Notes under the pieces: model-generated | Told to the model about the DNA's origin: nothing | Seen by the model: the letters and a program-made list of their open reading frames with translations, nothing else | The model's database searches: none | Program-made: the position numbers and the translations under genes | Source of the DNA: a virus | Reading direction: 5' to 3' (one strand) | DNA: 39,564 bases | IMG/VR virus record: IMGVR_UViG_3300008259_000143 | Location: 1-39,564 of that record | In this document: in pieces, positions 1 to 39,564 of the stretch | Numbering within the stretch: position 1 is the first letter of the stretch | Layout: every line of letters starts with the position of its first letter

Positions 1-451
1 GTTTGACTTTGAAGAGGAAACTCAACCACGTTCAAGTGACGATGTACTTAAAAAGGTACGCCGTGCAGAACGTGCAAAGGATAAACAAGTCAAAGAACTG
101 CAAGCCGAATTGGATTCATTGCGCAAATTCCAACGGGAAGCAACAATCAGCCAAGTCTTGGCGGAGAAAGGTGTCAACCCAAAGGTTGCCAAATTTATTC
201 CAGCAGATATTGAAATGTCCTCGGACAGCATCAGTAACTGGCTGGCTGACAATGGTGAACTGTTTGGTGTTGCTGCACCTACACAACAAAACGCAGTAGA
301 TGTCAATGACATGGCTGCATTGCGTCAAATAGATGCAGTAACATCTGGTGCTATTTCTCCAGATGACGTGAATGATGCTTTCAACATCATGAACAACGCT
401 TCGTCTGCGGAGGAGTTACTTAACTTCCTCTACAGTCAAGGCGCAGAATAA
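1..451 (+). CDS. Capsid scaffolding protein, 3' part (5' end at right edge of window)
   Basis: This is the main part of a 162-residue protein whose ATG lies at 39413; the first complete codon here starts at base 2. The N-terminus (read from 39413) is very acidic (MSNNNQDWLDDDEFDFEEE). A charged helical, coiled-coil-like stretch with KVRRAERAKDKQVKELQAEL follows, and then a helical C-terminal half. Small size, acidic and helical character, and a position directly before the major capsid gene are typical of phage head scaffolds, which fill the procapsid and leave before DNA packaging. No protease domain is fused to it. The scaffold role is inferred from position and composition, not from a signature motif. 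Confidence 0.75.
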   Translation, partial: FDFEEETQPRSSDDVLKKVRRAERAKDKQVKELQAELDSLRKFQREATISQVLAEKGVNPKVAKFIPADIEMSSDSISNWLADNGELFGVAAPTQQNAVDVNDMAALRQIDAVTSGAISPDDVNDAFNIMNNASSAEELLNFLYSQGAE

Positions 452-484
452 TCGCAAATAATCTAACCCCTAAGGAAATATAAT

Positions 485-1495
485 ATGCCGAATACAGGCT
501 TATCAGGTGGTAGTGCTAATACTAACGGTGGTCTCGGTGGCGGTCAGTACGCTTCCGCTAACAACGTTGGTGCATTTACCCCATCAAACGCCGCAGGTCT
601 AGTTCAGAAGGCTTACGACCGCCTTGTTGAATTTGAACTACGTGCAACCCCACTCATCCGCTCCGTAGCGGACAAGAAGCCAGCACGTCAGGCAATGCCT
701 GGTTCAAGTGTTGCGCTACAAATCTACAACGACCTTGCTGTTGCTAAGACTGCTTTGTCAGAAGATGTAGACCCAGCAGCAGTTGCTCTTGCTACTCCAG
801 ACATTGTAACCGTAACTCTAAACGAGTACGGTAACGCAACTGTAGTAACTCGCAAGTTGCAGTTGATGTCTCTTGCAGACGTTGACCCTGCTGTTGCTAA
901 CATCCTTGCATTCAACATGGCTGATTCCATTGACGAACTAGCACAGGATGCACTACTTGCAGGTACCAACGTACTATACGCAACTGGTGGAACAACAACC
1001 GCAACAACAACCTCAGGTATCACTTCAGATGACACAATCTCTGCTGCTGACATCCGCAAGGCTGTTGCTAAGTTGCGTAGCAACAAGGCTAACGGACGTA
1101 AGGGTTCACTTTACTGGTGTGGTATTCACCCAGAAGTTTCCCACGACCTTCGTGCCGAAACTGGTGCTGCTTCATGGCGTAACCCACACGAGTACCAGAG
1201 CAATGATGCAATCTGGGCTGGCGAAATTGGTCAGTTTGAAGGTGCATACTTCATTGAGTCCCCTCGTCTACGCAAGGGCAATGATGGCGATAGCAGCATT
1301 CCTGTTTACCGCACATTCATTGCAGGACAGCAAGCACTTGCTGAGGCTGTTGCCGAAGAACCACACGTGGTTATTGGTCCAGTCGTTGACAAGTTGATGC
1401 GTCAGCGTCCAATCGGTTGGTACGGTGTTCTAGGACACGCTATCTACCGCAACGATGCGCTATACCGCATTGAGTCTGCTTCAAGCATTGCTTAA
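485..1495 (+). CDS. Major capsid protein
   Basis: A 336-residue protein directly after the scaffold gene, with AAGGAA ahead of the ATG. It has a flexible Gly/Asn/Ser-rich N-terminus (residues 1-30), a helical segment (about 38-65), then beta-rich stretches such as VTVTLNEYGNATVVTRKLQL and NPHEYQSNDAIWAGEIGQFE, and ends with a strand containing IGWYGVLGHAIYR. This order fits HK97-fold coat proteins and resembles the N4-gp56-like coat family. It would form the icosahedral shell. Codon use is biased toward a small set of codons, as expected for the most abundant protein. The capsid call is strong from position and size; the exact family is less certain. Confidence 0.88.
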   Translation: MPNTGLSGGSANTNGGLGGGQYASANNVGAFTPSNAAGLVQKAYDRLVEFELRATPLIRSVADKKPARQAMPGSSVALQIYNDLAVAKTALSEDVDPAAVALATPDIVTVTLNEYGNATVVTRKLQLMSLADVDPAVANILAFNMADSIDELAQDALLAGTNVLYATGGTTTATTTSGITSDDTISAADIRKAVAKLRSNKANGRKGSLYWCGIHPEVSHDLRAETGAASWRNPHEYQSNDAIWAGEIGQFEGAYFIESPRLRKGNDGDSSIPVYRTFIAGQQALAEAVAEEPHVVIGPVVDKLMRQRPIGWYGVLGHAIYRNDALYRIESASSIA

Positions 1496-1511
1496 TTAGC
1501 GACACTAATCT

Positions 1512-1543
1512 CACTCCTAAGTCATATAACGGGCTTAGGGGTG
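1512..1543 (+). terminator. Stem-loop after the capsid gene
   Basis: CACTCCTAAG (1512-1521) pairs with CTTAGGGGTG (1534-1543) with one G-T wobble and a 12-base loop, 16 bases after the capsid stop. No clean T-run follows, so it is better seen as a partial terminator or an mRNA-stabilising end. It could lower transcription of the tail genes relative to the capsid gene. Confidence 0.45.
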
Positions 1544-1574
1544 GGGTTATGTTTCTAACCAGAAGGAAAACATA

Positions 1575-1826
1575 ATGGCTTATTTATTCGCACCACCTAC
1601 GGTGGACCAAGGACCTGCTGGTGGACACTGGCTGTTCTGGCGGTATAACCTAAAGCGTGGTATCACGGTTTACAAAATAGGTAATACCTACTACGAAGAG
1701 CAGTACCCATCGCAAGACGATTTAGACCAAGCCAGTGTTGTTTACCTTGGTGGACATGAACACTATGTAACCTCAGCACAAAAGGCTGACTTAGAGTCTG
1801 CTGGTTACACAGTGAGTACAGTATGA
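1575..1826 (+). CDS. Small conserved-looking phage protein after the capsid gene
   Basis: An 83-residue protein with a good ribosome site (AGAAGGAAAAC) before ATG. It starts MAYLFAPPTVDQGPAGGHWL and carries a RYNLKRGITVYKIGNTYYEEQYPS segment, which looks like a short beta-sheet domain. Proteins with an N-terminal APPTV motif and a RGxxVY strand are recurrent next to coat genes of actinophages, where their role is unknown. It overlaps the next gene by four bases (ATGA), so the two are translationally coupled. A minor virion role is a guess from position only. Confidence 0.7.
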   Translation: MAYLFAPPTVDQGPAGGHWLFWRYNLKRGITVYKIGNTYYEEQYPSQDDLDQASVVYLGGHEHYVTSAQKADLESAGYTVSTV

Positions 1827-2049
1827 CAGTTTTAGAATCGCTATCGGTTGTATCGTTAACCCTAGGTATTATTGCTGCATTAGGCAAGTGGTTAATTGTT
1901 AACCCACTAAAGCATTTTATTAAAGAACAAACATATCCTATCCAGCCCACGGCTAATGGTGGTCGTAGTCTTCCAGACATTGCCCGTGCAGTGGACAGGA
2001 TTGAAAAGCGTTTAGATGAGCATATTACATTACATCTTAAGGATGAACT

Positions 2050-2053
<4 letters not shown>
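1823..2053 (+). CDS. Small membrane-anchored protein with helical tail
   Basis: A 76-residue protein that overlaps its upstream neighbour by four bases. Residues 5-27 (ESLSVVSLTLGIIAALGKWL) form one hydrophobic segment. It is followed by a basic stretch and an amphipathic helix (ARAVDRIEKRLDEHITLHL) of coiled-coil type. This anchor-plus-coil layout is common in small phage proteins beside virion genes; a holin accessory or virion membrane role is possible but nothing identifies it. The next gene starts with an ATGA overlap. Confidence 0.65.
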
Positions 2054-5167
<3,114 letters not shown>

Positions 5168-5176
5168 GAGATTGAC

Positions 5177-5695
5177 GTGACAAGAAGTAGAGAAATTGCC
5201 AGTCAAGGTGGATTGGTGTTGTTGAATACAACTACTTTTAGCGCACAATCAAGCGTTAGTTTTGATAATGTATTTAGTTCTGCTTACGATAACTACCGAA
5301 TTATTGCTGCTCATACAAGTACGGTATCAGGTTCGGAAACAAGAATTAGATTAAGGGCTTCGGGAGCAGATAATACCAATTCAAATTATGCAAGTATGAA
5401 TCAAAGATTGGGAGAAAATGGTACTTCCTACAATTTAACGGGTTATACAAGTTACGCACCTGTAAATAACAATAACGCTAATACTAACTCATTATCGTTT
5501 GATGTAATTAGTCCAAACAAAGCAGCAGATACCAACTTTTCAGGAACTGCAGTTGGTGTTATGAATACAGGTAGTTTTAATGCGGCTGGTGTTATTGGCG
5601 TTAAATTTGATGCAGATACAGTTTTTGATGGGTTTACAATATATTTTTCTTCAGGAACAATTACTGGAACTATCAAAGTATACGGATACAAATAG
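5177..5695 (+). CDS. Stand-alone tail fibre tip module (copy B)
   Basis: A 172-residue protein starting at GTG with GGAG nine bases upstream. Almost the whole protein is the tip module: after about 12 residues it reads GGLVLLNTTTFSAQSSVSFD and it ends TGTIKVYGYK, the same ending as copy A. The DNA at both module ends is nearly identical to copy A, while the middle differs. It lacks the attachment region of its neighbour. It could assemble on the fibre as a separate tip protein or serve as a donor for recombination into copy A. Confidence 0.72.
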   Translation: MTRSREIASQGGLVLLNTTTFSAQSSVSFDNVFSSAYDNYRIIAAHTSTVSGSETRIRLRASGADNTNSNYASMNQRLGENGTSYNLTGYTSYAPVNNNNANTNSLSFDVISPNKAADTNFSGTAVGVMNTGSFNAAGVIGVKFDADTVFDGFTIYFSSGTITGTIKVYGYK

Positions 5696-5703
5696 GAGTA
5701 ATC

Positions 5704-5922
5704 ATGGAAGAACTAAAAGCACTAATCGTTGATGCCGCTACAGGTGAGTCATACGAACGACCATTGACAGCGCAAGAGATTGCTGACCGTGAAGTCATGC
5801 AAGCAGAAGCAGTAGCACGACAGGCAGAACAAGATGCCAAGGCTGCTGCACGTGTATCAGCGCTAGAGAAACTATCAGCGCTAGGACTAACCGATGCTGA
5901 AGTAGGTGCCTTAGTTGGCTAA
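5704..5922 (+). CDS. Small helical fibre-associated protein
   Basis: A 72-residue, Ala- and Glu-rich protein predicted to be mostly helix. It starts MEELKALIVDAATGESYERP and has a central coiled-coil-like run (EAVARQAEQDAKAAARVSAL). A good ribosome site (AGGAG) lies before ATG. Such small helical proteins often sit between fibre genes as assembly chaperones or linkers, but there is no specific motif here. Its stop overlaps the TTG start of the next fibre gene. Confidence 0.65.
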   Translation: MEELKALIVDAATGESYERPLTAQEIADREVMQAEAVARQAEQDAKAAARVSALEKLSALGLTDAEVGALVG

Positions 5923-6535
5923 GAAGGCTAGAGTATACGACGGTACTGCGTGGCAAGAACTTGCCTCAGCGCAGACTGACTTAACTGCATACTCAACTAC
6001 AGCGCAGATGAACACTGCTATTGCTGCCGTTCCAAAAGGTTTAACTTTAATAAATACAACCAGTTTTAGTGCAGTGGCAAGTCAAAATATTGCAAACGTA
6101 TTTTCAGCAACTTATGACAGTTACTCTATTGTCTTTACTTTCTCTGGTTCAACAAGTGCAAAAGCAGCCTTTAGAGTTTCATCTAGTGGTTCACCAATTA
6201 CTACTTCAACTTATGCTTTTAAAACAATTTTAAGTGGAACCAATAGCGATTCAGTTTTACAAACAAGAAGTCCTTCAACAACTTATATTGAAATTGGCGA
6301 CATTACAAGTGCGGCTACTAGTGGTTATGTTGGCGGTTCAATGACGGTATCAAATCCTTTTACAGCGAATCGGACAGGAATTGCGGGAGTTTGTAATTCA
6401 GCGACAACTGGCGATGTATTTTTATCAGTTTTTGGTGGCGTTAATACCAACAATACTTCTTATGATGGGTTTGCTTTAACTTGTAGTACGGGAACTATAA
6501 CTGGTTCGGTTTCAGTTTATGGATACAGCAAGTAA
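5915..6535 (+). CDS. Tail fibre protein with tip module (copy C)
   Basis: A 206-residue protein starting at TTG, eight bases inside the preceding gene. A short N-terminal region (MAKKARVYDGTAWQELASAQ) resembles the attachment segment of other fibre proteins here. From about residue 42 the third tip module starts (KGLTLINTTSFSAVASQNIA) and ends TGSVSVYGYSK. It is more diverged and more AT-rich than copies A and B, which suggests separate acquisition. Likely a further receptor-binding fibre. Confidence 0.72.
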   Translation: MAKKARVYDGTAWQELASAQTDLTAYSTTAQMNTAIAAVPKGLTLINTTSFSAVASQNIANVFSATYDSYSIVFTFSGSTSAKAAFRVSSSGSPITTSTYAFKTILSGTNSDSVLQTRSPSTTYIEIGDITSAATSGYVGGSMTVSNPFTANRTGIAGVCNSATTGDVFLSVFGGVNTNNTSYDGFALTCSTGTITGSVSVYGYSK

Positions 6536-6630
6536 TGGCTTGTAGAACAGGGTGCCCAACACAGGACTGTGAATCATACGCAGACTGCTGTAAGGGTGTA
6601 GCAATTAATAAGTCCTCACTACGCCCATAG
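6535..6630 (+). CDS. Cys-rich micro-ORF, short paralogue of the protein at 7707
   Basis: A 31-residue frame whose ATG overlaps the preceding stop (TAATG). It reads MACRTGCPTQDCESYADCCK and has five Cys. The first 12 residues nearly match the start of the 88-residue protein at 7707, and the first 13 bases of the two genes are identical. The long downstream domain is absent. It is either a functional mini-protein or a remnant left when the glycosyltransferase gene was inserted. No clear ribosome site, so coupling is needed. Confidence 0.5.
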   Translation: MACRTGCPTQDCESYADCCKGVAINKSSLRP

Positions 6631-6652
6631 GCTAGTGTGCTAGGATAATAGC

Positions 6653-7717
6653 ATGGTTAAGATTGCAGTCTATGCTATAGCAAAGAATGAAGCAAAGCAC
6701 GTTAAGAGATGGGTAGATGCTACCCAAGGTGCAGATGTCCGAATTGTCCTAGATACTGGGTCAGAAGATAACACCTATGACCTACTCCAGAAGTACCCCA
6801 TAGAAGCCCACAGAGCCACGCTAAGCGACTTTAGGTTTGATGTGGCACGAAATATGGCACTAGATTTAGTACCATCTGACGTGGATATATGTGTCTCTCT
6901 AGATATGGACGAGATTCCAGACCCAGACTTCTTTGACCTACTTCGTAAGGCTTGGAAGCCTGACACTGGCAGGGCTTGGGTCATGTGGGACACAGGAAAC
7001 ATCTGGGCTAACAACAACCGTGTCCATGCTAGACATGGGTACAGGTGGAAGTATCCCTGCCACGAGGTTATCCAGTGTGAAGGTCCAGAAAAACTGGTAG
7101 TCGTTGAGACTTTAGTCAAGCATAAACCAGATGATAGTAAGCCACGCAGTGGCTATCTGTCACTGTTACAACTAGGACACAACGAAGACCCAACTGACCA
7201 CCGCATGATTGTCTACCTAGCCCGTGAGTATTACTTCAAGGGTATGTGGCAAGAACTTATAGATGTGGGCAAGAAGTTGGAAGACATTCCTGGATGGAAT
7301 GTTGAACGTGCTCAGACTTGGCGAGGCATAGGCGAAGCCTATTGCAAGTTAGGTAATGACCGTGAAGGTTTGCATTGGTACCAACGTAACGTTGAAGAAG
7401 CACCTAACGACCTAGAGGCTTGGATGCCATTAGCGTTCTACTATTACGAACGTAAGATGTGGAACCACTGCTACCAAGCAGCAATTAAAGTAACTGAACT
7501 TTCCCTTGAGTCACATAACCATTATGTGGCTGACCAATCAATGCCATGGAGAATGTACGACCTGCTATCCATAGCGTGCTGGAACCTAGGTAAGAAGGGT
7601 TCCGCTAAAAAGTATGCACGTAAAGCGGTTGAACTAAACCCAGAGGATGAACGTCTAGTTAAAAACTATCAGTTCATTATGACACAGACGGTAAAGGATT
7701 ACAAGGATGGCTTGTAG
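6653..7717 (+). CDS. Glycosyltransferase family 2 with C-terminal TPR-like repeats
   Basis: A 354-residue protein. The N-terminus has the GT-A sugar-nucleotide fold: MVKIAVYAIAKNEAKHVKRW, then VLDTGSEDNT (about 32-41), and the metal-binding acidic motif SLDMDEIPD with DMDE at 84-87. The last 130 residues carry helical tetratricopeptide-like repeats with WRGIGEAYCKLGNDREGLHW and KKYARKAVELNPEDERLVKN. This layout matches GT2-TPR enzymes that glycosylate peptides or cell-surface sugars. Located in the fibre cluster, it could modify virion fibres or the host surface. It is flanked on both sides by paralogous MACR-start frames. Confidence 0.85.
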   Translation: MVKIAVYAIAKNEAKHVKRWVDATQGADVRIVLDTGSEDNTYDLLQKYPIEAHRATLSDFRFDVARNMALDLVPSDVDICVSLDMDEIPDPDFFDLLRKAWKPDTGRAWVMWDTGNIWANNNRVHARHGYRWKYPCHEVIQCEGPEKLVVVETLVKHKPDDSKPRSGYLSLLQLGHNEDPTDHRMIVYLAREYYFKGMWQELIDVGKKLEDIPGWNVERAQTWRGIGEAYCKLGNDREGLHWYQRNVEEAPNDLEAWMPLAFYYYERKMWNHCYQAAIKVTELSLESHNHYVADQSMPWRMYDLLSIACWNLGKKGSAKKYARKAVELNPEDERLVKNYQFIMTQTVKDYKDGL

Positions 7718-7973
7718 AAGCGGATGTCCAACTCAAGACCATGACTCTTGGGGAGATTGCCTAAGGGCATCTAACATACAGATGGCTACTGGAGATGCTA
7801 ATGGCAGTCTAGTTAGCAATGGTTGGACCAATAAGAAATGGAACAACGAACTAAGTTTATACCGTGAAGCCCGTAAGCAAGGGATTCAACCAGAAGGAAC
7901 TTCCACAGCACAAATTCGTAAGGCTATGGATGTAAGCGACAAGACAGGACACGCATATGGCTCCGCTCTCTAA
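7707..7973 (+). CDS. Small protein with N-terminal Cys motif
   Basis: An 88-residue protein that overlaps the glycosyltransferase end by 11 bases. The N-terminus MACRSGCPTQDHDSWGDC has three Cys that could bind metal. The rest is helical (NNELSLYREARKQGIQPEGT) and ends KTGHAYGSAL. Small proteins with this CxxxC...QDHxSWxxC start are common in tail regions of phages infecting actinobacteria, but their function is unknown. The short paralogue at 6535 has only the Cys head. Confidence 0.68.
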   Translation: MACRSGCPTQDHDSWGDCLRASNIQMATGDANGSLVSNGWTNKKWNNELSLYREARKQGIQPEGTSTAQIRKAMDVSDKTGHAYGSAL

Positions 7974-8130
7974 GAAGAAAGCAACCAAGAAGGTTGCGAA
8001 AGTAATGAAGGAATACAAGGCTGGCACCTTGCACTCTGGCAAGGGTGGACCTATTGTCAAGTCTCGTAAGCAAGCCGTTGCTATCGCAATGAGCGAAGCA
8101 AAGATGGCTAAGAAGAAGGGCAAGAAATAA
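7957..8130 (+). CDS. DUF6496-like small basic protein
   Basis: A 57-residue, Lys-rich protein that begins 17 bases before the upstream stop, with AGGA seven bases ahead of ATG. It contains KVMKEYKAGTLHSGKGGPIV and KSRKQAVAIAMSEAKMAKKK. This matches the family of small phage and bacterial proteins with a 'GTLHSGKGGPVKSRKQAIAI' core that I know as DUF6496; no database comparison was made. The strong positive charge suggests nucleic-acid contact. It starts a run of five tiny basic proteins (7957-9035). Confidence 0.72.
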   Translation: MAPLSKKKATKKVAKVMKEYKAGTLHSGKGGPIVKSRKQAVAIAMSEAKMAKKKGKK

Positions 8131-8282
8131 TGTGTGCTAACTGTGGATGCAATCACATCAACTACCAACACGAAATGCCTAAGATGCCAGGTTCTTACAA
8201 GGGCATTGACAAAGTAGATTACAACATGCCGAAGGTACCAGCAGTTCCTGCTATGCCACGGACAACCAAGAAGGGTAAATAA
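8130..8282 (+). CDS. Tiny Cys/Met/Pro-rich protein
   Basis: A 50-residue protein whose ATG overlaps the stop of the preceding gene (TAATG), with GGGCAAG upstream. The N-terminus MCANCGCNHINYQH has a CxxCxC...H arrangement that may bind zinc. The C-terminus has repeated Met-Pro units and ends TTKKGK. It has no known family that I recognise. Tight coupling and coding-like composition support it as a real gene in the basic-protein cluster. Confidence 0.6.
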   Translation: MCANCGCNHINYQHEMPKMPGSYKGIDKVDYNMPKVPAVPAMPRTTKKGK

Positions 8283-8283
8283 T

Positions 8284-8529
8284 ATGCCAGGTCAACGTCA
8301 AATTGGTGGCGGTAAAGGTAACGGCGGAGGTATGCGTAGTGGTGGTGGTGTAGTTAAGAACATCAAGAACTCACCTGCTGCTAAGGACCTAAAGAAAGTT
8401 ACTAGCAACCCTAAGGCAAAGACGGCTGCTGCTGTAGTTGGAACTGTCGCTGTTGGAAAAGCAGCACGTGACAAGGCTAACAGGAACGAAAAGGTTTACC
8501 GTCAGAACATGAAGAAAAAAGGAAAGTAG
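8284..8529 (+). CDS. Small basic Gly-rich protein
   Basis: An 81-residue protein with a Gly-rich N-terminus (QRQIGGGKGNGGGMRSGGGV), a helical Ala/Lys middle with KTAAAVVGTVAVGKAARDKA, and a Lys-rich end (RQNMKKKGK). The middle segment is weakly hydrophobic but too short and too charged to be a clear membrane span. Spacing to both neighbours is one base. Unknown function; probably co-expressed with the virion genes. Confidence 0.62.
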   Translation: MPGQRQIGGGKGNGGGMRSGGGVVKNIKNSPAAKDLKKVTSNPKAKTAAAVVGTVAVGKAARDKANRNEKVYRQNMKKKGK

Positions 8530-8530
8530 C

Positions 8531-8767
8531 ATGGCGATGAAAAAAGAATCTGGCAGTAAGAAGCCAATGTCAATGGTGGTAAAAGCAAAGCCAATGCAGA
8601 ACTCAGATAAGAGCCGAAAGCCTAAAACTCCTGGTAGTTCAAAGTCAATGGTACTAGATAATACAAAGCCAAAAAGCGCTGCAAAGCCAGCGGTAATAGA
8701 CAGCAAAAAACCAAAAAGCATGCTAGAGCCAAGGGCAAAGATAAATACAAAGAAGAAGTTTAAGTAA
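8531..8767 (+). CDS. Small Lys/Ser/Pro-rich basic protein
   Basis: A 78-residue low-complexity protein with repeated KPKS-, KPM- and KKPK-type units (for example SKKPMSMVVKAKPM and IDSKKPKSMLEPRAK). About a quarter of the residues are Lys and there is no obvious globular domain. The composition is like that of histone-tail or protamine-type DNA-binding peptides. It lies between two other basic proteins, with one-base spacing to each. A role in DNA condensation inside the head is possible but not shown. Confidence 0.58.
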   Translation: MAMKKESGSKKPMSMVVKAKPMQNSDKSRKPKTPGSSKSMVLDNTKPKSAAKPAVIDSKKPKSMLEPRAKINTKKKFK

Positions 8768-8768
8768 C

Positions 8769-9035
8769 ATGGCAGTCAAGAAGGACCCACGTTTAGCACG
8801 TGCAGGTGTTTCTGGCTTCAACAAGCCAAAGCGTACACCTGGACATCCAACAAAGTCACACGTAGTTGTGGCTAAAGAAGGCACACAGGTTAAGACCATT
8901 CGTTTTGGACAACAAGGTGTGACGGGTGATAGACAACCTACCGCAAGACAGGCTTCGTTTAAAGCCCGTCACGCCAAAAACATTGCTAAGGGCAAGATGT
9001 CCGCAGCATACTGGGCAGATAAGGTTAAATGGTAA
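8769..9035 (+). CDS. DUF6321-like small basic protein
   Basis: An 88-residue protein with MAVKKDPRLARAGVSGFNKP, KRTPGHPTKSHVVVAKEG, KTIRFGQQGVTGD and a C-terminal SFKARHAKNIAKGKMSAAYW. This 'IRFGQQGV ... SFKARHxKNIxKGKMSAAYWAxKVKW' pattern is the signature of a small phage protein family I know as DUF6321, seen in many aquatic phages; I could not verify it by search. Function unknown. Its stop overlaps the probable start of the adaptor gene (TAATG). Confidence 0.75.
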   Translation: MAVKKDPRLARAGVSGFNKPKRTPGHPTKSHVVVAKEGTQVKTIRFGQQGVTGDRQPTARQASFKARHAKNIAKGKMSAAYWADKVKW

Positions 9036-9934
9036 TGGCAACATTCGGTTCTATGACTGACGAGGTTGTACGTAAACTTGCAGGGTTTACGCTACGTCAA
9101 GACCGTCAGACACATCTCACTGCTGCAGCAAATGCGACAGCAACAAGCATCACTGTTGCCTCTGCACAGAACATCTCTAGCGGTATCATCCAGATTGATG
9201 ATGAACTTATCTATGTAGATTCTTATGACCGTAACAGTGGTGTGCTTAGCATCCCACCATATGGTCGTGGCTACAACGGTACATCCGCTGCTACGCACCA
9301 GAATGGTGCACGTGTAATTGTATCTCCTACCTTCCCATCTGTGGATGTTAAGAGTGCAATCAATGAAACCCTTGAGGCTACGTTCCCAGACCTATACACC
9401 ACTGGTACACATACCTTCTCGTTCTCTCCATCAATATCAACTTACGCTTTGCCTGATGAAGTGGAGACTGTCCTTGGAGTATCTTATCAAACTACTGGTC
9501 CTACTAAAGAATGGCTTCCTGTTCGTGGTTATCGGGTTGACCCTATGGCTAACGTTGATACTTTCAATAGTCGCAATAGTATTACTTTGCTATCTGGTGT
9601 TGAGTCTGGTCGCACTGTTCAAATTTTCTATACCGCTGCTCCTGCCGTAATGGATGCAGACGATGATGACTTTGAAATTGTTACTGGTCTGCCTTCGTCT
9701 TGCAAGGATGTAATCATTCTTGGTGCTACTGCACGTCTAGCATCCTTCATTGACCCAGGTCGTTTGACCTTTGGTTCTGCTGAGTCTGACCAACAGTCAC
9801 AAATTGCTGGTCGTTCCTATGGTGCTGGTACTAACGCATCTAAATACTTACTCGCTCTTTACGACAAGCGCCTTGCAGAAGAATCACGCAAGTTAAATGA
9901 CCGTAATCCAATCCGCATCCACTTCACCCGATAG
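9035..9934 (+). CDS. Head-tail adaptor-like structural protein
   Basis: A 299-residue protein. The start at 9035 (TAATG coupling) is preferred to the in-frame ATG two codons upstream. It opens with a helix (SMTDEVVRKLAGFTLRQDRQ), followed by a beta-rich insert with ELIYVDSYDRNSG. A helix with FPSVDVKSAINETLEATFPD and a helical C-terminal part (SCKDVIILGATARLASFID) follow. The helix-rich frame with a beta insert resembles adaptor proteins (gp6 or tail-tubular-A type) that sit under the portal of short-tailed phages. Location with collar fibre and nozzle-like genes supports this. Confidence 0.62.
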   Translation: MATFGSMTDEVVRKLAGFTLRQDRQTHLTAAANATATSITVASAQNISSGIIQIDDELIYVDSYDRNSGVLSIPPYGRGYNGTSAATHQNGARVIVSPTFPSVDVKSAINETLEATFPDLYTTGTHTFSFSPSISTYALPDEVETVLGVSYQTTGPTKEWLPVRGYRVDPMANVDTFNSRNSITLLSGVESGRTVQIFYTAAPAVMDADDDDFEIVTGLPSSCKDVIILGATARLASFIDPGRLTFGSAESDQQSQIAGRSYGAGTNASKYLLALYDKRLAEESRKLNDRNPIRIHFTR

Positions 9935-9941
9935 GTAAACC

Positions 9942-10961
9942 ATGGCACGCAATTACTCTTCCATCTCTGAGCCAAAGACATTAGCAGCAGACATAGATAA
10001 TGCTGCAACGCAGATGACTCTCAACAACGTTACTAACCTACCTAGTCCACCGTATGTACTTGTAATAAGTCCAGACACCAGTAGCGAAGAAGTTGTTCTT
10101 GTTACCACTGACCAGACTGGTGTAACTGCACCAACTGTTAAGATAAGTCGTGCCATTGAAACTGGTGCCTCTGCTGTGCCACACACTAATGGTGTTGAAG
10201 TTCGTCACATGATTGTAGGTTCTGACCTACAGGTTGTACATGACCATTTCAGTAATGACAGTGTATCTGCTGGTACTGCACATGGTGCTACTGGTGGTGT
10301 TGTTGGTCGTACCAATACACAGACACTAACCAATAAGACCTTAACAAGTCCAGTTATTACTAGTCCTGCAATTACTGGTGGTACAGTTAACGGTGGAGCA
10401 GCATTGACTGTAGATTCCACTGAACTTAATTATGTAGATGGTGTTACTTCTTCTATTCAAACACAGATTACCAACATAGCAAGTGTACCTACTGGCTCGG
10501 TTAGTATGTGGGTTACTGGCACCGCTCCAACTGGTTGGTTGTTGTGTCAAGGACAGGCTGTAAGTCGCACTACATATGCAACATTGTTTGGTGTAATCAG
10601 TACAACTTATGGAGTTGGAGATAATTCAACTACATTTAATCTACCTGACCTACGTGGTCGTGTACCTATGGGTGCTGGTACTGGTCGTAACGTTGCTGAC
10701 AGTGCTAACTTAACTGCACGTACACTTGGTGCAAAGATATCAGATGCTGAAACTCATACACTTACTACTGCAGAAATGCCAGCACACACTCATGATTTAA
10801 GTCCTGGTCAAATTGTTGGTACTGGTTCTGGTGGTACAAATGCTTACTCTCCACTTGGAAATAATCCACAAACTGCTACGACTATCACATCAACTGGTGG
10901 TGGTGGAGCACACAATAACACACAGCCATCCACTGTAATTAACTTCATTATCAAATTCTAA
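9942..10961 (+). CDS. Tail fibre with phage tail collar domain
   Basis: A 339-residue protein. The N-terminal part (1-95) is a beta domain with ITLNN/LPSPPYVLVISPDTS-like strands and EVVLVTTDQTGV; the middle is Thr/Val-rich with TNTQTLTNKTLTSPVITSP repeats typical of fibre shafts. From about residue 183 the collar domain (PF07484 type) appears: GWLLCQGQAVSRTTYATLFG, then TTFNLPDLRGRVPMGAG. The end has EMPAHTHDLSPG, GGGGAHNNTQPSTVINFIIK, a His-containing tip seen in many fibre tips. Likely host recognition or a collar fibre. Confidence 0.85.
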   Translation: MARNYSSISEPKTLAADIDNAATQMTLNNVTNLPSPPYVLVISPDTSSEEVVLVTTDQTGVTAPTVKISRAIETGASAVPHTNGVEVRHMIVGSDLQVVHDHFSNDSVSAGTAHGATGGVVGRTNTQTLTNKTLTSPVITSPAITGGTVNGGAALTVDSTELNYVDGVTSSIQTQITNIASVPTGSVSMWVTGTAPTGWLLCQGQAVSRTTYATLFGVISTTYGVGDNSTTFNLPDLRGRVPMGAGTGRNVADSANLTARTLGAKISDAETHTLTTAEMPAHTHDLSPGQIVGTGSGGTNAYSPLGNNPQTATTITSTGGGGAHNNTQPSTVINFIIKF

Positions 10962-10970
10962 GGAGCATAA

Positions 10971-13190
10971 GTGCCAACTTATGACATTACAGAAGATGTC
11001 CCGATTGACCTTGCTGTCCCATCAACTGAATCAACCTTTGAGTTAACTGATACAGCATACGATATTGTTATTGATGACCTACCTTTCATCGTTAAGGTAA
11101 GTAACCAAGACCCATACCGCCGTGAGACTGCTCCATACAAAAAGGAACAGTTTGATAACAGCACCGAACCAGGTGAGCAATCGCTTACTGGTTGGTGGCT
11201 ACGTTCACAGACATCATGGCACAACGGTGCAGGTATCTCGTTCTATGAACCAGGTACTGACTACCAGAATGTAAGCCATAGGTTTAACGATAGCCGTGGT
11301 ATTGACGTATGGACTATTGGTGAGGCAACACTTCTTCCAGAAGTTGTTGACGTTTACACTGGTAATAACTTAATCAATGCTGCCGTTGGTAGCGATGGTA
11401 CAACAGATGTACTTGTATCTGGTGACTCAGTTGGTGCACTAAAGAAGATTACCTTCAGTGGTGACAGTGCCGCAACTGCTACAGCGTACACAATCTCAAC
11501 TCATACTGCCTATCCGTTTAGTTCTGTAACTACTGATGGTACAAACTACTACGCTACCTGCCCTCGTGCTATCCACACTGGTCCTATTGGTAGCGACTCT
11601 GATGTACTTGCATTTAAGTTTAGTAACTCTGACATAACTAATACCTTCATTAAGTACGTTAAAGGTTATGTCCTACTTGGGCTTAGACAGTCAATCTACA
11701 ACATAAGCATTGTTCCTAGCGGTGCAAGCAGAACAACATCAAGTCATGGTCATAGTAGTGGAACCGATACTTTACCATTAACTTTAAAGACACACATTAA
11801 TCCTAACTGGATTTGGAATGACGCAACCGCTGGTCCTAATGCTATCTACATGTCTGGCAACGCTGGTAACAACGGTGAAATCTGGCAAGTTCTATTTGAT
11901 GAAGCAACAAACTCCATTGATATGCCAGGTGCAACTATGGTTGTGTCCCTACCTGATGGTGAAACTGTTAACGCAATCCATTACTACCTAGGCGTACTAG
12001 CCGTTGGTACAAGTAGAGGACTACGTATCTGTCCAATCAATGGTAATGGTCAAGTTGCTATTGGTCCATTGCTTTATGAAAACGGATACTACCCAGTAAG
12101 TGGATTCACTGAAGAGGGTAACTACATCTATGCAGCAACTAAGGCTGATAACGAAGATGCAAGCAACACTCATGCTTGTTTAATTCGTGTAGATTTATCT
12201 GCTCAGTTTGATGATGGAACCTATGCGTTTGCCCATGACCTTGAGTACCGTAGTTCTGTCAATGAAGCCTACGTAATTAGCAATAAGGCTTTGACGAGTA
12301 ACGTTGCTACTCTAACAACTAACGTTGCACATGACTTCAATGTTGGCAATACAGTTACAGTCTCTGGTGTTGATGCTACGTTCAACGGAACATACACCGT
12401 TACAGCAGTTACATCTACAACATTCTCCTATGCAAAGACAGCAACCAACGTTACCTCGGTAGCGTCAAGTGGTTCAGTATCTGAGACAGCAAGTGACAGT
12501 GAAGCAACAGAAGTTTATAGTGTAAACAATCGCATTGTTATGGTTGTTGAAGAAGATGAAGGCACAAATACTGGTGAACTTCATATTGAAAGTGCAACAC
12601 TTAAGCGTGACACTGGCTGGTTACAAACTGGAAAGATTCGTTACGGTACTATTGAACCTAAGTTCTTTAGATACATCAACGTCCAGTGTACCACTGGTCA
12701 AGGTGACACCATCGTTGTATCAACTATTGACAAGAACGGTTTAGAGAACTCTATCGTTACCTTGTCTGAGGGTCTAAGTAATCAAGATGTTCTTATTGTT
12801 ACTCCATCTACTAAGCAAGAGTACATGGCATTTAAGTTTACGTTTAACAACGTAACCGATGACCAAGACCTGCCAGTAATGGAGGCTTACCAGATTAAGT
12901 CTACACCTGCTACTCGCCGTCAGCGTATGTACCAGTACCCACTGTCATGCTATGACAATGAGATGGACAAGTTCAGTGCTGTCTTTGGCTACACAGGTCG
13001 TGCAATGGAATACATCCAACGTATTGAAGCCATTGAAGAGACAGGCAAGTTTGTTAACGTAACTGACTACCGCACTGGTGAGCAGTATCAAGGTGTAATT
13101 GAAGAGGTTCGTTTCACTAACGAATCTTCCCCAGATAAGAACAACAACGGCTTCGGTGGCTTGTTGTTAGTAACAGTTAGGAAACTATAA
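10971..13190 (+). CDS. Large tail nozzle-like structural protein
   Basis: A 739-residue, almost all-beta protein starting at GTG with AAGGAGC upstream. It has a repeated blade-like pattern with Gly/Asp/Thr turns (for example TGNNLINAAVGSDGTTDVLV and LGVLAVGTSRGLRICPINGN), which suggests a beta-propeller-like body. Near residue 440 is an inserted Ig-like segment (VAHDFNVGNTVTVSGVDATF). The C-terminal part has YIQRIEAIEETGKFVNVTDY. Size, beta content and position after adaptor and collar fibre fit the tail nozzle of podoviruses. A central tail hub is an alternative. Confidence 0.6.
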   Translation: MPTYDITEDVPIDLAVPSTESTFELTDTAYDIVIDDLPFIVKVSNQDPYRRETAPYKKEQFDNSTEPGEQSLTGWWLRSQTSWHNGAGISFYEPGTDYQNVSHRFNDSRGIDVWTIGEATLLPEVVDVYTGNNLINAAVGSDGTTDVLVSGDSVGALKKITFSGDSAATATAYTISTHTAYPFSSVTTDGTNYYATCPRAIHTGPIGSDSDVLAFKFSNSDITNTFIKYVKGYVLLGLRQSIYNISIVPSGASRTTSSHGHSSGTDTLPLTLKTHINPNWIWNDATAGPNAIYMSGNAGNNGEIWQVLFDEATNSIDMPGATMVVSLPDGETVNAIHYYLGVLAVGTSRGLRICPINGNGQVAIGPLLYENGYYPVSGFTEEGNYIYAATKADNEDASNTHACLIRVDLSAQFDDGTYAFAHDLEYRSSVNEAYVISNKALTSNVATLTTNVAHDFNVGNTVTVSGVDATFNGTYTVTAVTSTTFSYAKTATNVTSVASSGSVSETASDSEATEVYSVNNRIVMVVEEDEGTNTGELHIESATLKRDTGWLQTGKIRYGTIEPKFFRYINVQCTTGQGDTIVVSTIDKNGLENSIVTLSEGLSNQDVLIVTPSTKQEYMAFKFTFNNVTDDQDLPVMEAYQIKSTPATRRQRMYQYPLSCYDNEMDKFSAVFGYTGRAMEYIQRIEAIEETGKFVNVTDYRTGEQYQGVIEEVRFTNESSPDKNNNGFGGLLLVTVRKL

Positions 13191-13439
13191 ATGAGTAAGA
13201 AGCAAATCAAAGACATCTCAGGTCGCATGGTGGCTGTAGTTATTGCATCCGTTATGGGTACCCTTGGTGCTGGTGCACTACTTGGTATTGATACTTGGAA
13301 GTCTGCTGCACTAGCAGCAATCATGGGTGTTGCAGTTGTATCAGAATCCCTAGCCCGTGGTTACCTCGGTGATGGCAAACTTGATGACAAAGAAATAAAC
13401 GACTCATTTGCTAAGGCTAACGAGAAGAAGTCTAAGTAG
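13191..13439 (+). CDS. Small membrane protein, holin candidate
   Basis: An 82-residue protein immediately after the nozzle-like gene. It has a short basic N-terminus (MSKKQIKDISGR), two closely spaced hydrophobic segments (MVAVVIASVMGTLGAGALLG at 13-32 and AALAAIMGVAVVSESLA at 39-55), and a charged tail ending ANEKKSK. Two membrane spans with a charged C-terminus, in front of a peptidoglycan-peptidase gene, fit a class II holin. A second two-span protein is found at 14580, so the roles (holin and antiholin) cannot be assigned. Confidence 0.6.
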   Translation: MSKKQIKDISGRMVAVVIASVMGTLGAGALLGIDTWKSAALAAIMGVAVVSESLARGYLGDGKLDDKEINDSFAKANEKKSK

Positions 13440-13442
13440 TAA

Positions 13443-14579
13443 TTGAAAAGGAAACTCCGCTTAGGGATTGTTTCTTTTATTGTAGGTTCGTTAATGCTGA
13501 CATCACCAGCAGATGCGAACGTGGTGTGTAACACATACACATACACTGGTGATGATGACTCTGCTTTTGCAGCCAATCTACCATTCACTCTCTCACTAGG
13601 TAGCACGGAATACAGCAATGTATTCGTGTCAACTAACGGTACATTAACCTTCGGTCAACCTGACGGTGCGTACTGGGACTATCCACAAACCCCATCAGTA
13701 TCTGTTGCAGGGTATGACTGGGTTAGTTTCGGTGAGGGTGCATACCTGTCGTTTGGTTCTACCGAGAATACGTTTTGTGCTGAGTGGTCTGTAAGACCAT
13801 TCCCACAATCAACTGGTGAACTAACACAGATTAGATTAGTCATCAACCGCAGTGCTGATGGTGGTTGGCACGGTGAAGTGGTCACCTTTGGGTGGACACC
13901 AGCCAACTTAAGACGTGGCATTAGGTTTGAACAGGGTCAACCTGTTGTACCTATAGCAGCAGCGTTTGATGTTAATGGTGGTGTACCTGTAGAGGTACTA
14001 CCTGCTCCAGTACCATCATCGTTTACTGAACCGCCTGTCGTACCAACGCCAGAACCTACGCAGACTGTAGAACCTGAGCCAGTCCCAAGTATTGAACCAA
14101 CTCTGGACCCAGAGCCAACGCCAATACCTGAGCCTACTCAAAGTGAATCACCATCTCCAGAGCCTACTACAGAACCAGCCCCCGTTGTAATTGTCGCTGA
14201 ACCTACACCGTCCCCTTCCCAGGAAAGTGTCGTGCCAGTACCTGAGCCAGAGCCAACCCTAACGGTTGAGCCTGACCCTTCCCCCACTCCTACAGAAACT
14301 CCAACCCCTGAAATAGTCCCCGAAGAAACCCCAGAACCACAGCCTACAATAGCGATTGCTGCCCCTGTAAGCCCCGTAGAGGAGTTTCTAGCCCAGGTTG
14401 ATATAGAACTACCAACCTACCTAGAATCTGTTCCTGGAGCCGTACAGATTGCTGCCGCAGCGGAGGCAATTATGGCTATCGGAAGTGACATGACACCTGA
14501 AGAGAGAGAAGAATCTCAAGGTGTCGTAGTGGCTGCAGTTATCGTAGGTCAGTTAGCCCAAGTCAGGAGACTTAAGTAG
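13443..14579 (+). CDS. Secreted protein with Pro/Glu/Thr-rich stalk in lysis cassette
   Basis: A 378-residue protein starting at TTG. The N-terminus MKRKLRLGIVSFIVGSLMLT followed by SPADA is a clear Sec signal peptide. Residues 27 to about 175 form a beta-rich domain with two Cys (VCNTYTYTGDDDSAFAANLP; FVSTNGTLTFGQPDGAYWDY). Residues 190-310 are a long Pro/Glu/Thr/Ser stalk with repeated PEPT units, like cell-wall-spanning stalks. The C-terminal 65 residues are helical. It resembles host surface proteins more than virion proteins. It could act outside the membrane in lysis, in wall remodelling, or in blocking superinfection. Confidence 0.7.
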   Translation: MKRKLRLGIVSFIVGSLMLTSPADANVVCNTYTYTGDDDSAFAANLPFTLSLGSTEYSNVFVSTNGTLTFGQPDGAYWDYPQTPSVSVAGYDWVSFGEGAYLSFGSTENTFCAEWSVRPFPQSTGELTQIRLVINRSADGGWHGEVVTFGWTPANLRRGIRFEQGQPVVPIAAAFDVNGGVPVEVLPAPVPSSFTEPPVVPTPEPTQTVEPEPVPSIEPTLDPEPTPIPEPTQSESPSPEPTTEPAPVVIVAEPTPSPSQESVVPVPEPEPTLTVEPDPSPTPTETPTPEIVPEETPEPQPTIAIAAPVSPVEEFLAQVDIELPTYLESVPGAVQIAAAAEAIMAIGSDMTPEEREESQGVVVAAVIVGQLAQVRRLK

Positions 14580-14762
14580 TTGTTTAAACGGCTAAAGAAA
14601 TATTTAAAAGAAATTACGGCTGAGACATACACCTTGGTCGGACTCGGCATTGCTTACTTTACGTTAGACGGCAGCGCTAAGAAGGTTACAGGAGTGCTAA
14701 TCATAGTTGGCTTTATTCTGTGGCTCATAACTATCCCCCTAAGAGAAGAGGATGAAGACTAA
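14580..14762 (+). CDS. Two-span membrane protein, holin candidate
   Basis: A 60-residue protein whose TTG start directly follows the preceding stop, with AGGAG ten bases upstream. A basic helix (MFKRLKKYLKEITAET) leads to one hydrophobic segment (YTLVGLGIAYFTL, 17-29), a short loop (DGSAKK), a second (VTGVLIIVGFILWLITIPL, 37-55), and an acidic end (REEDED). It overlaps the start of the M23 endolysin gene, the classical holin position, so it is the better of the two holin candidates. Confidence 0.68.
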   Translation: MFKRLKKYLKEITAETYTLVGLGIAYFTLDGSAKKVTGVLIIVGFILWLITIPLREEDED

Positions 14763-15193
14763 TGGCTTCACCAATGCAAGATAAAAAGTACAAGGTCACG
14801 ACACCCTTCGGAGTTGCAGGGAAACGCTGGTCCTCTGGTCGCCACGAAGGAGTGGACTACGCTGCACCAGTAGGTGCCATTGTTGTCGCACCATGCGATG
14901 GCAAGGTAGTTCTAGTTGGTCAGGTATGGGGTGCTGCTTTCGGACAGCACTCAGTCCTTCTAAAGGTTGAAGGTGGACACCTTCTTTTTGCTCACCTATC
15001 CTCTTACAAAGTCAAGGTCGGACAGAATCTTAAGGCTGGAGACTTCATCGGTAAGGTTGGTAAAGAAGGAAACGTCACAGGTCCTCACTTACACATGGAA
15101 CTACAGGCAGGACCACGCTGGAAAAAGGGTGGCGGTCTAGACCCTAAGGCTATCATCGGTGGAGCCGAGAAACCAGCAACACCAGAGGCTTAA
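14762..15193 (+). CDS. Endolysin, M23 family metallopeptidase
   Basis: A 143-residue protein that is essentially one LytM/M23 domain. Zinc ligands are visible: H28 and D32 in GRHEGVDYAAPVG, and H111 in TGPHLHMEL; H78 (LLFAHLS) and H109 are the expected catalytic histidines. It would cut peptide cross-bridges in host peptidoglycan. There is no signal peptide and no separate wall-binding domain, so export must depend on the adjacent holin-like proteins. It follows the two-span gene with overlapping stop and start bases. Confidence 0.88.
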   Translation: MASPMQDKKYKVTTPFGVAGKRWSSGRHEGVDYAAPVGAIVVAPCDGKVVLVGQVWGAAFGQHSVLLKVEGGHLLFAHLSSYKVKVGQNLKAGDFIGKVGKEGNVTGPHLHMELQAGPRWKKGGGLDPKAIIGGAEKPATPEA

Positions 15194-15679
15194 TTGCTTC
15201 ACAAGATAGTAGCGATATCTCTAAGCACTGCTCTTGTTCTTGTGTTGTCCTCATCACAGGTTGATGCAAGTGCAAGTAAGTTAAAGAAAGACGAGAGCAC
15301 GGTATCACTACGCACCAATAAGTGGACTGACGTTCCATTTAGTGGTGGGGATTCCTTCACCGTAAACGGTGAGAGAACCCTATGGGTTTCACAGTTGCAC
15401 ATGCAGTGCCAGAAGAAACCACGTTACGTCAAGATGCGACTGGCTCGTCATCTACCCGATGGTAAGTTGGACACAACTGGTACTACAACCTATGCATACC
15501 CAAAAGGTATAAAGGTGTGGAACGGTACGTTGCTCTGGGAAACCAAGAGTATCTACCCTATGACTGTCCAATATAAAATCATGGGTGGCAGTGGATGTAC
15601 CTCATCCAACCGCCAGTTCAAGTGGTGGCAACCTGGTGAACCCTTCCCAGAAGAAGTCCCCACGGACGTAACACAATAA
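15194..15679 (+). CDS. Secreted small protein at the end of the lysis cassette
   Basis: A 161-residue protein starting at TTG directly after the endolysin stop (AGAGG upstream). Residues 1-25 are a signal peptide (LHKIVAISLSTALVLVLSSS, then QVDAS). The mature part is a single beta-rich domain with VSLRTNKWTDVPFSGGDSFT and WVSQLHMQCQKKPRYVKMRL, and two Cys (in MQCQKK and GSGCTSS) that may form a disulphide. The function is unknown. Its position as last gene before the terminator and its export signal suggest a role outside the membrane during lysis. Confidence 0.7.
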   Translation: MLHKIVAISLSTALVLVLSSSQVDASASKLKKDESTVSLRTNKWTDVPFSGGDSFTVNGERTLWVSQLHMQCQKKPRYVKMRLARHLPDGKLDTTGTTTYAYPKGIKVWNGTLLWETKSIYPMTVQYKIMGGSGCTSSNRQFKWWQPGEPFPEEVPTDVTQ

Positions 15680-15685
15680 AGAAAA

Positions 15686-15719
15686 CCCCCCAAGGAGCAA
15701 TCCAAGGGGGGCTTTTTTT
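15686..15719 (+). terminator. Rho-independent terminator of the late operon
   Basis: CCCCCC (15686-15691) pairs with GGGGGG (15706-15711); GGA and TCC pair inside around a GCAA loop, and a run of seven T follows (15713-15719). It ends the rightward virion block seven bases after the last stop. An A-rich stretch on the other side suggests that it may also work for the converging leftward transcript. Confidence 0.9.
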
Positions 15720-15834
15720 ATTTGTGCTGGCAGTAGCAACCAATATAATTACACTTGGCATGTAGCATTGTAGATACCTGCTTCATGTTTATCTTGCTTG
15801 CATCTCCTGCATCACGGCAGTTCTTGCATATCAT
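15718..15834 (-). CDS. Cys-rich microprotein at the end of the leftward block
   Basis: A 38-residue gene with AGGAGG placed six bases before its ATG, inside the end of the sigma-like gene. It begins MICKNCRDAGDASKINMKQV and ends KCNYIGCYCQHK. CxxC near the start and C..C.C near the end form a plausible zinc site. It runs to the T-run of the late terminator, so it is the last leftward gene. Function unknown; a DNA- or protein-binding zinc peptide is likely. Confidence 0.72.
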   Translation of the reverse strand: MICKNCRDAGDASKINMKQVSTMLHAKCNYIGCYCQHK

Positions 15835-16510
15835 CTGTTACCTCCTCGTTATCTTCATCCTTGAATGGTGCAAAGCCACCAAGTTTCCTGACTATCTTGT
15901 TCAGTGCACGGTTAGCAGCCATAGCCGTAGCCTTAGGCGATGGTCGCTCACTGTTAGTATCCTCATGCAACTGTGTTGAGTCTACATCTTGAGCATAGAA
16001 CAAGAAAACAAGGTTCTGTTCCACCTCATCTAGTTGCTCAAATGCACGGCGGATGTCAGCACCATAAGCCATCCAGTCACCAGACTCTGATGGAGCCTTG
16101 GTGCTACGACCCATGTTAGTCATTGCTGTTTCTAGTTTCTCCCAGTTGTCCGTAAGGACACCAGGAATAAGCATCTTAACAAAGTCTTTGCTGTACCAGA
16201 AGTTATCCATTGCATTGTAGCCCTCGGCTACTGCCTTCTCCTTGACACAGTAGTCAAGAGCAGCGTTGCGTAGGGACTTAGCAATCAACTTGTCGCAAGA
16301 CTTCTGGTCTTGCTCAGCCTTCCACCTAGCAATGTTGTTAGGGTGTTGGGCAAACCATAGCCATAGTTCCTGCTCAATGTCAGCACGTTCCACCATGTTG
16401 TACTTGTTACGGTACTCACTGGCAATCTGTTGCACCATGTCATAGTATTCTGTGACTTGTTCTTCTTGTAGTCTGCGGATACGCATGGCATCTTCTACTT
16501 GGTTACACAC
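15812..16510 (-). CDS. Sigma-70-like regulatory protein
   Basis: A 232-residue protein starting at GTG overlapping the upstream stop. The region YRNKYNMVERADIEQELWLW (about 35-54) resembles sigma region 2 with its D-x-x-Q-E-L-W motif. A second helical region, FEQLDEVEQNLVFLFYA, followed by ATAMAANRALNKIVRKLGG, is like region 4 with its helix-turn-helix. The two are joined by a variable linker. It could redirect host RNA polymerase to phage promoters. Similarity is at pattern level, and an unrelated helix-turn-helix protein is possible. Confidence 0.55.
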   Translation of the reverse strand: MCNQVEDAMRIRRLQEEQVTEYYDMVQQIASEYRNKYNMVERADIEQELWLWFAQHPNNIARWKAEQDQKSCDKLIAKSLRNAALDYCVKEKAVAEGYNAMDNFWYSKDFVKMLIPGVLTDNWEKLETAMTNMGRSTKAPSESGDWMAYGADIRRAFEQLDEVEQNLVFLFYAQDVDSTQLHEDTNSERPSPKATAMAANRALNKIVRKLGGFAPFKDEDNEEVTDDMQELP

Positions 16511-17253
16511 TATTTACCCCACACCTTTCCATCAACAACAAACGTGCCGTCCTTGTGGATAGGTATAAGTTTAGGTGTAACCTTTTGTCCGTCAATGTAA
16601 AGCACACCGATAGCCTGTTGCCAGTTGGCAATGCCACCCTTTAGGTAAGATGCTTTCTTCTGGTCCATTAGGTTGCCTACTTCAAGTCCCCAAATGGTAC
16701 GGGTAGACACACCTGATACAGATTCGGTGTAGTGCAGTAGTCCTGCTCTATGTGTATGACCACATACTACGGACATACCAGTCTTCTTAGCCAAACCAAG
16801 GGCTGTCTGCCCACCAGTTTGATTCACAGAACCTTCATCGCCATGCAAGAGTAACCACTTAGGTGCCACTTCCCACGGCTTGCTGTGGTAGGTGATACCT
16901 AGTTCTTTTAGGCGGAGGAAGTTCTCTAACTCAAACTCAGGGGCACCCATCAAACCTGGTGCACGCTTCATAATGGTGTTGTATAAACGGTCAGTGTGGT
17001 TACTACGTGTCATGTGTGTAACCTGCAGGTCTTCTAGAACCTGCACAGTTGCATCACGGTCACGACCAATGCTACGTTCATACTCCATTGGTGTGCCCAT
17101 AGACCAGCGACTGATAGTTTGCATGTCCATCTCATCACCAACGGATACCACATCATCAGGCTTGAAAGCCTTGATGAACTTGGCTACGTTAGCAACTGCT
17201 CGCTTGTCATGGTAGGGAACTTGCAGGTCACTAACAATTACTTTAACCTTCAT
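16510..17253 (-). CDS. Calcineurin-like metallophosphoesterase
   Basis: A 247-residue enzyme with the motif series of this fold in order: SDLQVPYHD (D9, H15), VSVGDEMD (D40), RSNHTD (N85, H86), LLLHGDEG (H137) and VVCGHTHRAG (H166, H168). These residues bind two metal ions. Family members in phages act as nucleases or phosphatases; the substrate here cannot be read from sequence. It sits in the replication block next to the DUF1599 gene, so a role in DNA or nucleotide metabolism is likely. Confidence 0.85.
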   Translation of the reverse strand: MKVKVIVSDLQVPYHDKRAVANVAKFIKAFKPDDVVSVGDEMDMQTISRWSMGTPMEYERSIGRDRDATVQVLEDLQVTHMTRSNHTDRLYNTIMKRAPGLMGAPEFELENFLRLKELGITYHSKPWEVAPKWLLLHGDEGSVNQTGGQTALGLAKKTGMSVVCGHTHRAGLLHYTESVSGVSTRTIWGLEVGNLMDQKKASYLKGGIANWQQAIGVLYIDGQKVTPKLIPIHKDGTFVVDGKVWGK

Positions 17254-17255
17254 GG

Positions 17256-17762
17256 TTAATCCTTTGGTTTGGGGAAAGTGCCATCAAGAATCATCATACC
17301 GATAACTCCGTAGTTGGCAATATCCACGAACGTATCCCTCAGCGATTCGTTCTCAGGCTTAGCACCTGACTGAATAAGGTTTACTAACCGTGACATCTTG
17401 TCATATAGCCGTACCTGTAGCCCATTAAGTGGTCCACCTGGTGCGTTCTGTATGTTGTTAGGACCATAGTCATTCTGTTTCTTGATTAAGATGTCAGATA
17501 ATTCTTCATAGATATCCCATGAATCCTGCTCAAAATCTGTTGGATACATGTCATCCCATGCGGTGAAGGTAACACATGCTTCGCATATGCAGTCATCATC
17601 TACCTCAAAGGCATCCTTGTTATCTCCAATGCCAAGGTCTCCCCTGACTCGGTTAAGCCAACCTTGGAAATCAGCAAGCCCATTTCCGAAAGCCTCCCAA
17701 TCAGAAAGGTTATCTCTTCTTGAGTGAACATAGTCATCCCATTCATCCTTCATGTGGCTCAT
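17256..17762 (-). CDS. DUF1599 (nucleotide modification-associated domain 1) protein
   Basis: A 168-residue protein. The C-terminal half has the conserved pattern of DUF1599: ILIKKQNDYGPNNIQNAP, then GLQVRLYDKMSRLVNLIQ and SLRDTFVDIANYGVIGMMIL. The acidic and basic residues of helices like these resemble all-alpha nucleotide-binding proteins. The N-terminal 80 residues (with CICEAC) are variable. The family is common in phages and is linked to nucleotide metabolism or base modification, with no proven reaction that I can name. It overlaps the primase gene by four bases. Confidence 0.8.
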   Translation of the reverse strand: MSHMKDEWDDYVHSRRDNLSDWEAFGNGLADFQGWLNRVRGDLGIGDNKDAFEVDDDCICEACVTFTAWDDMYPTDFEQDSWDIYEELSDILIKKQNDYGPNNIQNAPGGPLNGLQVRLYDKMSRLVNLIQSGAKPENESLRDTFVDIANYGVIGMMILDGTFPKPKD

Positions 17763-18376
17763 GCTGATACCTTGCTCCTTAGATAGTCGTACCCTTGTGA
17801 TAGGTACATTGAATTAACATCTTCACCGTCTGGCATCTGTAGTGTTACTACTGACGAGAGTTCTTTTGCGAGGTTCTTTGCGAAGTCCGACCCTGGTTGG
17901 TCACCGTCAGCAAAAACATAGACCGTCTCAAAGTCTTGGAGGATGCGTGAGTAATGTTTCTTCCACGAGTTCGCACCAGGTACACCCACAGCAGGGATGC
18001 CACACTTATAGTGCAAAGTAATCGCATCAATCTCACCTTCACATACCGCAATGTAATCTCCTGCTGATTGTAGTGCTGTTACGTTGTATAAACGGGTAGA
18101 AGTCCCTGGTAAACCCATGTATTTGGGTTCGCTGTTGTCCATGCTACGGAACCTAATGTCAACCACACCTGTTGGTGTGATGTACGGGATAACCAAGCGA
18201 CCAATGTATGCCTCGTGACTAGGTAGAGGTTCTGCGACTACTCCGAGGTGGGCTGTAGCCCCGTCTTCTAGAGATAATCCCCTCTTTGCTAGGTACCCTT
18301 CTGCCAGATGAATGTTTGCCTTGTATGTTGCTGTGGCTTTCGCCAGTGATTGTTTCTGCGATTGTGATAGCCTCAC
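17759..18376 (-). CDS. DNA primase, Toprim part (separate reading frame)
   Basis: A 205-residue frame starting at GTG with AGGAG nine bases upstream; the open frame extends to 18562 but the earlier part is out-of-frame primase sequence. It holds the primase core: YLAKRGLSLEDGATAHLGVV, GRLVIPYITPTGVVDIRFRS, then the Toprim motifs VCEGEIDAITL (metal-binding Glu) and VFADGDQPGSDFA (Asp-x-Asp). The zinc-finger part is in the frame at 18219-18590, shifted by one base, so primase is made either as two chains or by +1 frameshifting. It primes DNA synthesis at the fork together with the ATPase at 19767. Confidence 0.75.
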   Translation of the reverse strand: MRLSQSQKQSLAKATATYKANIHLAEGYLAKRGLSLEDGATAHLGVVAEPLPSHEAYIGRLVIPYITPTGVVDIRFRSMDNSEPKYMGLPGTSTRLYNVTALQSAGDYIAVCEGEIDAITLHYKCGIPAVGVPGANSWKKHYSRILQDFETVYVFADGDQPGSDFAKNLAKELSSVVTLQMPDGEDVNSMYLSQGYDYLRSKVSA

Positions 18377-18590
18377 GAAATCCCACTCCTTCTTTCTCCA
18401 TAATAATTTTATAAGTATCACCCTTGACTCCGCAAGCATGACACACGAATATGTTTTCTGTTGTGTTGACACTAGCAGATGCAGTGCCATCCTCGTGAAT
18501 CGGACATCTAATCTTTTGCCAGCCCCATGTTTCACGTATGTTTGTTGCACCGTAGTGTTCAAGCACAGGTTGAATGCTGTGCTTATCCAT
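18219..18590 (-). CDS. DNA primase, zinc-finger part (N-terminal)
   Basis: A 123-residue frame that starts like a full primase (MDKHSIQPVLEHYGATNIRE). It carries a CHC2-type zinc ribbon: CPIH and, 18 residues later, CHACGVKGD; a GVGFREAITIAETITG helix follows. From about residue 85 the sequence becomes an Arg/Ser-rich tail (RRRGYSPPRSSRRTST) that looks like out-of-frame reading, while the expected continuation lies one base on in the frame ending at 17759. The overlap is 158 bases. The cause is a sequencing error, a genuine split, or programmed frameshifting. Confidence 0.72.
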   Translation of the reverse strand: MDKHSIQPVLEHYGATNIRETWGWQKIRCPIHEDGTASASVNTTENIFVCHACGVKGDTYKIIMEKEGVGFREAITIAETITGESHSNIQGKHSSGRRVPSKEGIISRRRGYSPPRSSRRTST

Positions 18591-18676
18591 TATCTATCCG
18601 CCAACCATACTGTTACTATTGCAAATACTAGTATTATGGAAAATACTCCACCAAATGTTTGTATTATTTCTAGCAT
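18590..18676 (-). CDS. 28-residue single-pass membrane peptide
   Basis: The ATG overlaps the stop of the nuclease gene upstream (TAATG) and the stop overlaps the ATG of the primase gene. The peptide starts MLEIIQTFGG and has a hydrophobic core VFSIILVFAIVTVWLA before DR. Exact fitting between two genes with overlapping codons at both ends argues that it is translated. Function unknown. Confidence 0.65.
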   Translation of the reverse strand: MLEIIQTFGGVFSIILVFAIVTVWLADR

Positions 18677-19011
18677 TAGTATCCTGCTTCCTCCAGTAGT
18701 TTAAACCACTCAGACACTGGCATAGTAGCGTACCACTTGCCAACATCTAAGGTGCCTGTCTTCTTGTGTATGACAACGCCTGTCTCAGCCTTGTCGTTAG
18801 CCATCTCAACTTCTAACTCTTTCAACCACATAGATAACTTCATCTCCTTGTGGTTCTTTACCTCTATAACAACAGCAGGTAAGCCAGCAATGTCACCACG
18901 GTCATTGACCCCATTAAGCGCACGTCTTTCCACATGTTTACGTCCCTTGCTTATCAGCCAATTAACTACGGCAGTCTCAGCAGACGTACCCTTTATCTTG
19001 CTCTTATTCAT
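18676..19011 (-). CDS. PD-(D/E)XK nuclease, Holliday-junction-resolvase-like
   Basis: A 111-residue protein with the layout of small archaeal-type resolvases and VRR-like nucleases: KIKGTSAETAVVNWLISKG (helix with the conserved Glu), then DRGDIAGLPAVVIEVKNHKE, which holds the D and the E-V-K catalytic triad. A basic KLSMWLKELE helix follows. It would resolve branched DNA or trim ends during replication and packaging. Structure-specific cleavage is inferred from the family. It overlaps its upstream neighbour by eight bases. Confidence 0.78.
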   Translation of the reverse strand: MNKSKIKGTSAETAVVNWLISKGRKHVERRALNGVNDRGDIAGLPAVVIEVKNHKEMKLSMWLKELEVEMANDKAETGVVIHKKTGTLDVGKWYATMPVSEWFKLLEEAGY

Positions 19012-19198
19012 ATCTGATTCCGTCCGCTATCATAGAGAACTGTAGTTGTTCTGCGACCCACTCTAGTGCACTGCACGCCTCATGTAAGTCTTGCTCACAG
19101 AAGTCATCACCGATATCACGGATGACCCTGATGATTTCATAGAAGGACACGTACTGCTCACCGTCATAGAACACACGGGATATGTGTCTGCCTTCCAC
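19004..19198 (-). CDS. Small acidic protein of unknown function
   Basis: A 64-residue protein starting at GTG immediately after the stop of the 24-residue peptide gene. It reads MEGRHISRVFYDGEQYVSFY and continues with a helical acidic part (IIRVIRDIGDDFCEQDLHEA). The YDGEQYVSFYEIIRVI stretch resembles a small beta-hairpin-helix unit. No family recognised. Confidence 0.6.
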   Translation of the reverse strand: MEGRHISRVFYDGEQYVSFYEIIRVIRDIGDDFCEQDLHEACSALEWVAEQLQFSMIADGIRYE

Positions 19199-19273
19199 CT
19201 AGTAATCATCTCTGTCCATATATAAAAGTAATGCAAGTACTGCTATAAGTCCAAGGACTATCAACCATTCCAT
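19199..19273 (-). CDS. 24-residue single-pass membrane peptide
   Basis: The ATG overlaps the stop of the upstream gene (TAATG) and the TAG stop abuts the GTG of the next gene. Sequence: MEWLIVLGLIAVLALLLYMD followed by RDDY. It is almost purely a membrane helix with an acidic end. Perfect packing between two genes supports expression. The role is unknown; compare the peptides at 18590, 22682 and 25381. Confidence 0.65.
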   Translation of the reverse strand: MEWLIVLGLIAVLALLLYMDRDDY

Positions 19274-19770
19274 TAGTCAGCCCTCTCATAAACATGTACA
19301 TCCCATAGTAAAGATACATCAAGCGCACGCTTCTCGGGATAGACCTGTTTACCCATACTCCAAGCGTACCAACCAGGTGCCCAACCTGTAATCTCTACAA
19401 TCCCAAGCGTGTCTGCTCCCATGTAAGCCTGAAATATATCGCACTGTTGTTCAGATTCTTTTACTGGCATAGGGTTTTTCTTGTCTCTTACCCTGCGAAC
19501 TTCAATGTTTCTACCAACATCTGGTGCTAGTGATGCTTGCTTGTGTTCAGATGGTAGCCAGTATGCACCATTCCAAGATTGGTTAAGATGTAAACTTACT
19601 GCTAACTCACAAGCACACGCTGCTATGTTAGCGGTCAAGTCATCTTGTAACACATCATGGTTCATATAGTCTGGCTTGTCCCTTACCTTGGCACCAGCGT
19701 TAAGAGATGTACGTTTCTCTCCAGCATCCTGTGCCCACCTTAGTTGCCATGGTGTTAGTTGAACAATCAT
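19273..19770 (-). CDS. Putative PD-(D/E)XK-type protein
   Basis: A 165-residue protein. The start at 19770 (MIVQLTPWQ) overlaps the helicase-like stop by four bases and is preferred over the upstream in-frame ATG. It contains NIAACACELAVSLHLNQSWN, then SLAPDVGRNIEVRRVRD, in which D-x-G...E-x-R could be a degenerate nuclease core, and IVEITGWAPGWYAWS. Phage proteins with a similar SDVG...IEVR arrangement are restriction-endonuclease-like. The assignment is tentative. Confidence 0.5.
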   Translation of the reverse strand: MIVQLTPWQLRWAQDAGEKRTSLNAGAKVRDKPDYMNHDVLQDDLTANIAACACELAVSLHLNQSWNGAYWLPSEHKQASLAPDVGRNIEVRRVRDKKNPMPVKESEQQCDIFQAYMGADTLGIVEITGWAPGWYAWSMGKQVYPEKRALDVSLLWDVHVYERAD

Positions 19771-20549
19771 CTCTGTTCTTCTAGGTCTGCAATGAACATA
19801 TATTCTGGCAGGAATTGCAACCACACTGGGCTATTACCCGAAGGGTCAGCCTTACCATAACGGTTCTTGACACTGGCAACACCAAGCATTCCGTCTTGTT
19901 GTCCCACCGTAAGAATGAGGGCTGGTAGTTGGTTAACCATTCCTTGGACTGCTGACCTAGGCTGACATGGCGTACCAGAATATCCTTCTTTAGTGTGATG
20001 CAGTACCACAACAGCGGCGTTCGTATCACGTGCCAGATACTTAAGTTCCTTAAGCGCACTACGCATCGCACCAAATTCCTCGCCACCGTCCATGTTAATG
20101 TCCATTAAGTTATCAACAACAATTAGTGCAGGGCTTTCGCCAAGCGTTTCTTCTAGTGCAGTTACCTCATCATCCAAGTCGTTTAAACTAGGTGATGAAT
20201 CAAATGACCAGTAGATGTGCTTGGCTTGCGCCAACTTCTGCTTGGCTAGGTCAGGTTGCTCGGAGATAATCCTCTCTGCATCTGTCTGTGATACGCCCTC
20301 AATCATGGAATACAAACGCATTGCCATGGTGTGAGCATTGGTATCTGCTGACACGTACAGTGTTGGTGCTTGCATACGCAGGGCTAGTGCTAGGGCAAGC
20401 GTTGACTTACCAGCACCAGGTGTACCTGCGATTAGTGATACTTCCGAACGTCTAAAGATAATCTTGTTCTCTTCAAACGTGCGAAAGACTGACGGCATTG
20501 GTTCTCCACCAATGTCAGAACGTCCTACCGAACGGCTTAATGTTTTCAT
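19767..20549 (-). CDS. DnaB/RecA-like ATPase, probable replicative helicase
   Basis: A 260-residue single RecA-type domain. Walker A is AGTPGAGKSTLALALAL (42-50 core), followed by APTLYVSADTNAHTMAMRL. Walker B is ALIVVDNLMDI (141-146), then AVVVLHHTKEGY with the sensor histidines typical of DnaB-type ATPases. The DnaB N-terminal domain is absent. With primase nearby it probably acts at the fork; a RecA/RadA-like recombinase or DNA translocase is an alternative. It has a strong AGGAGGA ribosome site. Confidence 0.82.
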   Translation of the reverse strand: MKTLSRSVGRSDIGGEPMPSVFRTFEENKIIFRRSEVSLIAGTPGAGKSTLALALALRMQAPTLYVSADTNAHTMAMRLYSMIEGVSQTDAERIISEQPDLAKQKLAQAKHIYWSFDSSPSLNDLDDEVTALEETLGESPALIVVDNLMDINMDGGEEFGAMRSALKELKYLARDTNAAVVVLHHTKEGYSGTPCQPRSAVQGMVNQLPALILTVGQQDGMLGVASVKNRYGKADPSGNSPVWLQFLPEYMFIADLEEQR

Positions 20550-20656
20550 TGTTCCTCCTTGTTAAGCGTGGGATGCACCGACTTGCACGATGAGTAGGCT
20601 TTCGGACCTACACCCCTATCTGTACTGACTGGCTTCCCCTCCAGCAGGACAGACAT
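20546..20656 (-). CDS. Possible 36-residue peptide ahead of helicase gene
   Basis: An ATG-started frame (MSVLLEGKPVSTDRGVGPKA, ending HPTLNKEEQ) whose TGA overlaps the helicase ATG. It fills the only gap between the genes. There is no clear ribosome site before it, so it may be a leader peptide or an untranslated leader with a chance frame. Its end contains the helicase ribosome site. Confidence 0.38.
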   Translation of the reverse strand: MSVLLEGKPVSTDRGVGPKAYSSCKSVHPTLNKEEQ

Positions 20657-20691
20657 TTGTTATTCAGTTATGTTTTCCTAGTAACTCGGTA

Positions 20692-21138
20692 CTAGAAACT
20701 GTTCCACTCTGGTGTGTTGCGGTTAGCAAACGAGGCAGAGCATTGGTCAGGTGTACCCTTTGGGGTTGGGCAGAAGTATCCACGCCATTCACCCTTAGCA
20801 CCGTTACCTGTGCGCTTGACCATGGTTCCATGGATGCAAGCCTTGTCACCTGCACTAGGTGCTGATGCCTGTACTGGTGGTGCCTTAGGTGCAAATGCTG
20901 GTACTTCCGCAACAACTTCCCCACCTAGGGATGCTTGGACGATAGCAACTGGGTCGGTTGCTAGTACACGTGGTGTTGATACACCAGTGAATGCTTCTTC
21001 AAGTGTGCTGATTGCATCAGGTGCACCCTGTGCTACTAGCGCATTGACGTTAGCGATTAGTTCTTCGGCACTGTCACCACGTGCTGTGACGATAGTACCC
21101 TTGCTTGTCTTTACGTTTACAACGTAGTTCTTTTCCAT
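20692..21138 (-). CDS. Zinc-ribbon replication-associated protein of unknown function
   Basis: A 148-residue protein. Residues 1-35 form a beta-helix unit (YVVNVKTSKGTIVTARGDSA, EELIANVNALVA). The middle is an Ala/Pro-rich linker. The C-terminal 45 residues contain CIHGTMVKRTGNGAKGEWRG and YFCPTPKGTPDQCSASF, a Cys/His ribbon common at the end of actinophage proteins located beside exonuclease and helicase genes. It may bind single-stranded DNA or a partner protein. One shared base with the nuclease stop shows tight coupling. Confidence 0.65.
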   Translation of the reverse strand: MEKNYVVNVKTSKGTIVTARGDSAEELIANVNALVAQGAPDAISTLEEAFTGVSTPRVLATDPVAIVQASLGGEVVAEVPAFAPKAPPVQASAPSAGDKACIHGTMVKRTGNGAKGEWRGYFCPTPKGTPDQCSASFANRNTPEWNSF

Positions 21139-21803
21139 TACTTGTCTCCATTCTGGTATTTACAATCGTTTGTAAAGTTACACATCTTACAGTGGTCAAA
21201 GTTAGGTACGAATATACCCTCTCTCCGAGCCTTGTCAAACATTCCTACAATCTCGGAGACACGCTCACGTGTCCACTTGTCTAGGTTGATTAACTCTGAG
21301 GTTGCACCCTTGCGTGCGTCCCAATAGATACCAAACTTCGGACGGATGCCGAATGTTTCCTCCATTGACACGGCATAGATGCCTAACTGGAAGTCCGATG
21401 ACGGCATACGTGCACCAGACTTGATATCTAGTACCACTAACTCACCAGTTGGTAGTTCCATCATGCGGTCAAGTGCTCCCTTGACCATGACTCCATCTAA
21501 ATTTATGTTGAACATAAGTTCAATGGCAGGTACACCTTGAGGTGTGACCCATAGTTTGAGATGCTCTGACTCACGGAATTGAATCCAGTTGTTGAGCATA
21601 CCCAAGCCATTGGCTTGCCACCATGTACCGTCTTCCTTATTAGGATTGGCTATGGTTGAGCGACCACCAGCACGCCACTGGGATGTGTCTTCCTGCCCCT
21701 GTACGGCACGCTGACGGGTTACATTGGCTTCCCAGTAGGTAGACCACAACTCCTCAGGCGTTGAGCCTGTGAGGGTTAATTCTTGTTGATTAGTTTTCTC
21801 CAT
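21138..21803 (-). CDS. AddB/Cas4-like exonuclease, C-terminal chain
   Basis: A 221-residue chain if it begins at the ATG reading MEKTNQQEL; the frame is open to 21911 but the earlier part overlaps a different gene. It has the nuclease core GALDRMMELPTGELVVLDIK (D112, D126, K128 of the PD-(D/E)XK fold) with Q139 in DFQLGIYAVS. Near the end is HCKMCNFTNDCKY (C205, C208, C214), the last three ligands of the iron-sulphur staple of Cas4/AddB nucleases. The first ligand is missing here but is present in the chain encoded at 21933-22136. Probable 5'-3' end processing and recombination. Confidence 0.78.
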   Translation of the reverse strand: MEKTNQQELTLTGSTPEELWSTYWEANVTRQRAVQGQEDTSQWRAGGRSTIANPNKEDGTWWQANGLGMLNNWIQFRESEHLKLWVTPQGVPAIELMFNINLDGVMVKGALDRMMELPTGELVVLDIKSGARMPSSDFQLGIYAVSMEETFGIRPKFGIYWDARKGATSELINLDKWTRERVSEIVGMFDKARREGIFVPNFDHCKMCNFTNDCKYQNGDK

Positions 21804-21936
21804 AGCAACCACAATCACACAATCCAGTTTCTTTTCCTGCCAATAAGTCTCGGACGTAGACAACTTGGCAACCTTCACAAGTGCATCTGTCATCGTCATG
21901 CTTTGGTACATTTTCCAGTAGTTCTAAAATGTTCAT
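21790..21936 (-). CDS. Cys-rich microprotein inside the split exonuclease
   Basis: A 48-residue gene with GAGG five bases before an ATG that overlaps the stop of the N-terminal nuclease chain (ATGA). It starts MNILELLENVPKHDDD and has CTCEGC and, after a helix (VVYVRDLLAGKETGL), CDCGC. The six Cys (18, 20, 23, 40, 42, 44) suggest a zinc or iron-sulphur site. Its 3' end overlaps the start of the C-terminal chain by 14 bases. It separates the two nuclease chains and could be a subunit of the same complex. Confidence 0.75.
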   Translation of the reverse strand: MNILELLENVPKHDDDRCTCEGCQVVYVRDLLAGKETGLCDCGCYGEN

Positions 21937-22136
21937 CGTCCCTCACGTTCCCATAGTTGACGGTCATAGGCTTCGGTTGCTTCGTGAACAGCAACACCAC
22001 CAGCCAACCACCATGTCTGACCTTCGGATACGTTCAATGCTTTCTGTAACCAATACTTATGACCACAGGAATTGTAAGTTCCTATCTGGCTATGGCTAAC
22101 GTGTATGGGTAGTTCATACCCATTGACCTTAATCAA
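21933..22136 (-). CDS. AddB/Cas4-like exonuclease, N-terminal chain
   Basis: A 67-residue chain starting at TTG with GAGG upstream. It holds the conserved N-terminal motifs of RecB-type nucleases: VSHSQIGTYNSCGHKYWLQK (with C24, the expected first ligand of the Fe-S staple) and AGGVAVHEATEAYDRQLW (with H51, the conserved motif I histidine). It ends with TGA; the rest of the enzyme is encoded at 21138-21803 in the same frame, but after a break holding a separate gene. It is the first gene behind the promoter at 22228-22255. Confidence 0.78.
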   Translation of the reverse strand: MIKVNGYELPIHVSHSQIGTYNSCGHKYWLQKALNVSEGQTWWLAGGVAVHEATEAYDRQLWEREGR

Positions 22137-22154
22137 TTGTCCTCTGTTTCTAAT

Positions 22155-22201
22155 GTTCGCCTTTAAGGGCGAACCTATTATTGGTTCTGCCTTAGCAGAA
22201 C
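22155..22201 (-). ncRNA. Two hairpins in the leader of the exonuclease operon
   Basis: GTTCGCC/GGCGAAC (22155-22161, 22168-22174; 6-base loop) and GTTCTGC/GCAGAAC (22184-22190, 22195-22201; 4-base loop) lie between the promoter and the first gene. No T-run follows on the transcribed strand, so they are leader structures and not simple terminators. They may affect RNA stability, translation of the TTG start, or transcription. Confidence 0.5.
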
Positions 22202-22227
22202 ACGTGTTGTTGTTGTTGTGTTGTTAA

Positions 22228-22255
22228 GTTATAGCCCATGTTTGGTGGTTGTCAA
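22228..22255 (-). promoter_or_regulatory. Sigma-70-type promoter of the exonuclease/replication operon
   Basis: Leftward TTGACA (22255-22250) and TATAAC (22233-22228) are separated by 16 bases; the -35 is perfect and the -10 has 5 of 6. Transcription would start near 22221, about 85 bases before the exonuclease gene. This is the best consensus promoter seen in the window. Confidence 0.72.
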
Positions 22256-22268
22256 ATCGTAAACGGCG

Positions 22269-22325
22269 TGTCGTGGGAGCAGTGATGAAACATGGAGGTG
22301 AAAAAATCACCGCTCAACCACGACA
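22269..22325 (-). terminator. Long imperfect stem-loop between two leftward gene groups
   Basis: TGTCGTGG (22269-22276) pairs with CCACGACA (22318-22325); inside it GAGC pairs with GCTC and GTGAT with ATCAC, giving about 17 pairs around a 19-base loop. It starts 24 bases after the stop of the upstream gene and directly precedes the promoter at 22228. It could end or weaken the upstream transcript or be a processed RNA. No T-run is present. Confidence 0.45.
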
Positions 22326-22349
22326 GCCATACTTATTTTCCCATAAGAA

Positions 22350-22685
22350 TTACCTTATGTCAAACAAGTCTCCTTGTATTTCGTCAGTATCTGCGAACAC
22401 TTTGGTAGGTGCAAGCAGTTTAAATACTTTGGCTATGTCACCCTGCTTGAGAGCACGGATGTTACCTCGTCCCTCGTAGTCCTTGGTAGCCATAGTCTCT
22501 GACTCATACGCACCGAATAGAAACTGTCCGACACCTTGATAGTTCACACCTACCACGTAGAGTTCACGGTCACGGCGCATGTCATCTATCATCTTCCAGA
22601 TAATCTCTGCTAGATACACCACGTCATGGTGTTCCTGCTCAAGGACATCAGCGATAGCCTCTAGTTCTTTCTTACGTGTCCTCAT
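22350..22685 (-). CDS. Unknown early protein
   Basis: A 111-residue protein. A helical N-terminal part (RKKELEAIADVLEQEHHDVV) leads into a beta-containing part (RELYVVGVNYQGVGQFLFGA), followed by YEGRGNIRALKQGDIAKVFK. It is the last gene before the stem-loop and promoter pair near 22.25 kb. No catalytic motif or known family recognised. Its ATG overlaps the stop of a 24-residue membrane peptide. Confidence 0.65.
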   Translation of the reverse strand: MRTRKKELEAIADVLEQEHHDVVYLAEIIWKMIDDMRRDRELYVVGVNYQGVGQFLFGAYESETMATKDYEGRGNIRALKQGDIAKVFKLLAPTKVFADTDEIQGDLFDIR

Positions 22686-22756
22686 TGTTTCTCTGCTAGG
22701 TATACAAGCAACAGGATGAATGCGAACATCAACCAGTCAAGCACTTCACTAATCAT
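22682..22756 (-). CDS. 24-residue single-pass membrane peptide
   Basis: MISEVLDWLMFAFILLLVYL followed by AEKQ. The ATG lies inside the end of the upstream gene (eight-base overlap) and the TGA overlaps the next ATG (ATGA). The hydrophobic core is about 15 residues with acidic residues before it. Packing at both ends supports expression; the function is unknown. Confidence 0.63.
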   Translation of the reverse strand: MISEVLDWLMFAFILLLVYLAEKQ

Positions 22757-22943
22757 TAGGTTGCCCTGCTAGTAGTTCTTCCTCTAATAGTGCACCTTGC
22801 ATGGTGAATAGCAAGCGTTCAAATGTCTTGCGGTGCATAAAGAAATGCGTGTTGCCTAGGAATACAGATGCGTGGTCAGGTTCAACCTCAACGTGTATCT
22901 CTTCGTATACGTCATTCTCTTTCTCAACTGTACTAATTACCAT
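22749..22943 (-). CDS. Small unknown protein
   Basis: A 64-residue protein with a beta-hairpin-like first half (EEIHVEVEPDHASVFLGNTH) and a helical second half (KTFERLLFTMQGALLEEELL). Similar short proteins with an 'xVxLGxxHFFMxRxTxExLL' pattern look like small partner-binding modules, but no family is recognised. It is coupled to the WhiB gene by a shared base. Confidence 0.62.
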   Translation of the reverse strand: MVISTVEKENDVYEEIHVEVEPDHASVFLGNTHFFMHRKTFERLLFTMQGALLEEELLAGQPND

Positions 22944-23230
22944 TACTTCTTAGTCCAATCATTCTCTGGTAGATTTAATCTAATGTTTAGTTTGTTGCGG
23001 ATAACACGTCTCTCATACGGTGTAGTGCCACCCCAGAAACCATACTTCTCGTGCTTAATAGCGTAGTCTGCACACTCAACCAAGATGTTACAGTTGGAAC
23101 AAAACTCTTTTAAGTCTGCTACCTCCTGCGCTGTGGTCTTGTTGTCATAGTCCTGATAGAACACATCCACACCCATGCGTGCACAGTTCTGTGTGCCGTC
23201 ATACTTGGGATACTTTATTTCATTCCTCAT
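22943..23230 (-). CDS. whiB: WhiB-like iron-sulphur transcription regulator
   Basis: A 95-residue protein with the four Cys of the Wbl family: C16 (QNCARMG), then C44, C47 and C53 in EFCSNCNILVECADYAI, spacing C-x27-C-x2-C-x5-C. The G-F-W-G-G turn is present in KYGFWGGTTPYERR, followed by a basic region (RVIRNKLNIR) that contacts DNA. Wbl proteins bind a [4Fe-4S] cluster and region 4 of the host primary sigma factor, and occur only in actinobacteria and their phages. It can reprogramme host transcription early in infection and fixes the host group. Confidence 0.92.
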   Translation of the reverse strand: MRNEIKYPKYDGTQNCARMGVDVFYQDYDNKTTAQEVADLKEFCSNCNILVECADYAIKHEKYGFWGGTTPYERRVIRNKLNIRLNLPENDWTKK

Positions 23231-23345
23231 CTAAGTCCACCTCTATCTCCTCTGAATCCGTACAGCCGTGCTCATTACAAGTCCAATAGTGGTAACCGTC
23301 ACGGGTATCTTGCCACACCCAGTCGCAGTGCATTGTCTCACTCAT
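23220..23345 (-). CDS. 41-residue Cys/Trp microprotein
   Basis: It starts MSETMHCDWVWQDTRDGYHY and continues WTCNEHGCTD before an acidic end (SEEIEVDLDEE). C-x15-C-x4-C with two His gives a possible zinc site; the 'C.W.W.DTRDG..YW.C..HGC' pattern looks like a small zinc ribbon. The start overlaps the upstream stop by eight bases and the TGA lies within the WhiB start region. Confidence 0.66.
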   Translation of the reverse strand: MSETMHCDWVWQDTRDGYHYWTCNEHGCTDSEEIEVDLDEE

Positions 23346-23463
23346 TGTCTGGTCTCCCCTCGCAAGCGTGCCAAGGGTCATTCAATCCACACCGCTTACA
23401 TACATACACATCCTGTGTGTATACGGTGTGTAGTTCATCATCATCTAATTCATACGGTGACAT
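23338..23463 (-). CDS. 41-residue zinc-ribbon-like microprotein
   Basis: The start at 23463 is chosen because AGGAGG lies nine bases upstream; the open frame extends further into the preceding gene. The protein begins MSPYELDDDELHTVYTQD and has VCKRCGLNDPWHACEG, a CxxC...HxC knuckle. An acidic N-terminus plus a zinc knuckle suggests protein interaction. Unknown function. Confidence 0.68.
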   Translation of the reverse strand: MSPYELDDDELHTVYTQDVYVCKRCGLNDPWHACEGRPDNE

Positions 23464-23875
23464 CTGGTCTAGCCTCCTCAAGTACGTCCTGTGCATACCG
23501 CAACATAGCGTGTATCTCATCATCTGTACTTATGTAGTCAAGGATTGAGAGTTTAAGTATCGCATCACCTAGTTCATCCTTAAATTCATAGAATGTAACC
23601 GTGCTCTTATGAAAGTCCACGATAGGTATGTACCCATACTCTGTGTCTGTTGCGTTGTTGATACTGAATCCGAAACCGCTATCTCTATCCCAACTATCAC
23701 CTATTAGTTGAGACATAAGGATTCTATTGGCATAGTCAGGGGCTTTAGACCTGATACCTGCTTTCCAGATAGCACTCTTGAGGTCATTGTGCCACGTGTC
23801 ACCGCCCCAATGAGAGTACAGGTACAACACGTCACCGCCCTCATCTACTACACCGAAACTAAACCTGTCACCCAT
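23450..23875 (-). CDS. Unknown 141-residue early protein
   Basis: It contains MGDRFSFGVVDEGGDVLYLY, then SHWGGDTWHNDLKSAIWKAG and YANRILMSQLIGDSWDRDSG. The acidic C-terminal helix (DDEIHAMLRYAQDVLEEARP) ends the protein. The pattern 'F.FGVVDEGGDVLYLYSHWGGD' recurs in actinophage early genes as far as I recall, but has no assigned role. Strong AGGAGG site eight bases before ATG. Confidence 0.7.
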   Translation of the reverse strand: MGDRFSFGVVDEGGDVLYLYSHWGGDTWHNDLKSAIWKAGIRSKAPDYANRILMSQLIGDSWDRDSGFGFSINNATDTEYGYIPIVDFHKSTVTFYEFKDELGDAILKLSILDYISTDDEIHAMLRYAQDVLEEARPDVTV

Positions 23876-23990
23876 TGTTCATACCTCCTCTGATTACAAT
23901 GTATTCGTCATACGTTTCGTCGCTTGCCATACGTACCATTAGTTCATCTAGTCGTGCGAACACGTCTTGCTCTCGCTTGAATAGTTTCAT
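23868..23990 (-). CDS. 40-residue helical microprotein
   Basis: It starts MKLFKREQDVFARLDELMVR and continues MASDETYDEYIVIRGG before MNNG. The ATG overlaps the upstream stop (TAATG) and the end overlaps the next start by eight bases, while also supplying that gene's ribosome site. Probably one amphipathic helix with a short tail. No family recognised. Confidence 0.62.
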   Translation of the reverse strand: MKLFKREQDVFARLDELMVRMASDETYDEYIVIRGGMNNG

Positions 23991-24214
23991 TACATTTCCT
24001 CCATACTATTTTCTTTAAGGATAACGGCTAACGCATCCTCCATTACTAAGTAAATCTCTTTATGTACAGCGTAGTCAGGGTCATCAGGGTAAATCCATTC
24101 CTGATGTTCGCTGTCATAAAAAAGCCTGTCATTTAAATCTTGCACCGTATCAACATCAACCTCCCATTGTTCGGTAGATGAATCATACATAACTACGTAT
24201 TGGTATTGCGCCAT
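23990..24214 (-). CDS. Small acidic protein of unknown function
   Basis: A 74-residue protein rich in Asp, Glu and Tyr: QYQYVVMYDSSTEQWEVDVD and WIYPDDPDYAVHKEIYLVME. Likely a small alpha/beta domain. The high negative charge could reflect DNA mimicry, as for the ArdA-like protein of the same block, but no diagnostic motif is present. GGAGG precedes the ATG. Confidence 0.62.
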   Translation of the reverse strand: MAQYQYVVMYDSSTEQWEVDVDTVQDLNDRLFYDSEHQEWIYPDDPDYAVHKEIYLVMEDALAVILKENSMEEM

Positions 24215-24300
24215 TATTTTTCCTCCTGTTTAACGTCACACCCATACAGGGCGTGACTTTCCAATGTATTCCAACACTTAACGCATAGTTCTTTTATCAT
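24214..24300 (-). CDS. 28-residue Cys microprotein, short paralogue of the one at 25679
   Basis: It starts MIKELCVKCWNTLESHALYG and ends CDVKQEEK. The first 21 residues match the protein at 25679 (CVKCWNT..SHALYGC) with few changes. CxxC, a His and a third Cys could bind zinc. Start and stop overlap both neighbours (TAATG twice). The second zinc module of the longer copy is missing. Confidence 0.66.
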   Translation of the reverse strand: MIKELCVKCWNTLESHALYGCDVKQEEK

Positions 24301-24716
24301 TATGCCCATACCTCTTTACCGTACACGGCTAGTTGAATGATGATGTCACCAACACACCCGTCCCACCTCTCGGTGTCTAGGTCAATAGCCCCACCGCAAG
24401 GGACGTGGCTGTAACCCTCGGTCATAGCGAATTGGAAAGCCTTAACTAAATCGTCAATAGTTAATCGTTTAGTTAGCCACTTGTCCTGATTCCACCCCTC
24501 TTCTGTATCCTTCTCGTCCACATACTTAACCTCTGCCACACCTGGCGTGTCCCAATCACCCTCAATAAAGTCAAGGGACATAAACCAGTTACGGGCTACG
24601 GGGTCATTCTCAAATCCGCTACCCCAAATCCCTGTCCATAAAGATTCATCTTTAATTTCATAGGTAGTAGTGGTGGTTAGTACCTCATCTTTAGTTACCG
24701 TTGTAATCGTTGCCAT
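24300..24716 (-). CDS. Unknown 138-residue early protein
   Basis: The Thr-rich start (MATITTVTKDEVLTTTTTYE) is followed by an acidic Trp-rich part (ESLWTGIWGSGFENDPVARN, IEGDWDTPGVAEVKYVDEKD). A conserved-looking end with HVPCGGAIDLDTERWDGCVG and DIIIQLAVYG completes it. No catalytic signature recognised. Similar proteins occur in early regions of actinophages, as far as I recall, without known role. Confidence 0.65.
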   Translation of the reverse strand: MATITTVTKDEVLTTTTTYEIKDESLWTGIWGSGFENDPVARNWFMSLDFIEGDWDTPGVAEVKYVDEKDTEEGWNQDKWLTKRLTIDDLVKAFQFAMTEGYSHVPCGGAIDLDTERWDGCVGDIIIQLAVYGKEVWA

Positions 24717-24910
24717 TAGTTCACCTCGTTTCCATAGAATTCCATTTGTTCATCATTCAATTCGGTGTCCTCTACCTCACCGATAAAGAACATAAACTCT
24801 CCCTCATTAAAGTTATCCCATTGGTGGTCATTTAACTTGTAAAGTTCTTGTAGCGTAGCCTCGTCACAGACTATGGTTACTTGCTTGCCTACTAGCGGTG
24901 TCTTAGTCAT
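24716..24910 (-). CDS. Small acidic protein of unknown function
   Basis: A 64-residue protein; start 24910 is chosen for GGAGG seven bases upstream and the ATGA overlap. It begins MTKTPLVGKQVTIVCDEATL and continues as an acidic helical stretch (NEGEFMFFIGEVEDTELNDE). Net charge is strongly negative. Unknown function. Confidence 0.62.
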   Translation of the reverse strand: MTKTPLVGKQVTIVCDEATLQELYKLNDHQWDNFNEGEFMFFIGEVEDTELNDEQMEFYGNEVN

Positions 24911-25077
24911 TGTGTTACCTCCGTTGGTGTAGTTGTCCACCACACACCGTCCCAGGATAAGGACGTTTCAACTGTGGCAAGTTCATCTACTAATTGGTTA
25001 ATCATTTTCTCTGCTTGTTCCTCATTGTCTGCCTCTATCTCTAGGACATCAAGGGAAATTGTTGCTATGTATTTCAT
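24907..25077 (-). CDS. Small unknown protein
   Basis: A 56-residue protein; start 25077 is chosen because GGAGG lies eight bases before it. It begins MKYIATISLDVLEIEADNEE and continues with a helix (QAEKMINQLVDELATVE) and an end strand (SLSWDGVWWTTTPTE). A ferredoxin-like half-fold is possible. Coupled to the next gene by ATGA. Confidence 0.62.
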   Translation of the reverse strand: MKYIATISLDVLEIEADNEEQAEKMINQLVDELATVETSLSWDGVWWTTTPTEVTQ

Positions 25078-25095
25078 TGTGGTTACCTCCATAAC

Positions 25096-25278
25096 CTAGT
25101 CATTCACTAGCACGTAGTGCTTTTCAATTAGGTGTTCACGGAATCTCCGCTTAGCCTCTGTCTTGTTGTAGCCGTAGTAAGTTGTATGTTCTAGCCATAC
25201 GCCCCACCCTGCCGTGTCTCGTACCATTGCGCTTAGTTCTAACGCCCCATTGTGGGGTAGTCTGCGTACTGTAATCAT
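25096..25278 (-). CDS. Small basic unknown protein
   Basis: A 60-residue protein with GGAGG in front of ATG. It reads MITVRRLPHNGALELSAMVR, followed by WGVWLEHTTYYGYNKTEAKR and a basic helix (RRFREHLIEKHYV). The strand-strand-helix pattern with Arg/Lys suggests nucleic-acid contact, but this is weak. It is the first gene after the non-coding gap at 25279-25380. Confidence 0.62.
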   Translation of the reverse strand: MITVRRLPHNGALELSAMVRDTAGWGVWLEHTTYYGYNKTEAKRRFREHLIEKHYVLVND

Positions 25279-25326
25279 TTGAAACCTCCATAGTTTCTGT
25301 CGTTGTTCTTAGTTAATCGGTGTCCC

Positions 25327-25372
25327 TGACAGGTGTCAAGGCTATTGAAAAGTCTTTACTAAATCTTTACTA
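25327..25372 (-). promoter_or_regulatory. Candidate control region: -35-like box, palindrome and phased repeats
   Basis: Leftward TTGACA (25339-25334) overlaps the palindrome TGACAGGTGTCA (25327-25338). Just upstream, TCTTTACTA occurs twice (25353-25361 and 25364-25372) with an 11-base period, one helical turn. A good -10 is not evident (TTAACT at 17 bases), so this is an activator- or repressor-controlled promoter candidate. The surrounding gap 25279-25380 holds no gene. Confidence 0.4.
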
Positions 25373-25380
25373 TTCCGTTA

Positions 25381-25500
25381 TCAGTTCGTTATCAAGGCGA
25401 ACATAAGCACGATAACCCCTGCACTTGCCACTAGGCAGGTCAGGGCGATTAAGTTGCTACCTAACCGCCGTGCCCTAGGTGTCCAGTTCCAGTTGCTCAC
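25381..25500 (-). CDS. 39-residue membrane peptide
   Basis: The GTG start overlaps the upstream TGA (GTGA) and has GGAGG seven bases ahead. A basic Trp-containing N-terminus (MSNWNWTPRARRLGSN) precedes a hydrophobic helix (LIALTCLVASAGVIVLMFAL). The positive-inside rule places the N-terminus in the cytoplasm. It is one of four tiny membrane peptides in the leftward block. Confidence 0.68.
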   Translation of the reverse strand: MSNWNWTPRARRLGSNLIALTCLVASAGVIVLMFALITN

Positions 25501-25682
25501 GGTGTCACCTCCACCCTAAAATCCTCTACCGTTGCCGTGCCGTGCCCGTGTAGGGGCGTTACTACATAGCGCACCCGTCCATAGGCTAACTTTACGTCCA
25601 TAATCCTGACGGCTACCCGTAGCCCGTTAGTCTCTAGTAATCCCTCACGCCCTAGTGGGTGTGCTAGTTCCTTGATGCTCAT
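25497..25682 (-). CDS. Small beta-rich protein of unknown function
   Basis: A 61-residue protein; start 25682 is chosen for AGAGG upstream and the ATGA overlap. It has MSIKELAHPLGREGLLETNG, then LRVAVRIMDVKLAYGRVRYV and a final GTATVEDFRVEVTP strand. The repeated strands with basic residues resemble small SH3-like or OB-like barrels. Family unknown. Confidence 0.62.
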   Translation of the reverse strand: MSIKELAHPLGREGLLETNGLRVAVRIMDVKLAYGRVRYVVTPLHGHGTATVEDFRVEVTP

Positions 25683-25825
25683 ACCTTCACCTCTCCCGTG
25701 CATTCGGCACACTTGCGGTACGAATTGCCACAAGATAGCGAGGATTCTAACGGTTCGGCACAACACCCGTACAGGGCGTGACTTGCCACCGTGTTCCAAC
25801 ACTTAACGCATAGTTCTCTAATCAT
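25679..25825 (-). CDS. 48-residue double-zinc-motif microprotein
   Basis: It starts MIRELCVKCWNTVASHALYG and continues CCAEPLESSLSCGNSYRKCA to ECTGEVKV. It has eight Cys, including two CxxC pairs (CVKC and CAEC), so it may bind two metal ions. The first half is nearly identical to the 28-residue protein at 24214. Both ends overlap neighbours (TAATG and ATGA). Probably an early zinc-binding regulator or adaptor. Confidence 0.7.
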   Translation of the reverse strand: MIRELCVKCWNTVASHALYGCCAEPLESSLSCGNSYRKCAECTGEVKV

Positions 25826-25935
25826 TATTCTCCCTCGCAATCGTGCCCGTAGTAGTATTCCTCCGCTTGTGCCTCGTCCACTAGGTCAAACACCCTTGGA
25901 CATTCATCACACTTTACCGTCATTGTCTTAATCAT
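25825..25935 (-). CDS. 36-residue zinc-finger-like microprotein
   Basis: GGAGG precedes the ATG by seven bases. It reads MIKTMTVKCDECPRVFDLVD, then EAQAEEYYYGHDCEGE. CxxC followed by H-x-C is a classical short zinc finger, here with an acidic helix between the pairs. The stop overlaps the next ATG (TAATG). Confidence 0.7.
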   Translation of the reverse strand: MIKTMTVKCDECPRVFDLVDEAQAEEYYYGHDCEGE

Positions 25936-25981
25936 TGCTTTACCTCCATTAGTTTCTTTCTGGCTAGTTAGCCAAGCCCTA

Positions 25982-26018
25982 CCCCGTACCCGTAAGCACG
26001 GGGGAGAGCCAAGCCCCC
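25982..26018 (-). ncRNA. Overlapping hairpins between ardA-like gene and microproteins
   Basis: CCCGT/ACGGG (25989-25993, 25998-26002; loop AAGC) lies within CCCCGT/ACGGGG and competes with GGGGG/CCCCC (26000-26004, 26014-26018). The two cannot form together. AGCCAAGCCC occurs twice around them. It is a possible attenuator or processing site in the 87-base gap 25936-26022. Confidence 0.4.
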
Positions 26019-26022
26019 TAGA

Positions 26023-26373
26023 TTAGTTGTGAAAGTAGAACCCGTCACTTTCCCACACGTCCCCACCTAGTTCTAGGTCACGCCCAAACTTTTCGTAGTC
26101 AAAGTAGAACCGTAGTTCCCCTAGCATTCCCTCTACGTCAATCACTCCGATTTCCTCCATTTGTTCGCCTAGCCATTGGTGGGCGTTAAAGCCCTCCACC
26201 TCGCCTATGTAAGTCTCTACGGCGGTGTCTATCCATTCGGCTATGTCGTCCCACTCTAGGGACAAGTTGCCCCAGTAGGCAAGAATTGCACGGACAGGGA
26301 TTCCGTAATCCTTGGCGTAACTTTCTGCCTCGTCTAGTTGAGTGATTGCTGTCATCTCTAGATTTGTTGCCAT
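26023..26373 (-). CDS. ardA: ArdA-like antirestriction protein (short form)
   Basis: A 116-residue very acidic protein; start 26373 is chosen for GGAGG seven bases upstream. It matches the middle and last domains of ArdA: DEAESYAKDYGIPVRAILAY, then VEGFNAHQWLGEQMEEIG and the hallmark ending FYFDYEKFGRDLELGGDVWE before SDGFYFHN. ArdA mimics DNA and blocks type I restriction enzymes. Full ArdA has about 165 residues; the first domain is absent here. As one of the first early genes it would protect incoming DNA. Confidence 0.82.
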   Translation of the reverse strand: MATNLEMTAITQLDEAESYAKDYGIPVRAILAYWGNLSLEWDDIAEWIDTAVETYIGEVEGFNAHQWLGEQMEEIGVIDVEGMLGELRFYFDYEKFGRDLELGGDVWESDGFYFHN

Positions 26374-26392
26374 TGTCTTACCTCCATTGTTG

Positions 26393-26437
26393 CTGACCTC
26401 GTCAGGCACCGCCTTACGGTGCGACCCCTTGCGGGGT
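26393..26437 (-). ncRNA. Three adjacent hairpins upstream of ardA-like gene
   Basis: CTGAC/GTCAG (26393-26405), GCACCG/CGGTGC (26406-26422) and ACCCC/GGGGT (26424-26437) stand side by side in the 70-base gap between two leftward genes. Each has a short loop. They may punctuate the transcript (attenuation, RNase sites) between the first gene and ardA. Confidence 0.5.
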
Positions 26438-26443
26438 TTCGGT

Positions 26444-26647
26444 CTATTCCTGTACCGCTAGGATTTCTTTAATCATTGTATCGGTTAGCCCGAACTTTTC
26501 CGCCAATTCCTCAACGGCAATTTCTGCCACCTTGTCGGGTAGTCCTGTCTGTCCAATCCAACGGGTCAATCCCTCAATTACGAAATCAATCTTTCGCATC
26601 TCTAGGATGTCACCTGTCATTGTGTGTATTCCTGAACTTGTATTCAT
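26444..26647 (-). CDS. First gene of the leftward block, unknown
   Basis: A 67-residue protein; start 26647 is chosen for GGAGA upstream. It begins MNTSSGIHTMTGDILEMRKI and is helical afterwards (TRWIGQTGLPDKVAEIAVEE, LAEKFGLTDTMIKEILAVQE). The last part has a helix-turn-helix-like pattern (AEKFGLTDTMIKEIL) that might bind DNA. As the first early gene it may be a regulator; evidence is weak. Confidence 0.6.
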   Translation of the reverse strand: MNTSSGIHTMTGDILEMRKIDFVIEGLTRWIGQTGLPDKVAEIAVEELAEKFGLTDTMIKEILAVQE

Positions 26648-26809
26648 TGTCTTGTCTCCGTTTCTGTCGGGGCTTATCCCTGACAAGAACAAGTAGACCA
26701 GAAAAGAAAAGGGGTCGCAACCACTTTGGCAAAAAAAGTTTGGATTCCCTTGCAGGACTAGGGAAAATAATTTCATAGGTTGGGCGTGTCGGGCGTGTCG
26801 TACCCCAAT

Positions 26810-26823
26810 GTTTCACGTGAAAC
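26810..26823. promoter_or_regulatory. parS site (ParB-binding centromere sequence)
   Basis: GTTTCACGTGAAAC is a perfect 14-base palindrome, identical to the parS consensus used by chromosomal ParB of actinobacteria such as Streptomyces and Mycobacterium. With flanks it reads TGTTTCACGTGAAACC. No ParA or ParB gene is recognisable in the genome, so the site would be read by host ParB. By chance such a 14-mer is expected about once in 270 million positions. Confidence 0.85.
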
Positions 26824-26868
26824 CGTGCGCCGAATTGGGAGTCCCCCCTATTTGTTCACCGTTTAAAT

Positions 26869-26910
26869 CCCTCCCCCTCCCTCCCTTTTGTCCCCTCCCC
26901 CCTCCCCCCC
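26869..26910. repeat. Polypyrimidine tract with G-quadruplex potential on the minus strand
   Basis: Seven C-runs of 3 to 7 bases, separated mostly by single T, fill this stretch; the other strand has the matching G-runs (G7, G6, G4, G3, G3, G5, G3). A further C6 lies at 26843-26848. It stands out against the moderate composition of the genome. It can form a G-quadruplex or triplex and may pause polymerases. Confidence 0.7.
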
Positions 26911-26921
26911 TGACGTTATTA

Positions 26922-26957
26922 GTTGAACCTTCAACCAATTTAATTTAACATTCAACT
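26922..26957. promoter_or_regulatory. TTCAAC operator-like repeats
   Basis: GTTGAACCTTCAAC (26922-26935) is an inverted repeat with a two-base centre, and TTCAACT occurs again at 26951-26957, 21 bases (two helical turns) on. Repeats in this phase suggest a repressor or initiator protein bound on one face of the DNA. Confidence 0.45.
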
Positions 26958-26967
26958 ACCTATGACC

Positions 26968-26976
26968 TGTGGATAG
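26968..26976. promoter_or_regulatory. DnaA-box-like site
   Basis: TGTGGATAG, or CTATCCACA on the other strand, differs at one base from the standard TTATCCACA box and fits the looser actinobacterial form. A weaker ATTGGATAA lies at 27060-27068. AT-rich DNA follows (26990-27160), as expected beside an origin. Confidence 0.5.
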
Positions 26977-27098
26977 TGAATCTGTACCACCACTATGTAT
27001 AATGACTACAACCAAATATTTTTTCCAGTATTTACGTTATTGGTGCACAATTAAAACCCATTGGATAAAGGACTTTAAAAATAGTTTATAACAATTTG

Positions 27099-27113
27099 GT
27101 AACGAAACGTTAC
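27099..27113. promoter_or_regulatory. GTAACG palindrome, operator candidate
   Basis: GTAACG and CGTTAC are separated by AAA, 8 bases upstream of the promoter candidate at 27121. Related TTGTAACA sequences occur at 27121 and 27211. A regulator controlling the late promoter is a plausible reader. Confidence 0.45.
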
Positions 27114-27120
27114 AGTCACT

Positions 27121-27149
27121 TTGTAACAGGGTTAGTATATATGTAGGAT
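27121..27149 (+). promoter_or_regulatory. Candidate promoter of the rightward virion operon
   Basis: TTGTAA (27121-27126) and TAGGAT (27144-27149) are 17 bases apart; TAGGAT fits the actinobacterial TANNNT -10 form. Initiation near 27156 would place the four hairpins at the very 5' end of the transcript. The -35 match is only 4 of 6. Confidence 0.45.
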
Positions 27150-27162
27150 AAAATAATTACAC

Positions 27163-27263
27163 GTGTGCGCTTCAGCGCACGCTACTGGCGAGCCCTTGTT
27201 GGCTCGCCTATTGTAACAAAAGCAGCCCTTTGGGGGCTGCTAACGTGAGCGCCTTCGGCGCTC
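27163..27263 (+). ncRNA. Four consecutive GC-rich hairpins in the late-operon leader
   Basis: H1 is GTGTGCGC/GCGCACGC (27163-27182, loop TTCA, one wobble). H2 is GGCGAGCC/GGCTCGCC (27187-27208). H3 is AGCAGCCC/GGGCTGCT (27221-27241). H4 is GAGCGCC/GGCGCTC (27247-27263). Stems are perfect 7-8 pairs except for the H1 wobble, have unrelated sequences, and stand out from AT-rich surroundings. No hairpin is followed by a clear T-run. They may be a structured RNA acting on RNA polymerase, comparable in layout to the put RNAs of phage HK022. Confidence 0.6.
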
Positions 27264-27336
27264 TTATATAGGTTCTTTTTATATGTTTTTATTTAGACAT
27301 AATTTAGAGCCAATGCTTAAGACAGGATAACTTCAT

Positions 27337-29223
27337 ATGGCAGCCAAAGGTGGTGCAGAGCACCATAACGTTGTACGCCTTCGTGAAGACAAGGCTAAAG
27401 TCTTAGCCAGTGTAGAAACTGGCATTGAGGTCAGAGTAGCCATATCCATGGCTGGTCGTAAGCCCGATGTTCTAAAGAAGTGGCTCACAGACCCTGTGTT
27501 TGCCAAAGACCTAGAGATAGCCCGAACCAAGGGTTCAGACCTAATGAAGGTCACCCTAGGTAGCGACAAGGGCAAGAACATTGACTTCGCCACTTTCTCT
27601 AAAGAGTTCTTAGGTAACGAAGTATTCCCCCATCAGCAGGACTGGATTGACGTGCTGGAGGGAAGGGAGCCTACTTGGCTCCATCCAGCCATGTCCTATG
27701 AAAAGGGCAACAAGAATCGTATCTTAATTAATGTGCCGCCTGAGCACGCCAAATCCACAGTAATCACCGTAGGCTATAGCACCTACCGCATTGCCATGGA
27801 TTCTAACGTGCGTATCATTGTGGTGTCCAAGACTTTAAATAAAGCCCGTGAGTTCGTTTACTCCATTAAGCAGCGCCTATCCCATCCACGCTACGCTAAG
27901 TTACAGCAGGTCTATGGACCTTCTGGTGGTTGGAAAGAAGACTCAGATACCTGGAAGACCGACACAGTTTACCTAGGTCAAGAAGCCCGTGACTCATCCG
28001 AAAAGGACCCTACGCTTCAGGCGCTAGGTATTGGTGGTCAGATTTACGGTGCCCGTGCTGACCTGATTATCCTAGATGACGTTATCACTACTGCCAATGC
28101 CCACGAGTGGGAGAAGCAGTTAGAGTGGCTTCAGAAGGAAGTAATCACCCGTCTAGGTAAGAACGGTAAGTTACTTATCGTAGGCACCCGTATCGGGGCT
28201 GTAGATTTATACCGAGAACTTCGTAACCCAGAGCATTGGTCTGGTGGTGTTAGCCCGTTTACACGGCTTGCCATGCCAGCGGCTTTAGAGGTACACGATG
28301 ACCCAGATAAGTGGGTTACCCTCTGGGAGCGTTCAGACCGTCCATGGGACGGCGATGATGACGCTGTACCAGATGAGGATGGTTACTACCAGAAATGGGA
28401 TGGACCAGCACTCTTTGCAAGACGTAGCGAGGTAACTGCCTCAACATGGGCTTTAGTTTACCAGCAACAGGACATAGACGATGACGCAATTTTTAATCCA
28501 ACGGTTGTTAACGCCTGTGTTAATCGTATGCGTAAACCTGGTCCTCTCCGTATGGGAGCGGCTGGACATCCACGAGACGGACAATGGGTCACGCTAATTG
28601 GCATGGACCCTGCTATGGCAGGAAAGACTGCGTTCGTAGCCTATGCTGTAGACCGTCAGTCTGGTAAGCGTCTAGTCCTAGATGCCTACAATATGTCAGA
28701 CCCTACCCCTGGCAAGATTCGTGCCATCATTGAAGACTGGATTAACACCTACAAGCCAGTAGAACTGCGTATTGAAATCAACGCCCACCAGAAGATGTAC
28801 GAGGTGGACGAAGAGTTCCGCCAGTATCTGGCTAATAAGGGTGTTAGATTCTCTAGCCACTTCACTGGCAAGAACAAGTGGGACACCGACTTCGGTGTGG
28901 CTGCTATGCAAGGCTTGTTTGGTACCATGGGTGGTGCTAAGCACAACCGAGATAATCTCATTGAACTACCAGACCCTCAGTACCACGAGGGTATCAAGGC
29001 TCTAATCAATCAGTTGATTACTTGGAAGCCTGGAACTCGTAACCCTACAGACGTTGTTATGGCTCTGTGGTTCTGCGAGATTAAAGCCAAGGAAATGATT
29101 CAGCACTCTGGGAATCAAATCTGGCACGCAACAAGTCGTTTCGTTACTCAACGCCAGATGGCAAAGCAAGCGGTTGTCAATCTTGATGATTTGGCAATGG
29201 AACAACATACACTTTATCTTTAA
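27337..29223 (+). CDS. terL: Terminase large subunit
   Basis: A 628-residue packaging motor. The N-terminal 65 residues have a helix-turn-helix-like element (EVRVAISMAGRKPDVLKKWL) that may replace a separate small subunit, since none is seen upstream. The ATPase has a Walker A-like NVPPEHAKSTVIT (133-141) and Walker B DLIILDDV (242-248), followed by LLIVGTRIG. The nuclease domain starts near IGMDPAMAGKTAFVAYAVDR with its acidic residue, then PVELRIEINAHQKMYEVDEE. It cuts and pumps DNA through the portal encoded next. AGGA lies nine bases before ATG. Confidence 0.93.
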   Translation: MAAKGGAEHHNVVRLREDKAKVLASVETGIEVRVAISMAGRKPDVLKKWLTDPVFAKDLEIARTKGSDLMKVTLGSDKGKNIDFATFSKEFLGNEVFPHQQDWIDVLEGREPTWLHPAMSYEKGNKNRILINVPPEHAKSTVITVGYSTYRIAMDSNVRIIVVSKTLNKAREFVYSIKQRLSHPRYAKLQQVYGPSGGWKEDSDTWKTDTVYLGQEARDSSEKDPTLQALGIGGQIYGARADLIILDDVITTANAHEWEKQLEWLQKEVITRLGKNGKLLIVGTRIGAVDLYRELRNPEHWSGGVSPFTRLAMPAALEVHDDPDKWVTLWERSDRPWDGDDDAVPDEDGYYQKWDGPALFARRSEVTASTWALVYQQQDIDDDAIFNPTVVNACVNRMRKPGPLRMGAAGHPRDGQWVTLIGMDPAMAGKTAFVAYAVDRQSGKRLVLDAYNMSDPTPGKIRAIIEDWINTYKPVELRIEINAHQKMYEVDEEFRQYLANKGVRFSSHFTGKNKWDTDFGVAAMQGLFGTMGGAKHNRDNLIELPDPQYHEGIKALINQLITWKPGTRNPTDVVMALWFCEIKAKEMIQHSGNQIWHATSRFVTQRQMAKQAVVNLDDLAMEQHTLYL

Positions 29224-29231
29224 GGATATTC

Positions 29232-31025
29232 ATGGCACTCTCAATGGAACAGGTCGCTGACAAGGTACTTTACCTACGTCAGCGGTACTCAGTCCGTGAC
29301 CAACGCATGGCTGATATCACAGCCGTACGCCGTGGTGACATGGTATCGGTATACCCAGACATGTTCCCTGAGGGCATGACTAAGCCAATGATTGCCAACT
29401 TCGTTGACGTTGTTGCCCGTGACTTGGCTGAAGTTCTAGCACCACTGCCATCCTTTAACTGCCAAACACCTGACGTAAACAGTGACCGTGCCAAGAAGAA
29501 CGCTGACTTGCGTTCCATGGTTGTCAATAACTACGTTGAATTTTCTGGGTTACAAACCCAGATGTATACAGGCGCAGACTGGTATAATACTTATGCCTTC
29601 CTGCCGTTTGTTGTAGAGCCTGATTTTGAGGCTCGTATGCCACGCATTCGTGTAGAAAACCCATTGGGTGCTTACCCAGAATATGACCGCTACGGACGAT
29701 GTGTTTCATATAGCAAGCGTTACCTCAAGTCCATGGGAGAACTACTTGTAGAGTTCCCAGAGTACGAACGTCAAATCCTGGGTGGCGAAGACCGCCGCAA
29801 CCATGACCTTAGTACTTTACTTGACTTGATTCGTTATGAAGATAACGACCAGGTAATCCTGTTCCTTCCTCAGCGAGGTAACTTACCACTACGCAAGGCA
29901 CGCAACCCACTAGGAAAAATTAGTGTCCGCATTGCCAAGCGTCCAGGTATTGATACCGAAGACCCACGTGGTCAGTTTGATGATGTAATCTGGGCACAGA
30001 TTGCTCGTGCACGTTTTAGCCTTCTAGCCATGGATGCTGCTGAGAAATCAGTTAATGCGCCAATGGTTGTTCCACAGGATATGCAAGAGTTTGCATTTGG
30101 TCCTGATGCAGTCATGCGTACTGCAAACCCACAGGGTGTACGCCGTGTTGGTTTAGAGATTCCACCTGGTGCTTTCCAAGAACAAGCCATCCTTGAACAA
30201 GAAATGCGTATGGGTGCTCGTTACCCAGAAGGTCGCTCAGGTAGCGTCAACGCATCCGTAATTACGGGTTCTGGTGTTCAGGCACTTCTTGGTGGTTTTG
30301 ATTCCCAAATCAAGGCTGGTCAGCAAATCCTTGCAGAAACATTGCAGGATGTCATGGCACTAGCCATGGAGATGGACGAGAAGTTATTCCCTGGCGAGAA
30401 GTCAACACAGATGACTTACAATGGTGCTCCGTACATTTTGAAGTACAGCCCAGAAAAAGACATCAAGAAAGACTACAGCGTAAACGTACGCTACGGTCTG
30501 ATGTCAGGTCTTGACCCATCTCGTGCCCTTATCTTCAGCCTACAGGCTTTACAGGCAGACCTAATCTCACAAGAGTTCGTCATGCAGGAACTACCTTGGA
30601 ACGTAAACGTATCCAAGGAGATTGAACGCATTGACATTGAAAAAATGCGTAGTGCATTAATGGGGGCACTAAGCGCAACATCGCAAGCAATCCCACAGAT
30701 GGCTGCTCAGGGTCAAGACCCTTCAGACATTGTTATGAAAATTGCTCAGACGATTGAAAACCGCCGTGGTGGTAAGAGCGTAGAAGATTCTGTAATGGAG
30801 GCTTTCAAAGCCCCAGAACCAGAGCCAACACCTCAACAACCACCAGCACCAGAGATTCCAGGAATCCCAGGCGCACTAACCCCATCACAGTCTGCTCCAG
30901 GTGTGGAGGCTCCAGTTGAAGCACAGGCATCCGCAACTATGGGTGGTGCTCCTGTAGAAGCCCAGCCTGGAGCAACCCCTCCTCCAGCGAACATTCAGGA
31001 AATCTTAGCCAGACTAGGTGGATAA
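29232..31025 (+). CDS. Portal protein
   Basis: A 597-residue protein right after the terminase. It starts MALSMEQVADKVLYLRQRYS and contains PMIANFVDVVARDLAEVLAP, a typical portal wing and clip pattern, then RIENPLGAYPEYDRYG-like strands. The segment SGSVNASVITGSGVQALLGG and a long helix (QILAETLQDVMALAMEMDEK) follow. The C-terminal 90 residues are Pro/Glu/Gln-rich and disordered. It forms the dodecameric gate for DNA. Its stop overlaps the start of the proteasome-like gene. Confidence 0.9.
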   Translation: MALSMEQVADKVLYLRQRYSVRDQRMADITAVRRGDMVSVYPDMFPEGMTKPMIANFVDVVARDLAEVLAPLPSFNCQTPDVNSDRAKKNADLRSMVVNNYVEFSGLQTQMYTGADWYNTYAFLPFVVEPDFEARMPRIRVENPLGAYPEYDRYGRCVSYSKRYLKSMGELLVEFPEYERQILGGEDRRNHDLSTLLDLIRYEDNDQVILFLPQRGNLPLRKARNPLGKISVRIAKRPGIDTEDPRGQFDDVIWAQIARARFSLLAMDAAEKSVNAPMVVPQDMQEFAFGPDAVMRTANPQGVRRVGLEIPPGAFQEQAILEQEMRMGARYPEGRSGSVNASVITGSGVQALLGGFDSQIKAGQQILAETLQDVMALAMEMDEKLFPGEKSTQMTYNGAPYILKYSPEKDIKKDYSVNVRYGLMSGLDPSRALIFSLQALQADLISQEFVMQELPWNVNVSKEIERIDIEKMRSALMGALSATSQAIPQMAAQGQDPSDIVMKIAQTIENRRGGKSVEDSVMEAFKAPEPEPTPQQPPAPEIPGIPGALTPSQSAPGVEAPVEAQASATMGGAPVEAQPGATPPPANIQEILARLGG

Positions 31026-31534
31026 TGACAACAATCATTGCCATCAAGAAACGCAAAGGATTTACTTTTGCCGCTGATGCACAAGTAACTGACACTGAAC
31101 GACCATACATGCACAACAGCATGAAGAAGGTTGTTGAAGTTGGTGACTATGTTATGGCTGGTGCAGGTAACTCACGATGCTGTGACGTTATCTTATACGG
31201 CTGGGAACCACCGTACTATGACGGAACAGAACACTATTCCTTTATGGTGTCAAAGTTTATTCCAGAGATGCGTAAGCAGCATGAAGATGCTGGTGTTACT
31301 TTAAAAGAAGATGAAGACTTTGTTTTCCTAGTTGGTTTTAACGGGAGAATATTTCACATTGCTGGTAATTATGCAGTACTAGAAACCAATACTGGTTTGT
31401 ACGGCATAGGAACTGGTGCGGCATATGCACTCGGTGCTCTTGCTCAAGGTGCAACCATTGCAGAAGCAATGAACATCGCTAAGAAATTTGATATTAATAC
31501 TGGTGGAAAAATCCAGATAGTTGAAAGAGGATAA
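31025..31534 (+). CDS. Proteasome/HslV-like Ntn-hydrolase protease
   Basis: A 169-residue protein with the fold signature of HslV and proteasome beta subunits. After Met removal the chain begins TTIIAIKKRKGFTFAADAQV: Thr1 is the nucleophile, Asp17 is present (AADAQ), and Lys33 (HNSMKKVVEV) completes the triad at the standard positions. VMAGAGNSRCCDVILYG corresponds to the Gly-rich turn and LYGIGTGAAYALGALAQGAT to the conserved C-terminal motif. There is no unfoldase partner gene. Between portal and internal proteins it occupies the usual place of a head maturation protease, which is its most likely role. Confidence 0.85.
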   Translation: MTTIIAIKKRKGFTFAADAQVTDTERPYMHNSMKKVVEVGDYVMAGAGNSRCCDVILYGWEPPYYDGTEHYSFMVSKFIPEMRKQHEDAGVTLKEDEDFVFLVGFNGRIFHIAGNYAVLETNTGLYGIGTGAAYALGALAQGATIAEAMNIAKKFDINTGGKIQIVERG

Positions 31535-31536
31535 TC

Positions 31537-31974
31537 ATGGCAAGAGGCGGATATCGTAAGCCAGCCAATCCTGCTCCAGTATCGGGTCCAGGTAAACTTT
31601 CTCGCCGCACTGACGGCGGACCAACACAAGGCATGAAAGACATGGCAGCAAACGGAGTCTACGGTGAGCGTAAGGCTCTAGCCGAGATGCAGAGTTCAGC
31701 ACCTATGCAAGGAAACCCAACTCCTTCTATGCCATCACCACAAGTTTCTGCTGCTCCTGCAGCACCACAACCTATGACTGGATTGTTTGACCCAACTCAA
31801 CGACCAGAAGAACCAATTACTGCAGGTATGCCTTTTGGTGCTGGTAGCAACTACCCAACTGCAATGCCAGTTCAGATTGATGACACTGCGGCACAAATTC
31901 GTGCAGCCTATGCTTTATACCCTAATGAATCTCTTCGTGTACTTCTTAATGCCCTAGAGAACGAAGGTCGCTAG
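31537..31974 (+). CDS. Small Pro-rich structural protein
   Basis: A 145-residue protein. The N-terminus (MARGGYRKPANPAPVSGPGK, LSRRTDGGPTQG) is Gly/Pro/Arg-rich, the middle is Pro/Ala/Met-rich and probably disordered, and the end is helical with DDTAAQIRAAYALYPNESLR. Proteins with this 'RGGYRxPxNPAPVSGPGxLSRRTDGGP' start are frequent between portal and capsid genes of actinophages; role unknown, probably in the head. Its stop overlaps the GTG of the next gene. Confidence 0.75.
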   Translation: MARGGYRKPANPAPVSGPGKLSRRTDGGPTQGMKDMAANGVYGERKALAEMQSSAPMQGNPTPSMPSPQVSAAPAAPQPMTGLFDPTQRPEEPITAGMPFGAGSNYPTAMPVQIDDTAAQIRAAYALYPNESLRVLLNALENEGR

Positions 31975-34900
31975 TGGCTAAAAAGAAGAGTCTTTTTCAG
32001 CCGAAGGGAACTCTGTTCACCTACGAGGACTGGAAGCCAAGTGGTAACAATCCTTTTGAGACAAGACAATACTCTCAAGATGAATTAGTTAATGAGTACA
32101 AAAAGATTTACTCGCAGACTGACTTGCCAGTTATCTTGTCACGATACGCAGACAGTTTTCCTCAGAACCCAGACATTGCTCTAAGCCTTGCTAAGAGTGG
32201 GACATCTGGCGATGCAACAGGTGCAGCAGCACGTCTTCAGACAATCCTTAATGAGTCCATGGCTGATAAAGCATGGGAAGGTACTGGCGGTCAAGTTAAT
32301 AACATTGACTACAACGAATACCTAAAGGGTTTAAACAAAGACGAATCACGTACATTCTTGACACCTTTGTTTTCAGGCTACGAGGCTTCAACCAACGTCT
32401 TTCGTCAGATTGATGGTTACCTAAACAAAACCGAAGGCTCAGTTGATAACCCATCAAACATTGTAGTTGGTGGAGAAGATGCAAGTGACTTTACCCGTAT
32501 CTACAAGAACACCACTCTGTATCAAAATACAGTTGAAGGTTTAGGTATTGGTACTGGATTTATTCCAAGCGGTGAAGCATACCAAGCCAAGGAAGCATTA
32601 TCCTCACGTGTAGCACGTATTCGTTCAGCAAAGACTGGACAAGAATACTTTTACACCCCTGGTCGTGCTGCAGTTTCTGCACTAACAACTCTTGACCCAG
32701 AAGACCACCAATACAAAATCATCTCTGGAATTATTGACGGAGTTCTTGCCTTTAAAATTGACCCAAGCGTCATTGGTGGTAAAGCAGCAGCATTCCGTAG
32801 TGCAGCAAAAGCAACTGAAAATCTACGTGGAGTAACAAGTGCCGCTGGCACTGCAAAAGCAACTGCAGATGTAGCAGAAGAAATTGCAACTTACCGTGCC
32901 AACCTTCCAAGCCGTGAGGCTCTTGAGGCTTTAGAGAATCAAAAGGTTGCAGCAGCAGAACTTGATGAAGTCTATGCAAAAATTGCAGAACAAAGAAACG
33001 TTCTTAATGATGCAATCACACAGGGAGCCGTTGCAGAACAGCCTAAGGCTGTGCAAGCCGCTATCGCACGTTCTGGTTTAACACAGTTAAACGAAACTAA
33101 AACATCGTTACTGCAAAAGATTGAAGACCAGAAGGTACTTGCTACTGGTGTAGTCCTTGACCCTGCGACTGGAACTCCAATGTCTAAGGCAGATTCACTT
33201 AAGTATCTTAAGCAGGAAATCAAGTCTGTTGATGACCAAATCAATACTGCACTTGACGGTATCTACATTACAAGATTCAAAAAAGTTCGTGATACTTTAG
33301 AACTTAAGAAGTCTGCACTACAACAGGCAACAGACAGTCTTGCACAGAAGTACAAAGAAGTTCAGGAGATTGGTACTCCAGAAGCAAAGCAACGCTTCAT
33401 CATGGAAGAACGTGCTGGTTTACTTCAGGCTTCCGATGGCTATAAAGTAAATAAAGAAAAAGCCATTGAGTGGATTTTTGGAAAGAACGCAGACATTGTT
33501 CTTGAGCGTATTGCTGAGACTGAATCTGCTGCACAAATCATGCGTCTGTCAAAGAATAACTTTGACGCAGACCTTGCAAAAGAACTTGCTGCAGCAAAGA
33601 CTGTAGATGATGTTGAAGTATTGTTACTTGGTCGCATTGGCGTAGATGTTAACACATCAATGCCACGTACAGCCATTGGTCGCTACGTAGTAAATTCTAA
33701 TCCTAACTTCATTATGAAGCCGAAGTCTTCAGTAGAGAACCTAACAAAGTTTGGTCAGGCTCTAAAGTTCCTTGGAACTAGAATGCCAACACAAACAAGT
33801 ATTAAACTTGATGACACCAATGCACTTGTTGAAGAAGTTCGCAGGTGGATGATTGCTGCTCGTTACAATGTTGATGATATTGACAAGGTCATAGACGAAA
33901 TTATTGACATAGATGAACTTGACTTTGTAAATCGTCAAAGTGTAATTACTAAGATGCTTGACGATACAGTTGATGTTTACGCTGAAAAGCAAAAAATCAG
34001 TCCAAAGATTAAAGACAAATTAATGGACTTCACAACAGCCTACAGAACTGCTTCAAGTGGTGCCAAGGAATACACATCCGCAGCAATAGGTGATAAAGTA
34101 GGAAACAAAATAATTGTTGATGGTCAAAAATTTGATTTAACTGATAAGCCAACTTCAATTACTCAACTTGCTACCGAAATTTCTTTGCCGAATGTCTATG
34201 CAGTTCGTGAACTAACTGGAATCATGGCACGTGCAACACGTTCTATTGACAATGTTATCGCTAAAGATTCAAGAATGACAGAGCGTGCTACATTTGCTGC
34301 TACTAGATTTACTCGCAGTGCAACTGATGGTTTCTTACGTAGCATTCTTCTTGTTGGTCGTATATCTTATGAGATACGTAACATCGCAGAAATGCAAACA
34401 CGTATGTTTCTTGCAGGTGGTATAGGACTTTTCACTAACCCTGTTAAGTTTACTGCACTTATCATGTCAAACCCAGAATCTGCTAAGGCAATCGTTCGCA
34501 AGGCTGCAGCCAAAGACCCATACATAGTAGACATCAACGGTAAAGCCTTTATGGGTGCAGACAGTTTTGTTGCAGATGATACTCAAGCGATGCACGATTC
34601 CTTTGCTAACACAATGGCATCACGTGGACATTCCCTTGAAGGACAAAACCTAAGTGGTGCATGGCGCAGTGGTGAGTATGACTCAATTAAACTAGAGATT
34701 TCAAAAAATGGTAGCCCTAGAAATGCTAAAGAGTACGCAGAAGCCGTAGCATCACGCTTACTACAGCACCATGCTGACCCAATCAAGAGAGCAGTAGCCA
34801 CAAATGACATGCGTGCGCTACCAAAGGGACTAGCCAGTGCAGTAAAAGAAGGTCGCATGACCTATGAAGAAGCATTGATTCAGGCTATTCGTGACGGTGC

Positions 34901-37220
34901 ATTCAAGAGACAAATTGATATCCTTGGAAACGCAGAACCACAACTGCAAAAACTATTTTCTATGGACAATGGTATCCGAACTATGTTGTTTGGAAACACA
35001 TCACGTTCGTATGCCCGTGAAATAGCAGATGAAACGCTAGGCATGACAGAACTACGTGAGTTCATAACAACTGGCAAGATTGTTGAAAGAAAAGAAATTC
35101 TTGTAGATGGTGTACCTACCATCAAGGAACGTGTTGTCTTTGAAATGGGTAATTCATACAGGGACAATCACCGTGCACTTAGTAACATAATTAAAGACCA
35201 GTTACTTGTTGACGATGTAGCAAAAACAAACGCATCTAATCTGTTTATGCCACATCAAAAGTCTATTGAGTTAACAGATGTGAAGGGAAAGTACAATCAA
35301 TTCGCTGATTGGTTCTTCCGTCAGGCAGCACGTGCCGAAGTTCGCACAGTTTATGGTCCAGAATACCGCATTGCATACTGGGAAGCCGTTTCTGAAATGG
35401 CTCCAATCATGTCAAGAGAAGCAGCACAAAAAGTATTAAAGAATGCTGAAGATATTAAGCGCACTAGAGTTGCCACAGAGGGCGAAGATGGTGTTATTGT
35501 CTATCAGTCCTGGACTGAACTAAACCCTGCCTTTGATGATATTGTTCAAGCATCTAAAGATGGTGTTGGTAGACTAACAGTTAAAGATGTTGATGCCTAT
35601 GCACGAGATAAGGCTGCTAAGAGGATTGCATCTTTATTCTATGATGCAACTCAAAAGAACAACCTTACCTATGCAGCACAACTAGTTCTTCCATTCGTTA
35701 ATGCTTGGGCTAACACTATCCGCAAGTGGTCAGAACTAGGAACAAATCCTAGCCGTCTTGCCACCCGTGTTTTCCCTGCAACTAGGCTATATCAGAACCT
35801 ATTAAGCGAAGAAACTTCTGCAATATACGACTTTACTGGTACACCACATGACCCAATGCAGGGATTTGTTTGGAATAACCAGTATGGAGACAAGGTATTT
35901 ACCCTACCTTTGAGTGGATACTTACGTACATTGTTTGGTTTGCGTGGCAATCCAGAAACAGCAGACGTTGCCATACCGCTTAAGTCTTTAAACCTTGCGT
36001 TCTCTGGTGCTGAACTTGCAGATAGTGACCTAGGTATTCTTCCAGGGTTTGGAACTGTATGGAACATTGCCTATGGTTCCCTTGACAATGAGATTCAGAA
36101 CAAGACACCTGACGTACTTGCCAACATGATTGCACCATACGGTACTTCAGAAGGTAAGTACATTGGCTTTCTGCCAGCATGGATTCAAAAGATTGCTGCT
36201 GCCATAGTTGAAGATGAGAAGGCTTACGGTAAAACTGCTAAGCCAATCATGGCTTGGGAAGCAACAACTAACCCTAAGTACAAGGTTCTATACGATGGAA
36301 CACCTTTAACCCCTGAAGACCGTGCAGTATTACAGGCTGACCTGGCTGCATATGGATTAAGTCGTGCACGTTTTGCATACTTAATGCAGGGATTACTACA
36401 GAACGTACTACCAGGTACACCGTTGTATGAGTACTATGCACAGAATGAAAACGGCGATACGTTCCTACAGTGGCAAATGGCTGATTCATTTAACAAAATT
36501 GTCCAGCAACATGATGGAAACTTTGAAACAGCCTGGGCTGAGTACACTGCAGTATGGGGACGCAATGCAGTTCTTATCGGATTCAGTGATAACAAGAACC
36601 AAGTCTTTGCAAATGATGAGGCTTGGAACTTTGGAAAGAACAACCCATCACTGTTTAGTTCCTATGGAGATGTAATTCCTTACTTCTTTACTGGTGGAGA
36701 TTTCTCCTCAGAGTACCGTAAGGCTATGGAACGCCGTGGCAAGGGTGACCGTCTAACTGCAGAAGAAGTATTAAAGGAAGCAGACCGTCTATCCATGTCA
36801 GCAATGCGTGGTCAGTTGGCTATTGAAGCCGTATACGGTGGCTTTGATGCTAACTGGATTGATGACCAGATGAAGGCTTACAAGTCTGATGTCTTACAGG
36901 GATACGAACCAGAAGTAACAATCAATATTGGTGCTCGTGACCAGAAGATTATGCGAATTGAGTCTGCCCTAAAGAAGCCAGAGTTTGCTAATACTGATGC
37001 TGGTCAGGCTGCATTACTTTACTTTGCAGAACGTGACAGATGGCTAGAACAGTCTAGGTTGTACTACCCAGACCGTGATAAGCCGTCACTATCTGGTCAA
37101 GATAATGCTGAGGCACGTTACCGTTTACGAGTAATGGCAGAGCAATTAAGCGCAAACAATGATGATTTTAAAAATATGTTTATTCGTGTTCTTGCACAAG
37201 AACTCAAGGAAGAGGATTAA
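31974..37220 (+). CDS. Very large internal virion (ejection-type) protein
   Basis: A 1748-residue protein starting at GTG, the largest in the genome. It is mostly helical with long charged coiled-coil stretches (about 300-345 and 370-470, for example EALENQKVAAAELDEVYAKI). A weakly hydrophobic part lies around 780-830 (TRSATDGFLRSILLVGRISY and GGIGLFTNPVKFTALIM). There is no lysozyme or transglycosylase motif that I can see. Size and place beside two other helical proteins fit internal core proteins that are ejected to carry DNA through the envelope. A tape measure is an alternative. Confidence 0.65.
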   Translation: MAKKKSLFQPKGTLFTYEDWKPSGNNPFETRQYSQDELVNEYKKIYSQTDLPVILSRYADSFPQNPDIALSLAKSGTSGDATGAAARLQTILNESMADKAWEGTGGQVNNIDYNEYLKGLNKDESRTFLTPLFSGYEASTNVFRQIDGYLNKTEGSVDNPSNIVVGGEDASDFTRIYKNTTLYQNTVEGLGIGTGFIPSGEAYQAKEALSSRVARIRSAKTGQEYFYTPGRAAVSALTTLDPEDHQYKIISGIIDGVLAFKIDPSVIGGKAAAFRSAAKATENLRGVTSAAGTAKATADVAEEIATYRANLPSREALEALENQKVAAAELDEVYAKIAEQRNVLNDAITQGAVAEQPKAVQAAIARSGLTQLNETKTSLLQKIEDQKVLATGVVLDPATGTPMSKADSLKYLKQEIKSVDDQINTALDGIYITRFKKVRDTLELKKSALQQATDSLAQKYKEVQEIGTPEAKQRFIMEERAGLLQASDGYKVNKEKAIEWIFGKNADIVLERIAETESAAQIMRLSKNNFDADLAKELAAAKTVDDVEVLLLGRIGVDVNTSMPRTAIGRYVVNSNPNFIMKPKSSVENLTKFGQALKFLGTRMPTQTSIKLDDTNALVEEVRRWMIAARYNVDDIDKVIDEIIDIDELDFVNRQSVITKMLDDTVDVYAEKQKISPKIKDKLMDFTTAYRTASSGAKEYTSAAIGDKVGNKIIVDGQKFDLTDKPTSITQLATEISLPNVYAVRELTGIMARATRSIDNVIAKDSRMTERATFAATRFTRSATDGFLRSILLVGRISYEIRNIAEMQTRMFLAGGIGLFTNPVKFTALIMSNPESAKAIVRKAAAKDPYIVDINGKAFMGADSFVADDTQAMHDSFANTMASRGHSLEGQNLSGAWRSGEYDSIKLEISKNGSPRNAKEYAEAVASRLLQHHADPIKRAVATNDMRALPKGLASAVKEGRMTYEEALIQAIRDGAFKRQIDILGNAEPQLQKLFSMDNGIRTMLFGNTSRSYAREIADETLGMTELREFITTGKIVERKEILVDGVPTIKERVVFEMGNSYRDNHRALSNIIKDQLLVDDVAKTNASNLFMPHQKSIELTDVKGKYNQFADWFFRQAARAEVRTVYGPEYRIAYWEAVSEMAPIMSREAAQKVLKNAEDIKRTRVATEGEDGVIVYQSWTELNPAFDDIVQASKDGVGRLTVKDVDAYARDKAAKRIASLFYDATQKNNLTYAAQLVLPFVNAWANTIRKWSELGTNPSRLATRVFPATRLYQNLLSEETSAIYDFTGTPHDPMQGFVWNNQYGDKVFTLPLSGYLRTLFGLRGNPETADVAIPLKSLNLAFSGAELADSDLGILPGFGTVWNIAYGSLDNEIQNKTPDVLANMIAPYGTSEGKYIGFLPAWIQKIAAAIVEDEKAYGKTAKPIMAWEATTNPKYKVLYDGTPLTPEDRAVLQADLAAYGLSRARFAYLMQGLLQNVLPGTPLYEYYAQNENGDTFLQWQMADSFNKIVQQHDGNFETAWAEYTAVWGRNAVLIGFSDNKNQVFANDEAWNFGKNNPSLFSSYGDVIPYFFTGGDFSSEYRKAMERRGKGDRLTAEEVLKEADRLSMSAMRGQLAIEAVYGGFDANWIDDQMKAYKSDVLQGYEPEVTINIGARDQKIMRIESALKKPEFANTDAGQAALLYFAERDRWLEQSRLYYPDRDKPSLSGQDNAEARYRLRVMAEQLSANNDDFKNMFIRVLAQELKEED

Positions 37221-37222
37221 CG

Positions 37223-38422
37223 ATGGCAACCCCACCAATGCCTAATGCCAGCGAGGATAAGTTTGTCGTTGGTCAAAAGACAGTTACACTTCCAGCCAGA
37301 AATAGACGTGTTCCAGTTGATAACGGTAGAGGTACACAGGGTGTAACACTACCAGCCAAGACATCTATTGAAACCTTTCGTGCTCCAAAGATTTACACAA
37401 ATCCATCAGTGATGGCTAAGAATGAACTTGGAAAAATCCCTGAAGGTGCTGCTTTAGCAAAGGTTCAAACCATGCTATACAACGCTGGTGGATTCTATGA
37501 CTCAAACGACACACCAGGAACTGGCATTAGAATGCCAGGAGACTTTGCTGCAATGGCTAAAGCAATGGAAGCGGCAAATGCTCGTGGTGTGACTTGGCAA
37601 GACCAAGTTGCATTCCAGGTAAATATGCAAGCAAGCGGTGCGTATGCAATGGGTGCAGGTATTGCTGGTGCAGGAACCTCTGGCGCAGGTGGTGGTGCTA
37701 GTGCTAACAAGAGTTTAAATATCACTGGACCTAACAACGCACGTAGTATTTTTGACACTATGTACCTAAAGTACACATCAAAGAAGGCTGATGACGTAGA
37801 GTTTTCAAAGTTCTATGACTCTCTTGTTAAGGCTCAACAGAAAGCCCCAATCAAGTACGAAAAGAAAAAGATTGGTGGAAGTTGGTACACAGTTCAAACA
37901 TCTGATGGCATTAAGGCTGATGAGTTTGCTGAGACTTGGGTATTTAACAGGATTAACTTTGCAGACGAGAGTGCAACTGGTGTCGTAGCACAGAACCTAA
38001 CAGCCGTTGGTGCACTTGCAGACATGTATGATGTCAACTTATCTGTTTCACAGAAGGCAGAGTTTGCCAAGGCATTAACAACTGGTACTGGAACTGACAA
38101 TGATGTTCGTAAGTCATTGGCAGAAAAGGCTAAGTTAAAGTACAAGATGCTTGCCAATGACATTACTGAAACAGTAACAGTTAAAGATTTACTTGCAGAA
38201 CAAATCAATGCTTACGCTGCAACTCTTGAACTTGGATTAAAGGATGTTAAAATTTCTGATATTGAACCTTACGCATTTAAAGATGGTAATTTATTAAACA
38301 GGTCAGAAACAATTCAAAATATAAAGAATAACAATATTGCTTACCGCAGCACAGGACAAGCAAAACAAAATGCTTCAGCCTTTGCACTTGGCTTGGCTCG
38401 TTCCTTAGGTTATGGTGCTTAA
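37223..38422 (+). CDS. Internal virion-type protein
   Basis: A 399-residue protein. The N-terminal 80 residues are polar and Pro-rich (MATPPMPNASEDKFVVGQKT, VTLPARNRRVPVDNGRG). Next comes a helix-rich body with a Gly/Ala-rich flexible stretch (AMGAGIAGAGTSGAGGGASA, about 150-170) and a long helical C-terminal part (DLLAEQINAYAATLELGLKD). It is coupled to the large protein before and the 289-residue protein after. Probably an ejected or core protein; no family recognised. Confidence 0.62.
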   Translation: MATPPMPNASEDKFVVGQKTVTLPARNRRVPVDNGRGTQGVTLPAKTSIETFRAPKIYTNPSVMAKNELGKIPEGAALAKVQTMLYNAGGFYDSNDTPGTGIRMPGDFAAMAKAMEAANARGVTWQDQVAFQVNMQASGAYAMGAGIAGAGTSGAGGGASANKSLNITGPNNARSIFDTMYLKYTSKKADDVEFSKFYDSLVKAQQKAPIKYEKKKIGGSWYTVQTSDGIKADEFAETWVFNRINFADESATGVVAQNLTAVGALADMYDVNLSVSQKAEFAKALTTGTGTDNDVRKSLAEKAKLKYKMLANDITETVTVKDLLAEQINAYAATLELGLKDVKISDIEPYAFKDGNLLNRSETIQNIKNNNIAYRSTGQAKQNASAFALGLARSLGYGA

Positions 38423-39291
38423 TGGCTACCGATAGTGAAATCTTTGCTAAACAATTTGCAGCATTAACTGGTCTTGATATCAATGCTGAAGAGAATAAAT
38501 GGGCTTACCAACTTTATGATGTTGCCCTTCCTTTTATTAACTCAGACCAGATTCAACCAGGAGATACTGCTCTTTACGACATCATCCTTGCAGATGATAA
38601 AGCACCGCAGTCCTACAAGGACCGCTTCTCTGCTGTAACAGAACTTAAGAAGAAAGCCCCAGAGATGGGCATGACTGTTGCTGATTACTTAAAGCAAGAG
38701 AACCAATACAAGCAGTTGTTAAAGTCTGCTGGTATGGGTAACCTTGCCAATGCTAATGAGATTAAAAAGTTTTTCTTAAATGAGGTTTCCTATGACGAGG
38801 CTGCTGGTAGAATTAATGCTGCGTTTGGTGCCATTGATTCTGCTGATGAGCCTACTCGCCAGGCTTTGGCAGAACGTTTCCCAACCTTAAACAAGGCAGA
38901 CCTTGCACAAGGTTTGTTACTTGGCAAAGAGGGAACTTACGAGATTGAGAAGAAGGCTGCTGCTGCTCAGGTTGCAGGTGCTGGTCTATCTCAAGGATAC
39001 CGTACAACTCTTAGCGACCAAGAACTTGTTGCATCTGGATTTGGTACATCTGTAACTGGACGTGAGAATGCACGTCAAGCATTCGCTAAGGTTGCTGCTG
39101 AACAGACAGGTCTACAACAGGCTGCAAGAACCTTTGGTGGTCCTAGCAACATTGTTCAACAGGCAGAAAAAGAAGCATTACTTGGTCAGACTTCTACTGA
39201 AGCCAAGCGACTACGTTCACAGGCTCGTTCACAATTTGCTGGACAAACTGGAATTGTTACTGGTTCGCTAGGTCGCAAGAAGCAAACATAA
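38422..39291 (+). CDS. Internal virion-type helical protein
   Basis: A 289-residue protein sharing its first base with the last base of the preceding gene. It is nearly all helix: ATDSEIFAKQFAALTGLDIN, then QENQYKQLLKSAGMGNLANA and a C-terminal Gln/Arg/Ala-rich end (STEAKRLRSQARSQFAGQTG). The segment AFAKVAAEQTGLQQAARTFG resembles coiled-coil internal proteins. As the third member of the large protein series it likely completes the core or ejection complex. No catalytic motif is visible. Confidence 0.62.
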   Translation: MATDSEIFAKQFAALTGLDINAEENKWAYQLYDVALPFINSDQIQPGDTALYDIILADDKAPQSYKDRFSAVTELKKKAPEMGMTVADYLKQENQYKQLLKSAGMGNLANANEIKKFFLNEVSYDEAAGRINAAFGAIDSADEPTRQALAERFPTLNKADLAQGLLLGKEGTYEIEKKAAAAQVAGAGLSQGYRTTLSDQELVASGFGTSVTGRENARQAFAKVAAEQTGLQQAARTFGGPSNIVQQAEKEALLGQTSTEAKRLRSQARSQFAGQTGIVTGSLGRKKQT

Positions 39292-39295
39292 AACT

Positions 39296-39366
39296 CTCGG
39301 TGGATTGACCGCCCCCACTGAGTAAAAGAGCGGTAGTACATACCAACCTACATACCCCTGTGTAGG
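39296..39366 (+). ncRNA. Two stem-loops ahead of the scaffold gene
   Basis: CTCGGTGG pairs with CCACTGAG (39296-39303, 39315-39322, one G-T) four bases after the upstream stop. CCTACA pairs with TGTAGG (39347-39352, 39361-39366). They lie in the 121-base gap before the scaffold gene and lack T-runs. Possible RNA processing or stability elements that separate head-assembly genes from the internal-protein genes. Confidence 0.45.
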
Positions 39367-39412
39367 AGTGAGACGTGTACGACAAACAACTAATGTAAGG
39401 GAGATAGTTGCG

Positions 39413-39564
39413 ATGAGCAACAATAATCAAGACTGGCTAGATGATGATGAGTTTGACTTTGAAGAGGAAACTCAACCACGTTCAAGTGACGATGTACTTA
39501 AAAAGGTACGCCGTGCAGAACGTGCAAAGGATAAACAAGTCAAAGAACTGCAAGCCGAATTGGA
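39413..39564 (+). CDS. Capsid scaffolding protein, 5' part (continues at base 1)
   Basis: The ATG at 39413 is preceded by AAGGGAG at a suitable distance. The first 13 codons (MSNNNQDWLDDDE) are found only here; from 39451 on the sequence repeats bases 1-114. Joined across the repeat it forms the complete 162-residue scaffold gene described at 1-451. The acidic N-terminus is typical of scaffolds that contact the coat protein. Confidence 0.75.
   Translation, partial: MSNNNQDWLDDDEFDFEEETQPRSSDDVLKKVRRAERAKDKQVKELQAEL
39451..39564 (+). repeat. Terminal direct repeat (same as bases 1-114)
   Basis: The final 114 bases equal the first 114 in the same orientation, with no difference seen. The scaffold reading frame runs through without interruption, so the repeat is an assembly overlap of a circular or circularly permuted molecule and not a physical end. 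The unique genome length is 39,450 bp. Confidence 0.9.

Follow-up and report, generated by a model that had tools for sequence, protein, structure and literature searches.

Does a phage that encodes neither ParA nor ParB draw on the chromosome segregation machinery of its host? The question is raised by a perfect parS palindrome in the window, i.e., the whole stretch of 39,564 nucleotides of viral DNA analysed here. An earlier note had described this palindrome as an actinobacterial parS site in the main non-coding region of the phage and had proposed that host ParB is recruited to it. The site and the genes that frame the question are as follows:

22943 to 23230, minus strand: WhiB-like protein, a marker of actinobacterial hosts (PF02467, 1.2e-11)
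26444 to 26650, minus strand: first gene of the leftward block, 68 aa, without a family match in Pfam or PHROG, start codon at 26650
26810 to 26823, no strand assigned: perfect 14-bp parS palindrome GTTTCACGTGAAAC, exact and equal to host parS
27337 to 29223, plus strand: terminase large subunit, TerL (phrog_38, 5.6e-59)

The palindrome is indeed non-coding, lying between the start codon of the leftward first gene (26650), from which it is 160 bp upstream, and the terminase (27337). It is found as a single exact copy in the whole window record, while the same 14 letters reversed, used as a control, occur 0 times. With 14 bp it lies within the 14–16 bp of host-type parS palindromes and is equal to host sites. 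The expectation for the exact 14-mer in a genome like that of the window is 1.1e-4 to 2.2e-4 (Markov orders 0–3), in agreement with the chance of 1 in 7,000 given earlier. A chance match was rejected on the basis of this expectation (~2e-4), of recurrence in relatives and of control palindromes.

The first 114 bases of the window are repeated at its end as a terminal direct repeat, which makes the contig circular, with ~39,450 unique bp and a G+C content of 45.4%. The genome is probably complete; hence, a missing ParB is not an artefact of a fragmentary record. Pfam and PHROG searches identified TerL, portal and major head proteins, an HslV-like protease, a sigma-like factor, a metallophosphoesterase, primase, RusA, a DnaB-like helicase, an exonuclease, WhiB and an ArdA-like protein. 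A protein of 1748 aa, encoded at 31974–37220, takes up 13% of the genome. In a profile search, no window protein matched the ParB_N domain at E<=10, and ParA, ParB and integrase are missing among the Pfam and PHROG matches of the scanned proteins (PHROG matches of 37 small proteins being the best 25 of 33 families). Within these matches, the earlier statement that the phage has no ParA or ParB of its own holds.

The window TerL is 53% identical to that of E7 and F5, lytic phages isolated on Ca. Planktophila LanE-43 (PMC10202952). Because of this relationship, and with the WhiB-like protein as a further indication, the host is likely a member of the Nanopelagicales (acI, freshwater actinobacteria). 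Ten acI-type genomes were searched for parS. Two parS-like sites each are present in eight of them (LanE-43, five other complete genomes and two drafts), and there is no match in the other two, which are small drafts of ~0.6 and 0.9 Mb. Six of the eight genomes with sites contain the exact phage 14-mer together with GATTCACGTGAAAC, and two contain one-mismatch sites only; the phage 14-mer is, thus, the commoner parS form among these genomes. In LanE-43, the one genome examined in detail, the main two sites are located at the starts of rsmG and parA, which is the classical arrangement, and a third near-match, GTTTCAGGTGAAAC, lies elsewhere on the chromosome. Each of the six complete acI genomes encodes exactly one ParB_N gene, with its two parS-like sites upstream of that gene, and an SMC protein, so that a cognate ParB would be at hand in a host assigned, as here, from phage relatives and WhiB. 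The claimed identity with actinobacterial chromosomal parS is, therefore, borne out letter for letter in the likely hosts, which encode ParB. Sporulation is not known from acI actinobacteria. A transfer of the host parS locus as an exact tract was considered and rejected, given that the host flanks examined do not evidently resemble those of the phage site.

Among 30 close relatives with upstream sequence available, three (L003, L039 and L030) have an exact copy of the 14-mer, located in the intergenic slot where the window has it. A search of 27 related records gave one site in each of these three and none in the other 24. Even with two mismatches allowed, parS is absent from the Beephvirinae and from the isolates E7 and F5. 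In the TerL tree, the window, L039 and L003 belong to one clade together with the parS-less L045, and L030 belongs to another together with the parS-less L029; L030 holds the 16-mer TGTTTCACGTGAAACA, and its flanks can be aligned with the others over a few bases only. Over 26941–27336, L045 and the window share 96% identity, yet other palindromes replace parS in L045. The earlier note had named absence from close relatives with conserved flanks as grounds against its reading, and this holds in part, most close relatives, L045 among them, lacking the site, but the site is nevertheless present in two clades. Since it occurs in only three of 30 relatives and in two clades, parS is an accessory element of this family that was probably gained more than once; its presence in separate clades argues for gain and loss rather than for chance, the simplest history on the tree being two gains and one loss. 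Furthermore, because most close relatives and the lytic E7 and F5 lack parS, the site is not needed for infection.

The neighbourhood of parS contains further elements:

26804 to 26839, no strand assigned: inverted repeat CCCAAT...ATTGGG, read directly from the sequence, enclosing parS and GTGCGCC (26825–26831)
26837 to 26845, plus strand: GGGAGTCCC, the window version of the family motif GGGGGAGACTGTCC and putative packaging terminus, resembling GGGGGGAGTG/AGTCCC (the slash marking the boundary)
26922 to 26935, no strand assigned: palindrome GTTGAACCTTCAAC, recurring in the same region of relatives
26968 to 26976, minus strand: DnaA box with one mismatch, CTATCCACA; the boxes of most relatives at this place are exact
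27165 to 27263, plus strand: row of four G+C-rich hairpins within the leader of the terminase gene, conserved across the family

Parts of this arrangement do not depend on parS. Similar arms and GTGCGCC are retained in parS-less relatives, e.g., as CCCAAGTTGTGCGCCCAGTTGGG, the parS-bearing form being CCCAATGTTTCACGTGAAACCGTGCGCCGAATTGGG. The family motif GGGGGAGACTGTCC resembles the terminal-repeat boundary of the Streptomyces Beephvirinae phages WRightOn and Immanuel3, which lies ~400 bp before terL; if the two are homologous, parS would be situated ~15 bp from the packaging terminus. Two other candidates for a terminus were rejected: a cos-type end near GTGCGCC, given that the related WRightOn and Immanuel3 have terminal repeats of 264 and 275 bp, and the contig end of L036, which is an assembly break, the two ends of that contig sharing a 22-bp overlap. 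No promoter was recognised near parS. The hairpins of the terminase leader show paired changes across the family (GAGCGCC..GGCGCTC versus GTGCCCC..GGGGCAC), and Rfam gave no match, these hairpins included.

To the right of the parS region, exact DnaA boxes are present in 22 of 27 parS-less relatives versus none of four parS-bearing phages (Fisher p ~0.005, entered as 21/26 and uncorrected for relatedness and near-duplicates). The boxes, TTATCCACA or TTATCAACA, form clusters of one to five exact copies ~1 kb or less upstream of terL, as seen in L005, L007, L013, L014, L016, L018, L020, L022 and others, with few copies elsewhere in those loci. Such a cluster is a probable origin or DnaA docking site, and the region as a whole gives the impression of a place where replication and segregation proteins of the host dock. 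Other palindromes, GTTGCGTATTACGCAAC, TAGAACATTTGTTCTA and CCCGTTTAAACGGG, are found in the parS region of L045, L007, L016 and L021; TAGAACATTTGTTCTA is LexA-box-like (GAAC-N4-GTTC), and the palindromes of L045 lie 576 and 552 bp upstream of terL.

The occurrence of parS is not confined to this family. In IMG/VR, the 16-mer parS is found in at least 120 stretches versus 4 and 1 for two palindromes of equal composition. By a crude gene prediction, 47–49% of the parS copies in viral contigs fall outside the predicted genes versus 12–13% of random positions. A ParB_N match is missing in 38 of 44 parS-bearing viral records of at least 25 kb, some of which are possibly fragments or misassigned. 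Among cultured phages, a parS-centred 30-mer matches 384 records, many of them near-duplicates, 238 at an identity of at least 99%; the control palindromes match 1 record and 43 records, the 43 all imperfectly. Sixteen cultured parS phages were examined, representing Salasmaviridae, Otagovirus, Orchidvirus, Woesvirus, Korravirus, Quhwahvirus, Pecentumvirus, Harbinvirus, Kenyattavirus, Gillianvirus and unclassified phages. All 16 have parS-like sites, up to six of them perfect, with 0 matches to the reversed control, and 14 lack a ParB_N match. Arthrobacter phage VroomVroom (OQ938592.1), without a ParB_N match, has six perfect parS sites from 4447 to 42679, dispersed over 43 kb. Phages of ParB-less enterobacteria are not represented among the ten commonest matched names and, in 60 evenly sampled rows, only by one Cronobacter phage.

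Pseudomonas phage phiPsa397 (MT670422.1) has one-mismatch parS sites at both ends (389–402 and 98815–98828), the left one inside an annotated terminal repeat_region, and the Gordonia phages Orchid and Hail2Pitt have perfect parS within 3 kb of the genome end. Sequences resembling parS are also seen in Microviridae and related small ssDNA phages (e.g., PQ006097.1, MG945609.1), in some cases inside replication initiator or capsid genes.

What, then, might the site do in the window phage? From the identity of the site, the presence of host ParB and the missing phage ParB, recruitment of host ParB is the simplest interpretation, and binding of ParB to the site in the infected cell appears likely. 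After injection, host ParB would load on the phage parS as a CTP clamp and slide from there onto neighbouring phage DNA, whereby the phage genome would become a client of the host segregation machinery, namely of ParA and possibly SMC, both host-encoded. The benefit may be that the infecting genome is positioned or retained in a small, slow-growing host cell, as phi29 uses Spo0J in Bacillus. We infer loading, spreading, host and benefit alike; taken together, we hold it somewhat probable that the palindrome functions like a parS of the host and serves host ParB as a loading point on the phage DNA, with positioning or retention as the likeliest benefit. This benefit is itself put down as the main one tentatively. 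As a first guess, we rank it before a ParB decoy, with control of early transcription or packaging third; it is put first because Spo0J brings the phi29 genome into spores. A single parS site gives limited ParB loading, which counts against this preferred reading, and the excess of the motif among other phages says nothing of the role that the site has in the window phage.

An unlikely alternative, the strongest of three, is that parS serves as a decoy: replicating phage genomes would quickly outnumber the two host sites and pull ParB away from the origin of the host, disturbing host segregation and division to the advantage of the phage. With no more than two parS-like sites around parAB in the hosts (the third near-match of LanE-43 lying elsewhere), a modest phage copy number would suffice. 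The exact DnaA-box clusters in the same region of sister phages, as another possible sponge for a host protein, and the six perfect sites of VroomVroom agree with such a role. However, ParB clamps recycle and are many per cell, so that a single site on each genome may be too little to deplete ParB, and the window phage has no parS array.

Less probable again is a regulatory or packaging element, in which ParB at the site would control the leftward early promoter or the adjoining terminase cut and not the position of the DNA. This would fit a site 160 bp upstream of the first early gene and ~15 bp from the family motif, which is similar to the terminal-repeat boundary in the related Streptomyces phages, as well as the sites at both ends of phiPsa397, one within the terminal repeat_region. 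Against these points, no promoter was recognised, the terminus is deduced from a short G-rich motif, and the neighbouring elements do not need parS because parS-less relatives keep them. Least probable of all is that another DNA-binding protein, of phage or host, has an operator equal to parS, or that the sequence is due to chance or hitch-hiking: the different palindromes CCCGTTTAAACGGG, GTTGCGTATTACGCAAC and TAGAACATTTGTTCTA in the same region of relatives are what the operators of several regulators would look like, but the exact identity with host parS, the expectation of ~2e-4, the recurrence in two clades and the huge excess of the 14–16-mer in other phages over palindromes of the same composition speak against it.

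Beyond the preferred reading of host ParB recruitment in the window phage, the broad pattern across cultured phages is a more interesting result than the window site itself. The earlier note regarded an orphan parS as falling outside the standard traits of phages, a view that does not stand, considering the 384 cultured-phage records versus 1 and 43 for the controls and the precedent of phi29. In a body of literature largely without subscription journals and without preprints, we found no general description of orphan parS or of host ParB use in phages. It is conceivable, if short of probable, that orphan parS is a widespread, hardly described phage element by which many unrelated phages, mostly of non-sporulating hosts, take over the segregation, and perhaps the SMC, machinery of their hosts, and that the freshwater family gains and loses the site, alongside DnaA boxes, in one docking region for host proteins. 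If phages broadly borrow the bacterial centromere, ParB, and via it ParA and SMC, would commonly take part in phage infection as a host factor, far outside the case of phi29 and spores. The question is directly testable on easily grown parS-bearing phages, such as Arthrobacter VroomVroom with its six sites, Gordonia Orchid and Microbacterium OneinaGillian, and the parS-positive and parS-negative sister phages of the freshwater family constitute natural controls.

Several known systems invite comparison. In P1 and extrachromosomal mycobacteriophage prophages, a parS-type site is likewise present on the phage genome; these P1-type phage/plasmid prophages, however, encode their own ParA and ParB, whereas the window has neither among the Pfam and PHROG matches listed and, thus, no phage-encoded ParABS by that measure. 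SGI1, described in PMC10954446 as hijacking the parABS of IncC plasmids, resembles the window case as a mobile element exploiting the ParABS of another replicon, but there an integrative element and a plasmid are involved instead of a phage and a chromosome. The chromosomal parS of the Nanopelagicales, at the starts of rsmG and parA, shares the 14-mer with the window, whose copy differs in being intergenic, with no parAB adjoining and with no evident relation of the flanks compared.

Closest is phi29, whose genome is carried into spores by host Spo0J (ParB) (Meijer 2005 as cited in PMC9437464). phi29 is a virulent phage that lacks a ParB of its own and uses the chromosomal ParB of the host; the window phage likewise has parS without ParB_N and without an integrase among the matches listed, and related isolates are lytic. 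PZA, a relative of phi29, has no ParB_N match and three parS sites, each with one mismatch and at least two of them within late genes; the window, in contrast, has one perfect intergenic site. Moreover, the phi29 type goes with a sporulating host and early promoters under Spo0A control, and phi29 is cited as using Spo0J for spore entry, whereas acI hosts are not known as spore-formers. Relative to phi29, what appears to be new is a single, perfect site in phages whose host is not a known spore-former, together with the gain and loss of the site that sister phages display.
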